A program made the translations under genes and the position numbers. 64,000 nt of DNA from Methylobacterium sp. AMS5 (lineage in GTDB: Bacteria > Pseudomonadota > Alphaproteobacteria > Rhizobiales > Beijerinckiaceae): positions 1,617,501-1,681,500 of the forward strand of contig NZ_CP006992.1 in assembly GCF_001542815.1 (NCBI RefSeq), written 5' to 3'. Positions 1 through 64,000 of the stretch are shown here, in pieces. The number at the start of each line of letters is the position of its first letter. Position 1 is the stretch's first letter. The notes beneath the pieces were generated by a model. The model made no database searches, had not been told where the DNA came from, and saw only the letters and a program-made list of their open reading frames with translations.

Positions 1-1
1 G

Positions 2-175
2 GTGGCGGCGCTCGGCTGGACCGCGGAGAGCTACGGCCAGCCGGTCAAGAACCCGTTCAAGGAGGTCGGCCGCAACGATCCCTGCCCCTGCGGCTCGGGC
101 AAGAAGTACAAGAAGTGCTGCCTCAACGCGGCTGAAGCGGGTGCCCCGCCGGTGCGGCTGCCGGGCCTGTCCTGA
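2..175 (+). CDS. C-terminal end of a SEC-C motif protein (partial)
   Basis: The frame is open from the window edge to a TGA and gives the last 57 residues of a protein whose start lies outside the window. It carries a textbook SEC-C zinc motif, [18 protein letters not shown], at about residues 24-41 of the visible part. This motif ends SecA in many bacteria and also ends UPF0149/YecA-like proteins. The short tail after the motif and the lack of other SecA sequence mean the parent cannot be decided here; a UPF0149-type protein is my slight preference. The last 53 bases overlap, on the opposite strand, the 3' end of the convergent MoeB/ThiF-like gene. Confidence 0.7.
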
Positions 176-950
176 TCCCGTTCAGCGGGTTGTCCGGGTC
201 CCAGGCATAGGCCAGCGTCTCGAAGCGCATCGAGCGGGCGTCCACCATCAGCAGGCGCCCGACCAGGGGCTCGCCGAAACCGGCGAGCGCCCGGATCACC
301 TCCATCGCCATCAGCGAGCCCATCACGCCGGCGAGCGCCCCGAGCACGCCGGCTTCGGTGCAGGGCGCAACGCTGCCCGGCGGCGGCGGGCTCGGGAACA
401 GGCAGCGATAGGTCGGGTTCGGCTCGCCCGTCGGCCCGGTCTCGTGCGCGCGGATCGTGGTGAGCGAGCCGTCGAAGGCGCCGAGCGCCGCGGTGACCAG
501 CGGTTTTTTGCCGGCAAAGCACGCATCCGAGACGGCGTAGCGGGTGGCGAAATTATCGGAGCCGTCGGCCACGAGATCGTAGTCGGCGAGCAGGGCGGAG
601 GCGTTCTCGGGCGTCAGGCGGCAGGCATGGGTCTCGACGCGCACATGCGGATTGAGCCGCGCCACGCTCTCCGCCGCGCTCTCGACCTTCGGGCGGCCGA
701 TATCAGGGGTGCCGTGGATGACCTGCCGCTGCAGGTTCGACAGCGAGACGGTATCGTCATCGACGATGCCGATCGTGCCGATCCCGGCGGCGGCGAGATA
801 CTGGATCAGCGGCGCGCCGAGCCCGCCCGCGCCGATGACGAGCACACGCCCCGCCTTCAGCCGGGCCTGACCCGGACCGCCGACCTCGCGCAGGACGAGG
901 TGGCGGGCGTAGCGTTCGACTTCTTCGGAGCTGAGAGCCATGCCGGCCAT
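123..950 (-). CDS. HesA/MoeB/ThiF family adenylyltransferase
   Basis: This 275-residue E1-like enzyme should adenylate the C-terminal glycine of a ubiquitin-fold sulfur carrier (MoaD or ThiS) in molybdopterin or thiamine biosynthesis. The N-terminus has the family signature [13 protein letters not shown]. It is followed by the nucleotide-binding loop [10 protein letters not shown] (about residues 38-47) and the acidic and Arg/Gln positions of [15 protein letters not shown] later PCTEAGVLG segment matches the crossover-loop region. No C-terminal rhodanese domain is present, and the second CxxC zinc pair of E. coli MoeB is not visible, so this is a short single-domain member. The substrate (MoaD or ThiS) cannot be told from sequence alone. 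The ATG chosen opens [17 protein letters not shown], three codons later, is an alternative. It is convergent with, and overlaps, the SEC-C gene. Confidence 0.85.
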
Positions 951-1060
951 GTAAGCCGCCTGGACGGGGAGCGGAAGCGGTCGGGGGCTTGCTGCGCGCA
1001 GGGCGGGTGCGTGCTAGGGCTGGCCCACCAACGAAGAGTCACTGTTTTCCCACCCGAATT

Positions 1061-1170
1061 CCTCATCCTGAGGTGCCGGAGCGGAGGCCTCGACGGATCG
1101 TCCAGGGATCGCACGCGGGAACTGGAGGATCCATCAAGGCCCGCTGGCGCGGGCATCTCAGGATAAGGGT
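1061..1170. repeat. REP-like palindromic repeat, copy 1 (degenerate)
   Basis: The segment opens with CCTCATCCTGAGGTGCCGG and closes with a degenerate inverted copy, CATCTCAGGATAAGG. Internal blocks (TCCAGGGATCGC, CTGGAGG) are shared with a second copy at 30291-30405. The organisation is that of a mobile intergenic palindromic element: about 110 bp, inverted ends, no coding capacity. It fills the 250-bp gap between the moeB-like gene and dapE. Confidence 0.7.
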
Positions 1171-1202
1171 GAGGATGGGAGAAGCGAGCCACGGGACCGC
1201 CC

Positions 1203-2366
1203 TTGTCCGACCATTCCCCCCTTGCCCTCGCCCAGGCGCTGATCCGCTGCCCCTCCGTCACCCCGGAGGAGGGCGGTGCCCTGTCCTTCCTGGCGGATCG
1301 CCTCGCGGAGGCGGGATTCTCCGTCGAGCGCCCGGTTTTTTCCGAGTCCGGCACGCCGGACATCCAAAACCTCTACGCCCGCATCGGCACCGCAGGGCCG
1401 GTCCTCGTCTTTGCCGGCCATACCGACGTGGTGCCGCCGGGCGAAATCGGCTCCTGGACCCACGGGCCGTTCTCGGGCGACGTCGCCGACGGCTTCCTTT
1501 ACGGGCGCGGCGCGGTGGACATGAAGGGCGGCATCGCCTGCATGCTCGCCGCAACGCTCGCCTTCCTCGATCGGCACGGGCCGGATTTCGGCGGCTCCAT
1601 CGCCTTTCTCGTCACCGGCGACGAGGAAGGGCCTGCGGTCAACGGCACCGTGAAGCTGCTCGACTGGGCGAAGGCGAGGGGCGAGCGCTTCGCCCATTGC
1701 CTGCTCGGCGAGCCGACCAACCCCGACACCCTCGGCGAGATGATCAAGATCGGCCGGCGCGGCTCGCTGACCGGGCGTATCACCGTGCACGGGCGCCAGG
1801 GCCACGTCGCGTATCCGCACCGGGCCGAGAACCCGATTCCCGGCCTGCTGCGCCTCGCCTCCGCGCTGATCGCCGATCCCCTCGACGGCGGCACGGCGCA
1901 TTTCGATGCCTCGAACCTCGAATTCACGACGATCGATGTTGGCAACCCGGCCACCAACGTGATCCCGGCCTCGGCCAAGGCCGTGTTCAACGTGCGCTTC
2001 AACGACGATTGGACGGCGGACACGCTGGGCGCCGAGATCCGTCGGCGGCTGGAGGCGGCAGCCGGCAACGCGGTGCGCTTCAGCCTCGACCTTCAGCCCT
2101 CGAACTCCCCCGCTTTCCTGACGCAGCCCGACGCCTTCGTCGATCGGGTGGCGGGTGCGATCGAGGCCGAGACCGGACGGCGGCCGGCGCTCTCCACCAC
2201 AGGGGGCACCTCGGATGCCCGCTTCATCAAGGATGCCTGCCCGGTGATCGAGTTCGGCCTCGTGGGGCGGACCATGCACGAGACCGACGAGCGGGTGGCG
2301 GTGGCGGATCTCGACCGGCTCACCGCGATCTACGGTCGGGTGTTGGAGCGTTACTTTTCGTCGTAA
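1203..2366 (+). CDS. dapE: Succinyl-diaminopimelate desuccinylase
   Basis: The product hydrolyses N-succinyl-LL-2,6-diaminopimelate to LL-diaminopimelate and succinate, a cytoplasmic step of lysine and peptidoglycan precursor synthesis. The 387-residue length fits DapE. It shows the M20 metallopeptidase signatures: GHTDVVPPG (about residue 72) with the first metal-binding His, [10 protein letters not shown] with the bridging Asp, TGDEEGPA with the catalytic Glu pair, and [11 protein letters not shown] and GRTMHETDE near the C-terminus with the last zinc ligand His. Translation appears to start at TTG (1203), giving [23 protein letters not shown], the expected DapE N-terminus. The 3' end overlaps the convergent truA by 16 nt. 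Confidence 0.95.
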
Positions 2367-3109
2367 TCGACACCCACAAACGTCAGCCCGCAGGCCGGCG
2401 CCAGCGGCCCGCAGCGGTGCTTGGCCCCCGTCGCCAGGATTTCCGCCACGTCGTCGGCGGAGAGGCGTTTGCAGCCGGCGAGCATCAGCGTGCCGGCCAT
2501 GGCGCGCACCTGATGGTGCAGGAAGGAGCGCGCCGAGGTCGCGATCACGATCTCTTCGAACAGGCCCATCCGCTCGCGCGTCACGTCGAGCTGCTCCAGC
2601 GTACGCATCGGCGATTTTGCCTGGCACTCGGCGGCGCGGAACGCCGAGAAATCGTGGTGGCCGAGGAGCCGTTGCGCCGCCCTATGCATCAGCCCGGCAT
2701 CGAGCGGCCAGGGCACCTGCCAGACATGGGCGCGGGTGAGCGCGGCGGGGCTGCGCCGGTTGAGGATGCGGTAGCGGTAGTGCCGCCGGATCGCCGAGTG
2801 CCGCGCGTCGAATTCATCTGTCACCACCTCGGCAGAGAGGATGGAGACCGGCTGCGGCCGCAGATGCGCGTTCAGCGCGTCGCGCACGGTGTCGGTGCGC
2901 CAATCCTTCGCAAGGTCGAGATGGGCGACCTGATGGATCGCGTGCACGCCCGCATCGGTGCGGCCGGCGCAGGTGAGCCGCACCGTCTCGCCGGAGAAGC
3001 GCGTCACGGCGGTCTCGATGGCGGCCTGCACGGTCGGGTCGTCGGCCTGACGCTGCCAGCCGCGGAACGGCGCGCCGTCGTACTCGATGACGAGCTTGTA
3101 GCGGGGCAT
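2351..3109 (-). CDS. truA: tRNA pseudouridine(38-40) synthase TruA
   Basis: This 252-residue enzyme isomerises uridines 38-40 in the anticodon stem-loop of tRNAs. It opens with [21 protein letters not shown], typical of TruA. The catalytic motif [11 protein letters not shown] (about residues 47-57) supplies the nucleophilic Asp. Later blocks include RRHYRYRIL and [14 protein letters not shown]. It is the last gene of a def-fmt-truA run on the minus strand, 13 nt after fmt. Its stop overlaps the dapE end on the other strand. Confidence 0.95.
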
Positions 3110-3122
3110 CAGGTTTGCGCGC

Positions 3123-4064
3123 TCACCCGAGCCGTGCCCCCGCCGCCAGCCGCGCGCCGCGCAAGAACGCCTCCCCGCTGGCGGTGCCGCCCTTGCCGGC
3201 CCGGCGCAGTTCGAGGAGCCGCACCGCGCCCGTGCCGCAGGCTACCGTGCCGGCGGCATCGAGCAGCGTGCCCGGCGCGCCGGAGCCTTCCGAGGTGACG
3301 GCCCGCAGCACCTTCACCCGCTCCGCCCCCTTGTCTGCCCCCTTGCCGAGATCGGCCTCGACATAGGCGCCGGGGAAAGGCGACAGCCCGTTGATGTGGC
3401 GCGCGACTTCGGCGGCCGGGCGCGACCAATCGATCCGCGCCTCTTCGTTGGTGATCTTGTGGGCGTAGACGACACCCTCCTCCGCCTGCGGCGTGAAGGT
3501 CAGGCCGTCCCGCTCCAGAGCGGCGATCGCCCGCCCCATCAGGTCGGCGCCGAGCGGCATCAGCGCATCGTGCAGCTCGCCCGCATTCATGCCGTCCGGG
3601 ATCGGCACGCGCGCTTCCATCGCCACCGGCCCGGTATCGAGCCCGGCCTCCATCCGCATCACACCGACGCCGCTCTCGGCATCGCCCGCCATCACCGCCC
3701 GCTGGATCGGCGCGGCCCCGCGCCAGCGCGGCAGCAGCGAGCCGTGCAGGTTGAGGCAGCCGAAGCGCGGAAGGTCGAGAATCCTTTGCGGGAGCAGCAT
3801 GCCGTAGGCGACGACCACCGCCACATCCGCCTCATGCCCGGCGAAGGTCTCGGCGGCCTCCTCGCTCTTCAGCGTCGTCGGCGTCAGAACGGGAAGGCCC
3901 AAAGCCTCGGCGCGGGCATGGACCGGAGAGAGCTTGAGCGCCATGCCGCGGCCGGCTCTGGCCGGGGCGCGGGTGTAGACGGCGGCGATCGTGTGCCCGT
4001 CGGCGTGGAGACGATCCAGGGTGGGAACGGCGAAATCCGGCGTTCCCATGAAGACGATGCGCAT
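3123..4064 (-). CDS. fmt: Methionyl-tRNA formyltransferase
   Basis: The product transfers a formyl group from 10-formyl-tetrahydrofolate to initiator Met-tRNA. At 313 residues it has the usual length. The N-terminus [19 protein letters not shown] and the formyltransferase signature [19 protein letters not shown] (about residues 106-124) are clear, and [11 protein letters not shown] follows. The C-terminal OB-like domain begins around residue 205 ([12 protein letters not shown]) and contains the PFPGAYVE block. It lies directly downstream of def (10 nt gap), the common pairing of N-formyl addition and removal enzymes. Confidence 0.96.
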
Positions 4065-4074
4065 CGGACCTTCG

Positions 4075-4590
4075 TCAGGCGGCGTCGCGCTTGGCGGCCT
4101 TGGTGAACTTCTTCATCACCCGGTCACGCTTCAGCTTCGACAGGTGATCGATGAACAAGACGCCGTTGAGGTGGTCGATCTCGTGCTGGAGGCAGGTCGC
4201 GAGCAGGCCGTCGGCCTCCTGCTCCACGGTCTGCCCGTCGAGGTTCATGTAGCGCACCCGGACGCGGTCCGGCCGCTCGACCTCGCCGTAGAATTCGGGG
4301 ATCGACAGGCAGCCCTCGTCGTAGACCCGCTTCTCCTCGGACACCCAGACGATCTCCGGGTTGAGGTAGACGGTCGGGTTCTTGGCGTTCTCGTCCTTCG
4401 AGGTATCGATGGTGACGACCCGCTTGGCCACCCCGATCTGGATCGCGGCGAGACCGACGCCGGGGGCGTCGTACATCGTCTCGATCATGTCGCGGGCAAG
4501 CGTCCGGATCTCGTCGGTGACGGCCGCCACCGGCTCGGAGGTGAGGCGCAACTGCGCGTCGGGCAGGATCACGAGGGGGCGGACGGTCAT
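4075..4590 (-). CDS. def: Peptide deformylase
   Basis: The product removes the N-formyl group from nascent polypeptides using a ferrous or zinc ion. All three PDF motifs are intact in 171 residues: [10 protein letters not shown] (motif 1, about residue 45), EGCLSIP (motif 2, with the metal-binding Cys) and QHEIDHLNG (motif 3, HExxH). A short basic tail ([17 protein letters not shown]) follows. It is the first gene of def-fmt-truA. The 113-nt gap separating it from the upstream GT87-like gene on the same strand can hold a promoter. Confidence 0.96.
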
Positions 4591-4703
4591 GGTTTCCGGG
4601 CTGGGATGGGCGAGAGCGCGAGCAAGGGCCTGAAAAGGCGTTTCACCATCCGCAGATAGGCGGCAGCGCCGGGGTGGTCAAATACCCCTCCGGTGCATCT
4701 CCG

Positions 4704-5978
4704 TCACATCGCCGCGGACGCCGGCACCGAACCGGCCCGTGCGGCCGAGGCCGGAGCACGCTCTCGCCGCAGGACGTGCCACATCAACGCGAGCAGGATC
4801 GGCAGAAACGGACCGGGCAGCGACAGCGCCACAGGGGGCTCCGCCCCGGCCGCGACGAAGCGCTCGTTGATCGTCCCCGCGACGAAGCCGTAGCCGCCGC
4901 TCACCCAGCCGAGACCGAGCAGGGCAGCCTGCTCGAGGCGGCTCGCACGATCGAGAAGATCCGGAAGCAGCAGGGCCAGACCAACGCCATAGAGCGACAG
5001 ATCGTAATCGTAGGCGTAGGGGCTCACGAGCAGGCCCGCCACGACGGCGAGGCCGATCACCTGACGCCGCGGTACGCCGCGCCGGAGCCCGAGCAGGACG
5101 AAGCCGAGCGCTGTGACGGCCGTCACCGCCTGCACCGCGAGGGCGACCGCGGCCGGCAGATCGAGGCTGCGCAGCGAGGCGTAGACCGAGATCATCCGGA
5201 ACAGGGGATAGAGGCCCGCGGCCAGGTTGGCCGACGCCTCGTCGGCGCCCCGCAGGAAGGCCGGCCAGATCGCGGGGCCGAGCACGAGGGTGGCAAGCGC
5301 CGCCGCGAGACCCGCGGTGACCGCGGCCACCGCCAGGCACGCCCATCGCCGCATGGCCAGGGCGCAGACCGCGACGCCGACGGCGAGATGCGGCTTGATC
5401 ACCATCAGGCCGAGCGGCAGGCCGGCCATCGCCCTCCCATGCACCAGCCCGAGGCAGGTCAGACCGATCAGCGCGCCCGTGAGGAACCCGTTCTGGCCGC
5501 AGCTCACGGTGATGACGAGAACCGGAAACAGCGCGATCAGAAGGGCGGGGAAGAACGGACCGGCGATCCGGCGCAGCACCAACAGGAACGCGGCGAGCGT
5601 CGTGCCGGTGAAAAGCAGGTAGGCGAGGCTGACCGGCAGGGTCGCGAGCGCCGCCACCACGAGGTTGAACGGCGGCGGATAGGCCCAGGGCAGGAAGTCC
5701 TGCTGCCCCGTGAGCTCCTGCTGGACCCGCAACAGGGCGGGAAGGTGATAGGCATCCGCGATGTCGCCCCGCCACACCATCCGGCCCGCGATGTGGAGGA
5801 TGTCGAAATCCGAGAGATCCACGGGGCCGAGAAGGCCGGTGAAACGCGCCGTCCGGCCCAGGATCACCACCACGAGAGCCGCGAGAAGGGTGCGCACCAC
5901 CAGGGGTGTCGCAAGCCGCTCGTAGAGCGTCGCCGGGCGGGGACGGCTCTGCTCCGCTGGCAATGATGCCGTTCGCAT
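4704..5978 (-). CDS. Multi-pass membrane protein, GT87/DUF2029-like
   Basis: This 424-residue protein consists largely of hydrophobic segments, about ten predicted by eye. After the first helix there is a luminal-type block, VDLSDFDILHIAGRMVWRGDIADAYHLP. This resembles the acidic D-D loop of DUF2029/GT87 polyprenyl-phosphate-mannose-dependent mannosyltransferases, followed by DFLPWAYPPPFNL, another family hallmark. The inferred role is transfer of a sugar from a polyprenyl-phosphate donor at the periplasmic face; the acceptor is unknown. The ATG at 5978 follows the only plausible upstream gap. An isolated gene between recR and def gives no pathway context. Confidence 0.75.
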   Translation of the reverse strand: MRTASLPAEQSRPRPATLYERLATPLVVRTLLAALVVVILGRTARFTGLLGPVDLSDFDILHIAGRMVWRGDIADAYHLPALLRVQQELTGQQDFLPWAYPPPFNLVVAALATLPVSLAYLLFTGTTLAAFLLVLRRIAGPFFPALLIALFPVLVITVSCGQNGFLTGALIGLTCLGLVHGRAMAGLPLGLMVIKPHLAVGVAVCALAMRRWACLAVAAVTAGLAAALATLVLGPAIWPAFLRGADEASANLAAGLYPLFRMISVYASLRSLDLPAAVALAVQAVTAVTALGFVLLGLRRGVPRRQVIGLAVVAGLLVSPYAYDYDLSLYGVGLALLLPDLLDRASRLEQAALLGLGWVSGGYGFVAGTINERFVAAGAEPPVALSLPGPFLPILLALMWHVLRRERAPASAARAGSVPASAAM

Positions 5979-6239
5979 GACGGATCACCCGACTTGGTGT
6001 CTCTCATGAAACTCCCGCTGCACCGTCATCGCCCGAGAGAACGGTCAGAGATCGGGAGTTCTGTGAGGCACTCATGGACAAGACCGTCGCGCGACGCGAC
6101 GGCCGATGCCGGGCTTTTATCCCGCCGTGACTTAAGGGGCAGTTAGAGCCTCGTCCCGAAAGGCGGTTGCCGGCTTTTGGAAAAAATGATGCGAAAACAA
6201 GAGATTAAAGCCTCGTTTTCACCTGCGCAGACCGCCGGG

Positions 6240-6845
6240 TCAGAACGCCGTGCGGCTGCGGATCGCCGCCGTCAGGGTGCCCTCGTCGAGATAATCGAGC
6301 TCGCCGCCGACCGGCACGCCGTGGGCGAGGCGGGTGACCGTCAGCCCGAGATGCTTGATCGACTCGGTGACGTAGTGAGCCGTGGTCTGGCCGTCGACGG
6401 TGGCGTTGAGCGCCAGGATGATCTCCTTCACTCCCGGCTCGCCCGCCCGCTCCACGAGACGGGCGATGGTGAGGTGCTCGGGCCGCACCCCGTCGAGCGC
6501 CGAGAGCACGCCGCCGAGCACGTGATAGCGCGCCTTGACCGCGCCGGACCGCTCCAGCGCCCAGAGGTCGGAGACGTCCTCCACCACGACGAGGGTGGTG
6601 GGGTCGCGGGTCTCGTCCCGGCAGATCGTGCAGGGGTCGCTGGTATCGACGTTGCCGCAGGAGTGGCACACTACGATACGCTCGACCGCGACACGCATCG
6701 CATCGGCCAGCGGCGCGAGCAGGGTCTCGCGCTTCTTGATGAGCTGGAGCGCGGCCCGGCGGGCGGAGCGGGGCCCGAGCCCCGGCATGCGCCCGAGAAG
6801 CTGGATCAGGCGCTCGATCTCGGGGCCGGCGACGGCTTGGGGCAT
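6240..6845 (-). CDS. recR: Recombination mediator RecR
   Basis: RecR works with RecO (and RecF) to load RecA on gapped DNA. In 201 residues the order is a helix-hairpin-helix ([18 protein letters not shown], about residues 15-32), a four-cysteine zinc finger (CHSCGN...CTIC, about residues 60-75) and a Toprim domain with [15 protein letters not shown]-terminal Walker-like block, [12 protein letters not shown], follows. The usual dnaX-ybaB partners are not adjacent; the gene stands alone and is divergent from pckA. Confidence 0.95.
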
Positions 6846-7172
6846 GCGGGTGCGAAACGGCTTTGACGGAGGAGGAGCGGCGGGCGCCTTCCCTCACATA
6901 AGCCTTCAGCCGGGATTTTGCCGCCGGGATTTTGCCCGTTCAGGATTCCGACAGCTTGGCCGTTGCATCGGGAGCCGGCGTGCAAATTTTATTTGAGCCC
7001 ATACCAAGGATTAGTTGACGGCCAAGCCGGAGACCGGTCCATTGAACAGACGGGGCGGAGAACCTGCGTGCGGCGGCCCTGAGCGACCGTGCGGACGCCC
7101 CACCGACAACGCGAAACAGCCGGATTGACCGGCGTGACGGCGCGATCAGGGGCCGTGAGGGAGGAACACTCC
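6846..7172. promoter_or_regulatory. Divergent recR/pckA intergenic region
   Basis: These 327 bases separate the recR start from the pckA start and must hold both promoters. The stretch around 6976-7020 (tgcaaattttatttgagccc) is distinctly AT-richer than its surroundings and is the most promoter-like part. No operator or riboswitch could be recognised. Confidence 0.4.
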
Positions 7173-8792
<1,620 letters not shown>

Positions 8793-8802
8793 GCGATCAC
8801 AG

Positions 8803-8828
8803 CCCCTCCCCGCGCGAGCGGGGAGGGG
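8803..8828. terminator. Bidirectional terminator hairpin between pckA and rlmN
   Basis: A perfect 11-bp stem, CCCCTCCCCGC / GCGGGGAGGGG, with a GCGA tetraloop lies between the convergent stops of pckA (8792) and rlmN (8838). There is no long T-run on either side, so termination strength is inferred from stem stability and placement. Confidence 0.7.
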
Positions 8829-8837
8829 ACAAAAGAA

Positions 8838-10115
8838 TCAGTCGACCTGATCGGCGTAGACGGCCTCGGCGCCCATGCCCTCTTCGAGCATCAGCCGGGC
8901 GCGGGCGCGCAGCTTCTCCGTCTCGCTCTTGAGCTGGCCGCAGGCCGCTAGGATATCGCGGCCGCGCGGGGTGCGCACCGGCGAGGCATAGCCGGCGGTG
9001 AAGACGATCTCGGAGAAGCGTTCGATCCGCTCCCAATCCGAGCACTCGTATTTCGAACCGGGCCAGGGGTTGAACGGGATCAGGTTGATCTTGGCCGGGA
9101 TGCCCTTGAGCAGCCGCACCAGGGCGCGGGCGTCGGCGTCCGAATCGTTGACCCCCTTGAGCATCACGTACTCGAAGGTGATGCGCCGGGCGTTGCTCAG
9201 CCCCGGATAGTTCCGGCAGGCGTCGAGCAACTGCGCGATCGGGTATTTGCGGTTCAGGGGCACCAGCTCGTCGCGCAGGCCGTCGCGCACCGCGTGCAGC
9301 GAGATCGCGAGCATGGCGTTGGCTTCCAGCCCCAGCCGCTCGATCTGCGGCACCACGCCGGAGGTCGAGACCGTGATGCGCCGCCGCGAGAGCGCGAGGC
9401 CTTCCTGGTCCGACATCACCGCGATGGCATCGATCACCGCGTCGAGATTGTAGAGCGGCTCGCCCATGCCCATGAACACGATGTTGGTGACCAGCCGGCC
9501 GGGCTCGCCGCCATCCTTGCCCGGCATCTGGCCGGTGAAGTCGCCGAGCGCGTCGCGGGCGACGACGACCTGCGCGACGATCTCCGCGGTGGAGAGGTTG
9601 CGCACGAGGCGCTGCGTGCCGGTGTGGCAGAACGAGCAGGTCAGGGTGCAGCCCACCTGGGACGAGACGCAGAGCGTGCCGCGGTCGTCGCCGGGGATGT
9701 AGACGCACTCGATCTCGGCGCCGCGGTTGTGGTCGTGCGCGCCGGTGGGCGCCATGCGCAGGAGCCATTTGCGGGTGCCGTCGCGCGAGACCTGCTCGGT
9801 GATGACCTCCGGACGCTCCAGGGTGAAGTGGTCCGCAAGCTGCGCCTTGAGCCCCTTGCCGACATTGGTCATCTCGGAAAATTCGCGCGCGCCGCGCACG
9901 TAGATCCAGTGCCAGACCTGGCTCACCCGCATCCGCGTCTCGCGCTCGGGCACGCCGATGCCGATGAGCGCCTGCTTCAGGCCTTCGCGGGTCAGGCCGA
10001 CGAGGGAGGCCTTGCGGCCGGGCAGGGTCGAGAGGGCCGTGACCTCGGGGGCCTTCTCGATTGCGGGGAGGGCGCGCGATGCGCCCGGGGCGGAGTCGAA
10101 CGACGCCGTCGCCAT
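8838..10115 (-). CDS. rlmN: Dual-specificity RNA methyltransferase RlmN
   Basis: This radical-SAM enzyme methylates C2 of A2503 in 23S rRNA and A37 in some tRNAs. The 425-residue protein has the 4Fe-4S motif CTLTCSFC (CxxxCxxC, about residues 156-163), the SAM-binding block [11 protein letters not shown], and the second catalytic cysteine in ILAACGQL near the C-terminus. The N-terminal accessory domain includes [14 protein letters not shown]. The start MATASFDS gives a family extension of about 35 residues typical of alphaproteobacteria. It is co-oriented with the aroKB gene 117 nt upstream. Confidence 0.95.
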
Positions 10116-10232
10116 GGCTCAAGACCTTAGAAAGCTGGAACGGCTCTCATATAGGCGCATTCGGGCGGGAACGCGACTGCACCCGCTCTCACCCTCCCTT
10201 GCACCGTGGTCCTTGCACCCCGCCGGGCTCGC

Positions 10233-11972
10233 TCAGCCCCGCAGCTCCTCCTCCAGGAAGGCCCGCACTTCGCCCGCGTCGATTCCCGGCGCAATGAAGC
10301 TCTGGCCGATGCCGTGGGCGAGGATGAAGGTGAGCTGCCCGTCGCGGACCTTCTTGTCCTGGGCCATGGCGTCGAGGAGGGCATCCGGGTCGCCGGCCCC
10401 GCCCGGCACCTGTTGCAGGCGGGTCGGCAGTCCGGCGAGCGCGAGGTGGTTGGCCACGCGCCCCGCATCCTGGCCGGGGCAGAGGCCGAGCCGGGCCGAG
10501 AAGCGGAAGGCGAGCGCCAGACCGATCGCGACGCCCTCGCCGTGGACGAGGCGGGCCGCGTCGTAGCCGGTCAGCCGTTCCAGGGCGTGGCCGAAGGTGT
10601 GGCCGAGATTGAGCAGCGCCCGCTCGCCGTCCTCTCGCTCGTCGCGGGTGACGACGCCGGCCTTGGCGCGGCAGCAGGCGGCCACCGCCTCGTCGCGCTC
10701 CGGCCCGCCGGAGAAGATGCCGGCCCAGTTCGCCTCGCACCACTCGAAGAAGCCCGCATCCCCGATCAGGCCGTACTTGGCGACCTCGGCGTAACCCGCC
10801 CGCATCTCGCGCTCGGAGAGCGTGTCGAGGGCGGCGGTGTCGGCCAGCACGAGGCGGGGCTGGTGGAAGGCGCCGATCAGATTCTTGCCGAGCGGCGAGT
10901 TGATCCCGGTCTTTCCGCCGACCGAGGAATCAACCTGGGCAAGCAAGGTCGTCGGAACCTGGAGGAAGCGGACACCGCGCCGCAGGGAGGCCGCCGCGAA
11001 ACCCGCGAGATCGCCGACCACCCCGCCGCCGAGCGCCACGACGAGGTCGCCGCGCTCGATCTTCTGGGCCAGGAGCCCGTCGCAGACGCGGGCGAATTCC
11101 GCGTAGCTCTTCGAAGCCTCGCCCGGCGGCACGGCGATGATTCCGCAGCGCAAGCCGGCGGCCTCGAGGCTTGCCCGCACGCGCTCGCCGTAGAGGCCGG
11201 CGACCGTCTCGTCGGTGACGATGCCGGCGGCCCGGGCGCCGAGATCCCGCGCCTCCGCGCCCACCGCGTCGATGAGGCCCCGGCCGATTCGAATGTCGTA
11301 TTCGCGCCCACCCGACAGGGGAACGTTCACACGCGAGGGTTGCTGAGGCATAGAGAATATCAAATGTTGCGATTGTGTCGTATGAGACGGGTTGATGTGC
11401 ATATCGAGAGCTTCCATCACGTCCTCCACCACGCGGTCGTGGGACACTTCGCGGGACAGCACCGTGACATCGGCTTGGGCATAGACGGGATGGCGCACCT
11501 CCATCAGTGCGCGCATGGTCGCCTCCGGATCCTCGGTCTGGAGCAGGGGGCGCGTGTTGCGTTTGCGCACGCGACGCATCAGCACGTCGAGGTCGGCCTT
11601 GAGCCAGACCGAGATGGCCCCCTCGGCGATCCGCGCCCGCGTCGCTTCGCGCATGAAGGCGCCGCCGCCGGTGGCCAGCACCATCGGCCCCTCGCGCAGC
11701 AGACGCGCGATGACCCGCTCCTCGCCCTCGCGAAAGCTCGCCTCGCCGTAGATCGTGAAAATGTCGGCGATGGTGAGCTTGGCCGCCGCCTCGATCTCGT
11801 GGTCGGCGTCCTTGAACATCAGCCCGAGGCGGCCGGCGAGGCGGCGCCCGACGGTGCTCTTGCCCGCCCCCATCAGACCGACGAGCACGATCGACCGGGC
11901 TCCAAGGCCGCGGCGCAGGCGTGCTTCGATCGGTTCGCCTGGCGGCGGCGCCGGCGGCAGGGGGACGGTCAT
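10233..11972 (-). CDS. aroKB: Bifunctional shikimate kinase / 3-dehydroquinate synthase
   Basis: One 579-residue frame fuses two shikimate-pathway enzymes that are normally separate. Residues about 25-200 are shikimate kinase: the P-loop is VGLMGAGKSTVGRRLA, with DADHEIE (shikimate-binding Asp) and ATGGGAF. Residues about 215-579 are 3-dehydroquinate synthase: PPGEASKS, LGGGVVGDLAGFAAA, VPTTLLAQVDSSVGGKTG, and the metal ligands in NLGHTFGHALE and VHGEG. The joint (about residues 200-213) holds an internal Met, MPQQPSRVN, corresponding to an AroB start at 11351. No Shine-Dalgarno is visible before it, so a single fused product is favoured. The fusion would couple steps 2 and 5 of chorismate synthesis. 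Confidence 0.93.
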   Translation of the reverse strand: MTVPLPPAPPPGEPIEARLRRGLGARSIVLVGLMGAGKSTVGRRLAGRLGLMFKDADHEIEAAAKLTIADIFTIYGEASFREGEERVIARLLREGPMVLATGGGAFMREATRARIAEGAISVWLKADLDVLMRRVRKRNTRPLLQTEDPEATMRALMEVRHPVYAQADVTVLSREVSHDRVVEDVMEALDMHINPSHTTQSQHLIFSMPQQPSRVNVPLSGGREYDIRIGRGLIDAVGAEARDLGARAAGIVTDETVAGLYGERVRASLEAAGLRCGIIAVPPGEASKSYAEFARVCDGLLAQKIERGDLVVALGGGVVGDLAGFAAASLRRGVRFLQVPTTLLAQVDSSVGGKTGINSPLGKNLIGAFHQPRLVLADTAALDTLSEREMRAGYAEVAKYGLIGDAGFFEWCEANWAGIFSGGPERDEAVAACCRAKAGVVTRDEREDGERALLNLGHTFGHALERLTGYDAARLVHGEGVAIGLALAFRFSARLGLCPGQDAGRVANHLALAGLPTRLQQVPGGAGDPDALLDAMAQDKKVRDGQLTFILAHGIGQSFIAPGIDAGEVRAFLEEELRG

Positions 11973-12220
11973 CGGGCGGTCATAGACGGTTTTGCGGACG
12001 CGGCGAAGCGTCCGGTACCGCCCTCGACGCCGAGTCGAAAGCCCTACGATCGCGCCTTGACTGCAATCCAGGCGGGATCTGCAGAAAAACCGTGGCCTGG
12101 AGGGGTTGCAAAGTGCCGCGCGGAGGGGAAGGCTTGTACGCGAGCGCGTGGGACGGCACCGCTCTCGATCAGGCTCGCTTGGTCGAGTGCCCCCACGCTT
12201 ATTGTCTCTGTGCCGGGAAA

Positions 12221-12949
12221 ATGATGTTGCCGTATGGATCTTTCACCCTTCCCGTCACCCTCGGCGAGAGCGAGGCGAACGATCCAGTCTCCGATCCCCG
12301 TGTCGGCCCCCCTCGACCGTCGCGCCTCACCGGCCCGGCCGCCCGAGCCAGGTCCACACCGGTCTCGACCGACGCACGGTTGCTCGCCATCGCCACGGAG
12401 CACCTGACCCGGCTCGGTCCGAAACGGGTGACCGTGGTGGCGGTCGCGGCGGAAGCTGGCATGACCCATGCCAACGTCTATCGCTACTTCCCCTCGAAGG
12501 ATGCCCTGCTCGATGCGGTCGCCGGGCGCTGGCTGCGCGATCTGGAGACGGAGCTCGCCGGCATCGCCGACGCACCCGATCCTGCCGACGACAAGATCGA
12601 GCGCTTCGTCAGCGCACTGGCCAGCGCACAGAGCGAGATGCTGACCCGAGAGCCGAACCTGTTCGCCGTGCATCTCGACGCCACCGTCGCCTCCCGTCCG
12701 ATTGCCCGCCGCCACCGGGTGCGGCTGCGCGCGCTCGTCGAGCGCGTGGTGGAAGAGGGCATCGGCACCGGCGTCTTCGCCGCTCGCGACCGCGAACGGG
12801 CCATCGCCGTCATCTTCGACGCGAGCTACCGCTTCACCCATCCGGTCGCGATCCAGCACGACGCGGATGTGCCCCGCGACCTGCTCGATGCCCGGCTCGG
12901 CGCGGTCATCCAATCGATCCAACGGGCGCTGCGGACGGGGACTTTCTGA
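12221..12949 (+). CDS. TetR/AcrR family transcriptional regulator
   Basis: The 242-residue product has an N-terminal TetR helix-turn-helix, LLAIATEHLTRLG...VTVVAVAAEAGMTHANVYRYFPSKDALLDAV. The C-terminal ligand-binding domain resembles TetR_C regions such as SEMLTREPNLFAVHLD. The frame is open from 11921; the ATG pair at 12221/12224 is the first start that avoids running into the aroKB promoter region. About 45 residues still precede the HTH, which is long for the family, so a later non-ATG start is possible. The ligand is unknown. It is divergent from aroKB. Confidence 0.8.
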   Translation: MMLPYGSFTLPVTLGESEANDPVSDPRVGPPRPSRLTGPAARARSTPVSTDARLLAIATEHLTRLGPKRVTVVAVAAEAGMTHANVYRYFPSKDALLDAVAGRWLRDLETELAGIADAPDPADDKIERFVSALASAQSEMLTREPNLFAVHLDATVASRPIARRHRVRLRALVERVVEEGIGTGVFAARDRERAIAVIFDASYRFTHPVAIQHDADVPRDLLDARLGAVIQSIQRALRTGTF

Positions 12950-14263
<1,314 letters not shown>

Positions 14264-14371
14264 AAACGAGTGAAGAGCGGGCAGTGAACGGCGAGCGGGC
14301 CGCCCCGGCGCCCTTCGCTCCACTGCCACTCTACGCTATTGGCTAGGCCCTATCCGCTCGACGAGGTCTCG

Positions 14372-15568
14372 ATGAACATCCACGAATACCAGGCAAAGGC
14401 TGTCCTGAAGGAATTCGGCCTGCCCGTCTCCCGCGGCGTGCCGATCTTCAAGCCGGAGGAGGCGGCCGCTGCGGCCGACGAACTCGGCGGCCCGGTCTGG
14501 GTGGTGAAATCGCAGATCCACGCCGGCGGGCGCGGCAAGGGCACCTTCAAGGGCGCGCCCGCGGGTGCCAAGGGCGGCGTGCGCGTCACCAAGTCGAAGG
14601 ACGAGGTGGTCCAGTTCGCCCGCGAGATGCTCGGGCAGACGCTCGTGACGGTGCAGACCGGCGAGGCCGGCAAGCAGGTCAACCGCCTCTACATCGAGGA
14701 AGGCGCCTCGATCGCCGCCGAGTTCTACCTGTCGATGCTGGTCGATCGCGAGACCGGCCGCGTCGCCTTCGTCGTGTCGACGGAAGGCGGCATGGATATC
14801 GAGCAGGTCGCCCACGACAGCCCTGAGAAGATCGTCACCTTCTCGGTCGATCCGGCCACCGGCATCATGCCCCATCACGGCCGTGCCGTCGCCAAGGCGC
14901 TCGGCCTCTCCGGTCCCCAGGCCAAGGAAGCGGGCGCGCTCACCGAGAAGCTCTACGCGGCCTTCACGGCCAAGGACATGAGCATGCTGGAGATCAACCC
15001 GCTGGTGCTCACCGGCGACGGCGGGCTCAAGTGCCTCGACGCCAAGATCTCCTTCGATTCGAACGCCCTCTACCGCCACCCCGAGATCGTCGCTTTGCGC
15101 GACGAGACCGAGGAGGACGCCAAGGAGATCGAGGCCTCGAAGTACGACCTCGCCTATATCGCGCTCGACGGCACCATCGGCTGCATGGTCAACGGCGCCG
15201 GGCTCGCCATGGCGACGCTCGACATCATCAAGCTCTACGGCGAGGAGCCGGCGAACTTCCTCGATGTCGGCGGCGGCGCCTCCGAGGAGAAGGTCACGGC
15301 GGCCTTCAAGATCATCACCGCCGACCCGCAGGTGAAGGGCATCCTCGTCAACATCTTCGGCGGGATCATGAAGTGCGACGTCATCGCCCGCGGCGTGATC
15401 GCGGCGGTCAAGGCGGTCGGCCTCGAAGTGCCGCTCGTCGTGCGCCTGGAAGGCACCAACGTCGAGGAGGGCAAGGAGATCATTCGGAACTCCGGCCTCA
15501 ACGTGATCCCCGCGGACGATCTGGATGACGCCGCGCAGAAGATCGTCGCGGCGGTGAAGAAGGGTTGA
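14372..15568 (+). CDS. sucC: Succinyl-CoA synthetase (ADP-forming) subunit beta
   Basis: This is the ATP-grasp subunit of the alpha2beta2 enzyme that converts succinyl-CoA to succinate with substrate-level phosphorylation. ATG at 14372 yields [19 protein letters not shown], the canonical start. In 398 residues one sees the nucleotide-binding [22 protein letters not shown], and the C-terminal CoA-ligase part with [14 protein letters not shown] and [10 protein letters not shown]. It is separated from sucD by only 8 nt. Confidence 0.97.
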
Positions 15569-15576
15569 GCTGACAG

Positions 15577-16461
<885 letters not shown>

Positions 16462-16500
16462 GAGGTCTTCGGTCCTGTCACTCATGCGGCTGGAACCAGG

Positions 16501-16619
16501 GTGTGCGACGCCGTATTGCAGCGCACACATGGATTCCCATCCCATATGGGATGGTGCGGGGTGCTCTCACCCCGGTGAGTCTCGGAGGCGCGTGACGGGA
16601 CCTTTTTGCGAAGGTCCCG
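16501..16619. promoter_or_regulatory. Cluster of four inverted repeats upstream of sucA
   Basis: Four perfect inverted repeats lie in 119 bp. They are GTGTGCG/CGCACAC (16501-16507 with 16522-16528), an 18-bp palindrome CCATCCCATATGGGATGG (16537-16554), CGGGGTG/CACCCCG (16557-16574) and CGGGACCTT/AAGGTCCCG (16596-16619). The first or last could form mRNA hairpins (attenuator or processing site in a suc transcript). The 18-bp palindrome has no loop and looks more like a protein-binding operator. Function is inferred. Confidence 0.55.
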
Positions 16620-16701
16620 AGGTTCGGGCGCGCCGGTTTGAATGAACGACGCGGCGGTCTGCTGGCATGAGCGGGCCGCCCGAGCGGTGGAACAGGCAGC
16701 C

Positions 16702-19692
<2,991 letters not shown>

Positions 19693-19775
19693 CGCCGCCG
19701 GCCCTTTTCGACCGACCCACCAACCGGGGCCGCGCTTGCCCGATGCGCGCCCCGAAACCGCGGTGAAGACACACT

Positions 19776-21116
19776 ATGGCGACCGACATCCTCGTCCCCA
19801 CGCTCGGCGAATCCGTCAGTGAGGCCACGATCGGCCGCTGGTTCAAGAAGCCCGGCGACACGGTGGCCGCCGACGAGCCCCTCGTCGAACTGGAGACCGA
19901 CAAGGTCACTCTCGAAGTGAACGCCCCGGCCGCGGGCGAACTCGGCGAGATCCTCGTCAAGGACGGCGAGACGGTGGAGCCCGGCGCGGTGCTCGGCTCG
20001 ATCGTCGAGGGCGGCAAGGGTTCGGGCAAGTCGGACTCCAAGTCGGACGCAAAGCCCGCTCCGAAGAGCGCCGAGCCGGCCGAGACCAAGACGCAGTCCC
20101 GCGCGGAGAAGGGCGAGGGCAAGCCGGCCCAGGGGGACGCGCCCGCCAAGGAATCCTCGGCCTCCTACGGCAGCCACGGCGACGCCCCGCCCACGGACGG
20201 GCGCCCGGCCGACGACAGCGGCCCGGCGGTGGCCAAGCTCGCCCGCGAATCCGGCATCGACCCGGCGAGCCTCAACGGCAGCGGCAAGGACGGCCGCGTA
20301 ACCAAGGGCGACATGCTCGCCGCGATCGACAAGAACGGCCAGAAGGCTCCGGCTCAGGACGCCAGGAGCGAGACGAAGGCCCCCCCGCCGCGCGCCCCCT
20401 CCGCGCCGGACGACGCCGCGCGCGAGGAGCGCGTGCGGATGACCAAGCTGCGCCAGACCATCGCCCGGCGCCTCAAGAGCGCCCAGGAAACGGCGGCGAT
20501 GCTGACCACGTTCAACGACGTGGACATGGGCGCGGTGATGGCGATGCGCTCGCAGTACAAGGACATCTTCGAGAAGAAGCACGGGACGAAGCTCGGCTTC
20601 ATGGGCTTCTTCACCAAGGCGGTGATCGGCGCCCTCAAGGACGTGCCGGCGGTCAACGCCGAGATCGACGGGCAGGACCTCGTCTACAAGAACTACTACC
20701 ACATCGGCATCGCGGTCGGCACCGATAAGGGCCTCGTCGTGCCGGTGGTGCGCGACGCCGACGACCTCTCGATCGCCGGCATCGAGAAGAAGATCTCGGG
20801 CTTCGGCAAGAAGGCCCGCGAGGGCAAGCTCTCCATCGACGAGATGCAGGGCGGCACCTTCACCATCACCAATGGCGGCATTTACGGCTCGCTGATGTCG
20901 ACCCCGATCCTCAACGCGCCGCAATCGGGCATCCTCGGCATGCACCGCATCGAGGAGCGGCCGGTGGTGCGTGGGGGCAAGATCGAGGCGCGGCCGATGA
21001 TGTATCTGGCGCTCTCCTACGATCACCGCATCGTCGACGGGAAGGAGGCCGTGACTTTCCTCGTTCGCGTCAAGGAAGCCCTGGAGGATCCGGCACGCCT
21101 CGTGCTCGACCTCTGA
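19776..21116 (+). CDS. sucB: 2-oxoglutarate dehydrogenase E2, dihydrolipoyllysine succinyltransferase
   Basis: This core subunit moves the succinyl group from lipoyl-lysine to CoA. The 446-residue protein has a lipoyl domain at residues 1-77 (lipoylated Lys in [11 protein letters not shown]) and an Ala/Lys/Pro-rich flexible linker. The E1/E3-binding domain is at about residues 150-185 ([14 protein letters not shown]...GRVTKGDM). The acyltransferase domain ends with the catalytic [14 protein letters not shown]. It follows sucA and precedes a DUF4241-like gene and lpd, which supplies E3. Confidence 0.97.
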
Positions 21117-21201
21117 TCCGACGCGGCCGCATCGCTCGCCCCTGCTCTCGAACCGGTCCAGGTCCGGGAGCGGGGGGCCGGGCGCGGCCGACCGTGTGAC
21201 C

Positions 21202-22395
21202 ATGCCTCGATTGTCCGACCCGAGCCGGCGCACCGTCCTCGGCCTCGCCGCGGCGGCGGTCGGGGTGGGACTCGCGGCCTCGCTCGCCCGGCTGTTCCCG
21301 TGGCAGCAGGCGGGCCGCGACGGAGACCAACCGGTGGCCGACAAGCCCTACGATCCTCGCGAGAACGAGCCCAACCTGTCGGTGACCGGGCTGATGGAGA
21401 GCGAATTGCAGGCGCGCGGCATCACGCGCATGGCGCTCGGGCTCCTGCCGCTGCCGGGCGGGGCGGTGATCGCGACCGATCCGCTGGTGCAGCCCGAGCG
21501 CCAACCCTTCACCCGCAAGGTTGCGCCGGGCGACTATCCCGTCACGCTCTATCATGCGCAGCACCGCGTCGCCCTGGCGGAGCTTCGCTTCGCGGACGGC
21601 ACGCCGGATCGCTGGGAACTCGCCCTCCTGCCGGGCCAGGACGTCGCCACCCTGAAGGCGGGCGAGATTTTCGGCTACCCTGTCGATGCCGGCCTGGGCT
21701 GTTTCATGGACCCGGCAGCGCGCGCCGCGATGGCGCGCCGCGATGCGCGGGAGCAGGAACGCCCCCGCTACAGCAACTACTTCGACGACGTGCTCGCGGA
21801 CGAATTGAAGGACGAGAACCTGCACTGCGTCATGCACCGGCCGCTGCCGGATGATCCGGCGCGGATCGCGGTCTTCTCCAGCGGTTGGGGCGACGGCGTC
21901 TACGCCTCGTACTGGGCCCTCGACGCGGCCGGGCAGCCACTCCGGCTCGTCACGGATTTCGGCGTGATCGAGAATGGCGAGGGACGCGATCCGCGGAAGG
22001 TCGCCGTCGCCGCGGCCCTGGCCGCGCTGACGCCGGAGCAGCGCCGCGACAGCGAGCGGGGCTACGAGGCGCTGAAGGCCGACGATCTCGCCACCTTCTC
22101 GGCGTTGCTCGACGCGGGCCGGATCGCGCCCGAAACGCCGATCGAAGCCGTCGAAGGCACCTTCACCTTCGAGGCGATTCGCCTCAACAAGCCGGAGGCG
22201 CTCGAACGCCTCGTCCGGCACGGCGCAACGCTCCTGATGCCGCCGTACCTGCAGATCGGCGACGAGCGGAAGACCTATCCGGCTTACGCCCGCGACCTCA
22301 ACGCACCCCGGTCGCCGCAACTCCTCGCCGTCATCGCGGCCTGGGAGCGCACCGGCTCAACCGACACGCCATCACGAGGACAGACCCAACCATGA
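21202..22395 (+). CDS. DUF4241-like protein with Tat-type N-terminus
   Basis: This 397-residue protein of unknown function is inserted between sucB and lpd. Its N-terminus ([22 protein letters not shown]) has a twin-arginine motif and one hydrophobic segment, so export by Tat or N-terminal anchoring is likely. Near residue 230 [14 protein letters not shown]...LVTDFGV matches my recollection of the DUF4241 core (a G-GDG-Y motif followed by DF). The C-terminus, about residues 290-370, reads like an ankyrin-type stretch ([32 protein letters not shown]). The stop overlaps the lpd ATG by 4 nt, implying translational coupling. The start could also be GTG at 21196. Confidence 0.75.
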
Positions 22396-23795
22396 GCTAC
22401 GATCTCATCGTCATCGGTACCGGCCCCGGCGGCTATGTCTGCGCCATCCGCGCGGCCCAGCTCGGGCTCAAGACCGCGGTGGTCGAGAAGCGGGCGACCC
22501 ACGGCGGCACCTGCCTCAATGTCGGCTGCATCCCCTCGAAGGCGCTGTTGCACGCATCGGAAGCCTTCGAGGAGGCCAACAAGCACTTTTCGGAGTTGGG
22601 CATCGACGTGGGCACGCCGAAGCTTGATCTCAAAAAAATGCAGAGCTTCAAGCAGGGCGGCGTCGACGGCAACACAAAGGGCGTCGAGTTCCTGCTCAAG
22701 AAGAACAAGGTCGATACCTATCACGGCCGCGGCCGCATCGCGGGGGCCGGCCGCGTCGAGGTGATCTCGGACGACGGCGGCAACCAGTTGCTGGAGACGA
22801 AGAGCATCGTCATCGCCACCGGTTCCGACGTGACCCGGCTGCCGGGCGTCGAGATCGACGAGAAGACGGTGGTCTCCTCCACCGGTGCGCTCGAACTCGC
22901 CGAGGTGCCCAAGCGCCTCGTGGTGATCGGCGCGGGCGTGATCGGGCTCGAACTCGGCTCGGTCTGGCGCCGCCTCGGCGCCGAGGTCACCGTGATCGAG
23001 TATCTCGACCGCGTGCTGCCGGGCATGGATGGTGAGGTCGGCAAGCAGTTCCAGCGCATCCTGGCCAAGCAGGGCATGGTCTTCAAGCTCTCGACCAAGG
23101 TGACCGGTGTCGAACTGGGCAAGAAGGGCCGCGCCACCGTCACGGTCGAGCCGGCGCAGGGCGGCGAGCCGGAGACGATCGAGGCCGACGTGGTGCTCGT
23201 GGCCATCGGCCGCGTGCCCTACACGGAAGGGCTCGGGCTCGAGACGGTGGGCGTGGCGACCGACGACAAGGGCCGCATCGAGACCGACAACCACTACGCC
23301 ACCAACGTCACCGGCATCTATGCCATCGGCGACGTGATCGCCGGGCCGATGCTCGCCCACAAGGCGGAGGACGAGGGCGTCGCGGTCGCCGAGATCCTGG
23401 CCGGCCAGTCGGGCCACGTGAATTACGGCGTGATCCCGAACGTGGTCTACACCTTCCCCGAGGTCGCCTCGGTCGGCAAGACCGAGGAGGAGCTGAAGAA
23501 GGACGGGATCGCCTACAACGTCGGCAAGTTCCCCTTCACCGCCAACGGCCGGGCCAAGGCCAACGGCACCACCGACGGCTTCGTGAAGATCCTCGCGGAC
23601 GCGAAGACCGACCGCGTGCTCGGCGTGCACATCGTTGGGGCGGATGCCGGCAACCTCATCGCCGAGGTCGCGGTGGCGATGGAGTTCGCGGCCTCCGCCG
23701 AGGACATCGCCCGCACCTGCCACGCCCACCCGACGCTGACCGAGGCGATCAAGGAAGCCGCGCTCGCCGTCGACAAGCGCGCGATCCACGTCTGA
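22392..23795 (+). CDS. lpd: Dihydrolipoyl dehydrogenase (E3)
   Basis: This FAD-dependent disulfide oxidoreductase re-oxidises dihydrolipoamide for 2-oxoglutarate dehydrogenase. The 467-residue protein has the FAD loop [16 protein letters not shown], the redox-active disulfide [16 protein letters not shown] (about residues 38-53) and the NAD loop [15 protein letters not shown]. Further on are the FAD-contact block [21 protein letters not shown] and the catalytic His-Glu in HAHPTLTEA. The ATG lies inside the ATGA overlap with the preceding DUF4241-like gene. Confidence 0.97.
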
Positions 23796-23802
23796 TCCCA
23801 TC

Positions 23803-23832
23803 GCCGCCGGACCCGGCTCCGGGGCCGGCGGC
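23803..23832 (+). terminator. Possible terminator hairpin after lpd
   Basis: GCCGCCGG/CCGGCGGC, an 8-bp perfect stem with a 14-nt loop, starts 8 nt after the lpd stop. No T-run follows, so this is only a candidate end of the mdh-suc-lpd transcript. Confidence 0.35.
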
Positions 23833-24001
23833 CATGCCCGACCGGCCTTGAGCCCGCGGCAATTCAACGTGAGAGACGGCTCCACGTCTTCGTGCCGTTC
23901 ACGAACCGTTCAAGCCGTCGTTTCATCGGGAACGACCTCGTGTTGCATCGAATTAACCCGCGCAATCCGACCCAGTGGGTCGTCCCCGCTGGAAAACTTC
24001 G

Positions 24002-25627
<1,626 letters not shown>

Positions 25628-25686
25628 GGGGGCGCGCCTCGACCACTCGGTTTGCCCGCTGCGCGGGAGGCGGGTAGAGGCGACGG

Positions 25687-26319
25687 ATGGCTGAGACCGC
25701 GATCCGCGCCGGAGCGCGCCCCTTTCGAAGCCGCCCATCCTGTCGGGTCGCGTGGGGGATGCTGACGGGTCTCACGACGCTCGTGGCGCTTCCGTTGCCG
25801 GCTCTCGGCGCAGGCCAGGGCGCGGCCACGTTTCCGCTGGCCTGCGCCTATTTCCGACGGGATCTCGACTCGTACGAGCAGTGCGCCCGGCAGGACGACG
25901 GGATGGTCCGGGTCGCCCCGGCGCATGTCGCGCGGATGCATTTCGAGCGCGGCCTCGCCGAGTTGCGCGTATCGGGGATCGGCTGTCTCTGGGTGCGCCG
26001 CGACGGGCTGGCGCTGCCGGTGTTCATGCTCGACAACGGGCCGGACCCGTTCGAGCAAGGCCTCGTGCGCAGTTGGCGCGACGGCAAGGTCGCCTTCTAC
26101 GACCGCCGCCTGCGGCTCGTCCTCGCCACGCCCTATGACTGGGCCTTCCCGTTCAACGCACACGGCGAGGCGCTGGTCTGCGAGGGCTGCCGCTCGGACG
26201 GAGGGCAACCCGCCTCGATGGTCGGCGGGCGCTGGGGCCTGATCGACCGGACGGGACGCCTCGTCATGCCGCTGGCCGAGACGGACGCCGCCGACCGACG
26301 CTATTTCGACCGGCGCTGA
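25687..26319 (+). CDS. Secreted WG-repeat-like protein of unknown function
   Basis: The 210-residue product starts with a basic segment and a hydrophobic stretch (GMLTGLTTLVALPLPALGAG) that reads as a signal peptide with cleavage near residue 42. The mature part has repeated motifs of the form W-DGK-A-YD...LVLATPYDWAFPF-GEALV and GGRWGLIDRTGRLVMPL. These resemble WG (KWG-type) repeats found in periplasmic or surface proteins. No enzyme motif is visible. It is convergent with mgdD, the stops overlapping by about 19 nt. Confidence 0.65.
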   Translation: MAETAIRAGARPFRSRPSCRVAWGMLTGLTTLVALPLPALGAGQGAATFPLACAYFRRDLDSYEQCARQDDGMVRVAPAHVARMHFERGLAELRVSGIGCLWVRRDGLALPVFMLDNGPDPFEQGLVRSWRDGKVAFYDRRLRLVLATPYDWAFPFNAHGEALVCEGCRSDGGQPASMVGGRWGLIDRTGRLVMPLAETDAADRRYFDRR

Positions 26320-26939
26320 TCCGTGCTCTCCGCGGCCTCGACCTCGTAGCCGAACTCGGCGACCGCGTGCTCCAGCCAGCGCCAGAAGCTGCCGGCGAAG
26401 CTGCGGGCGACCGTGAGGTCGTAGGTCGGGCCGGCATCGCGCTGCCAGAGCTGCACGCCGAGATGGGCGATGCTCGTCACCGCCGCCCGGCCCGGCCCGA
26501 AGGCGCGAGGATGCAGATCGATCGCAACGCCCTTGGCGAGCATGGTGCGGGCCTGCGGCCCGGAGATCCGCACCAGGGCGCGGCTGTCGCTCTGGTCGGT
26601 GACGGAGGCGACACCGCGCAGGGCTTCGGGCCAATCCCTCAGATCGCGCGGTGACGGCGCCACCGCGAGCCACTGGCCGGGTGCGGACCAGACGAAACCC
26701 GTCTCACCCTCGAAGATTGCGGTGCCGGCCTCCGGCAGGGACGGACCGAACCGATCCGCGAGAGCGGTTTGTAAGTCGGCGTCCTTTCCCTCGGCCGCGA
26801 TGAGCGTGGCGAGGCCGAGCCCCTCGCGCAGGCTCAGGCGGATGCCCGCCGGTCCCGCGGCCGCACCGTGGCGCCCGATCCGCGCAGCCCCGACCCAGGC
26901 GCCCCGCGGCTGCCACAGGCTCGTCATCGCCTCAGACAC
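26301..26939 (-). CDS. mgdD: N-methylglutamate dehydrogenase gamma subunit (SoxG-like)
   Basis: This 212-residue protein matches the sarcosine oxidase gamma family in length, position and blocks such as WSAPGQWLAV, DQSDSRALVRISGP and GVAIDLHPRAF. It is the last gene of a soxB-D-A-G-type operon. Because the same locus carries glutamate-synthase-like genes and gmaS, the complex is assigned as NMG dehydrogenase, which oxidises N-methylglutamate to glutamate and a C1 unit passed to tetrahydrofolate. The gamma subunit is structural. The start at 26939 overlaps the mgdC stop; MTSLWQ four codons later is equally plausible. Confidence 0.85.
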   Translation of the reverse strand: MSEAMTSLWQPRGAWVGAARIGRHGAAAGPAGIRLSLREGLGLATLIAAEGKDADLQTALADRFGPSLPEAGTAIFEGETGFVWSAPGQWLAVAPSPRDLRDWPEALRGVASVTDQSDSRALVRISGPQARTMLAKGVAIDLHPRAFGPGRAAVTSIAHLGVQLWQRDAGPTYDLTVARSFAGSFWRWLEHAVAEFGYEVEAAESTDQRRSK

Positions 26940-29900
26940 GCAGCTTCTCCTCCTTGGGGTCCACGAAGACGGCCGAGCAGATCTCGACCTCGATCTCGGC
27001 GCCGCGCACCGGATCGTAGGCGCGCACCCGCTCGCCGTGGCGCTCGGGTCCCCGCCGGACCAGGCCGATGCCGATCCAGGATTTCAGGCTCGGCGAGTAG
27101 GCGACCGAGGTCATCACGCCCTCGTCGGCCTCCAGGCTCGGCTCCGCGTCGAGGCCGAGGAAATGCGCCCCCGCCCGCAGCCGCGCGCTCGGATCGACGG
27201 GGCGGAAGCCGGCCAGGACCGGCCGGTCCGGATCGGTGAGCGCCGGGCGCTCCTTCATCAGTCGGCCGATATAGTCCTTCTTCTTGGCGAGCATTCCGCC
27301 GAGCCCGAGGTCGCGGGCGGTGGTCTGGCCGTTGATCTCGGCGCCGGCCGCATGGCCCTTCTCGATGCGCATCACCGAGAGCGCCTCGGAGCCGTAGGCG
27401 GTGATGCCGTAGGGCAGGCCCGCCTGCATCACCGCCCGCCACGCGGCGTCACCGTAGGATGCCGGCACCGCGAGTTCGTAGGCGAGTTCGCCCGAGAACG
27501 AGATGCGGAACAGCCGCGCCGGGATGCCGCCGCCGACGGTGACGTCGGCGCAGGCGAGAAACGGGAAGGCCTCGTTCGAGAGATCGAAGCCGGGATCGAC
27601 GATCCGGCGCAGGGTGTCACGGGCGCGCGGGCCGGCGACCGCGTATTGCGCCCATTGCTCGCTGACCGAGGCGAGCTGCACGTCCAGTTCCGGCCATAAC
27701 CATTGCCGGCAAAATTCGAGATGCTGCATCACCCGCGCGGCGTTCGCCGTCGAGGCGGTCATGACGTAGTGGGTCTCGCCCATCCGCGCGATCGTGCCGT
27801 CGTCCAGGATGAAGCCGTCCTCGCGCAGCAGCACGGCGTAGCGGGCCTTGCCGACGGGAAGCGTCGCGAAGGGGTTGGCGCAGACCCGCTCGATGAAGGC
27901 CAGCGCGTCGCGGCCCTGAATGTCGATCTTGCCGAGCGTGGTGACGTCGCAGATCCCGACGCGCGCGCGCACGGTTTCGACCTCGCGCACCACCGTGTCG
28001 AGCCAATCGGTCTCGCCGGCGCGCGGGAAATAGGCCGGGCGCAGCCACAAACCGGTCTCGACGAAGACGCACCCGTTCTCCTCGGCCCAGGCATGGGAGG
28101 GGACATGGCGGGTGGCGCGAAAATCCTTGCCGCGGTGATGGCCGGCAAACGCCCCGATGGCCACCGGGGTGAAGGGCGGGCGGAAGACGGTGGTACCGAC
28201 GCTCGGAATGTCCTTGCCGGTCAGCTCGGCCATGATCGAGAGGCCGGCGAGGTTCGAGGTCTTGCCCTGATCGGTCGCCATGCCGAGCGTGGTGTAGCGC
28301 TTCAACAGCTCGACCGCGCGGAAACCCTCGCGGTGGGCGAGTTCGACGTCGGAGGCCGCCACGTCGTTCTGGAAATCGACGAAGGCTTTTCCGCGGGGCT
28401 TGGGAGCGCGCCAGAGCGGGGTGTGGTCCACGCTCTCCGGGTCGGTCGGCGGAGCGGCCTCGGGCGTCGCGGTGAAACCGCAATCGCTCGCGGCCTCGGC
28501 GCCGGCCCGGGCGCCGGTCTCCAGGCATTCGGCCAGGGTGAAGCGCCCGGCGGCGGCGCCGGCCGCCTGCATGCCGGAGGGGAGGGCGCCCGGCACGAAG
28601 GCGTGGATCGCCTCGTTCCAGACCGGCCGGCGCGACAGGTGCGAATCGAGATGGACGACCGGGTTCCAGCCATTGGCCATGGCGAGGCCGTCGCACGCAA
28701 TCGTCTCGATGCTGTTGTCGCCGTCCACGACCTGGATCGCGCTCAAGCCCAGATGGCCCTTGGTGCCGGCGACGTACCCGCCGGCCACCACCCGCGCCCC
28801 GGCGGCTTCCGCCATCCGGCGCAAGGCGGGGGGAATGGAGGGGCGGGTGTCGATCACCGCCGCGAGCCCGCCGCCCGCTGCCAGCACGTCGGCGGCGGTG
28901 CGCCAGCCGTCGTCGCTCGACGTGAACACGGCCAAGCGATGCCCCGGCAGCACGCCGTAACGGTTGAGATAGGTCCGCACCGCGCCGGCCAGCATCACGC
29001 CGGGGCGATCGTTGCCGCCGAAGACGTGCGGGCGCTCGATCGCACCGGCCGCGAGCACCGCCCGCCGTGCCACGATCCGCCACAGCCGCTGGCGCGGGGC
29101 GTGGGGCGCCGGCACCGCGAGATGATCGGAGACGCGCTCGACCGCGCCGTAGGCGCCGTGATCGTAGACGCCGAACAGCGTGGTGCGCGTCAGGATGCGC
29201 ACCTCGGGCAGGCTCTCCAGCTCGGCCACCGCGCGGGCGGCCCATTCGGCCCCGCTCGCGCCGCCGATCTCGCGCCGCTCCGCCAAGAGGCGCCCGCCGC
29301 TGGCGAAATCCTCGTCGACGAGGATCACCCGCGCGCCGGAGCGCCCGGCGGCGAGCGCCGACGACAGGCCGGCCGGGCCGCCGCCGATCACGAGCACGTC
29401 GCAATGGGCGTGGGCATGCTCGTAGGTATCGGGATCGGGCGCGTCGGCGGCCCGCCCGAGGCCGGCCGCGCGCCGGATCATCGGCTCGTAGAGCCGCTCC
29501 CACAGGGAAGCCGGCCACATGAAGGTCTTGTAGTAGAAGCCCGCCGCGAAGACCGGTGAGAGCAGCGCGTTGACCGAGAGCGCATCGACGGCCAGCGAGG
29601 GCCAGCGGTTCTGGCTCGTCGCCTCCAATCCCTCGTAGAGCTCGGCCATGGTGGCGCGGGTGTTGGGCTCGCGCCGTGCCCCGGAGCGCAGCTCCACCAG
29701 CGCGTTCGGCTCCTCCGATCCGGCCGAGAGGATGCCGCGCGGCCGGTGATACTTGAAGGAGCGGCCAACGAGGCGGACGCCGTTGGCGAGCAGGGCCGAG
29801 GCCAGCGTGTCGCCGTGGCAGCCGGTGAGGCGCCGTCCGTCGAAGGTGAAGTCGCGGGGCCGGTTCCGGTCGATCAGGCCGCCGGCGGCGGTGCGGAACG

Positions 29901-29961
29901 GCTGGTCGGCGGAGTTTGCGGAAGCCGGGGCCTCCGCGCGCTGAAGGGCGAGCGTGGTCAT
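26932..29961 (-). CDS. mgdC: N-methylglutamate dehydrogenase alpha subunit (SoxA-like)
   Basis: This 1009-residue subunit of the heterotetrameric sarcosine-oxidase-type complex starts at MTTLALQRAE (29961); an upstream open extension is noncoding by homology. The N-terminal part carries a 2Fe-2S-like fold remnant (TGCHGDTLASALLANGV...SFKYHRPRG). Next is an FAD/NAD-binding domain with VIGGGPAGLSSALAAGRSGARVILVDE (about residues 185-210). A second dinucleotide region and a C-terminal aminomethyltransferase (GcvT-like) domain for folate follow (about residues 610-1009: GICDVTTLGKIDIQG, ISFSGELAYEL). It overlaps mgdB by 4 nt at its start. Confidence 0.92.
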   Translation of the reverse strand: MTTLALQRAEAPASANSADQPFRTAAGGLIDRNRPRDFTFDGRRLTGCHGDTLASALLANGVRLVGRSFKYHRPRGILSAGSEEPNALVELRSGARREPNTRATMAELYEGLEATSQNRWPSLAVDALSVNALLSPVFAAGFYYKTFMWPASLWERLYEPMIRRAAGLGRAADAPDPDTYEHAHAHCDVLVIGGGPAGLSSALAAGRSGARVILVDEDFASGGRLLAERREIGGASGAEWAARAVAELESLPEVRILTRTTLFGVYDHGAYGAVERVSDHLAVPAPHAPRQRLWRIVARRAVLAAGAIERPHVFGGNDRPGVMLAGAVRTYLNRYGVLPGHRLAVFTSSDDGWRTAADVLAAGGGLAAVIDTRPSIPPALRRMAEAAGARVVAGGYVAGTKGHLGLSAIQVVDGDNSIETIACDGLAMANGWNPVVHLDSHLSRRPVWNEAIHAFVPGALPSGMQAAGAAAGRFTLAECLETGARAGAEAASDCGFTATPEAAPPTDPESVDHTPLWRAPKPRGKAFVDFQNDVAASDVELAHREGFRAVELLKRYTTLGMATDQGKTSNLAGLSIMAELTGKDIPSVGTTVFRPPFTPVAIGAFAGHHRGKDFRATRHVPSHAWAEENGCVFVETGLWLRPAYFPRAGETDWLDTVVREVETVRARVGICDVTTLGKIDIQGRDALAFIERVCANPFATLPVGKARYAVLLREDGFILDDGTIARMGETHYVMTASTANAARVMQHLEFCRQWLWPELDVQLASVSEQWAQYAVAGPRARDTLRRIVDPGFDLSNEAFPFLACADVTVGGGIPARLFRISFSGELAYELAVPASYGDAAWRAVMQAGLPYGITAYGSEALSVMRIEKGHAAGAEINGQTTARDLGLGGMLAKKKDYIGRLMKERPALTDPDRPVLAGFRPVDPSARLRAGAHFLGLDAEPSLEADEGVMTSVAYSPSLKSWIGIGLVRRGPERHGERVRAYDPVRGAEIEVEICSAVFVDPKEEKLRV

Positions 29962-30245
29962 GCGGCCTCTCCCGAGCGGCGTGCCCGCGCGACGTCGCGC
30001 GCCGGCTCGACCGCCTCGATGGCATGGGTACGGGTGTCGCGGGTCACGACCAGCCAGGAGCGGCATCCGGCGGCGTGGTACCAGAGTTCGCGGATCATCC
30101 CGGCGGGGTTCTCGCGCAGATAGACGTAGTCGTGCATGGCTTGCCCCGAGGCGTCGAGCCCATCGGGACGCTGAGGCGCGGCGTCGCCGAGGTAGCTGAA
30201 CTCCCCGTTGTCGCGCTCGCCGCAATGGGGGCATCGGATGCGCAT
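29958..30245 (-). CDS. mgdB: N-methylglutamate dehydrogenase delta subunit (SoxD-like)
   Basis: This 95-residue protein opens with MRIRCPHCGERDNGEFSYLG, the zinc-binding CxxC start of sarcosine oxidase delta. It continues with YVYLRENPAGMIRELWYHAAGCRSWLVVTRDT, where a His and a Cys complete the metal site in the known family. It sits between mgdA and mgdC and its end overlaps mgdC (ATGA-type coupling). A 185-bp gap containing a palindromic repeat element separates it from mgdA. Confidence 0.92.
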   Translation of the reverse strand: MRIRCPHCGERDNGEFSYLGDAAPQRPDGLDASGQAMHDYVYLRENPAGMIRELWYHAAGCRSWLVVTRDTRTHAIEAVEPARDVARARRSGEAA

Positions 30246-30290
30246 GGCGTGTCGTCCTGCTTCGTTCCGTTCGGACCGATCCCACCCTCG

Positions 30291-30405
30291 CCCTCATCCT
30301 GAGGTGCCGCCAAGCGGCTCTGAGGGAGGGTTCCAGGGATCGCGGTGTATTCTGGAGGCCTCCTTCGAGGCCTCCGCTGCGCTCCGGCACCTCAGGATGA
30401 GGGCG
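30291..30405. repeat. REP-like palindromic repeat, copy 2
   Basis: The element has 19-bp perfect inverted ends (CCCTCATCCTGAGGTGCCG at 30291-30309 and its complement at 30385-30403), with an inner inverted pair GAGGCCTCCTTCGAGGCCTC. It shares blocks with the copy at 1061-1170. It lies inside the mgd operon between mgdA and mgdB, where it could fold in the mRNA and change the ratio of the subunits. Confidence 0.8.
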
Positions 30406-30430
30406 GTGGAGGGGAGGGTGTGTCAGCGCC

Positions 30431-31681
30431 TCAATGCAGGTTGGGCTGGGCGCCCATGCCCTTCTCGTCGATGAGATGGCCGGTGGCGAAGCGGTCGAGG
30501 CGGTAGGCGCTCGCATCCGCGTGGGGTTCGTCGCGGGCGATCAGGTGGGCGAAGCAGAAGCCCGCGGCCGGCGTCGCCTTGAAGCCGCCGTAGCACCAGC
30601 CGGCATTGAGATAGAGGCCGCCGATATCCGTGCGATCGATGATGGGCGAGCCGTCCATCGACATGTCCATGATACCGCCCCAGTGGCGCAGCAGCCGCAG
30701 GCGCCCGAGCCCCGGCCAGAGGGCCATGCCGCCCTCCATCACGTCCTCGATGGTGTGGAGGTTGCCGCGGCTCGCATAGGAATTGTAGCCGTCGATGTCG
30801 CCGCCGAAGACGAGGCCGCCCTTGTCCGACTGGCTGACGTAGAAATGGCCGGCGCCGAAGGTCATGACGCCGTCGATCAGGGGCTTCACACCCTCGCTGA
30901 CGAAGGCCTGCAGCACGTGGCTCTCGATCGGCAGGCGCATATCGACCATGCCGGCCAGCAGCGAGGAGGAGCCGGCCACCGACAGCGCGACCTTCCCCGC
31001 GCGGATGAAGCCGCGGCTGGTCTCGACGCCGGTGACCCGGCCGTTCTCGCGGCGGATGCCGGTGACGGCGCAGTTCTGGACGATGTCGACGCCGCGGTCG
31101 CTGGCGGCGCGGGCGTAGCCCCAGGCCACCGCGTCATGGCGTACCGTGCCGCCGCGGCGCTGGAGCAGGCCGCCCTTCACGGGAAAGCGCGCGTTGTCGA
31201 AATCGATGAACGGGACCAGCCGCTGCACGCCGTCGCGGTCGAGCAGTTCCGCGTCGATGCCGGCGAGCCGCATGGCGTTGCCGCGGCGGGCATAGGCGTC
31301 GCGCTGCGCGTCCGAGTGGTACAGGTTCAGCACGCCGCGCTGGCTGACCATGGCGTTGTAGTTGATGTCCTGCTCCAGCCCCTCCCAGAGCTTCATCGAG
31401 CGCTCGTAGAACGGGATGTTGCCGGGCAGGCCGTAATTCGAGCGCACGATGGTGGTGTTGCGCCCGACATTGCCGGAGCCGATGTGGCTCTTCTCCAGCA
31501 CGGCGACGTTGGTGAGGCCGTGCTCCTTGGCGAGGTAGTAGGCGGTGGCGAGCCCGTGCCCGCCGCCGCCGACGATCACCACGTCGTAGGCGTCCTGCGG
31601 GGCGGCGTCGCGCCATTGCGGCGTCCAGTCCCGCTGGCCGCGCAGGGCCTGCCCCAGGACACTGAACAGGGAGTAGCGCAT
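30431..31681 (-). CDS. mgdA: N-methylglutamate dehydrogenase beta subunit (SoxB-like)
   Basis: The 416-residue flavoprotein subunit begins MRYSLFSVLGQALRGQRDW (31681), the usual SoxB start. It contains the FAD loop VIVGGGGHGLATAYYLA, the GSGNVGRNTTIVRSNY block around the substrate-side flavin region, and LYLNAGWCYGGFKATPAAG near the C-terminus. In this family it carries the catalytic flavin that dehydrogenates the N-methyl amino acid. It is first in mgdABCD and divergent from the GlxA-type regulator across a 200-bp gap. Confidence 0.93.
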   Translation of the reverse strand: MRYSLFSVLGQALRGQRDWTPQWRDAAPQDAYDVVIVGGGGHGLATAYYLAKEHGLTNVAVLEKSHIGSGNVGRNTTIVRSNYGLPGNIPFYERSMKLWEGLEQDINYNAMVSQRGVLNLYHSDAQRDAYARRGNAMRLAGIDAELLDRDGVQRLVPFIDFDNARFPVKGGLLQRRGGTVRHDAVAWGYARAASDRGVDIVQNCAVTGIRRENGRVTGVETSRGFIRAGKVALSVAGSSSLLAGMVDMRLPIESHVLQAFVSEGVKPLIDGVMTFGAGHFYVSQSDKGGLVFGGDIDGYNSYASRGNLHTIEDVMEGGMALWPGLGRLRLLRHWGGIMDMSMDGSPIIDRTDIGGLYLNAGWCYGGFKATPAAGFCFAHLIARDEPHADASAYRLDRFATGHLIDEKGMGAQPNLH

Positions 31682-31881
31682 GGGGTAAGCCGCCCTTGCC
31701 CGAGATGTCTGTGTCGTTCCAGAGGTAGCCGCGATCGCCCACGGCAGGCTTGCATTTCGCGACACGTTTCTGGCAAATCGCGCGGAAATGCGCGGCCCGT
31801 CCTTCGCCTGATCCGAGCGCCGGCCGTGTCGCCGAACCCGCGCGTCTTCCGCGTCGACCATCCCGGAGGGGCCGATCGGAT
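31682..31881. promoter_or_regulatory. Divergent mgdA / regulator promoter region
   Basis: These 200 bases must contain the start signals for mgdABCD (minus) and the AraC/GlxA-type gene (plus). By analogy with other AraC-family loci the regulator probably binds here. I could not define an operator with confidence. Confidence 0.4.
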
Positions 31882-32880
31882 ATGTCGGACGACTCCCCCG
31901 AACCGGTCCACCACGCCCGGCCCCGGCGAAAGCCCGCGCGGGCCGAAGATCCCGCTCCGCGAACGGTCGGCTTCGTGCTGGTGCCGGACTTTCCGCTGAT
32001 GGCCTACACCGCGGCGGTCGAACCCCTGCGCGCCGCCAACACCCTGTCGGGCTGCGAGCTCTATCGCTGGTGGCACGCCGCGCCGGGCGGCGGCGTGGTG
32101 CAGGCTTCGAACGGGCTCGGCATCCTCACCGACGTCGCCGTCGGCGGGCGTGCCAGCGCCGACCGCGTCTTCGTCTGCGCCGGCGGAAACCCGGCCGAGT
32201 TCGACGATCCCTCCCTGTTCGCGTGGCTGCGCGGGCTCGCCCGCCACGGGGCGACGCTCGGCGGCATCTCCGGCGGGCCGTATCTTCTCGCCCGCGCGGG
32301 CCTGCTCGCCGGGCGCCGTTGCACGCTGCACTGGGAGCACGTCCCGGCCTTCGAGGAGCGCTACCCCGAGATCGAGGTGGTCCGCTCGCTGTTCGAGATC
32401 CAGGGGGACCGCATCACCTGTTCGGGCGGCATCGCCGCGCTCGACCTGATGCTCGACCTGATCGGCCGTGACCACGGCGCCGGCCTCGCCGCGGGGGTCA
32501 GCGACTGGTTCCTGCACAACCAGATCCGCGAGGGCCTGAGCCCGCAGCGGATGGACCTGCGCCAGCGCTTCGGCGTGCGCGACCCGCGGCTGCTGCGGGT
32601 GCTCGCGGCGATGGAGGCGAACCTCGAAGCCCCGCTCCCCCGCGAAAACCTGGCGGAACTGGCCCGCGTGTCCGTACGGCAGTTGGAGCGGCTGTTTCGC
32701 GACAGCCTCGGGCGTGGTCTCCACCGCCATTACCTGGGTTTGCGCCTCGACCGGGCGCACCAACTCGGCCGCGAGAGCGCGCTGAGCCGCGCCGAGATCG
32801 CTGCCGCCACCGGCTTTACCAATGCCGACGAACTCGGGCGCGCCGAAAGACGGCGGCGACGGCAGGGCGCGGAGCGTTGA
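31882..32880 (+). CDS. GlxA/AraC-type transcriptional regulator, atypical C-terminus
   Basis: The 332-residue protein joins a DJ-1/PfpI-like N-terminal sensor domain (TVGFVLVPDFPLMAYTAAVEPLRAAN; GGISGGPYLLARAGLL) to a C-terminal AraC-type DNA-binding domain (about residues 235-332). The first HTH is clear (ENLAELARVSVRQLERLFRDSLG). The second reaches IAAATGFTNADELGRA and then turns into an Arg-rich tail; the usual HFSRAYRRxFG ending is absent. It lies between the divergent mgd operon and mgsABC, so it is the obvious candidate regulator of methylamine use. ATG 31882 is chosen because upstream codons have no family sequence. Confidence 0.85.
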   Translation: MSDDSPEPVHHARPRRKPARAEDPAPRTVGFVLVPDFPLMAYTAAVEPLRAANTLSGCELYRWWHAAPGGGVVQASNGLGILTDVAVGGRASADRVFVCAGGNPAEFDDPSLFAWLRGLARHGATLGGISGGPYLLARAGLLAGRRCTLHWEHVPAFEERYPEIEVVRSLFEIQGDRITCSGGIAALDLMLDLIGRDHGAGLAAGVSDWFLHNQIREGLSPQRMDLRQRFGVRDPRLLRVLAAMEANLEAPLPRENLAELARVSVRQLERLFRDSLGRGLHRHYLGLRLDRAHQLGRESALSRAEIAAATGFTNADELGRAERRRRRQGAER

Positions 32881-33053
32881 GGCCGTCGCCGCGGGCATCA
32901 TCGAAGCGGTGATGGGGTAGGTGTCATGTGGCCACCCCCCTCGGCGATCATGCGATCTGTTTCATGGGAGGAAATTTTCGTGCTTGTTAGTTGACGCATT
33001 CGTCGGAGCGTGCGATCCCTCGCGACAGTGATCGAACGGACGGGGCGACGCCG

Positions 33054-33989
33054 ATGTGCGGTATTGTCGGACTATTCCTCAAGAATCCCAAGCTTGAACC
33101 GCAGCTCGGCGCAATGCTCTCCAAGATGCTGGAGACGATGACGGATCGCGGCCCCGACAGCGCGGGCTTCGCGGTCTACGGCTCGGACGGCGCCTCGGAT
33201 GCCGGCAGCGTCAAGCTGACCCTGCGCGGCCCCGGTCCGGCCGCGCTGCGCAGCGCGGTCGCGAAGATGGAAGCGGCGCTGGCCCTCTCCGCCGAGGCGA
33301 CGGAGCGGGACACCCACACCGTCCTCGCTGTGCCCGCCGAGCGCGAGAATGAGATCCGCGTCTGGCTCAAGGGCAACGCCCCCGGCATCGACGTGGTGAG
33401 CGCGGGCCGGCGCATGGAGATCTACAAGGAGGTCGGGCTGCCGGCTTCCGTGGCCGAGCGCTTCGCCCTGGAGGGCATGGCCGGCACCCACGGCATCGGC
33501 CACACCCGCATGGCCACCGAGAGCGCGGTGACGACCAACGGCGCCCACCCGTTCTCGACCGGCACCGACGAATGCCTCGTCCATAACGGCTCGCTTTCGA
33601 ACCACAACGACCTGCGCCGCCGCCTCCGGCACGAGGGCCTGAGCTTCGCCACGCAGAACGACACCGAGGTCGCCGCCGGCTACCTCAGCTGGCGCATGCG
33701 CGAGGGCGCCTCCCTCCAAGAGGCGCTCGAATCGAGCCTGACCGATCTCGACGGCTTCTTCACCTTCGTGGTCGGCACCGAGACGGGCTTCGCCGTGGTG
33801 CGCGACCCCATCGCCTGCAAGCCCGCCGTGATGGCCGAGACCGACGACTACGTCGCCTTCGGTTCCGAGTACCGCGCGCTGGTCGGCCTGCCCGGCATCG
33901 ACACCGCCCGCGTGTTCGAGCCCGAGCCGGCCAAGGTCTACGCGTGGGAGCGCACGAGCGCCGAGCACGCTTCCGGGGAGCGCCAGTGA
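33054..33989 (+). CDS. mgsA: N-methylglutamate synthase subunit A (class II glutamine amidotransferase-like)
   Basis: ATG 33054 begins MCGIVGLF, exposing the N-terminal nucleophile Cys2 of Ntn-type amidotransferases after Met removal. The 311-residue protein corresponds to the GltB amidotransferase domain (GlxB-like), with DRGPDSAGFAVYG, HTRMATESAVTTNGAHPF and HNGSLSNHNDLR. In NMG synthase it is thought to handle the amide (gamma-glutamylmethylamide) half-reaction. It overlaps mgsB by one base (TGATG). Confidence 0.92.
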   Translation: MCGIVGLFLKNPKLEPQLGAMLSKMLETMTDRGPDSAGFAVYGSDGASDAGSVKLTLRGPGPAALRSAVAKMEAALALSAEATERDTHTVLAVPAERENEIRVWLKGNAPGIDVVSAGRRMEIYKEVGLPASVAERFALEGMAGTHGIGHTRMATESAVTTNGAHPFSTGTDECLVHNGSLSNHNDLRRRLRHEGLSFATQNDTEVAAGYLSWRMREGASLQEALESSLTDLDGFFTFVVGTETGFAVVRDPIACKPAVMAETDDYVAFGSEYRALVGLPGIDTARVFEPEPAKVYAWERTSAEHASGERQ

Positions 33990-34678
33990 TGCCGAGCTTC
34001 GACCTGCGATCCGCGCCCCTGCGCGAACTGAACCGGGCCCTGCATGCCCTGCGGCCCGACACCAACGAGACCCACTGGACCGTCACCGGTCCGGACGGGC
34101 GCCACGCCATCGCCGCCGGGCTCGACGCGCCGGTCTCCGTCGAGATCGAGGGCAATGTCGGCTATTACTGCGCCGGCATGAACAAGCTCGCCACCGTTCT
34201 CGTCAACGGCAATGCGGGCGTCGGCGTCGCCGAGAACATGATCTCCGGCCTCGTCCACGTGCGGGGCGATGCCAGCCAGTCGGCCGGCGCCACGGCCCAT
34301 GGCGGCCTGCTCATCATCGACGGCAATGCGGGCGCCCGCTGCGGCATCTCGATGAAGGGCGTCGACATCGTCGTGAAGGGCTCGATCGGCCACATGTCGG
34401 CCTTCATGGCCCAGGCCGGCACCCTCACCGTGCTCGGCGATGCCGGCGAGGCGCTCGGCGACTCGCTCTACGAGGCCAAGCTCTACGTACGCGGCTCGGT
34501 CAAAAGCCTCGGCGCCGACTGCGTCGAGAAGGAGATGCGCGACGAGCACCTGCAGGAACTCGCCGACAAGCTCGCCGCCGCCGGCCTCGCCGGCGAGGTG
34601 AGCCCGAGCGAATTCCGCCGCTACGGCTCGGCCCGCACCCTCTACCACTTCCACGTCGACAACGCCGGAGCCTACTGA
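33989..34678 (+). CDS. mgsB: N-methylglutamate synthase subunit B (GltB C-terminal/GXGXG-like)
   Basis: The 229-residue protein corresponds to the right-handed beta-helix GXGXG domain of glutamate synthase (GlxC-like). Repeated glycine-rich turns are visible: IEGNVGYYCAGMN, VNGNAGVGVAENM, VRGDASQSAGATAHGG, IDGNAGARCGISMKG, VLGDAGEALGDS. The role is structural, linking the amidotransferase and FMN domains. ATG 33989 overlaps the mgsA stop, and its own stop overlaps the mgsC ATG. Confidence 0.92.
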   Translation: MPSFDLRSAPLRELNRALHALRPDTNETHWTVTGPDGRHAIAAGLDAPVSVEIEGNVGYYCAGMNKLATVLVNGNAGVGVAENMISGLVHVRGDASQSAGATAHGGLLIIDGNAGARCGISMKGVDIVVKGSIGHMSAFMAQAGTLTVLGDAGEALGDSLYEAKLYVRGSVKSLGADCVEKEMRDEHLQELADKLAAAGLAGEVSPSEFRRYGSARTLYHFHVDNAGAY

Positions 34679-36015
34679 TGGCCGAGCATCGCAAGGACAC
34701 GCCGCGCACCAAGCCGCGCCTGTCGGCGACCTTCACCCCCGACGTGATGTCCGAGATCCGCCGCGCGGCGGCCACCGGCATCTACGACATCCGCGGCGCC
34801 GGCGCGAAGCGCGCGTTGCCCCATTTCGACGATCTGCTGTTCCTCGGCGCCTCGATCAGCCGCTACCCGCTGGAGGGCTACCGCGAGCGCTGCGGCACCG
34901 AGGTGGTGCTGGGCTCGCGCTTCGCGAGCAAGCCGATCCACCTGAAGACCCCGGTCACCATCGCCGGCATGAGCTTCGGCTCGCTTTCGGCCAACGCCAA
35001 GGAGGCGCTCGGACGCGGCGCGACGCTGGCCGGCACCTCCACCACCACCGGCGACGGCGGCATGACGCCGGAGGAGCGCGGCCACTCCAAGACCCTGGTC
35101 TACCAATACCTGCCCTCCCGCTACGGCATGAACCCGGACGACCTGCGCAAGGCCGACGCCATCGAGGTGGTGATCGGCCAGGGCGCCAAGCCCGGCGGCG
35201 GCGGCATGCTGCTCGGCCAGAAGATCACCGAGCGCGTCGCCGGCATGCGCTGCCTGCCGCCGGGCGTCGATCAGCGCTCCGCCTGCCGCCACCCGGACTG
35301 GACCGGGCCGGACGACCTCGCGATCAAGATCGAGGAATTGCGCGAGATCACCGACTGGGAGAAGCCGATCTACGTCAAGGTCGGTGCCTCGCGCCCCTAT
35401 TACGACACCGCGCTCGCGGCCAAGTCCGGCGCCGACGTGGTGGTGCTCGACGGCATGCAGGGCGGCACCGCCGCGACGCAGGACGTGTTCATCGAGCATG
35501 TCGGCATCCCGACGCTCGCCGCGATCCGCCCCGCCGTGCAGGCGCTTCAGGATCTGGGGCTTCACCGCAAGGTGCAACTCGTGGTCTCCGGCGGCATCCG
35601 CTCCGGCGCGGACGTGGCCAAGGTGCTGGCGCTCGGCGCCGACGCGGTTGCCATCGGCACCGCTGCCCTGATCGCGCTCGGCGACAACGATCCCCGCTGG
35701 CAGGCGGAGTACGAGGCGCTCGGCACCACGGCCGGCGCCTACGACGACTGGCATGAGGGCCGCGACCCGGCCGGCATCACCACGCAGGACCCGGAGCTCG
35801 CCAAGCGCCTCGACCCGGAACTCGCCGGCCGCCGGCTCGCCAACTACCTCGCGGTGATGACCCTGGAGGCCCAGACCATCGCGCGGGCCTGCGGCAAGAG
35901 CCACCTGCACAACCTCGAACCCGAGGATCTCGTGGCGCTGACCATCGAGGCCGCGGCGATGGCCCAGGTGCCGCTCGCCGGCACCGGCTGGATCCCCGGC
36001 AAGACCGGCATGTGA
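34678..36015 (+). CDS. mgsC: N-methylglutamate synthase subunit C (FMN glutamate-synthase domain)
   Basis: The 445-residue protein matches the FMN-binding synthase domain of GltB (GlxD-like). It has MSFGSLSANAKEALGRGA, TTTGDGGMTPEER, VIGQGAKPGGGGMLLGQKI, KVGASRPYYDTALAAKSGADVVVLDG (motif parts), GGIRSGADVAKVLALGAD, and a cysteine-containing C-terminal region. It transfers the methylamine-derived nitrogen to 2-oxoglutarate. It is translationally coupled to mgsB. A strong hairpin with a T-run follows the stop. Confidence 0.92.
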   Translation: MAEHRKDTPRTKPRLSATFTPDVMSEIRRAAATGIYDIRGAGAKRALPHFDDLLFLGASISRYPLEGYRERCGTEVVLGSRFASKPIHLKTPVTIAGMSFGSLSANAKEALGRGATLAGTSTTTGDGGMTPEERGHSKTLVYQYLPSRYGMNPDDLRKADAIEVVIGQGAKPGGGGMLLGQKITERVAGMRCLPPGVDQRSACRHPDWTGPDDLAIKIEELREITDWEKPIYVKVGASRPYYDTALAAKSGADVVVLDGMQGGTAATQDVFIEHVGIPTLAAIRPAVQALQDLGLHRKVQLVVSGGIRSGADVAKVLALGADAVAIGTAALIALGDNDPRWQAEYEALGTTAGAYDDWHEGRDPAGITTQDPELAKRLDPELAGRRLANYLAVMTLEAQTIARACGKSHLHNLEPEDLVALTIEAAAMAQVPLAGTGWIPGKTGM

Positions 36016-36022
36016 GATGCCT

Positions 36023-36064
36023 GGGCCGCTCCGGAAGCATCGAGGGCGGCCCTTTTTATTTTTG
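36023..36064 (+). terminator. Intrinsic terminator between mgsC and gmaS
   Basis: A GGGCCGC/GCGGCCC stem (36023-36029, 36046-36052) is followed at once by TTTTTATTTTTG. It is the best rho-independent terminator in the window and lies only 8 nt after mgsC, before gmaS. Confidence 0.8.
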
Positions 36065-36106
36065 TGGTGATGGGGCCGAACCGCCGAAGCCGGGAGGATG
36101 CTTGCA

Positions 36107-37405
36107 ATGACGCATGATCTCGAAACCGCCGCCTGCGAGCGCGGCATCAAGTATTTCCTCGTCTCCTATACCGACCTGTTCGGCACGCAGCGCGCCAAGC
36201 TGGTGCCGGCGGCCGCCATCGGCAGCACCTGCCGCAACGGCGCGGGGTTCGCCGGCTTCGCCACATGGCTCGACATGAGCCCCGCCGACGCGGACCTGTT
36301 GGCGATGCCCGACTCGGAAGGGCTGATCCAGCTGCCCTGGAAGCCGGAAGTCGGCTGGCTGCCCGCCGACCTCGTGATGAACGGCAAGCCGGTCGAGCAG
36401 GGGCCGCGCAACATCCTCAAGCGGCTCATCAAGGAGGCCGCCCAAGAGGGGCTGCAGATGAAGAGCGGCGTCGAGTGCGAGTTCTTCCTGATCACCCCCT
36501 GCGGCTCGGAGCCCGCCGACACCGCCGATAAGCAGACCAAGCCCTGCTACGACCAGTCGGCGCTGATGCGCCGCTACGAGGTGATCACCGAGATCTGCGA
36601 CGCGATGCTGGCGCTGGGCTGGAAGCCCTACCAGAACGACCATGAGGACGCGAACGGCCAGTTCGAGATGAACTGGGACTACGACGACGCGCTGGTCACC
36701 GCCGACCGGCACGCCTTCTTCAAGTACATGACCCGCTCGATCGCCGAGAAGCACGGCCTTCGCGCGACCTTCATGCCCAAGCCCTTCATGGACCTGACGG
36801 GCTCGGGCTGCCACGCCCACGTCTCGCTCTGGCGCGACGGCCAGAACGTCTTTTCCGATCGCTCCGACGAGATCGGCCTGTCGCGCGAGGGCTACCACTT
36901 CATCGGCGGCCTCATTCACTCGGCGGATGCGCTGGCCGCGCTGACCAATCCGTGCGTGAACTCCTACAAGCGCATCAACGCGCCGCGCACCACCTCGGGC
37001 GCGACCTGGGCGCCCAACACCGTGACCTATACGGGCAACAACCGCACCCACATGATCCGCATCCCCGACGGCGGGCGCTTCGAGTTCCGTCTCGCGGATG
37101 GGGCGGCCAACCCCTACCTGCTCCAGGCGGGCCTTCTCGCCGCCGGCCTCGACGGGCTTCGCCACGGGCGCGATCCGGGCCAGCGCCTCGACATCAACAT
37201 GTACACCGACGGGCATACGGTGGAGGGCGTCAAGCGCCTGCCGCTCAACCTGCTCGATGCGCTGCGCGCCCTCGAAGCGAGCCCCGTCCTCAACGAGGCG
37301 CTCGGCGCCTTCGTGCCGAGCTACCTCAAGCTCAAGCGCCAGGAATGGGACGATTACTGCCGCCACCTCACCCAGTGGGAGCGCGACACGACCCTCGACT
37401 GCTGA
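36107..37405 (+). CDS. gmaS: Gamma-glutamylmethylamide synthetase (glutamine synthetase type III/GlnT-like)
   Basis: This ATP-dependent ligase joins methylamine to the gamma-carboxyl of glutamate, the first step of the NMG pathway. The 432-residue protein has glutamine-synthetase signatures: ECEFFL and EDANGQFEMNW (metal-binding Glu residues), GSGCHAHVSLW, NSYKRINAPRTTSGATWAP and GGRFEFRLADGAANPYL. ATG 36107 lies 9 nt after GGGAGG; ATG 36098 would sit on top of that site. Assignment as GmaS rather than ordinary GlnA rests on the adjoining mgs and mgd genes. Confidence 0.9.
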   Translation: MTHDLETAACERGIKYFLVSYTDLFGTQRAKLVPAAAIGSTCRNGAGFAGFATWLDMSPADADLLAMPDSEGLIQLPWKPEVGWLPADLVMNGKPVEQGPRNILKRLIKEAAQEGLQMKSGVECEFFLITPCGSEPADTADKQTKPCYDQSALMRRYEVITEICDAMLALGWKPYQNDHEDANGQFEMNWDYDDALVTADRHAFFKYMTRSIAEKHGLRATFMPKPFMDLTGSGCHAHVSLWRDGQNVFSDRSDEIGLSREGYHFIGGLIHSADALAALTNPCVNSYKRINAPRTTSGATWAPNTVTYTGNNRTHMIRIPDGGRFEFRLADGAANPYLLQAGLLAAGLDGLRHGRDPGQRLDINMYTDGHTVEGVKRLPLNLLDALRALEASPVLNEALGAFVPSYLKLKRQEWDDYCRHLTQWERDTTLDC

Positions 37406-37595
37406 GCGATCCTCCGGCTCCGGCCGATCCCTTCGGTCCGATGCCGGTCTCGCGCGGCGCCGGGCGGACGCGATGAGGCCGAACGCGTCCAGGGGACAGG
37501 GCGGCGTGAGGTCGGTTGCCCGATCCCGCCCCGTCGGCCTATCGATCGCCCAGCCGCCGTCGCCCCGACGGAGCAACAGGGAGACCCGATGGCCG

Positions 37596-38105
37596 ATGAC
37601 GTGGCTCGGACGCCTCCTTCTGGCCGCCTTCGCCCTGATCGTGGCCATCCCGGCCGGCGCCCTGACACTCGGCGCCGGGGTGCTTCTCGATCCGGGCTTC
37701 CGTGAGGCGTTGGGCGAACTCGGCCTCGTCGGCCTCTTCGCCGGCCTGTCGGATCTCGCGCAAGGCGTTCCGCCGGACATGGCGGTGATGGCCGTGATCC
37801 TCTTCGCCCAGGCGCTCAGCCTCCTGCTGATCCTGCCGCCGACGCTGGCCGCGCTCGTCGGCGAGATGCTCGGGCTGCGCTCCCCGTTCTGGTACGGCGG
37901 CGCGGCTGGCGGCCTCATGGCGCTTCTGCCCTGGCTCGCCCGTGGCGGCCCGCCACCGGTCGCCGGATCGGTGGCGTCAGCCGCGGAAGCGCGGCTGGCC
38001 GCGATCCTCCTCGTGACGGGCGCCGTCTCGGGTCTGGTCTACTGGCTGATCGCCGGCCGTAGCGTCGGCGACCGGACACAGCGGCGCGGCGCCGACGCAT
38101 TTTAG
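37596..38105 (+). CDS. Small multi-pass membrane protein, unknown
   Basis: The 169-residue product has four hydrophobic segments: LLLAAFALIVAIPAGALTLG, MAVMAVILFAQALSLLLILPP, FWYGGAAGGLMALLPWLA and LAAILLVTGAVSGLVYWLIAG. No family was recognised. ATG 37596 (MTWLGRLLL) opens directly into the first helix; the frame is open further upstream but overlaps gmaS in a coding-poor way. It follows gmaS by 190 nt and may or may not belong to the methylamine locus. Confidence 0.6.
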   Translation: MTWLGRLLLAAFALIVAIPAGALTLGAGVLLDPGFREALGELGLVGLFAGLSDLAQGVPPDMAVMAVILFAQALSLLLILPPTLAALVGEMLGLRSPFWYGGAAGGLMALLPWLARGGPPPVAGSVASAAEARLAAILLVTGAVSGLVYWLIAGRSVGDRTQRRGADAF

Positions 38106-38215
38106 GGGTGGACAGGCGTCCGCCATCGCTTATGAAAATGGGGTGCTTCCGAAGCCTCGCGCTCGGAATCACCCTCCGGCTCAAGGGCGCATCGTCGCTC
38201 CGCGAGCGGCCGGAT

Positions 38216-38290
38216 GCGGGCGTAGTTCAGTGGTAGAACGTCAGCTTCCCAAGCTGAATGTCGTCGGTTCGATCCCGATCGCCCGCTCCA
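38216..38290 (+). tRNA. tRNA-Gly(CCC)
   Basis: The cloverleaf is complete. The acceptor stem is GCGGGCG/CGCCCGC, the D-arm is TAGTTCAGTGGTAGAA, and the anticodon stem TCAGC/GCTGA has loop TTCCCAA (anticodon CCC). The T-arm is TCGGTTCGATCCCGA, with encoded CCA at 38288-38290. It marks the left edge of the accessory island and is a plausible integration site. Confidence 0.95.
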
Positions 38291-38760
38291 AAAAATCCTC
38301 AAGCCCAGGCATACGCTTACGAGGACCGCGCACACGTACGCCCGTTGATCGGCTGTCTTCCGTACAACGAAGGGTACAACCCACCGGGGACGATGTGTCG
38401 CACTGCGGATCCGGGAGCGGGCCGACGGTTGCGCAAGGTACGATGCAACGGCCTACGCGGCAGGCGATACCTTCGTCGGGACGTGTTCTGCGTCGAAATG
38501 CTCTCCCAGGTTCAAGGCGCTCGAAGCGAGACGTGGGGCGACATCCATTCCTCCTAGCTCTGCGTCCCAGTCGTCTCGAGGCTGTCGAGGTACATCAGTT
38601 AAATCCACTGTCGCGATCCGGTTGCGGCACGCTAGCGGAGCTCTCCGGTGGTCGGCTTGGACCCGCAAGGCCGTTCCTTCCGACCGAGCGGCAGGAGGAG
38701 CGTTCGGGTCGCCGACGGGCCGTCGGGTCAAGCCGAAACAGCAACCCGCGATGCCCGAAG
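38291..38760. other. Gene-poor stretch after tRNA-Gly
   Basis: About 470 bases with no recognisable gene. Composition is less GC-biased than the core, and several short frames on both strands have no coding character. This is the first sequence of the island. Confidence 0.5.
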
Positions 38761-39355
38761 GTCGTGTTCGAGCATGGATCCGCGGACGCAGGCGCTGGAT
38801 GCCGTCGCCCGCGTACCGAATGCGGGGGCTGGAGACCGACGCGGCCGACGCTTGGGTGTCGCGCCGGTCGTGGCTGAGGCAGTGGAGGCTGCACGCCTCA
38901 GGCCGGCCCGGCGGGCCTTGCCGGAGCACCTGCCGCGCGAGAGCGTGGTCCATCCCGGTCCCTGCAGCTGCCCGGCCTGCGGCGGGGGCTTACGCCGGAT
39001 CGGCGAGGACGTGACCGAGAGCCTCGACTACGTGCCAGGCCGGTTCAAGGTCGTGTGTCATGTGCGCGAGGCCTTCGCCTGCCGCGCCTGCGAGCAGGTG
39101 GTGCAGGCGCCCGCGCCCCACCACGCCGTTCCCCACGGACGGGCTGGTCCCGGACTGCTCGCCCACATCGCGGTGGCGAAGTTCGACGGCCACCTGCCGC
39201 TCTACCGCCAGGCCGAGATCTACGCCCGTGACGGCGTGGACCTGGCCACCTCGACGCTCTCGGGCTGACTCGGTACCACCGCATCCGCCCTGAGGCCGCT
39301 GGTCGACCTGCTACGCCGGGAGGTGATCGCCGGCTCGGCCGTGCTGCACGGCGAT
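38761..39355 (+). pseudogene. IS66-family transposase (TnpC) fragment with in-frame stop
   Basis: The frame carries the IS66 N-terminal zinc-finger region: ARRALPEHLPRESVVHPG, then CxxC pairs (CSCPACGGG, CRACEQ), then GRAGPGLLAHIAVAKFDGHLPLYRQAE. At 39266-39268 a TGA replaces the conserved Trp of STLSGW. Past it the same frame resumes with LGTTASALRPLVDLLRREV...LHGDD and breaks off at about 39355, where it is fused to an IS5 fragment. Most of the DDE domain is missing. Confidence 0.8.
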
Positions 39356-39800
39356 GACATCATGCGCTTGGCCTTCCGTGATCTTCAGCGCCACGGGACG
39401 CCCTTCGGCATCCACCAGCGCGTGGATCTTGCTTGTCAGGCCGCCGCGCGAGCGACCCATGCCACCGGATCCGCCCTCTCTTTTGGGCGCAGGCGGCATG
39501 CTGATGCACCCGCACGCTCATGGCGTCGATCATCTGCAGGTCGCCGTCGTAAGCCTTTGACGCCGCGTCCAGAAGCCGATCCCAGATGCCACGCTTGCGC
39601 CAGCGCCGGAAGCGCTTGCCGCAGGTCGTATGCGGGCCATAGCGCGCCGGGATATCGGCTCAGGGTGCACCCGTGCGCAGCTGCCAGAAGATCCCGTTCA
39701 GAACCCGCCGGTCGTCCAAGCGCTCCTTGCCACGCACGTCCGTCGGCAACAGCGGATCGATCACCGCCCACTCAGCATCCGTCAGGTCAAACCGCGCCAT
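39353..39800 (-). pseudogene. IS5-family transposase fragment (nonsense and frameshift)
   Basis: Reading from 39800 the protein starts MARFDLTDAEWAVIDPLLP and runs through a DUF4096-type N-terminal domain. A TGA stands where RTGAPWADIP expects Trp (near 39659). The frame continues to QMIDAMSVRVHQHA, then needs a shift near 39500 to reach MGRSRGGLTSKIHALVDAEG and GQAHD. It ends at the IS66 junction at about 39353. It is doubly inactivated and truncated. Confidence 0.85.
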
Positions 39801-39835
39801 CCTGGCCCCTCCTGCTCAGCAGGCTAACGATGCTG

Positions 39836-40620
39836 CGGCTCAACCGTGCCAGCCATTATGGGTTCGCGACCTAGGTGTTGATACCTAACGGCGATCGAAG
39901 AAAAGACGCAAAGGGCCGCTTCGCCTTTCTCATTTCGGAAATTCAAGCATGGGGGTGATTGAACTGCACAACTTTAGCGACTTTGCCGAATGCCCCCTAT
40001 GTTCATAAGTCAAGGCGACGATCGGAAATACACTTTAGATACAGTGAGTTAGCTGCCCTTTGCGGGCAAGTCGTCTGAATGAGCCTTGCGGGTGACGAAT
40101 CTAGCTACGCCTCTGATCCGAAATTCCCTGTCTCAGAATGACGGTCCTCGACGGCCGGATAGACAATCACGATAATAGGAAAATAAACAAATTCTATTGT
40201 CCTGTACATGCTCTTCATCGATCCTCGACGGAAACGATCGTTTATGAGGACGATGGAGGCGCGCTTTCGCGATCCGAGCCTGCTCCGTGAACGGCATTCC
40301 AACAGCCACTGTCTCTCGTCCGATCGAGCACTCGTCGGTTGCGGTAATGCTTCGGATCTACACGCCTTCGGTACACGAGATGGATCAATGGCAAGGCGAT
40401 TTTGACCGGGTTGAGCGGGCTCGTCTCAAGCGACATCATCAACATTTCGGCGGCAACAGCGCTACAAATGCGCAAGTCATTGATATCTTGAGGGACAAAC
40501 TAGCATTACAGCTGCATCCTCCTTCTGAAATGCTCCTGTCGCGCGCAAGTTGCGATAGCGACTTGGCCTTAGAGCTACGCCCGAGCGTGTTGGGACGGGT
40601 CGGGCTCTGAGACGTTGAGG
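39836..40620. other. AT-richer gene-poor stretch
   Basis: About 785 bases of clearly lower GC (for example around 40140-40215) with no gene that I can support. Short frames exist on both strands, but none has family motifs or a ribosome-binding site. Confidence 0.5.
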
Positions 40621-40861
40621 GGTGAAGGAGGATGCCGATGCCTTCACCGGTGTCCGTCGATCTCCGCTCGCGCCCAGGCCGTCGGGGGGCGATCACGTCT
40701 CGCACCGGATCGAGGCGCAGGCCGACCTGATCCTGACGACCTACGAGGCGCGGCCCGCGATCTTCCGGCACGAGTTGCGTGACGCCTTGGTCAAGCACGG
40801 CGTGCAGACCAGCACGAGCAGCCTATCCCGCTTCTTCGCCCGGCGTGGCATCACCCGTAAA

Positions 40862-42217
40862 ACGTATGGCCCGCCCCGTCCGCAAGTGGCTCGGATCCGC
40901 TGGTCTGTGCAGTCTGCATAAACGTATCCGGCCTTCCGGCAGCGCCGTTGGCCAAGATGGAGATCCGCGCGTCCTGGGCCTCATAAAGGGGTCGGCGTCG
41001 AGCGCCATTTTTGCGGAGAGGTTTCCAGAACACCGGTCGACTGTCAGGCCATCTTCCTCTCACCGCCCGCAGACATCGTAAGGCCGGCGCGTCCGCGCCG
41101 GCCGAACTCGGATCAGGCGGCCACGGCCGCCGGCTCGTAGACCCGCCCGTGGCGCAGCAGCGCCCAGACGATGCGCGCCATCTTGGCCGCCAGGGCGACC
41201 ACCGCCGTGTTGACGTGCGACCGCGCCAGCAGCCCGCGCAGCCACTGCCCGAGATGGGTGTCCCTCTGGCGCAGCGAGGGCAGCGCGGCGCGGGCACCCT
41301 GGACCAGCGTCTTGCGCAGGTACTTGCTGCCGCGCTTGGTGATGCCGACGAGCCGAGGCTTCCCGCCGGTCGTCACCTGCCGCGGTACGAGACCAAGCCA
41401 AGCCGCTAGATCGCGCCCGCGGGCGAAGCTGGCCACGTCGCCGATGGCCGCCACCAGCGCGGTCGCGTTAAGTGCGCCGATGCCCGGGATCGTGGTCAGC
41501 CGACGAGCGTCCTCGTTGATGCGGGCCTGCTCAGCGAACTCGGCGTCGAGCGCGGCGATGCGCTGGTCGAGCTCCTGCCAGCGTTCGCGCACCTCGGCCA
41601 TGAGGGTGCGCACGCGCGGTGTGAGCGACGCGCCCGCGTCCGTGTCCAGCAACGCGGCCAGGCAAGCAGTGAGCTTGGCGCGCCCCTGCGCCACGATGTG
41701 GCCACGCTCCAGCAGGACGGAACGGATCTGGTTGGTCAGCGCCGTGCGCTCGCCCACGAGCTGGTCGCGGACCCGGTGCAGGGTCTGCACGTCGAGCTGC
41801 GCCTCGGACTTGAGTGCCACGAAGCGCATCGTCGGGCGTGTGGCCGCCTCGGCGATGGCCTCGGCGTCGCGGTCGTCGTTCTTCTGCGCCTTGACGTAGG
41901 GGCGCACGTACTCCGGCGACATCAGCCGGACGGTGTTGCCCTGCTCGGCCAGGGCGCGGCCCATGTGGTGGGCGCCGCAGCAGGCCTCCATCGCAACGAC
42001 ACACCCCGGCAGCTTCGCGCCGAAGGCGATCACCCCCTCGCGCCGCATGCGTCGGCGCAGCACGACCCGCCCCGCCGCGTCCAGCCCGACGAGGCTGCAG
42101 CTGTTCTTGCCCAGGTCGATCCCAAGAACCGCAATCGTCATCGTCCCGCTCCCTTCCTCATCTCGGCTACCCTGCAAGCCTAGCAGCGCAGTCCGGTGAG
42201 GGGCGGGCCATCCATAA
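40862..42217. mobile_element. IS110-family insertion within IS630
   Basis: These roughly 1350 bases split the IS630 transposase and contain one intact IS110-type transposase on the minus strand. The edges are placed from loss and resumption of IS630 homology. The direct repeat CATAAAGGGG occurs at 40982-40991 and 42213-42222, so the IS110 copy proper may be 40992-42222, with about 120 bp of other DNA at the left. Confidence 0.65.
41113..42141 (-). CDS. IS110-family transposase
   Basis: This 342-residue DEDD transposase has N-terminal MTIAVLGIDLGKNSCSLVGLD (first Asp), CVVAMEACCGAHHMG (Glu) and KNDDRDAEAIAEA (Asp pair). The C-terminal Transposase_20 domain has LTTIPGIGALNATALVAAIGD and FARGRDLAAWLGLVPRQ, with the conserved Ser-type region GITKRGSKYLRKTLVQGARAAL. 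It appears intact and potentially active. ATG 42141 is chosen; an upstream ATG adds 12 unrelated residues. Confidence 0.93.
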   Translation of the reverse strand: MTIAVLGIDLGKNSCSLVGLDAAGRVVLRRRMRREGVIAFGAKLPGCVVAMEACCGAHHMGRALAEQGNTVRLMSPEYVRPYVKAQKNDDRDAEAIAEAATRPTMRFVALKSEAQLDVQTLHRVRDQLVGERTALTNQIRSVLLERGHIVAQGRAKLTACLAALLDTDAGASLTPRVRTLMAEVRERWQELDQRIAALDAEFAEQARINEDARRLTTIPGIGALNATALVAAIGDVASFARGRDLAAWLGLVPRQVTTGGKPRLVGITKRGSKYLRKTLVQGARAALPSLRQRDTHLGQWLRGLLARSHVNTAVVALAAKMARIVWALLRHGRVYEPAAVAA

Positions 42218-43023
42218 AGGGGCGATCCACGCCGCCGAGCAGGTGCGCGAGGATATAAGGGCCGCTCGCGAGGCGTGGTTCGAGAACCAGGATGCCCTCG
42301 ATCCCGACAGGCTGGTCTTCCTCGACGAGACCGCTGCGGCCACCAACCTGGCCCGCCGCTACGGTCGAGCTCCGCGGGGCGAGCGCTGCCGCCTCGCCGT
42401 CCCGCACGGGCACTACAAGACCACCACCATCACCGCCACGCTGCGCAGCGCTGGCCTGTGTGCCACCACCCTGTTCGACGGAGCCATCAACGGCGCACGC
42501 TTCCGGGTATGTCACCGACACGCTCGTGCCCGTGCTCAGGCTCGGAGACACCGTCATCCTCGACAACCTGCAGGCCCACAAGGTGACGAGGGTGCGCGAG
42601 GCCATCGAGGCTGCCGGGGCGAGGCTGCTCTACCTCCCGCCCTACAGCCCGGACTTCAATCCGGTCGAGCAGATCTTCGCCAAGTTGAAGGGCCTGCTCC
42701 GAACCGCGGCGGCCCGCACTGTCCCAGACCTGTGGCACACCATCCGCCAGGCCTTCACTCGCTTCACAGCCGACGAATGCCGCAACTGCATCGCTGCCGC
42801 CGGTTACGAGACCGACTTGGCCGTCGCTACGTGAGCGGGCACGGCTCTAGCTACGTAAGCGAGAGCGGCTCTAGCCGTCGAGGTTCGTCCCATCGGCCAG
42901 ACTGCATCGCCCGGCCGATCATGCCCCGGCAGCGGGCTCCGGACTGAAAAAGCCGGAAGCTGGATTATGACTGTTCCGGACCGGATTTTGCCGAACGAAG
43001 ATGTTGATTGTCGCCGTCGCTTT

Positions 43024-45147
43024 TCAGACTGCGGCCGCGCGGCAACTCCAGGCAGTACGCTCCATCGTCGCGAAGCGCGATGTATCAAGGCCACGGATCG
43101 TCTGAGAGTCCGCCTCGACCAGCGCGTCGTAAGCAAGCCGCCAGTAGCCATTCTTCACGAAACGGCGAACCCGACTTTCGACGAGGGGGTCCGAGAACGG
43201 CGGCGGCAACGATCGAAGCCCCCGGTCGTTTCTCAAATAGAATAGCGCGGCATCCATGATCAGACGTCCGTCGTCGAAAGGCCAGTGTCCGATAACGTCG
43301 GTGAGGATGCGCCAATCTGCGTTCGTGAGTGAGTGCTCCTTTCGCTGAGCTTTGGCCAACAGCGACGCGTCAATCTCCACGAGATTGGCGCGCCTCGTCT
43401 TCGGCGGCGGACACACCCTACGGACGGTGACAGGATCCAGGCCGGCCAGCGGGATCCGATTGTTCCGGGTGGCGAGGGCGGAAGGCGCGAACGTGATCTC
43501 AAGCGTGTACCCAGCCTCGCCTTCGGGTTGATCGATCACGACCTTCTCGACGAGATCCCTCAAAGTTTGCACGAGAAGAAGATCGGCTTCGTTGGTTGCG
43601 ACCATCGGCAGACGTCGAATGAGTTCGTCCATCTCGCTCCGCAGCGAGACGAAATCTACGGGTTCGGCGCGGGGCATCGATGCCACATTCGGAAGACTGG
43701 CCAGAGCGAGGCGGTGATCGGCCCGTTCAGCCGTCTTCCGCGCGCGGGCGCGTTCCAAGTCTTCGTCCGTACCACCTTTGTTAATCGAACGGTCGATGCT
43801 CTTCTCTAGCCAATCGTCGATTTTGACGATCCGGCGCAGACGTTTCTTCATCTCGCGGGCAACTTCCTCCTCAATACGGCGCAGCTGAGCCTCGTACTCA
43901 CGGGCGTATGTCGAGAGATCGGCCGAAGTCAGGAGAGTATCCCGGATTTCGCGCAGCACCTCGCATTCGACGAACGTCGAACTTACACTGCGGGATCTGT
44001 CGCAGCGACCGCCTTCCGACTCTGCGTAGCAGCGGAGGCTCCGGGTCGCCGTAGCTCTTTTGAAACTTGCGGCCACGGATGCTCCGCAGACACAACGATA
44101 CCGCCCGTGGAACAATAGCGTAGATTTCCCGCTGGCTTTTTCACGAGGTTTCCTGACACCTTTCTCATCGTTCATGCGTTTGAGGCGGCAAAGTACGCGC
44201 AACCATAGACCCCGATCGACGATGCCCCATTCCGGCTTGGCTCCGTACACCCAGTTGGTACTGGGCCGCATTTGTACTATCTTAGAAATATTGTCGAGGC
44301 GGCGGACCCGTTTCCTCTTGCCGTAGATGTACACGCCGACGTACTTGGGATTGCGGAGAATGCCGCTACCAGATCCAGCGGTTCCGATGATCACGGTGCG
44401 AGTCCATTGAGCCTTCCCCGACGGGGACGGGACGTCCTCGCTGTTGAGCAGGCGGGCGATCCGGGTAGCATCCACGCCGCTGTCGAAAAGTCTGTAGATC
44501 CTGGCGACCACGGCGGCTTCCTGCGGGACGACGACGAGTTCGCCGACGTCCGCACCGCAGCGGTAGCCATATGGAATTCCGCCGAGATGGCGGCCTCTCA
44601 GAGCTGAGCGCCATGCGCCTTGGCTCATAAGCCGGAGCATTCTCTCCCGCTGCTCCATCCCTATGAAGCCATAGAACACGGCGTGGACGTCATCGACCGG
44701 GCCGACGCCTCCGCTCGTGACATGTATCTCGATGCCGAGCGCCTTCAACTCCTGGTAGATCTGCAGGACATGGGCTACGTTCCGCGAGAGCCGATCGAGA
44801 TGTTCGCAGACCAGCTTGTCGAACCCTTTGCCGCCCTCACGGGCCAGCAGGCGCAGCGCGGCCAGATCGTCCCGGCCTTCGAGATAGAAGCCCGATTTGC
44901 CACGATCGACGAAAAGATGGCCGGATGCTACGGGCGTCATGCCGTTCAGACGTGCATAGGTTTCGCACCCTTCGATCTGACGATCTATACTAGTTTCCCT
45001 CTGTCCTTCGGAAGAATATCGGCAGTAGTACACGCATCTATCGCCGGCAACCATGGCTGGCGGCGCCGGGGCGTGCATGGCGGTCCACGCCTCGGGCAGC
45101 AGGTCGGCGACGGATTCGGCCGATCCATGCGGTATATGTTTGGGCAT
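43024..45147 (-). CDS. Large serine recombinase with C-terminal DUF4096-like domain (second of tandem pair)
   Basis: The 707-residue recombinase (ATG 45147; ATG 45207 is possible) has a resolvase-type catalytic domain. Its signature is VYYCRYSSEGQ with the presumed nucleophile Ser45, then LVCEHLDRLSRN and a long recombinase domain (GIPYGYRCG, ILRNPKYVGVYIYG). Cysteines of a zinc ribbon (CVCG...C...CD) and an Arg/Glu-rich coiled coil at about 430-500 follow. Residues 607-707 (LTNADWRILTDVIG, RLIMDAALFYLR, LRSLPPPF, RRFVKNGYWRL) resemble DUF4096 from IS5 transposases, unusual for this family. It lies 117 nt after the first recombinase, same strand. Confidence 0.88.
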   Translation of the reverse strand: MPKHIPHGSAESVADLLPEAWTAMHAPAPPAMVAGDRCVYYCRYSSEGQRETSIDRQIEGCETYARLNGMTPVASGHLFVDRGKSGFYLEGRDDLAALRLLAREGGKGFDKLVCEHLDRLSRNVAHVLQIYQELKALGIEIHVTSGGVGPVDDVHAVFYGFIGMEQRERMLRLMSQGAWRSALRGRHLGGIPYGYRCGADVGELVVVPQEAAVVARIYRLFDSGVDATRIARLLNSEDVPSPSGKAQWTRTVIIGTAGSGSGILRNPKYVGVYIYGKRKRVRRLDNISKIVQMRPSTNWVYGAKPEWGIVDRGLWLRVLCRLKRMNDEKGVRKPREKASGKSTLLFHGRYRCVCGASVAASFKRATATRSLRCYAESEGGRCDRSRSVSSTFVECEVLREIRDTLLTSADLSTYAREYEAQLRRIEEEVAREMKKRLRRIVKIDDWLEKSIDRSINKGGTDEDLERARARKTAERADHRLALASLPNVASMPRAEPVDFVSLRSEMDELIRRLPMVATNEADLLLVQTLRDLVEKVVIDQPEGEAGYTLEITFAPSALATRNNRIPLAGLDPVTVRRVCPPPKTRRANLVEIDASLLAKAQRKEHSLTNADWRILTDVIGHWPFDDGRLIMDAALFYLRNDRGLRSLPPPFSDPLVESRVRRFVKNGYWRLAYDALVEADSQTIRGLDTSRFATMERTAWSCRAAAV

Positions 45148-45264
45148 CGCGACGATCCAGTTCAGCATGGAGCACGCGCCAATCATGCTGCCTGGGTGCC
45201 ATGGCATCCGGGCAGCCGAGCGCAGCTTGAAGGGAGAAGTTCGGTACCGGTTTCTTCGATTGTT

Positions 45265-47220
45265 TCAGGCCGAGCGGCGCGCCGCGAAGCGGTTTCGATC
45301 GATGTCCCGGACTAGATCGGAACCCAACGCATCCAGTGCGGCGAGCATGCGCGGCCAGAAGCCGAACTTTCGGATCGGTCCCATCTGTAGCACCCTTCCG
45401 GCGTAGCGTTCAGGCAGCATGTTGATTGGCATCCCGGTACGGGCGACGAAGATCAGAGCCTCCGCATAGAGACGATGACCGCCCTTCAGCCGTCCCATGG
45501 GCTCGAAGAGGTGTGCGACAGCCGACCATTCCCGCTCTGTGAAGGCGTACCGTCCGGCCGCCGCATCCCGATGATGCTGCAGAACGGCTTCGGGTCGCCG
45601 GATGATGCCTCGAGGCGGCTGAGGGCACGGACGTCCGATCCACCTGACGGAATCGGGCTGCGGCATGTCCTCCTTAAGCCCCGCGCCGAGCACGCCGAGC
45701 AGGAAGCGCAGCTCGATCTGCCCGTTTCGCCGTTCGACGACCATGCGGGGGACGAGTTCGTGCATGCGCGAGACCGCTGCGATCTCCTGCGGATCGGTCG
45801 TCCTGTACGGGACCTTGACAATCATGCCGGATATAAGTGTTCGCAGCGCTTTCGCTTCGGTTTCTTCGAGGCGCAGCCCCGTCAGCGAGCGCAGTTTCTC
45901 CCGCTTCTCCCAAAGATCGTGGAACTCGGCTTCCAGCGGACCGACGATGGCGGAGGCGATCGGATCGTCATGGAACTCGTCACCGAACGAGTCCAGATCG
46001 GAACCGATCTGGTCAAGGCGCATCTGCAGAAGCGAGCACTCGGCAGTTGCCTCCAGATTCATCTTCTCGAGGCACTTGGTACGTACGCTATCCCAATGGG
46101 AGAAACGCGAAGGCTCCAGAACTTCGTCGAGGAGCACGCGATAGTATTGCCTCTCGGCTTCGTCCTTCGGAATCCCTGTACCCTCAGTGCAAGGATCCCA
46201 ATGCGGCTCCTTGGAGCAGATGATCCAGCTTCCGCTTCGCGTCATGGGCATGCCGCAGCTGCAACGGACCTTGCCGGTCAGCAGGCCCACACCCCTACCC
46301 TTTCCCCAGGGCAGAGCTGCGGAACGGCTCAGCTTTTCCTGGACCCGATCAAACAGCTCGGCATCGACGATGGCGAGGTGCGGCGTCTCGATCGTGATCG
46401 GATCGTTCGTTCCCCGAGCCCAGGTCCAGGTGCCTTTGTAGACCGGATCCTGAAGAAGGCCGTAACCGTTCCGGCGGTGCAACTGACTGATCGCCCAGGG
46501 ACGCCCTCGGAGCGCTACGACGCCTTCGGCCTTGAGGGCCTTGACGAGCTGTCGGCGGGTCATCCCTCCGTCGATGCGCTCGAAGCATCTTCGGACGATC
46601 AAGGCTTGTTCGGTATTGACGACAAACCCGCGATCATCGGGAACACGATCATAGCCGTACTTCGGTCGACTGCCGATCATGCTGCCGCTCCGTGCAGCTC
46701 GACGGCGGCCGTCGTTGATCCGCTCGACGAGCGCATCGAGCTCCTTCTGGTGCTGAAAGGAGCTCAGGATCATTTCGCTTCCCGAAATGCTGCCCCGGGT
46801 CACGACGTGGATCGTGATGCCCAAGCTCTCGAGTTCGGCATGCATCACGGCGGCATCGGCCACGTTGCGCGTCAACCGTTCGAGTCCCTGCACGACCAGA
46901 GAGTCGAACAGCCCGGCTCTTGCCGCTGCCAGCAATGCATGCAGCGCAGAACGTCCGGCCATTGTTCTGCCGGAACGGTTCCGGTCGATAAAAATGTGAC
47001 GTTCGGGATCGAGGGACGCGCCGATCACCCGGCAATATTCTATTCCGGCGCTAATCTGCCGTGCGATGCTCACAAAGTCCGGATCCGAAGACGATCTTCG
47101 AGCATAGATGGCTGCTCTAGGAGGACCATCGCGGCCCGTGTCGGACGGTGCGCTATGTTGGTCGACCCAATCGGTCAGGAATGCCGGAATGCGTCCCACT
47201 TCAGATGTATCGTCATGCAT
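45265..47220 (-). CDS. Large serine recombinase with C-terminal DUF4096-like domain (first of tandem pair)
   Basis: The 651-residue recombinase has AAIYARRSSSD with presumed nucleophile Ser43 and SLVVQGLERLTRN. The recombinase domain contains GSRPKYGYDRVPDDRGFVVN and LLQDPVYKGTWTW, and a zinc ribbon has CSCGMPMTRSGSWIIC. A helical segment rich in Leu/Glu (about 410-470) follows. Residues 560-651 (FTEREWSAVAHLFEP, HRLYAEALIFVARTGMPINMLPERYAG, IRKFGFWPRML) resemble DUF4096. It differs strongly from its neighbour in sequence, so the pair is not a recent duplication. Upstream lies a short AT-rich region and a run of small genes on the same strand. Confidence 0.88.
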   Translation of the reverse strand: MHDDTSEVGRIPAFLTDWVDQHSAPSDTGRDGPPRAAIYARRSSSDPDFVSIARQISAGIEYCRVIGASLDPERHIFIDRNRSGRTMAGRSALHALLAAARAGLFDSLVVQGLERLTRNVADAAVMHAELESLGITIHVVTRGSISGSEMILSSFQHQKELDALVERINDGRRRAARSGSMIGSRPKYGYDRVPDDRGFVVNTEQALIVRRCFERIDGGMTRRQLVKALKAEGVVALRGRPWAISQLHRRNGYGLLQDPVYKGTWTWARGTNDPITIETPHLAIVDAELFDRVQEKLSRSAALPWGKGRGVGLLTGKVRCSCGMPMTRSGSWIICSKEPHWDPCTEGTGIPKDEAERQYYRVLLDEVLEPSRFSHWDSVRTKCLEKMNLEATAECSLLQMRLDQIGSDLDSFGDEFHDDPIASAIVGPLEAEFHDLWEKREKLRSLTGLRLEETEAKALRTLISGMIVKVPYRTTDPQEIAAVSRMHELVPRMVVERRNGQIELRFLLGVLGAGLKEDMPQPDSVRWIGRPCPQPPRGIIRRPEAVLQHHRDAAAGRYAFTEREWSAVAHLFEPMGRLKGGHRLYAEALIFVARTGMPINMLPERYAGRVLQMGPIRKFGFWPRMLAALDALGSDLVRDIDRNRFAARRSA

Positions 47221-47483
47221 CGTGCGAGACCTTGCAAGGCGCGACCTCGATCGTACGAATTAACGATGCGGAGATCGATCGTCGCCTGTTTTCAGAAAAC
47301 TTCCGCTCATCCCGGATGAGCTTCTCGCTCGTTCGTTGAGGCGCGCCGACAAGGCGTTCATCATGGTCTTGGGGCTTTCATCGCCATCTTCGGACGGCGT
47401 AGATGCCTCGCCGGTTATGCAATGGCAAGCAGTCAAAACGGTTATCTGCACTTCTATTTATTCTGGATAATGATCCATAAACA
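47221..47483. promoter_or_regulatory. AT-rich gap upstream of the recombinase pair
   Basis: These 263 bases contain an AT-rich core at about 47452-47500 (tattctggataatgatccat and cattatatctcgaaatattc), well below the GC of the surroundings. This could be the promoter of the recombinase operon or an attachment-site region. No gene is seen. Confidence 0.4.
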
Positions 47484-47945
47484 TTATATCTCGAAATATT
47501 CATCCTCCTGTAGTTCGAAGGAACAGGCTTTCGGAAGATTTGTCGTAGGGCACCTGCACTCGTATCGCCCGGATTTTAGCCGATCGCTGTAATCGTTCCA
47601 GGCACGCCAGCGCGCAAGAGCCTCGATAAACGTAGGAGGGACTGCGTCGGAACTTATTGGTTCTCCGTGTCGATCTGGGTCCGGGTTCCGATGCACGGAT
47701 GGCTTGTCGCCGGAACTTCGGAAGGGCCGGATGGTCCGAGTATTGATTGCGGAGTGCGATGCTGGATCCCGCGTCGGATCGACGATTTCCCAGACTGTAG
47801 GAGGCTTCCAGATCGTCGTCGGCCTATCCGTGAGAGGCGACTGCACGACCTCGGTCGGCGTCTCGTCGGAACCGCTTCCAACCTGTCCGCGCCGGTCAGG
47901 CATTGCGGTCTCCGAGGCGGTAGAACCGGGAGAAGGTTCGGGCAT
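47484..47945 (-). CDS. Hypothetical protein, Pro/Thr-rich N-terminus
   Basis: The 153-residue protein is not recognised. The first 100 residues are Pro/Ser/Thr/Arg-rich and look disordered. The last 50 (FIEALARWRAWNDYSDRLKSGRYECRCPTTNLPKACSF) look folded, with two Cys pairs. The start overlaps the 3' end of the next gene upstream by 50 nt, suggesting coupling, or a later true start. It belongs to the minus-strand run leading to the recombinases. Confidence 0.45.
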   Translation of the reverse strand: MPEPSPGSTASETAMPDRRGQVGSGSDETPTEVVQSPLTDRPTTIWKPPTVWEIVDPTRDPASHSAINTRTIRPFRSSGDKPSVHRNPDPDRHGEPISSDAVPPTFIEALARWRAWNDYSDRLKSGRYECRCPTTNLPKACSFELQEDEYFEI

Positions 47946-48216
47946 AACCTGCGAAGGGATCGAAGGTTATTAGCCCGCTGGTCCTGCACATCGCTCCGTC
48001 GGCGATCTCCGGATGACCAACGACGATGCCTTGGAGATGAGGGATGGGGGCGATGAAGACGCGCCAATCCAACAGGAGCGGAGCATCGCGGAGTTTCCTT
48101 TCGTCGGGATGCTGGCCTTCAGAGATGCATTCCAGATCATCGGCGAGCGAGCGATACTTGCAGGCTAAGCGACGGAGACAGGGAAACGGTCCCGGCCCGG
48201 TGTTCAGAATCGACAT
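47896..48216 (-). CDS. Small conserved protein resembling DUF6634
   Basis: This 106-residue protein has the pattern LRRLACKYRSLADDLECISEG, LRDAPLLLDWRVF, IVVGHPEIADG, TSGLITFDPFAGYARTFSRFYRLG. From memory this matches a family of short proteins of unknown function in Rhizobiales annotated DUF6634; this was not tested. The ending SRFYRLG is the strongest cue. It is co-oriented with the recombinase operon. Confidence 0.6.
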   Translation of the reverse strand: MSILNTGPGPFPCLRRLACKYRSLADDLECISEGQHPDERKLRDAPLLLDWRVFIAPIPHLQGIVVGHPEIADGAMCRTSGLITFDPFAGYARTFSRFYRLGDRNA

Positions 48217-48249
48217 GCCATCTACTTCCTCTTCGGGTCATGGAAGGTG

Positions 48250-48552
48250 TCAGCCCGAGGCCTCCGTTCTCGCGGCGGCCTCCACGGGGGCGGGTTGGAC
48301 GCCGGAGGTACGCGGTCCCACACGCGGTATCGGGTCCGATCGATCGCCGAACGGGTTCCGAAGGAATCCCGTGAACTCACGGCCCTCCGGCGCGCACTTG
48401 AGGATCAGTGTCTCAGCGAGGCGGTCGAGGCATGATCTTCTGCGAACGGGTACCGACGACGCAGCCTTCGACGCGCGGGCGATGTTCTCCTCTACGGCGG
48501 CGGACATGTCCGAAGGCATGGCGTCGTGGTGGACCGTCAGCCGATCGGCCAA
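48250..48552 (-). CDS. Possible small hypothetical protein
   Basis: An open 100-codon frame, 33 nt upstream of the DUF6634-like gene on the same strand, with RRRSCLDRLAETLILKCAPEGREFTGFLRNPFGDRSDP as its most protein-like part. No family was recognised. Its first codons overlap the end of the decayed M41 remnant, so it may be partly spurious. Confidence 0.3.
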   Translation of the reverse strand: MADRLTVHHDAMPSDMSAAVEENIARASKAASSVPVRRRSCLDRLAETLILKCAPEGREFTGFLRNPFGDRSDPIPRVGPRTSGVQPAPVEAAARTEASG

Positions 48553-48845
48553 GCCCAGTTACGATGCATGTCGGTGCAGATCCGGGTTGCCGCTATCGGA
48601 TCCGCGGCCCCGCCGATGCCGGCGGCGCCGAACCCAAACATCCCGGCCGCACTGTCCGCGAGGTAGACCGCGGGAAGATCAAGAGGATCCGCGGCGCTCG
48701 GATACGAGGTATTGCACCGGACTGCGGCCTTTCCCCCAGCCTAGCCGGCAACATGCAGGGCGGTCTTTCCATGCGTGGAACCGAGAGCTTGGGCCACCAC
48801 GGCGTGCCCGCCTTCGTGCATCGAGGCACGAAGATCGTCGATCTG
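48536..48845 (-). pseudogene. Decayed second M41 (FtsH-type) peptidase domain
   Basis: Directly after the intact AAA/M41 gene the minus strand reads SMHEGGHAVVAQALGSTHG, with an HExxH zinc motif. It then shifts frame (about 48740) into SYPSAADPLDLPAVYLADSAAG, FGAAGIGGAADPIAATRICTDMHRNWAW and a stop at about 48536. The second part aligns by eye with DLLTVYLAGRAAEM, GAPSMGAATDLAEATTLCRNMHCSW of the intact neighbour. It is a diverged, frameshifted remnant with no AAA domain. Confidence 0.65.
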
Positions 48846-48873
48846 CGAACATGATCCCACGTCAGTCCGGAGA

Positions 48874-50889
48874 TCAGTGCCGAGCGAGTCCTTGAAGGAG
48901 GGCCTCGACTTCCGAACCATCGAGTGCACGTCTTTCCAACAGAGCATGCGCAAGGCCCTCAAGCTGGTTGCGTCGGTCCAAGAGGATGGATGTTGCGACT
49001 CGAGAAACTTTGCGTAGATCGCGTTCAATGGCAGCAGCGGCCGCTTTAGGCACCGAATTGGATGCGTCGGCTGCGATCCGCCCTCCCAATCCCCAGCTGC
49101 AATGCATGTTGCGGCACAGAGTCGTCGCTTCGGCGAGATCGGTTGCAGCTCCCATGCTGGGAGCGCCGTACACGATCATTTCTGCAGCACGGCCGGCAAG
49201 ATAGACGGTCAGTAGATCGCACAAGCTGTCTCGGGTTGCATATCTGCTACGGAAGCGAAGTCCGGTCATGCCGCCGATCTCGGAAGTGGAATGAAGTTCT
49301 ACTTCGCGCAGCCGGAATCCGAGAGCGTGGGCGACGACTGCGTGACCGGATTCGTGCACTGCCGCGCGCTTGTCGTCGGCGCCGGTTGCGGCCGAGCCAC
49401 CGATCTCCCGCAATAGATCCGCGATCGTGACGGCGCGGTTGGCTCGTCGCGCGCCGGCACGGGCGCGACGCACCCAAGCGGCACAGTCTGCTCCTGTTCC
49501 ACCCAGTGCGCACCGCGCCGCTTTCATCAGGTCGATGTTGCGGAGATCCCCGCCGAGATGGTGGCGCAGGATCGCAGCGAGGTCGACGACACCAGGTAGC
49601 GAGATGGTGATGCACCGATCGAAGCGACCGGAACGGAGTACAGCAGAATCGATTAGATCCCGATTATTGGTGGTCCCGACGAGGAGCACTCCATCGCGGC
49701 CTTCGCTGCCGTCCAAGCACTCCAGCAGTCCGTTAACTACTTGGACCGAATAATGGCGGTGGTGGGCGGCAAAGCAACTTCGGTCGCCGAAGGAGTCGAG
49801 TTCGTCGATTAAGGCAACGCAGGGAGAGGATTTTCTAGCCGCATCGAAGTAATCTCGCATGGCTTTCAATGTCGTGCCCAGGTGGGCCTCGCCGGCCGAC
49901 TGCCATTGTGCTAGAGAGCCGGCGAGCAGTGGTACGCCTGCTTGGCAGGCGAGAGCGTGTGCGAAGATGGTTTTTCCCGTTCCCGGCGGACCCACCAAAA
50001 GGGCTCCAGGGTCGCAGGCCGTCCATGGAAGCGCGTTCTGGGCGTAGGCCGCCAGATCGGCAGCCGCTCCCATGCCCCATTCCGCTGCTGCGCCATAGCC
50101 GGCTAGGTCCTGCAATCGCGGCCCGTCCGCGATGCGCCGGCGCGACATCCGCGCCTTCACGACGTCGGAGAGGCGCTCGACCGATCCATCGGCGCCTCTA
50201 GCGGAGTGCACCGCGACTCGAAGGTCGCCCGCCTCGACTGCGGACGCGACCTCGCTGACAAGGGAGCGACTTGGCCGACATCCGACCACATGCTCCACGA
50301 CGAGGTCCACCGCTTCCGGATCGAAGCTGCCGACGACCAGCCGATCCTCGCAGGCCCTCAGGAGGTCGCCCGGTAAATGCTCGTGCGTGGACGACGCTAC
50401 CCCGATCAGCGGACGTTGTTCGCGGAACGCCTGAGCCGTGCGGCGGTCGCTCGGGCAGCCTGCTAGGACAATTTTTGCACTAGCAGTGACGACGACGATT
50501 CCCGTTCCGGTATCGCACTTCAGCCTAGCTCCGCGCCGGTCGCTGCTCGAAGGCCTTGCTTGGCCAAAGCAGTCGATGAGCGCCTCCGCCATCGGATCGA
50601 TCCAATCCTGCTGAGGAACTTCGACGATCAGGACAGGCGCGGCGCTCTCCATCCTATCGAAAAGGCCGTTGCGCGTCGCGAGGGCGAGGCCAAGAAGGAC
50701 GATCGCACCGACTACGTCCGGATCGTGTGGGAGTGGATCGTCGTTGACGCTCCCGGCGAATGCCTCCGCGGCCGCAAGTGCCGCGCACCGACGGCGCAGG
50801 AGTCGTCGGACGACTTCTGGTCCGTCCGGATTGATCCGACCGAAGCTTGCCCTTGCAGTGCCCGCCCGCTTTCGGATCTCCGGTTTCAC
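48874..50889 (-). CDS. Soluble FtsH-like AAA+ ATPase / M41 metalloprotease
   Basis: The 671-residue protein starts at GTG 50889, overlapping the preceding stop as GTGA. The N-terminal ~260 residues are not recognised and lack a clear transmembrane helix, unlike FtsH. The AAA+ module follows: Walker A VGPPGTGKT (about 299-307), Walker B CVALIDELDSFG, sensor VGTTNN and arginine finger GRFDR. The C-terminal M41 domain has HESGHAVVAHALG (zinc ligands, about 512-516) and GAATDLAEAT with the third ligand Asp. All catalytic residues seem intact. Its place upstream of two serine recombinases suggests proteolytic control of the element, such as repressor turnover; that is inference. Confidence 0.85.
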   Translation of the reverse strand: MKPEIRKRAGTARASFGRINPDGPEVVRRLLRRRCAALAAAEAFAGSVNDDPLPHDPDVVGAIVLLGLALATRNGLFDRMESAAPVLIVEVPQQDWIDPMAEALIDCFGQARPSSSDRRGARLKCDTGTGIVVVTASAKIVLAGCPSDRRTAQAFREQRPLIGVASSTHEHLPGDLLRACEDRLVVGSFDPEAVDLVVEHVVGCRPSRSLVSEVASAVEAGDLRVAVHSARGADGSVERLSDVVKARMSRRRIADGPRLQDLAGYGAAAEWGMGAAADLAAYAQNALPWTACDPGALLVGPPGTGKTIFAHALACQAGVPLLAGSLAQWQSAGEAHLGTTLKAMRDYFDAARKSSPCVALIDELDSFGDRSCFAAHHRHYSVQVVNGLLECLDGSEGRDGVLLVGTTNNRDLIDSAVLRSGRFDRCITISLPGVVDLAAILRHHLGGDLRNIDLMKAARCALGGTGADCAAWVRRARAGARRANRAVTIADLLREIGGSAATGADDKRAAVHESGHAVVAHALGFRLREVELHSTSEIGGMTGLRFRSRYATRDSLCDLLTVYLAGRAAEMIVYGAPSMGAATDLAEATTLCRNMHCSWGLGGRIAADASNSVPKAAAAAIERDLRKVSRVATSILLDRRNQLEGLAHALLERRALDGSEVEALLQGLARH

Positions 50890-51719
50890 GGCGCGGATCC
50901 TTCCTCGCAGGCAGGCACCTCGACCAACCCGGGACATGCGAGCTCAATCATGATCAGCACCTCCCGCGAAATATATTTCGGCGGAGCCGAGCTTGCGGGG
51001 TTGAGCCGTTTCCTCAGCCTCGAGCTGATTAGTTCGGTGTTGCCGCTCCGGCGGATGGCGCATTCGATCCCGGCCAGTGCGGCCGACCGCTCCGGCTCTC
51101 TAATCGGCAACCCACCCAGCAACAGAACGTGGCGGCTGCCGCATCGACCGGAACCTGCGCCGAAGGCGCGGAGGCGACGTCGCCAATCTACCGCGGGCAG
51201 TAGCTGGACGGTGGTCCGCCGCTGGCTATCGCAGCCGATCAAGAGACAGGCCTGGATCCTGTCGCGGAGGCAGAACTCCATCAGAAGCCCGACGCCGGAT
51301 ATCGGGGCGAACACGATCCACGCCGTCGATCCTTGCAGTCGGAATGCGAAACGCCCGAACGGATCACCAGCAAGTCTCAGCTCGTACGTGGGATTGCCGG
51401 CAGATGGTCCGAGCCGGACGGGTGTACCTCCACACTCGGCGGCATGGCGCATCGCGAGCCGCGCCGCCGACGCCGGGGTCAAGACGCCGTCACGGGCGAG
51501 CCAAGTCAACCGATCGACGGTATCATCGCCGATGCCAACCAGCTCGCTCAATCTGATTAGAAGCTGTCCTTCGGGGCCGACACCACCAGGTGCAGTGGGA
51601 CGTCGGCTCGAAAGCTTCCGAACCATGTCACTGACTGTCCGATGCCCCGATCTCCCGTGCAGCTTGCCGACACAAGGGCGACCCGTCGGGAATTCGACCA
51701 CGATTCCTCTGCCGACCAT
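50886..51719 (-). CDS. Hypothetical protein coupled to the AAA/M41 gene
   Basis: The 277-residue protein is not recognised. ATG 51719 follows GGTGGAG at a good distance; the frame is open upstream to about 52103 but overlaps another gene. Features are VRKLSSRRP, an Ala-rich helical middle (DGVLTPASAARLAMRHAAECGG), and a probable beta-rich part (YELRLAGDPFGRFAFRLQGSTAWIVF, ACLLIGCDSQRRTTVQLLPAVDW). The TGA stop shares bases with the GTG start of the AAA/M41 gene, so the two products are probably made together and may interact. Confidence 0.6.
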   Translation of the reverse strand: MVGRGIVVEFPTGRPCVGKLHGRSGHRTVSDMVRKLSSRRPTAPGGVGPEGQLLIRLSELVGIGDDTVDRLTWLARDGVLTPASAARLAMRHAAECGGTPVRLGPSAGNPTYELRLAGDPFGRFAFRLQGSTAWIVFAPISGVGLLMEFCLRDRIQACLLIGCDSQRRTTVQLLPAVDWRRRLRAFGAGSGRCGSRHVLLLGGLPIREPERSAALAGIECAIRRSGNTELISSRLRKRLNPASSAPPKYISREVLIMIELACPGLVEVPACEEGSAP

Positions 51720-51792
51720 GATGCGAACTCCACCTGCGGGGGGGGTAGGAGGGGGCAATGGCTCCGGACATCGAACGCGTCCGAGCCATCCG

Positions 51793-52557
51793 CTAGCGTG
51801 GATACAGGGGTACGGCCGTAGCTTCGATTGAATTGGATGGATCCTGCTCGTCATTCGCAAGCATCCGCCACCCGAGGCCAGCCCAATCGAAACTCTCGGT
51901 ATCGCGTCCGATACGAACGATACTCTGCTCGGCGATCTCCGCAGTGAGATCGATTTCGAGGTATCCTCCGAAGACGAGTCCGAAGATTCGCTCTTTTGCA
52001 AATGGGCTACCAAGAGCGGTCTCGCAGGCAACGAGCGAAGCCTGCCCACCATGCTCCTCAATGCACCGGATCGCCGAACCTGCATCACCCCGGATCGGGA
52101 CAAGTTTGTCGTGGAAAATTCGGTGGGCGTTGCCGAGGCGGGGTTCCGCCTGGATCTCCGCCGGCGGTGCGATTAGAGTCAGATGCCTATGCGCCGGAAC
52201 ACGCAATCCGACCGATAGTGCAATGCCGTGCAGCCTTGGATGCGTCCAGGTACGGTAGGTCGGAACGATTACGTCATACACGACATCCCACGCACGAAAG
52301 CGGACTGCTGTGACTGCATCCTCGCCAAGGCCGGCTTGCGCGAGCCGTTGGCAGAGTTCCTGCTCGATGCCAAGACGGATGGCGCCATGCACAACCGCCA
52401 GGACCGATACCTCGTATCTAAGTCGCTTGGTGTTGCTGTAGCCACGCCGAAGCCGCCAAGCCAAAGAGGAAAGAGGACGCACGCGCCGCCGCGGGAAGCA
52501 ATGATTTGGAAGCATGAGGCGACCGTCGATCTCGGCCGTCTTGGGACGACCGCGCAT
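51793..52557 (-). CDS. Hypothetical protein, first gene of the minus-strand cluster
   Basis: The 254-residue product is not recognised. A basic N-terminus (FPRRRVRPLSSLAWRLRRGYSNTKRLRYEV) is followed by VSVLAVVHGAIRLGIEQELCQRL and a mixed alpha/beta C-terminal half (IFGLVFGGYLEIDLTAEIAEQS). The basic start would suit nucleic-acid contact, but no fold is evident. It lies 73 nt upstream of the 277-residue gene. Confidence 0.55.
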   Translation of the reverse strand: MRGRPKTAEIDGRLMLPNHCFPRRRVRPLSSLAWRLRRGYSNTKRLRYEVSVLAVVHGAIRLGIEQELCQRLAQAGLGEDAVTAVRFRAWDVVYDVIVPTYRTWTHPRLHGIALSVGLRVPAHRHLTLIAPPAEIQAEPRLGNAHRIFHDKLVPIRGDAGSAIRCIEEHGGQASLVACETALGSPFAKERIFGLVFGGYLEIDLTAEIAEQSIVRIGRDTESFDWAGLGWRMLANDEQDPSNSIEATAVPLYPR

Positions 52558-52778
52558 CCGCGGATGTCGATCGAAAGGGTTCCGCTACGCTGCACGATGC
52601 CGTGCATGCATGCGCGCTCCTTCACTCGAAGGAACGACGCGGCTTATCTTGCTTGACGAAGCCGCTGATGCAGCCGATCTTGAGAGAATCGGATGTCGCT
52701 CCGATCCCGCCGGCCTTGAAGGTTAGTTTCCGGCGTGAAAAGCCACGCCGAATCTTCTGCTCGACCTTGTAGACGAAA
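52558..52778. promoter_or_regulatory. Divergent region between the cluster and an XRE regulator
   Basis: These 221 bases separate the first gene of the minus-strand cluster from a plus-strand XRE-type gene. This is a natural place for a repressor-controlled promoter. No operator was defined. Confidence 0.35.
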
Positions 52779-53138
52779 ATGCACATTGCCGTCAACCCGA
52801 GCGAAAACTTCAATTTTCTTGGCGCGCGGCACTTCCGTGCCGCGCGCGTCCTCCTGGACTGGACTCAGGAGGACCTCGCTCGAAACGCTCGTGTCGTTCG
52901 GCGCACTATCGCGATGCTGGAAAGTGGCGATTGCCGGACTCAGCCCCGCAAGGTGCGAGCGGTGTTGGCGGCCCTTCAGGCAGCCGGTATCAGTTTCAAG
53001 TGCGGTGCTGACGGCAAGGTCAGTCTGATCGATGCGAACGCGCATGCTGGCGTAGATCGCGCCCCGCCTCGCTGCGGCTCAGGCCGCTCCGAGCGCCTGC
53101 GGACGAGAGTCAGCGGTCGGCGTCCGGTCGCCGTATGA
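52779..53138 (+). CDS. XRE-family helix-turn-helix protein
   Basis: This 119-residue protein contains an XRE-type HTH, FRAARVLLDWTQEDLARNARVVRRTIAMLESGD (about residues 20-52), followed by a helix KVRAVLAALQAAGISF typical of small phage or plasmid repressors. It is divergent from the minus-strand cluster and may regulate it. Its last 29 nt overlap the convergent XRE gene. Confidence 0.75.
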   Translation: MHIAVNPSENFNFLGARHFRAARVLLDWTQEDLARNARVVRRTIAMLESGDCRTQPRKVRAVLAALQAAGISFKCGADGKVSLIDANAHAGVDRAPPRCGSGRSERLRTRVSGRRPVAV

Positions 53139-53349
53139 GTTGCCAGGGCTCGAGCCGGAGGGCCTCGGCCAAGCGCTCAAGATTGTCGATGGAGAGATTT
53201 CTCAAGCCGCGCTCGACGCCACTCAGGTAGCTGCGATCCATCTCGCAGAGATCCGCGAGGGCGTCCTGACTGAGCCTCTTCTCGGCCCGGATCCGCCGCA
53301 GGTTCGTTGCGAGGATCTCCCGAAGAGCACCTGGGTGGGTTCGTTTCAC
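53110..53349 (-). CDS. XRE-family transcriptional regulator
   Basis: The frame contains a complete XRE HTH: LRRIRAEKRLSQDALADLCEMDRSYLSGVERGLRNLSIDNLERLAEALRLEPWQLI. GTG at 53349 gives a compact 79-residue repressor; the frame runs on to 53451, but that part reaches into an IS-like end and has no family sequence. It resembles Cro/CI-type control proteins near restriction or integration modules. Confidence 0.75.
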   Translation of the reverse strand: MKRTHPGALREILATNLRRIRAEKRLSQDALADLCEMDRSYLSGVERGLRNLSIDNLERLAEALRLEPWQLIRRPDADR

Positions 53350-53437
53350 GCGCGCATCGAGCGCGGCTGTGGACGATAAGGCGACGGACTTTAAGTCACA
53401 TTCGCATCTTCTCCTTCTACTGCAGCGACCTATGGAG

Positions 53438-53461
53438 TGATCCACCCCCACTGAAGTGGTT
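53438..53461. repeat. Solo IS3-type terminal sequence
   Basis: TGATCCACCCCCACTGAAGT and the next four bases match the left end of the IS3 element at 54661-54684 in 22 of 24 positions. No transposase of that type follows, so this is an orphan IS end or recombination scar. Confidence 0.65.
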
Positions 53462-53499
53462 CATCTCCGAGTTTGGTGGATCGAGGTGCGTGACGGTTA

Positions 53500-53860
53500 G
53501 GGTCTTGGCGTGGTCGGTTCAGCCTCGCAGACCGGGGCATCACCCAACTCTTCCCATTGCCTGGCTGCCGCCTCGTCCGCGTCGCGCGAGACGGCCCGTC
53601 GCCCTCACCCTCGTCGCCGAAGCGAAGCCCGACCACGCCCGCTGCCCGACGCCCCGAGCAATCAGCACGTCGGTCCATAGCCGGTATCGGCGCCGGCCTG
53701 CCGATTTGCCGGCTGGCGGCAAGGCCGTTCGGCTGCAGTTGGAGGTTCGGCGCTTCTACTGCTGCGACCCAGCCTGCCCCCGCCGAACCTTCGCCGAATG
53801 GTTCCCGAAGCTACTCGTCCGCCATGCCCAACGCACCCGCTGGCTGGCCGGGGCGCAGGA
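53500..53860 (+). pseudogene. ISL3-family transposase N-terminal fragment
   Basis: One frame reads TSVHSRYRRRPADLPAGGKAVRLQLEVRRFYCCDPACPRRTFAEWFPKLL. It is closely parallel to SSAVHSRYVRHPADLPSFGEAV...RRFYCHHRACRRGTFVEPLPRLL in the ISL3 transposase at 57288. The segment before it is in another frame. No catalytic domain remains. Confidence 0.75.
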
Positions 53861-53889
53861 CGTAAGCCCCGCGCTTCGCGCCGCTCTCC

Positions 53890-53999
53890 GGCAGACGCTT
53901 TTCCTCGACCGGCGGCGAGATCCCGACCTTCATCGCTGCGTCCTCGCTCGAGAGACCTTGGGCGATGAACGCCCAGAATTCCCGTCGCGGCTCGCGCAG
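53890..53999 (-). pseudogene. IS30-family transposase N-terminal fragment
   Basis: On the minus strand [31 protein letters not shown] matches the N-terminal HTH of IS30-type transposases ([18 protein letters not shown] pattern, from memory). It is bounded by ISL3 and unrelated sequence. Confidence 0.55.
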
Positions 54000-54107
54000 A
54001 CCAACCCGGGACGACCTGGTGACCGCAGCTTCTCTCGAAGACACCGATCCGAACGCCGCCGACCTGCCATCACAACCGACCTCCACCAAGCCGTTGCGAC
54101 GACCACT

Positions 54108-54411
54108 TGAATCCACCCAGTATGCCTCCGCCGCCTACCGGAAGGTGCTGGCCGAGCATGGACTGGTCGGCTTGATGGGACGCCGCAGCAATCCTTACGA
54201 CAACGCCAAGGCTGAGAGCTTCATGAAAACGCTCAAGGTCGAGGCAGTGTACGTGACGGAGTACAAAATTTTCGCCGATGTCGCGGCTGACCTTCCGCGC
54301 TTCATCGACGAGGTCTACAACATCAAGCGGCTGCACTCGGTACTCGGCTACCTGAGCCCCGTGAAGTTCGAGGAGCAACATACCCGGCAGCGAAGCGAAC
54401 CTCTCGCGTGA
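54108..54411 (+). pseudogene. IS3-family OrfB C-terminal fragment
   Basis: The fragment reads [42 protein letters not shown], then [26 protein letters not shown] and a stop. This is the last third of an IS3-type integrase domain including the final catalytic Glu (AESF). The rest of the element is absent. Confidence 0.85.
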
Positions 54412-54501
54412 CGCTGTATGCCGACAGGGGTGCACTCCAATTATAGGGCCTATCGCGGGAAATTTGTGGATCGTTAGGATTGGAGCGGCTAAGCTCTCGC
54501 C

Positions 54502-54660
54502 ATGGAGCTTGACGCCGTCGATTCCGCTTTCGAACCGACCCGAGACGCATTCTCCGCGCCCGTCTCGTTCGTTGACGCGCTGCCACCTAGCCTTGAGCTT
54601 CTGATCGAGCGGTTGGAAGAGCACGCCAGTGCCGCGCGCGGGGCCTTCGCCGATAACATG
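54502..54660 (+). pseudogene. Truncated tyrosine-type integrase N-terminus
   Basis: A 53-codon frame starts at ATG 54502 and is cut exactly where an IS3 element begins (54661). Its end, LPPSLELLIERLEEHASAARGAFADN, resembles the SAM-like N-terminal domain of tyrosine recombinases just before the usual TRRAL helix. The stop TGA is supplied by the IS end. The catalytic domain is not found on the other side of the IS, so sequence was lost. Confidence 0.5.
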
Positions 54661-54725
54661 TGATCCGCCCCCACTGAAGTGGTCCGCCCTGAGGTATGGC
54701 TTTTGAGCCAGATGAGGACGGACAG

Positions 54726-55001
54726 ATGGGAACGAAGCGGCACAAGCCGGAAGACGTGGTCGCCAAGCTGCGGCAGGTGGATGTTCTGGTCTCGCAGGGC
54801 CAGAGCGTGGCGGAGGCGATCCGGGCCATCGGCGTGACGGAAGTGACCTACTACCGCTGGCGCAAGGAGTACGGCGGCCTGAAGAGCGATCAGGTTCGAC
54901 GGATGAAGGACTTGGAGGTTGAGAACCAGCGGCTGCGCAAGGCGATTGCGGATCTCACCCTCGACAAGCTGATCCTGCAGGAGGCCGCTCGGGGAAACTG
55001 A
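54726..55001 (+). CDS. IS3-family OrfA (element A)
   Basis: The 91-residue product starts [25 protein letters not shown], has the HTH region [24 protein letters not shown], and then a leucine-zipper-like helix ([31 protein letters not shown]). OrfB lies in the -1 frame just downstream, consistent with the programmed -1 frameshift used by IS3 elements to make OrfAB. Confidence 0.9.
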
Positions 55002-55039
55002 CCAGCCCCGCGCGCCGACGCGCCTGCATCGCGCATGTC

Positions 55040-55909
55040 ATGAACGTCCTAGACGTCTCCGAGCGCCGCGCCTGTCGGGCGCTCGGGCAGCATCGCTCGA
55101 CGCAGCGCAAGGTGCCGCGGGGAAGAGAGGATGAGGCCGCGCTGACAGCCGACCTCGTGGAACTGGCTCGCCAGTACGGGCGCTACGGCTACCGGAAGAT
55201 CGGTGCATTGCTGAAGGCGGCGGGCTGGTTCGTCAACGACAAGCGGGTCGAACGGATCTGGCGGCGCGAGGGGCTGAAGGTCCCGTCTCGGCAGCCCAAG
55301 CGCGGCCGCATCTGGGACGGGGATGGTTCCTGCCTGCGATTGCGGGCGGAGCGTCGCGATCACGTCTGGTCCTACGACTTTGTCGAAGCCCGCACGCACG
55401 AGGGCCGCAAGTTCCGGATGCTGAACGTGGTCGATGAGTTCACGCGGGAGTGCCTGGCGATCCGCGTCGCACGCAAGCTGAAGGCGGTGGACGTGATCGA
55501 CGTGCTGTCCGACCTGTTCATCCTGCGCGGCGTGCCCGGCCATATCCGCTCGGACAACGGTCCGGAGTTCATCGCCAAGTCCGTGCAGGCCTGGATCACC
55601 GGTGTCGGCGCCAGAACAGCCTACATCGCACCCGGCTCGCCATGGGAGAACGGTTACGTCGAGAGCTTCAACGCACGACTACGGGACGAGCTTTTGAACG
55701 GTGAGATCTTCTACACGCTCAAGGAGGCGCAGATCGTGATCGAGAGTTGGCGTCTACACTACAACAGCGTGCGCCCGCACGCCTCGCTCGGCTACCGACC
55801 ACCGGCCCCGGAGGTGTTCGTGCCGGCCTTCACCGCTTGGCCGGCTGCGCTCACCCGGTCGGCTCCGCCGGCCAAGCGACCCGTGGAGCAAAGGCCGACC
55901 CTGCACTAA
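55040..55909 (+). CDS. IS3-family OrfB integrase-domain transposase (element A)
   Basis: The 289-residue frame carries the HTH_21 part ([38 protein letters not shown]) and an rve-type DDE domain: [15 protein letters not shown] (first Asp), [16 protein letters not shown] (second Asp) and [21 protein letters not shown] (Glu). It appears intact. The real product may be the OrfAB fusion. Confidence 0.92.
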
Positions 55910-55943
55910 CTTAGAACTTGGACCACCGCGTGGGGGCCGATCA

Positions 55944-56466
55944 GGATGCTTTCTGCAAAGTTATTGAGTTGAGCTGGGCTGGCGAGGTCGACGGATGTGG
56001 GCATCGGGGGGCGCCCGGCGCGCTGCTCGGCTCGCAGGCGAGCGATCTGCTCGGCGGCGCTCCCTTGCGCTGCGGCAGGTTGGGCTCGGGGCTGGACGGT
56101 GGCGGGCGTGCGAATCCGGTCGACCGGCGAGGCGGGTTCAGGCCGGAGCTCGGCTTCCCGCCAAGGCAGCGTGACGACACCGCGAGCGACCTCGTTGGCC
56201 TCAAGTCGAGGCGATGGAGCCGCCGTCAGCATCCGCTGACGGACCCGTGCCCAGGTCTTGGAGAGTGTCGCGTCCGTGAGCCGTCCGCCGTGACTGTTGG
56301 TCAGGCCGCAGCGTCGTACGACTTCGGAGAGTTCGCGCAGATTGAGGCGGCCGCTTGGATATGCCGCGTGAAGCGCCGCGAAGTTTTCCTCCATCCAGAG
56401 TTCGACGCAGCGGTTCTCGACACGAACCTCGGCAACCGCCTGTTCGAAGCGGGGTGGGCGTGCCAT
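55944..56466 (-). pseudogene. Unknown protein truncated by IS element A
   Basis: The frame starts at MARPPRFEQAVAEVRVENRCVELWMEENF (56466) and continues with LNLRELSEVVRRCGLTNSHGGRLTDATLSKTWARVRQRM, a probable DNA-binding helical domain. A Pro/Ala-rich linker and a heptad-like AAEQIARLRAEQRAG follow. It is cut at 55943 by the IS (…FAESIL). The family was not recognised; a plasmid or transfer-related origin is only a guess. Confidence 0.5.
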
Positions 56467-56499
56467 GCCCGCCTCACGACGTCGTTCGCCGTTCGGCAT

Positions 56500-57221
56500 G
56501 AGCGCGCGGCGGTCCTTCCGTACGCGCAGGGTCGAGATGAAAATTTTTGATTGAGGATCGCATCGTGGCGCACCTGTCCCTGAGGAGAGAGGTGGAACCG
56601 GTTCAGCCAGCCACGAAGGGCCCCGGTTCCTAAGCGCCTGAAGAGCAATCCCTCAGCGACCGGTCTGCACCGGCCGAGCTGCTCATCCGCATACGTCCAC
56701 GAACCGGACTGTCGGATGCCGGAGGCAAGGGACGGGTCGGATCGGTGATCCGGGATGAGATGTCCCGAACAACCGTTCCGCCGCGCCAGCACAGGCCAAC
56801 CCGGAGGATACATGCTGCATCAGCAGCATCGAGCTCTCGAACTGCTGGTCTCAGAAGGAGCAGCAGCCCACAGTCCCAGCCTGTTCGTTGCCGAGACCGT
56901 GCCTGGATTGCACGAAGTACGACGCGCATCAATCCGTTCTCGGCCGCCAGGATCGAGCTGCGGAGGCTTGTCCACAGCCGAGATTGGGGGCAGCACCTGC
57001 CGCGGATGGTGTCGTTTTGGGATTTGGATCGAAGCTCGCCAAAGAGGCTGAACGCGGTCCATGACCGCTCCCGGCTCCGTTTCGAGTTCGGCCCCTGGGA
57101 TGTCGGCGTTGCGCTCGTTCTGTTTTAGATGGACTGACCAAGTCGTGCGTTGCCGCGCAAATCCGTGATCACCGTCCGTAGCCAGGGCATGTGCGAAGAG
57201 TGATCCTCCCCTGGTTTCGCG
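56500..57221. other. Gene-poor stretch
   Basis: About 720 bases between the truncated unknown gene and the ISL3 left end. Several frames of 70-170 codons overlap on both strands, but none shows recognisable motifs or a convincing ribosome-binding site. I annotate no gene here. Confidence 0.45.
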
Positions 57222-58849
57222 GTTCTCCCGCAGTTTGCGTGGAAAGGTCACGGCGACGCAGCTTCGATGGGCTGATTCACGGCAAGGATGATTTTGCCAT
57301 CATCCTTGCCGGGCTGCGTCGTCGACCAAGTCCTTCGCCGCTCCGGTCGTCTCATCATCCTTGCCCATGCTCGTCGGAATCATCGGCGCTGTCCTGATTG
57401 CGGTGAGCCAAGCTCTGCCGTCCATAGTCGATACGTCCGGCATCCTGCCGATCTTCCCAGTTTCGGCGAGGCCGTGACGCTGCGGCTCACGGTTCGACGC
57501 TTCTATTGCCATCACCGCGCCTGCCGACGGGGCACATTCGTCGAACCCCTGCCGCGGCTCCTCCCATCACGCGCACGACGCACGGATCGGCTCGCCGAGG
57601 CACAGGCTCGGGTGGGCCTCGCGCTCGGTGGCGAAGCCGGCGCCCGCTTGGCCGGGCATCTGGCGATGGCCACGAGCCCCGATACGATGCTGCGCCTCGT
57701 GCACGGCATGACGCTGCCGTCGATCGGTCCGCTGCGGGCGGTGGGAATCGATGACTGGGCGATCCGCAAGGGACAGACCTACGGCACGCTCCTCGTCGAT
57801 CTCGACCGACGCCGTCCCATCGACCTGCTGCCGGACCGAACCAGCACGACGGTTGCCGCGTGGCTGCGTCGCCATCCCGGTATCACAGTGATCACGCGTG
57901 ACCGCTCGTCCGAATACGCCCGCGCAGCCACCCTGGGCGCTCCTGCAGCTGTTCAGGTCGCCGACCGGTGGCATCTTCTCCTCAATCTGCGCCAAGCCTT
58001 GGAGCGTTGGCTTGCCCGTGTCCATGGACGCTTGCGATGCCTGCCAAGCCTTGCCATCGGAGATAGCCGACGCCCCGGACAGCGTCTGCGCGCCTACCGC
58101 CGGAGCGAGGCCGAGATCGCCGTGAGCCGCGACAGCCGCGCTCGCCGTCTGGCGGCCTACGAGGACGTGCGTCGGCGCTCCCAAGCCGGCGAGACCTTGC
58201 TGGCAATTGCTCGGGCGACAGGCCTCGCGCGCGGAACGGTGCGCAAGTACGCTCAGGCCGAGAGCTTTCCGGAACGCGCGGCACGTCGCCCCGAACCCAG
58301 CCGCCTCGATCCTCATCTGATGCATCTGGAGGAGCGGATGACCCAGGGTTGCGAGAACGCGATGGAGCTCTGGCGCGAACTCCGTGATCGGGGCTTTGCC
58401 GGCACACATCGCCAGGTTACTCGCTTCGTCGCCGAGCATCGCACGAGGCCGGCGCGGCGCACCGCCCGCAAATGGCTGGTCCGCACGCCATCGCCGGCTG
58501 CGGATCCGATCGCTCTTCCATCGCCGAAACAACTCGCCTGGTTCCTGACCCAGCCCATCGAGGCCCGCCCGCCCCATGCGACCGCCGCCATTGGCCGGAT
58601 CGAGCAGGACCCGGAGGCGGCCCGGTTCGGTGCGCTGGCGCAGCGGTTCGCCACCCTGGTCCGTAGCTGTTGCGTCGATGGCACCCCGCCCGTGGATCCC
58701 GCCGGCGAACTCGACATCTGGCTCGAGGCGGCGCGTCTCAGCGACATACCGGCCCTCAAGACGTTCGCGTCCGGGCTGGAACGCGACGGAGCGGCGGTGC
58801 GCGCGGCCTTGACGACGTCATGGAGCAACGGTCAGGCGGAAGGGCAGAT
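57222..58849 (+). mobile_element. ISL3-family element, right end removed
   Basis: The left end is placed at GGTTCTCCCGCAGTTTGCGT (57222), ISL3-like and upstream of the transposase. The element runs to 58849, where IS3 element B begins. Its right terminal repeat and the transposase C-terminus are missing. Confidence 0.7.
57288..58849 (+). pseudogene. ISL3-family transposase, C-terminally truncated
   Basis: About 520 residues remain. They include the N-terminal zinc region (CPDCGEPSSAVHSRY...FYCHHRACRRGTF), HTH VGLALGGEAGARLAGHLAM, and DDE part GIDDWAIRKGQTYGTLLVDLDRRRPIDLLPDR. VADRWHLLLNLRQALER follows, and near the end TSWSNGQAEGQI, just before the conserved RLKxLKRQMYGRA that is missing. 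The last dozen codons up to 58886 come from IS3 element B. Confidence 0.88.
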
Positions 58850-58914
58850 TGGTCTGCCCCCTGAAAAGTGGTCCTCCCTGAAGTAGGCTTTCGAGCCTTT
58901 GGAGGATGCCAGGA

Positions 58915-59193
58915 ATGCCGCAAAAGAAGCACAAGCCTGAAGAGATCGTTGCCAAGCTGAGGCAGGTCGACGTGCTGCTGTCGCAGGGTCATCCGGTGGC
59001 GGAAGCGATCCGCACAATCAGTGTGACGCCGTTCACCTACTATCGATGGCGCAAGGAGTTCGGCGGGCTGAAGTCCGACCAGATGAAGCGTCTGAAGGAC
59101 TTGGAGAAGGAGAATGAGCGCCTGCGTAAGGCAGTCTCGGACCTGACGCTCGAGAAGCTGATCCTGAAGGAAGCCGCCTCGGGAAACTGGTGA
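58915..59193 (+). CDS. IS3-family OrfA (element B)
   Basis: The product begins [25 protein letters not shown] (ATG 58915; ATG 58906 is also open), with [27 protein letters not shown] and leucine-rich helix MKRLKDLEKENERLRKAVSDLTLEKLILKEA. OrfB is in the -1 frame and overlaps its end by 4 nt. Confidence 0.9.
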   Translation: MPQKKHKPEEIVAKLRQVDVLLSQGHPVAEAIRTISVTPFTYYRWRKEFGGLKSDQMKRLKDLEKENERLRKAVSDLTLEKLILKEAASGNW

Positions 59194-60083
59194 GCCCCGC
59201 CCGCCGTCGCCAATGCATCGACCACACCGTGATGAAGTTCGGCGTGTCGGAGCGGTTGGCGTGCCGGGTTTTGGGGCAGCATCGGTCCACGCAGCGCAAG
59301 GTGCCGAAGGGGCGGGCTGACGACGCGTCGCTGACGGTCGACATCGTCGAGTTCGCCACCCAATTTGGCCGCTATGGCTACAGGCGGATCACGGCGCTGC
59401 TGCAAGAGGCGGGCTGGCTGGTCAACCTGAAGCGCGTCGAGCGGATCTGGCGTCAGGAAGGCCTCAAGGTGCCGGCCCGGCAACCAAAGCGAGGCCGGCT
59501 TTGGCTGAACGACGGTTCGTGCATCCGGCTGCGACCGGAATATCCCAACCACGTCTGGTCCTATGATTTTGTCGAAGATCGCACCCACAACGGTCGGAAG
59601 TTCCGAATGCTGAATGTGATCGACGAGTTCACCCGGGAATGCATTGCGATCTGGATCGACCGGAAGCTCAAGTCCACCGACGTCATCGACGTCCTGTCCG
59701 ACCTCTTCATCCTGCGCGGTGTGCCGGGTCACGTTCGGTCGGACAACGGTCCTGAGTTCGTCGCTAAAGCGGTGCGCGAATGGATCACGGCGGTCGGAGC
59801 GAAGACAGCGTTCATCGAGCCCGGCAGCCCATGGGAGAACGGCTACTGCGAGAGCTTCAACTCGAAGCTTCGCGATGAGCTTCTGAACGGCGAGCTGTTC
59901 TACAGCCTCGCCGAGGCCCGCATCGTCATCGAGAGTTGGCGCCGGCACTACAACACCCGGCGCCCGCACTCCTCGCTCGGCTACCGCCCTCCAGCGCCCA
60001 ACGCCGTGCTGTGGCCGGCTGCGCCACCCCAACCCGCTTCGCCGGCCACCTCAAACGTCGCCGAAAAGCCCACCATGCATTAG
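59190..60083 (+). CDS. IS3-family OrfB integrase-domain transposase (element B)
   Basis: The 297-residue frame has FGRYGYRRITALLQEAGW (HTH_21) and the DDE domain with [31 protein letters not shown] and [21 protein letters not shown]. All three acidic residues are present. It is likely produced as an OrfAB frameshift fusion. Confidence 0.92.
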   Translation: MSPARRRQCIDHTVMKFGVSERLACRVLGQHRSTQRKVPKGRADDASLTVDIVEFATQFGRYGYRRITALLQEAGWLVNLKRVERIWRQEGLKVPARQPKRGRLWLNDGSCIRLRPEYPNHVWSYDFVEDRTHNGRKFRMLNVIDEFTRECIAIWIDRKLKSTDVIDVLSDLFILRGVPGHVRSDNGPEFVAKAVREWITAVGAKTAFIEPGSPWENGYCESFNSKLRDELLNGELFYSLAEARIVIESWRRHYNTRRPHSSLGYRPPAPNAVLWPAAPPQPASPATSNVAEKPTMH

Positions 60084-60116
60084 ATTTGAACTGGGCCACC
60101 GAATGGGGGCAGGCCA

Positions 60117-60545
60117 GACCACCAGCGCCAAGCACTCCCGCGTGCAGTCGTCGACCACGACGAGGATGCGGAAGCGCCGCCCGTCGTCGAGCGTGTCGGA
60201 GACGAAGTCGAGGCTCCAGCGCTGGTTCGGCTCCTGCGGCGCGGCGGCCGGTGCCCGCGTGCCAAGGGCACGTTTGCGCCCACCGCGCCTGCGCACCGAG
60301 AGCCGCTCTTCCCGATAGAGGCGGAACAGCTTCTTGTGGTTCAGCGTGAGGCCCTCCCGCCGCAGCAGGATGAGCAGGCGCCGGTAGCCGAACCGGCGGC
60401 GCTCGCCGGCCAGGCCGCGCAGGCGTACCCGCACGGCCGCATCGTCACCTCGCGTCGAGGCGTAGCGGTAGGTCTTCGGCTCCAGGCCGATCAGCCCGCA
60501 GGCGCGACGCTGCGAGTAGCCCTTCTCCTCGATGGCCCAGCTCAC
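60117..60545 (-). pseudogene. IS3-family OrfB N-terminal part (element C), cut by element B
   Basis: The frame reads SQRRACGLIGLEPKTYRYAS, RRFGYRRLLILLRREGLTLNHKKLFRLYREERL, NQRWSLDFVSDTLDDGRRFRILVVVDDCTRECLAL (first catalytic Asp) and is lost at 60116, the edge of element B. The remaining two thirds of the integrase domain are absent. Confidence 0.88.
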
Positions 60546-60568
60546 GGCCGTTCTCCGTGCGCCGGGCG

Positions 60569-60835
60569 TCAGAAGTTTTTTCTCAAACCCTCACGCAGCG
60601 TGGCCACGTCGAGCATCGCTTCGGCCAGGAGTTTCTTGAGCTTGCGGTTCTCCTCGTCGAGCGTCTTCAGGCGGCGCGCGTCCGAGACCTCCATGCCGCC
60701 GTAGCGAGAGCGCCACGTGTAGAACGTCGCGTCGCTGATGCCGTGGCGGCGGCAGATCTCAGCGACCGGCAGCCCGGCCTGCTGCTCCTTCAGGATGCCG
60801 ATGATCTGCTCTTCGCTGAACCGGCTCTTCTTCAT
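60569..60835 (-). CDS. IS3-family OrfA (element C)
   Basis: This intact 88-residue product reads [47 protein letters not shown], followed by a leucine-rich helix ending LREGLRKNF. Its OrfB partner is truncated, so the element is dead. The outer end is probably GAATGAGGGCAGGCCA at 60869-60884, which closely resembles the right end of element B. Confidence 0.9.
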
Positions 60836-60884
60836 CGTCCGTCTCCTGATCGACGGACCTTAGCTTCAGAATGAGGGCAGGCCA

Positions 60885-61189
60885 GAGGGCAAGATCAACA
60901 TGCTTCAGAGCGACCTGAGTGAGCAAGAGGGCGATGCCTTGCAGCCGCCTGTGGATGGCCAGAGGGCGCCCTTGGCAATGAGCGCAGGATCGTATCCACT
61001 GCGTGTGCGCAAGAAGGTAAAGCGCATGCAATTGCAATGATTTAGTAGATGTCTTTTGCTGAGGTCGTTCTGGGTGAGAATCCTGGCGCCCCAGCCAAAG
61101 GCTCGAGATTCTCAGCCGACCGTTGATTCTCCGGCTGTTTTCGGACCCGCCCGGGCCGACCGCTCCGTCCAGGTCCACTCGGGAGGTCC
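60885..61189. other. Gene-poor stretch
   Basis: About 305 bases between IS3 element C and the integrase remnant. No gene or RNA was recognised. Confidence 0.45.
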
Positions 61190-61410
61190 ACTTGTCCGGA
61201 CGGCAGGGATTCCTGCCTTGCCTCGCACCCGCCGCCGCCGACAAACGGTCTTTTTTCGCCGTATCATCCCCCACGACCTGCGCCAGCGGTTCGGCCAGCG
61301 CGAGATCCTGCGCTCGCTCGGGCGGGCCACGCCGGGCGAGGCCCGACGGATGGCGCAACGATCGTGGGATGGGACGGATCAGCTCTCAAGAACTGAATTG
61401 CTGAGGCGAC
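61190..61410 (+). pseudogene. Tyrosine-type integrase N-terminal remnant
   Basis: The frame reads RRRRQTVFFRRIIPHDLRQRFGQREILRSLGRATPGEARRMAQRSW. This matches the DUF6538-type N-terminus of phage or island integrases (YxFRRRIPxDLR, EIxRSLGTxxxxEAR, from memory). It degenerates after about 61385 and stops without core-binding or catalytic domains. It marks the right side of the mosaic region. Confidence 0.7.
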
Positions 61411-61518
61411 CTTTTAATCAGGCTGCGATGATTGATAGATCTGCGCCTTCAGCAGACAAGGGCATTCCTTGAGTCGGCCGGCCGGCCGGTTTGTTGATGC
61501 CAATAGGTGTTTGGCCTG

Positions 61519-62535
61519 CTAACGCTGGCTCAGGGTACTGGTGCGCTCGACCAAATGAGGCCTGACCAGCGCCTCCGTGGCTTCGCCGGCTTGCGACGCG
61601 ATCAGCGCCAACGCGGACTCGGTGACCGCCGCGAGCCCGATATCGACCGTGGTCAAGCGGTACGACGGCCAAGCCGCAGCCGCGATGTTGTCGTAGCCGG
61701 CGACGAGCACATCCTCGGGACAGCGTAGCCCGAACTCATGCCGAAGCCCGTCGATGGCGCCCATCGCGGTCAGGTCGTTGAAGCAGAACAGGCCGTCGGG
61801 CCCGGTGCCCGAAGCGTAGAGCGCTCGAACCGCCTCGTAGCCGCCGCCGTGCTTGTGGTCGCCCTGAGCGCGGGCGTAGCTGTCGATCCCGAGTTCCCGC
61901 AGCCCCTCCCGGAAGCCGGCCTCGCGACGCTCCTGGCCCATCGTTCCGGACCGGCCCGCGACGTAGCCGAAGCGTCGGGCACCCCGCTCGTGGAGCAGGC
62001 GCGCCATCTCGGCGCCCGCCCAGGCATCATCGGTCACGACGGTCCGCACCCAGTCCGTAGTCGCCGGGGAGTTCAGGGTGACGACCGGCACCCCGAAGCG
62101 CGAGAGCGCCTGCACGACCTCCGGCTCGGTAACCGGCAGCGAGCTCAGGATCGCGTCGACCTGATAGCCCGCGAGCAGCTCGACCGCAGAGCCCAGCGCC
62201 CACTCGTCCTCGACCTGCACCAGCATGACCTGGCGGCCGGTTCGCTGCAGGCCGGCCGTGAAGCTCTCCAGGGTCATGGCGTGAAACGGGTTGGACAGCG
62301 CGCCCACTGCTACGGCGACGATGTCCGAACGACCGGTCATCAGCGAGCGCGAGAGAAGGTTCGGCCGATAGCCAAGGCTCTCGGCCGCGGCGAGGACCTT
62401 GGCCCGCGTTGACGGCGAGGCGACGCTGCCGGGCGTGAACGTCCGTGACACCGCCGATTGCGAGACGCCGGCCAGACGCGCGACCTCGACCGACGAAGGT
62501 GGACGCTTCCGAGTCACCGGCCCGACCTCGCTCAT
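61519..62535 (-). CDS. LacI-family transcriptional repressor
   Basis: The 338-residue protein has the LacI HTH SSVEVARLAGVSQSAVSRTFTPGSVASPSTRAKVLAAAESLGYRPN (about residues 14-58) and a periplasmic-binding-protein-type effector domain with IVAVAVGALSNPFHAM, VVTLNSPATTDWVRTVVTDD and FCFNDLTAMGAIDGLR. ATG 62535 (MSEVGPVTRKRP) sets the HTH at the expected distance. It is divergent from a GH15 gene, so a sugar-responsive control of that gene is likely. Confidence 0.92.
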   Translation of the reverse strand: MSEVGPVTRKRPPSSVEVARLAGVSQSAVSRTFTPGSVASPSTRAKVLAAAESLGYRPNLLSRSLMTGRSDIVAVAVGALSNPFHAMTLESFTAGLQRTGRQVMLVQVEDEWALGSAVELLAGYQVDAILSSLPVTEPEVVQALSRFGVPVVTLNSPATTDWVRTVVTDDAWAGAEMARLLHERGARRFGYVAGRSGTMGQERREAGFREGLRELGIDSYARAQGDHKHGGGYEAVRALYASGTGPDGLFCFNDLTAMGAIDGLRHEFGLRCPEDVLVAGYDNIAAAAWPSYRLTTVDIGLAAVTESALALIASQAGEATEALVRPHLVERTSTLSQR

Positions 62536-62744
62536 AGGCACTGCCTCCGACGCAGCCCTTTTCCGTGCGCCGGGCTGCATAGGTATGCAACTGATGCTGC
62601 GATGCACTGTTGTCGAGGTACGCGCCGCCGATCGGCAGGCACTCCTCGCCCTTCTCCTCGCCCTTCTCGGCCCAAAGCCCGCCCCATGCCCAAGAACTGA
62701 AGCCGCCCGAAACCATCGCACGAGCACGGGACCCTAGCAGCACC
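62536..62744. promoter_or_regulatory. Divergent lacI-type / GH15 promoter region
   Basis: These 209 bases separate the two starts. The part at about 62578-62615 (containing ggtatgcaactgatgctgcg) is the least GC-rich, with TGC/GCA half-sites of the kind LacI-type repressors bind. No exact operator was defined. Confidence 0.35.
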
Positions 62745-64000
62745 ATGAGCAAACGGACGAACGGCGGGCGAGACTTCGCCGGGGACTGCAATGGCGCCGG
62801 CTCGGACGGCGCCCGCTTGCCGGGCTCGGACTTCCCGATCCAAGACTACGCCGCATTGGGCGACGGGCGCTCCGTCGTCCTCGTGGCGCCGGATGGTGCC
62901 GTCGCGTGGTGGTGCGTGCCCGAGATGGACTCGCCCCCGCTCTTCGACAGCCTCCTCGACCCGCAAGCCGGCGGCTTCTTCCAGGTCGAGGCAGAGGGTG
63001 CCAAGGTCATCGAGCGGCGCTACCGCCGGGACAGCAACGTACTCGATACCGTGCTGGCCTCGGGCACGGGCCGGGCGCGTCTGACCGAGTCGCTCAACAG
63101 TTCCACCGCCGGCCGCCTGCCCTGGTGCGAGTTCGCCCGCCGCATCGAGGTCCTGTCGGGTACGATGACGTTCCGCGTCCGCGCAGTGTTCGGCACGCGC
63201 GGCGACACGGCCTCGCCCTGGCTTCAGCCGAACCCGAACGGCTGCGTCTTCCACGTCGGGCCGGTGCTCGGGCTGTTCCGGTGCAGCGACAACGTCCGGG
63301 TCACCGAGGAGGATGACCGCACCATCGCCGCCACCGTGACCCTCGCCGAGGGCGAGCGCGCGACCGTGGCGTTGCTCGCAGGTGAGGACGAGCCGCTCGG
63401 AGTGCCGACGATGGAGGAGATCGACCATCGCATCGACGTCAGCGACGAGGCTTGGCGGCGCTGGGCCGAAGGGCTGCGCTACGACGGCCCGCACCGCGAC
63501 GAGGTCCGCCGCAGCGCGCTCGCGCTGAAGCTCCTCCTCTACTCGCCGAGCGGCGCCATCGCCGCGGCAGCCACGACGTCCCTGCCCGAGGGCATCGGCG
63601 GGGAGAAGAATTACGATTACCGCTACGCCTGGATCCGGGATGCAGGTTACTCGGTGAACGCCTTCCTGCGGGTCGGCGCGATGCCGGAGGCCAAGGCGGC
63701 TTTCTCCTGGCTGATGAAGCGCCTCGACCAGCACGGTCCTCGGGTGCTCTACACCCTGTGCGGCGAGGTCGGACCGGACGAGCGGGCCCTGGAGCTGCCG
63801 GGTTACCGCGCCTCGCGCCCGGTCCTGGTCGGCAACGCCGCGGCTCTACAGCACCAGCACGGCATCTACGGCGACATCTTCGAGACGGCGGCCCTGTTCG
63901 TGGCCGATGGCAACATCCTCGACCAAAGAAGCGCCACCGTGCTGTCGGCGCTCGCCGACCAAGCCGCCGACCGCTGGCGCCAGAAGGATGCCGGCATCTG
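62745..64000 (+). CDS. Glycoside hydrolase family 15 protein (partial, runs off window)
   Basis: The visible 418 residues start at ATG 62745 and have the N-terminal domain of bacterial GH15 trehalase/glucoamylase-like proteins: FPIQDYAALGDGRSVVLVAPDGAVAWWCVPEMDSPPLF. The catalytic (alpha/alpha)6 barrel begins near residue 250, with SLPEGIGGEKNYDYRYAWIRDAGYSVNAFLRVG (a core family block) and HQHGIYGDIFETAALF. The catalytic acid Glu of the later half is probably near LCGEVG or beyond the window. The substrate (trehalose, maltooligosaccharide or glucan) cannot be fixed. No signal peptide is seen, so it is cytoplasmic. Confidence 0.88.
   Translation, partial: MSKRTNGGRDFAGDCNGAGSDGARLPGSDFPIQDYAALGDGRSVVLVAPDGAVAWWCVPEMDSPPLFDSLLDPQAGGFFQVEAEGAKVIERRYRRDSNVLDTVLASGTGRARLTESLNSSTAGRLPWCEFARRIEVLSGTMTFRVRAVFGTRGDTASPWLQPNPNGCVFHVGPVLGLFRCSDNVRVTEEDDRTIAATVTLAEGERATVALLAGEDEPLGVPTMEEIDHRIDVSDEAWRRWAEGLRYDGPHRDEVRRSALALKLLLYSPSGAIAAAATTSLPEGIGGEKNYDYRYAWIRDAGYSVNAFLRVGAMPEAKAAFSWLMKRLDQHGPRVLYTLCGEVGPDERALELPGYRASRPVLVGNAAALQHQHGIYGDIFETAALFVADGNILDQRSATVLSALADQAADRWRQKDAGI

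Follow-up and report, generated by a model that had tools for sequence, protein, structure and literature searches.

Two genes in tandem within a 64,000-nucleotide stretch of the Methylobacterium sp. AMS5 genome (the whole stretch is hereafter called the window) encode large serine recombinases whose C-terminal ends resemble a domain of IS5-family transposases. Is this resemblance genuine, where did the extra domain come from, and what might it do on a recombinase?

The recombinase pair and its island

Both genes are encoded on the minus strand, at the coordinates given by an earlier sequence-only reading, which had left the strand unstated. Recombinase B (45265..47220, 651 aa) contains a Resolvase domain at residues 36-179, a Recombinase domain at 204-299 and a Cys-rich ribbon at about 313-357. 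Recombinase A (43024..45147, 707 aa) has its Resolvase domain at 39-153 and its Recombinase domain at 208-323. Translation of A from the ATG at 45147 yields 707 aa, and from an alternative ATG upstream, at 45207, it would yield 727 aa; the 707-aa version starts where the alignments of most relatives begin.

The Resolvase N-terminal domain (PF00239, cut-off 23.3) scores 78.4 and 67.2 bits in the two proteins, and the Recombinase domain (PF07508, cut-off 21.1) 57.9 and 58.3 bits. The serine and arginine of the motifs Y-x-R-x-S and (D)R-x-x-R, residues with a catalytic role in serine recombinases, are retained in both proteins; B carries Y-x-R-x-S and R-L-T-R, with Glu replacing the Asp that precedes the catalytic Arg. 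The zinc ribbon (PF13408) reaches 16.5 bits in B, below its cut-off of 25.3, and is not listed for A; four cysteines are conserved in both families. Further, the two proteins match the phrog_95 integrases with 205.6 and 221.3 bits, and their order of catalytic domain, recombinase domain and Cys ribbon is that of serine integrases. Judged by their Resolvase and Recombinase domains and catalytic motifs, A and B are large serine recombinases, and recombination between att sites is their predicted activity. The genome also holds 12 tyrosine-integrase matches, the nearest about 0.8 Mb from the pair.

The island begins after a tRNA-Gly (CCC) gene (38216..38290, plus strand), and similarity to five relatives stops at 38290-38291. 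Attachment or empty sites were sought for the pairs, and none was found for any of them. The other features considered are all on the minus strand. An IS5 OrfA remnant, broken by a TGA (39363..39815), is the one with which the tails had originally been compared. On the other side of the pair, a small DUF6634 protein (47896..48216, Pfam 45.6 bits) is a conserved neighbour, with 64-71% identity in three pair loci and 39% in the element of G048. It is followed by an AAA+ protein with an M41 zinc-protease domain (FtsH-like, 48874..50937), a frequent but not exclusive neighbour, and by two conserved proteins that have no Pfam match: one (50886..52103) has homologues in four other loci with tailed recombinases, the other (51793..52557) in locus L062. 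An HTH_3 regulator (53113..53460, Pfam 49 bits) has a 90% identical ORF in L062 and lies at the border of the segment that the window has in common with that locus.

DUF4096-like tails

The motifs from which the resemblance was first proposed are present letter for letter in both products. The tails, of about 95-105 residues each, comprise residues 557-651 of B (45268..45552) and 604-707 of A (43027..43338), both on the minus strand. They are homologous to DUF4096, with which IS5-family transposases begin. A match to DUF4096 (PF13340) was obtained at the C-terminus of both proteins (21.8 and 13.2 bits), below the curated cut-off of 34.3. The E-value is 2.3e-4 for B, whose tail is helical in a model, and for A it is 0.11 with the whole protein and 0.0072 with the tail alone. 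Further, an NCBIfam IS5 transposase model matches the tail of B with 22.1 bits (cut-off 110).

Among relatives, PF13340 matches were found in all ten proteins scanned in one set, all ten in another, and 21 of 22 tail segments, of which 19 came from recombinases with more than 15 bits, two from L110 and one from L022. Four relatives, in other Methylobacterium genomes, exceed the cut-off (L066, 45.8 bits; L070, 68.9; L074, 72.0; L128, 127.7), and the other proteins scanned in the two sets of ten are below it. Three of the four bear two or three DUF4096 copies, and the score of L128 is made up of three stretches. The match between the tails and IS5 N-termini is reciprocal, and in a profile-profile comparison (hhalign) it has a probability of 97.3 and an E-value of 2.7e-11. 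When searched across the class, the profile recovers ORFs of OrfA size (best E 5.9e-22), and all nine OrfA ORFs scanned from the genus and class searches are DUF4096 proteins (88.7-111.8 bits). As a control, none of 19 recombinases chosen as tail-less was matched by the tail profile at E 0.01; n_G043x was left out of the counts, having no core match. The proposed joining of a serine recombinase to DUF4096 thus stands at the level of the family, being above the cut-off in four relatives, but the two matches in the window itself remain below it.

In the two-ORF IS5 elements, the IS427 group, the counterpart of the tail is the DUF4096 domain at the N-terminus of OrfA. Unlike IS5 transposases, A and B lack a DDE catalytic domain (no DDE family was found in either by a Pfam scan), and the module sits behind a serine recombinase. 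Compared with serine integrases, the family is longer at the C-terminus by about 100 residues of DUF4096 type, present once, twice or three times. One chain in this way unites two families of DNA-moving enzymes that are unrelated to each other; we found no description, in the literature searched, of serine recombinases ending in DUF4096 copies.

The IS5 catalytic-Asp motif was recognised by a motif search in 11 of 15 OrfA examined, and in all 11 the stretch that follows DUF4096 aligns with it, at profile column 104; three of the other four have a similar stretch missed by the pattern. A captured piece that includes the first IS5 catalytic Asp is not upheld: a profile of this stretch alone does not separate 14 real sequences (maximum 2.7 bits) from shuffled ones (95th percentile 2.2, maximum 6.5), and the model shows helix here.

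Distribution and ancestry

Tandem tailed pairs occur in at least five of the 111 Methylobacterium genomes, and in addition on the AM1 megaplasmid. The genus and class searches scored 39 and 11 candidates per genome, a part of those from the first look, and listed the best rows, so these counts are lower bounds. The order is B then A in all six pairs (window, G018, G050, G011, G032 and AM1). Whether the two enzymes always co-occur was also checked, and they do not: among the matches listed, a tandem tailed pair is lacking in 15 of the 20 genus genomes that have a tailed recombinase, and a single-chain enzyme with two modules is present in nine of these 20. Since these other tailed members are single, the pair is not obligatory. 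Two modules are seen in P0034 and in the G071/G042 type, three in G164. One-module enzymes without a tailed partner within 18-20 kb are found in G072, G021 and G009, and in two of these the tail is followed by a match, below the threshold, to DUF3489, possibly another DNA-binding domain.

In the order, 397 genomes were searched with two candidates scored per genome, and in none of the 73 outside the genus with a matched recombinase does the match reach the tail; 80 listed recombinase matches end before it. The earlier reading would have been refuted by the absence of any profile match or by tails that are the usual C-terminus of serine recombinases, and neither was seen.

In the careful tree (49 rows, with n_G123 and G164_3m left out as long branches) the A clade has a support of 99/99 and a nine-row B clade 100/99; the first enzyme of the G032 pair is unplaced. 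The quick tree (51 rows) needs one change of tail and the careful tree two, which leaves more than one fusion possible. In a tree of the tails, most of those from the recombinases lie apart from the IS5 domains, with a weak branch support of 79. Tails of this kind are present on relatives in many genomes, and an origin from the IS5 remnant of the window is therefore rejected; the DUF4096-like tail is a family trait of the recombinase lineage and not a fusion with that remnant. On sequence grounds this lineage almost certainly acquired the N-terminal domain of an IS5 transposase at its C-terminus, where it would have been joined behind the zinc-ribbon/coiled-coil region.

Possible roles of the tail

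The tail of A is modelled by AF2 as one confident all-helical domain (pLDDT 94.2, pTM 0.86). Over residues 557-625, B tails are 70-86% identical in all five relatives aligned, compared with 74-76% for the catalytic part. The conservation of the B tail is thus close to that of the catalytic domain, which makes debris unlikely; A tails diverge faster than the catalytic part. In the group of the window, B tails are basic (net charge +5 to +8), OrfA domains having a mean of +6.1, and A tails are weakly basic (+1 to +4). Over all 38 tails the charge ranges from -8 to +10. The weakly basic A tails and this wide range indicate that some tails may do something besides binding DNA.

The explanation that we prefer, at about even chances, is that the lineage recruited the IS5 module as an accessory DNA reader, A and B probably acting jointly. 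The helical tail would rather probably keep a transposase-like, sequence-specific DNA binding and make an extra contact beside the core attachment site, so that the site read by the enzyme might be longer or differ in orientation; the tail may recognise a separate target, as first suggested. A and B are old paralogues arranged head to tail, B before A. The two are inherited together, and they could well act jointly on the sites of the island with one module each, although we hold this with slightly less than even confidence; a heteromeric integrase or excisionase, as originally proposed, would be plausible. Some single relatives instead bear two or three modules on one polypeptide. Weighing against this explanation are the minority position of the pairs among genomes with a tailed recombinase, the negative search for attachment and empty sites, the weak charge of the A tails, the two changes of tail in the careful tree and the weak support for a common branch of the tails.

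A different role for the tail, which we consider unlikely, is protein-protein contact without DNA binding, joining A and B or controlling direction as the coiled coil of serine integrases does. The low charge and fast divergence of A tails, which B tails do not share, would fit this, as would one tail per member of the pair and two-module singles that could replace it; however, the one-module singles of G072, G021 and G009 have no tailed partner nearby, and two of them carry the DUF3489 match. It is improbable that the tail still recognises IS5 ends and directs the island to resident IS5 copies. In its favour, module and IS5 domain are homologous, the remnant is 3.2 kb from A and the genome has 28 matches above the DUF4096 cut-off, but in 20-32 kb around the other five pairs (L061-L064, L110) the tail HMM, of modest sensitivity (one resident IS5 scored E 0.16), found no other IS5-like ORF at E <0.01, and most tails separate from IS5 domains in the tail tree. 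Very improbable is an inert, drifting relic of an IS5 insertion that supplied a new 3' end: the tails of A and B are merely 22% identical and the alignment with the catalytic Asp is as expected from capture of the 5' half of an orfA, yet the conservation of B tails, the repeated modules in relatives and the confident fold speak against it. Convergence of helical patterns on ordinary C-termini, to which the sub-cut-off matches in the window would lend themselves, is hardly credible and is ruled out for the family by the four relatives above the cut-off, three of them with repeated copies; the 80 listed matches that end before the tail also speak against it.

Returning to the DNA-reading explanation, a more general and doubtful form of it is that IS5 DNA-binding domains serve as a repeatable reading module, whose number and type would set how much of the DNA flanking the crossover is read: one per partner where two enzymes form a heteromer, and two or three consecutive ones where the enzyme is single. 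If true, nature would here have a way of arriving at serine integrases that choose other sites. Changing the sites chosen by serine integrases is difficult, and the natural addition and multiplication of a probably DNA-binding domain makes the extension or redirection of attachment sites testable. The tail also provides the IS5 N-terminal domain in a folded form, under constraint and outside a transposase, which is useful for studying that domain.

In a multi-targeting clade of large serine recombinases that includes TndX-like enzymes, a domain of unknown function, DUF4368, is correlated with target habit (PMC10083194); the extra domain of the A/B family is another one. The SCC elements, whose excision and integration are assigned to CcrA and CcrB (PMC7581432), likewise have two tandem large serine recombinases. 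The neighbours of A and B differ from those of SCC, being the AAA+ M41 protein and DUF6634. To our knowledge CcrA and CcrB have no DUF4096. The best NCBIfam match of A and B is CcrB (NF047343), with 52 and 98.1 bits, far below the cut-off of 900.

A DUF4096-like domain at the ends of two recombinases

Two minus-strand genes of the window encode large serine recombinases: B (45265-47220, 651 aa) and, downstream of it, A (43024-45147, 707 aa). In a Pfam scan both are above the cut-off for PF00239 and PF07508, and both match the phrog_95 integrase. Both also have the Y-x-R-x-S motif followed by the Arg motifs, and four cysteines are conserved in the ribbon region. In several members (window B and the recombinases at loci L061, L063, L068 and L069) Glu, Cys or Ser stands in place of the catalytic-motif Asp that precedes the helix Arg, while the Ser and Arg residues are kept.

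From the sequence alone it had been proposed that both proteins end in DUF4096 (PF13340), the N-terminal domain of IS5-family transposases. In the window itself the matches are below the curated cut-off of 34.3 bits: the C-terminal residues of B reach 21.8 bits (E 2.3e-4) and those of A 13.2 bits (E 0.11), the tails being about 95-105 residues long. A C-terminal match is present in all ten scanned relatives, five of each protein, at 16.0-33.0 bits, again below the cut-off. For three of these ten PF13340 is found in the precomputed database annotation, so automatic annotation already detects the architecture in some members. All ten tailed recombinases scanned from other Methylobacterium genomes match as well, three of them above the cut-off (L066 45.8, L070 68.9 and L074 72.0 bits).

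When tail segments are analyzed alone, 21 of 22 match DUF4096, and every other family is limited to at most one member. A profile comparison of the tails with seven IS5 ORFs from the window's genome gives a probability of 97.3 and an E-value of 2.7e-11. Searching 385 genomes of the class with the A7 tail profile finds mostly ORFs the size of OrfA, the first ORF of two-ORF IS5 transposases; among the matches listed, the best one outside the own genome has E 5.9e-22, and all frames outside it are at most 331 aa. Nine tail-profile matches from the genus and class searches (eight OrfA-sized, one full length) score 88.7-111.8 bits for DUF4096. As a control, 19 recombinases picked as tail-less show no tail-profile match at E 0.01. 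At the family level the resemblance of the tails to DUF4096 is real.

The last 120 residues of A, modelled by AlphaFold2 with 20 tails, are predicted to form six helices (mean pLDDT 94.2, pTM 0.86). For B, modelled with 17 sequences, the mean pLDDT is 78.6 and the pTM 0.48; the model is helical at 551-640, with block pLDDT of 74-93 and lower values in the last 11 residues. The sole structural match of the tail that stands out is BFVD A0A8D4KEB7, an unnamed 137-aa protein of the viral set, with probability 1.00 but E 0.094.

Compared with five relatives, B is 70-86% identical over the DUF4096 stretch and 74-76% over the catalytic part; for A and its five closest relatives (P0021-P0025) the values are 58-70% and 83-89%. 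Both proteins thus retain the tail, and in B its conservation roughly equals that of the catalytic domain. Net charge is +5 to +8 in the window-group B tails, +1 to +4 in the corresponding A tails (winA, P0021, P0023, P0029), on average +6.1 in 16 OrfA rows (two identical), and ranges from -8 to +10 across all 38 tails.

In the open-access literature searched we found no paper combining a serine recombinase with DUF4096 and none on tandem large serine recombinases in Methylobacterium; further open-access searches surfaced no description of this enzyme design. In PMC5897793, DUF4096 is a table entry.

Pairs, singles and number of modules

Among the matches listed, which reach about 3e-14, the tail is found in at least 20 of the 111 genomes of the genus (E <= 1e-15, open frame > 600 aa). 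Tandem tailed pairs, with B first, occur in the window's genome, in G018, G050, G011 and G032, and, outside the 111-genome set, on the M. extorquens AM1 megaplasmid. In G043 a short tail-less recombinase ORF precedes the tailed recombinase. On plasmid pCMU01 (L111:14881-18370) the first recombinase of the pair is likewise short, has no tail match and precedes the tailed one.

The sequence-only reading had asked whether the pair always co-occurs. It does not, since tailed singles exist with one DUF4096 module (G072, G021, G009, G044), with two (at least nine genomes, of the G071 and G042 types) or with three. The last is a recombinase of 1058 aa in G164 (L128:6183-9356), where three tandem domains score 127.7 bits in three stretches. 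After the tail, the G072 and G021 recombinases (L068, L069) show a sub-threshold match to DUF3489.

At the level of the order, 75 of 397 genomes have recombinase matches at E <= 1e-35, and the tail is reached in only two, both of the genus. In the other 73, the 80 places listed all stop by position 568 of the 706 in the profile, and a few of the frames are long (G721 892 aa, G799 760 aa). The tail is also absent from all 20 viral recombinases examined.

History of the fusion and putative role of the tail

Trees were built from recombinase cores without tails. In a quick tree (51 rows) a single branch separates all 33 tailed rows from the others (SH-aLRT 97). A careful tree of 49 rows needs two tail changes, and the tail-less rows are grouped together in just 6% of 200 bootstrap trees. 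The A rows form one clade (99/99), as do nine B rows (100/99), and the first enzyme of the G032 pair is unplaced. In the tail tree a weakly supported branch (79) can split 38 recombinase tails from 21 IS5 domains, and the third G164 module lies basally on the IS5 side. Together, the core and tail trees indicate that the fusion is old, having occurred once or a few times, and that A and B have long been paired.

Serine integrases bind each half-site via recombinase and zinc-ribbon domains, and synapsis is controlled by a coiled coil (PMC3783163). An additional DNA-binding domain past the zinc-ribbon and coiled-coil region would reach more outlying DNA or bind the same half-site in a different orientation. 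Given the origin of the domain, the tail may make such a contact. Further, A and B may form a heteromer, because they are co-inherited and analogous to CcrA/CcrB (PMC7581432).

The island, its neighbours and a putatively mobile block

The island starts immediately past the end of tRNA-Gly (38290), the point at which five relatives cease to resemble the window; beyond it these relatives have little in common among themselves either. As similarity among all six ends at or soon after the tRNA end, tRNA-Gly(CCC) has the appearance of a hot spot for insertions. The window's genome contains 12 matches to tyrosine integrases, none of which lies within 0.8 Mb of the pair.

A two-module recombinase lies about 18 kb inside an uninterrupted 60.7-kb block (G048:C4:272077-332809). 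The block is shared between species: G018, G070 and G078 carry it at 98.8-99.2% identity, and G068 and G156 carry it in pieces (97.5-99.4%). Its right end lies at the 3' end of a gene, and the DNA past it is 82.7-90% identical; a left end was not found in the comparison of these six genomes. The difference in identity between block and right flank suggests a recent transfer into one site.

Upstream of B, all on the minus strand, are a DUF6634 protein, an FtsH-like AAA+ M41 protein (48874-50937) and two unknown proteins. They are kept in G018 and partly in G050, G011, G032, G164 and the two-module element of G048. The M41 protein belongs to an accessory family widespread in Methylobacterium, and its relatives are also common without tailed recombinases. 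Members of the family often lie near tailed recombinases, and some Methylobacterium genomes have several of them.
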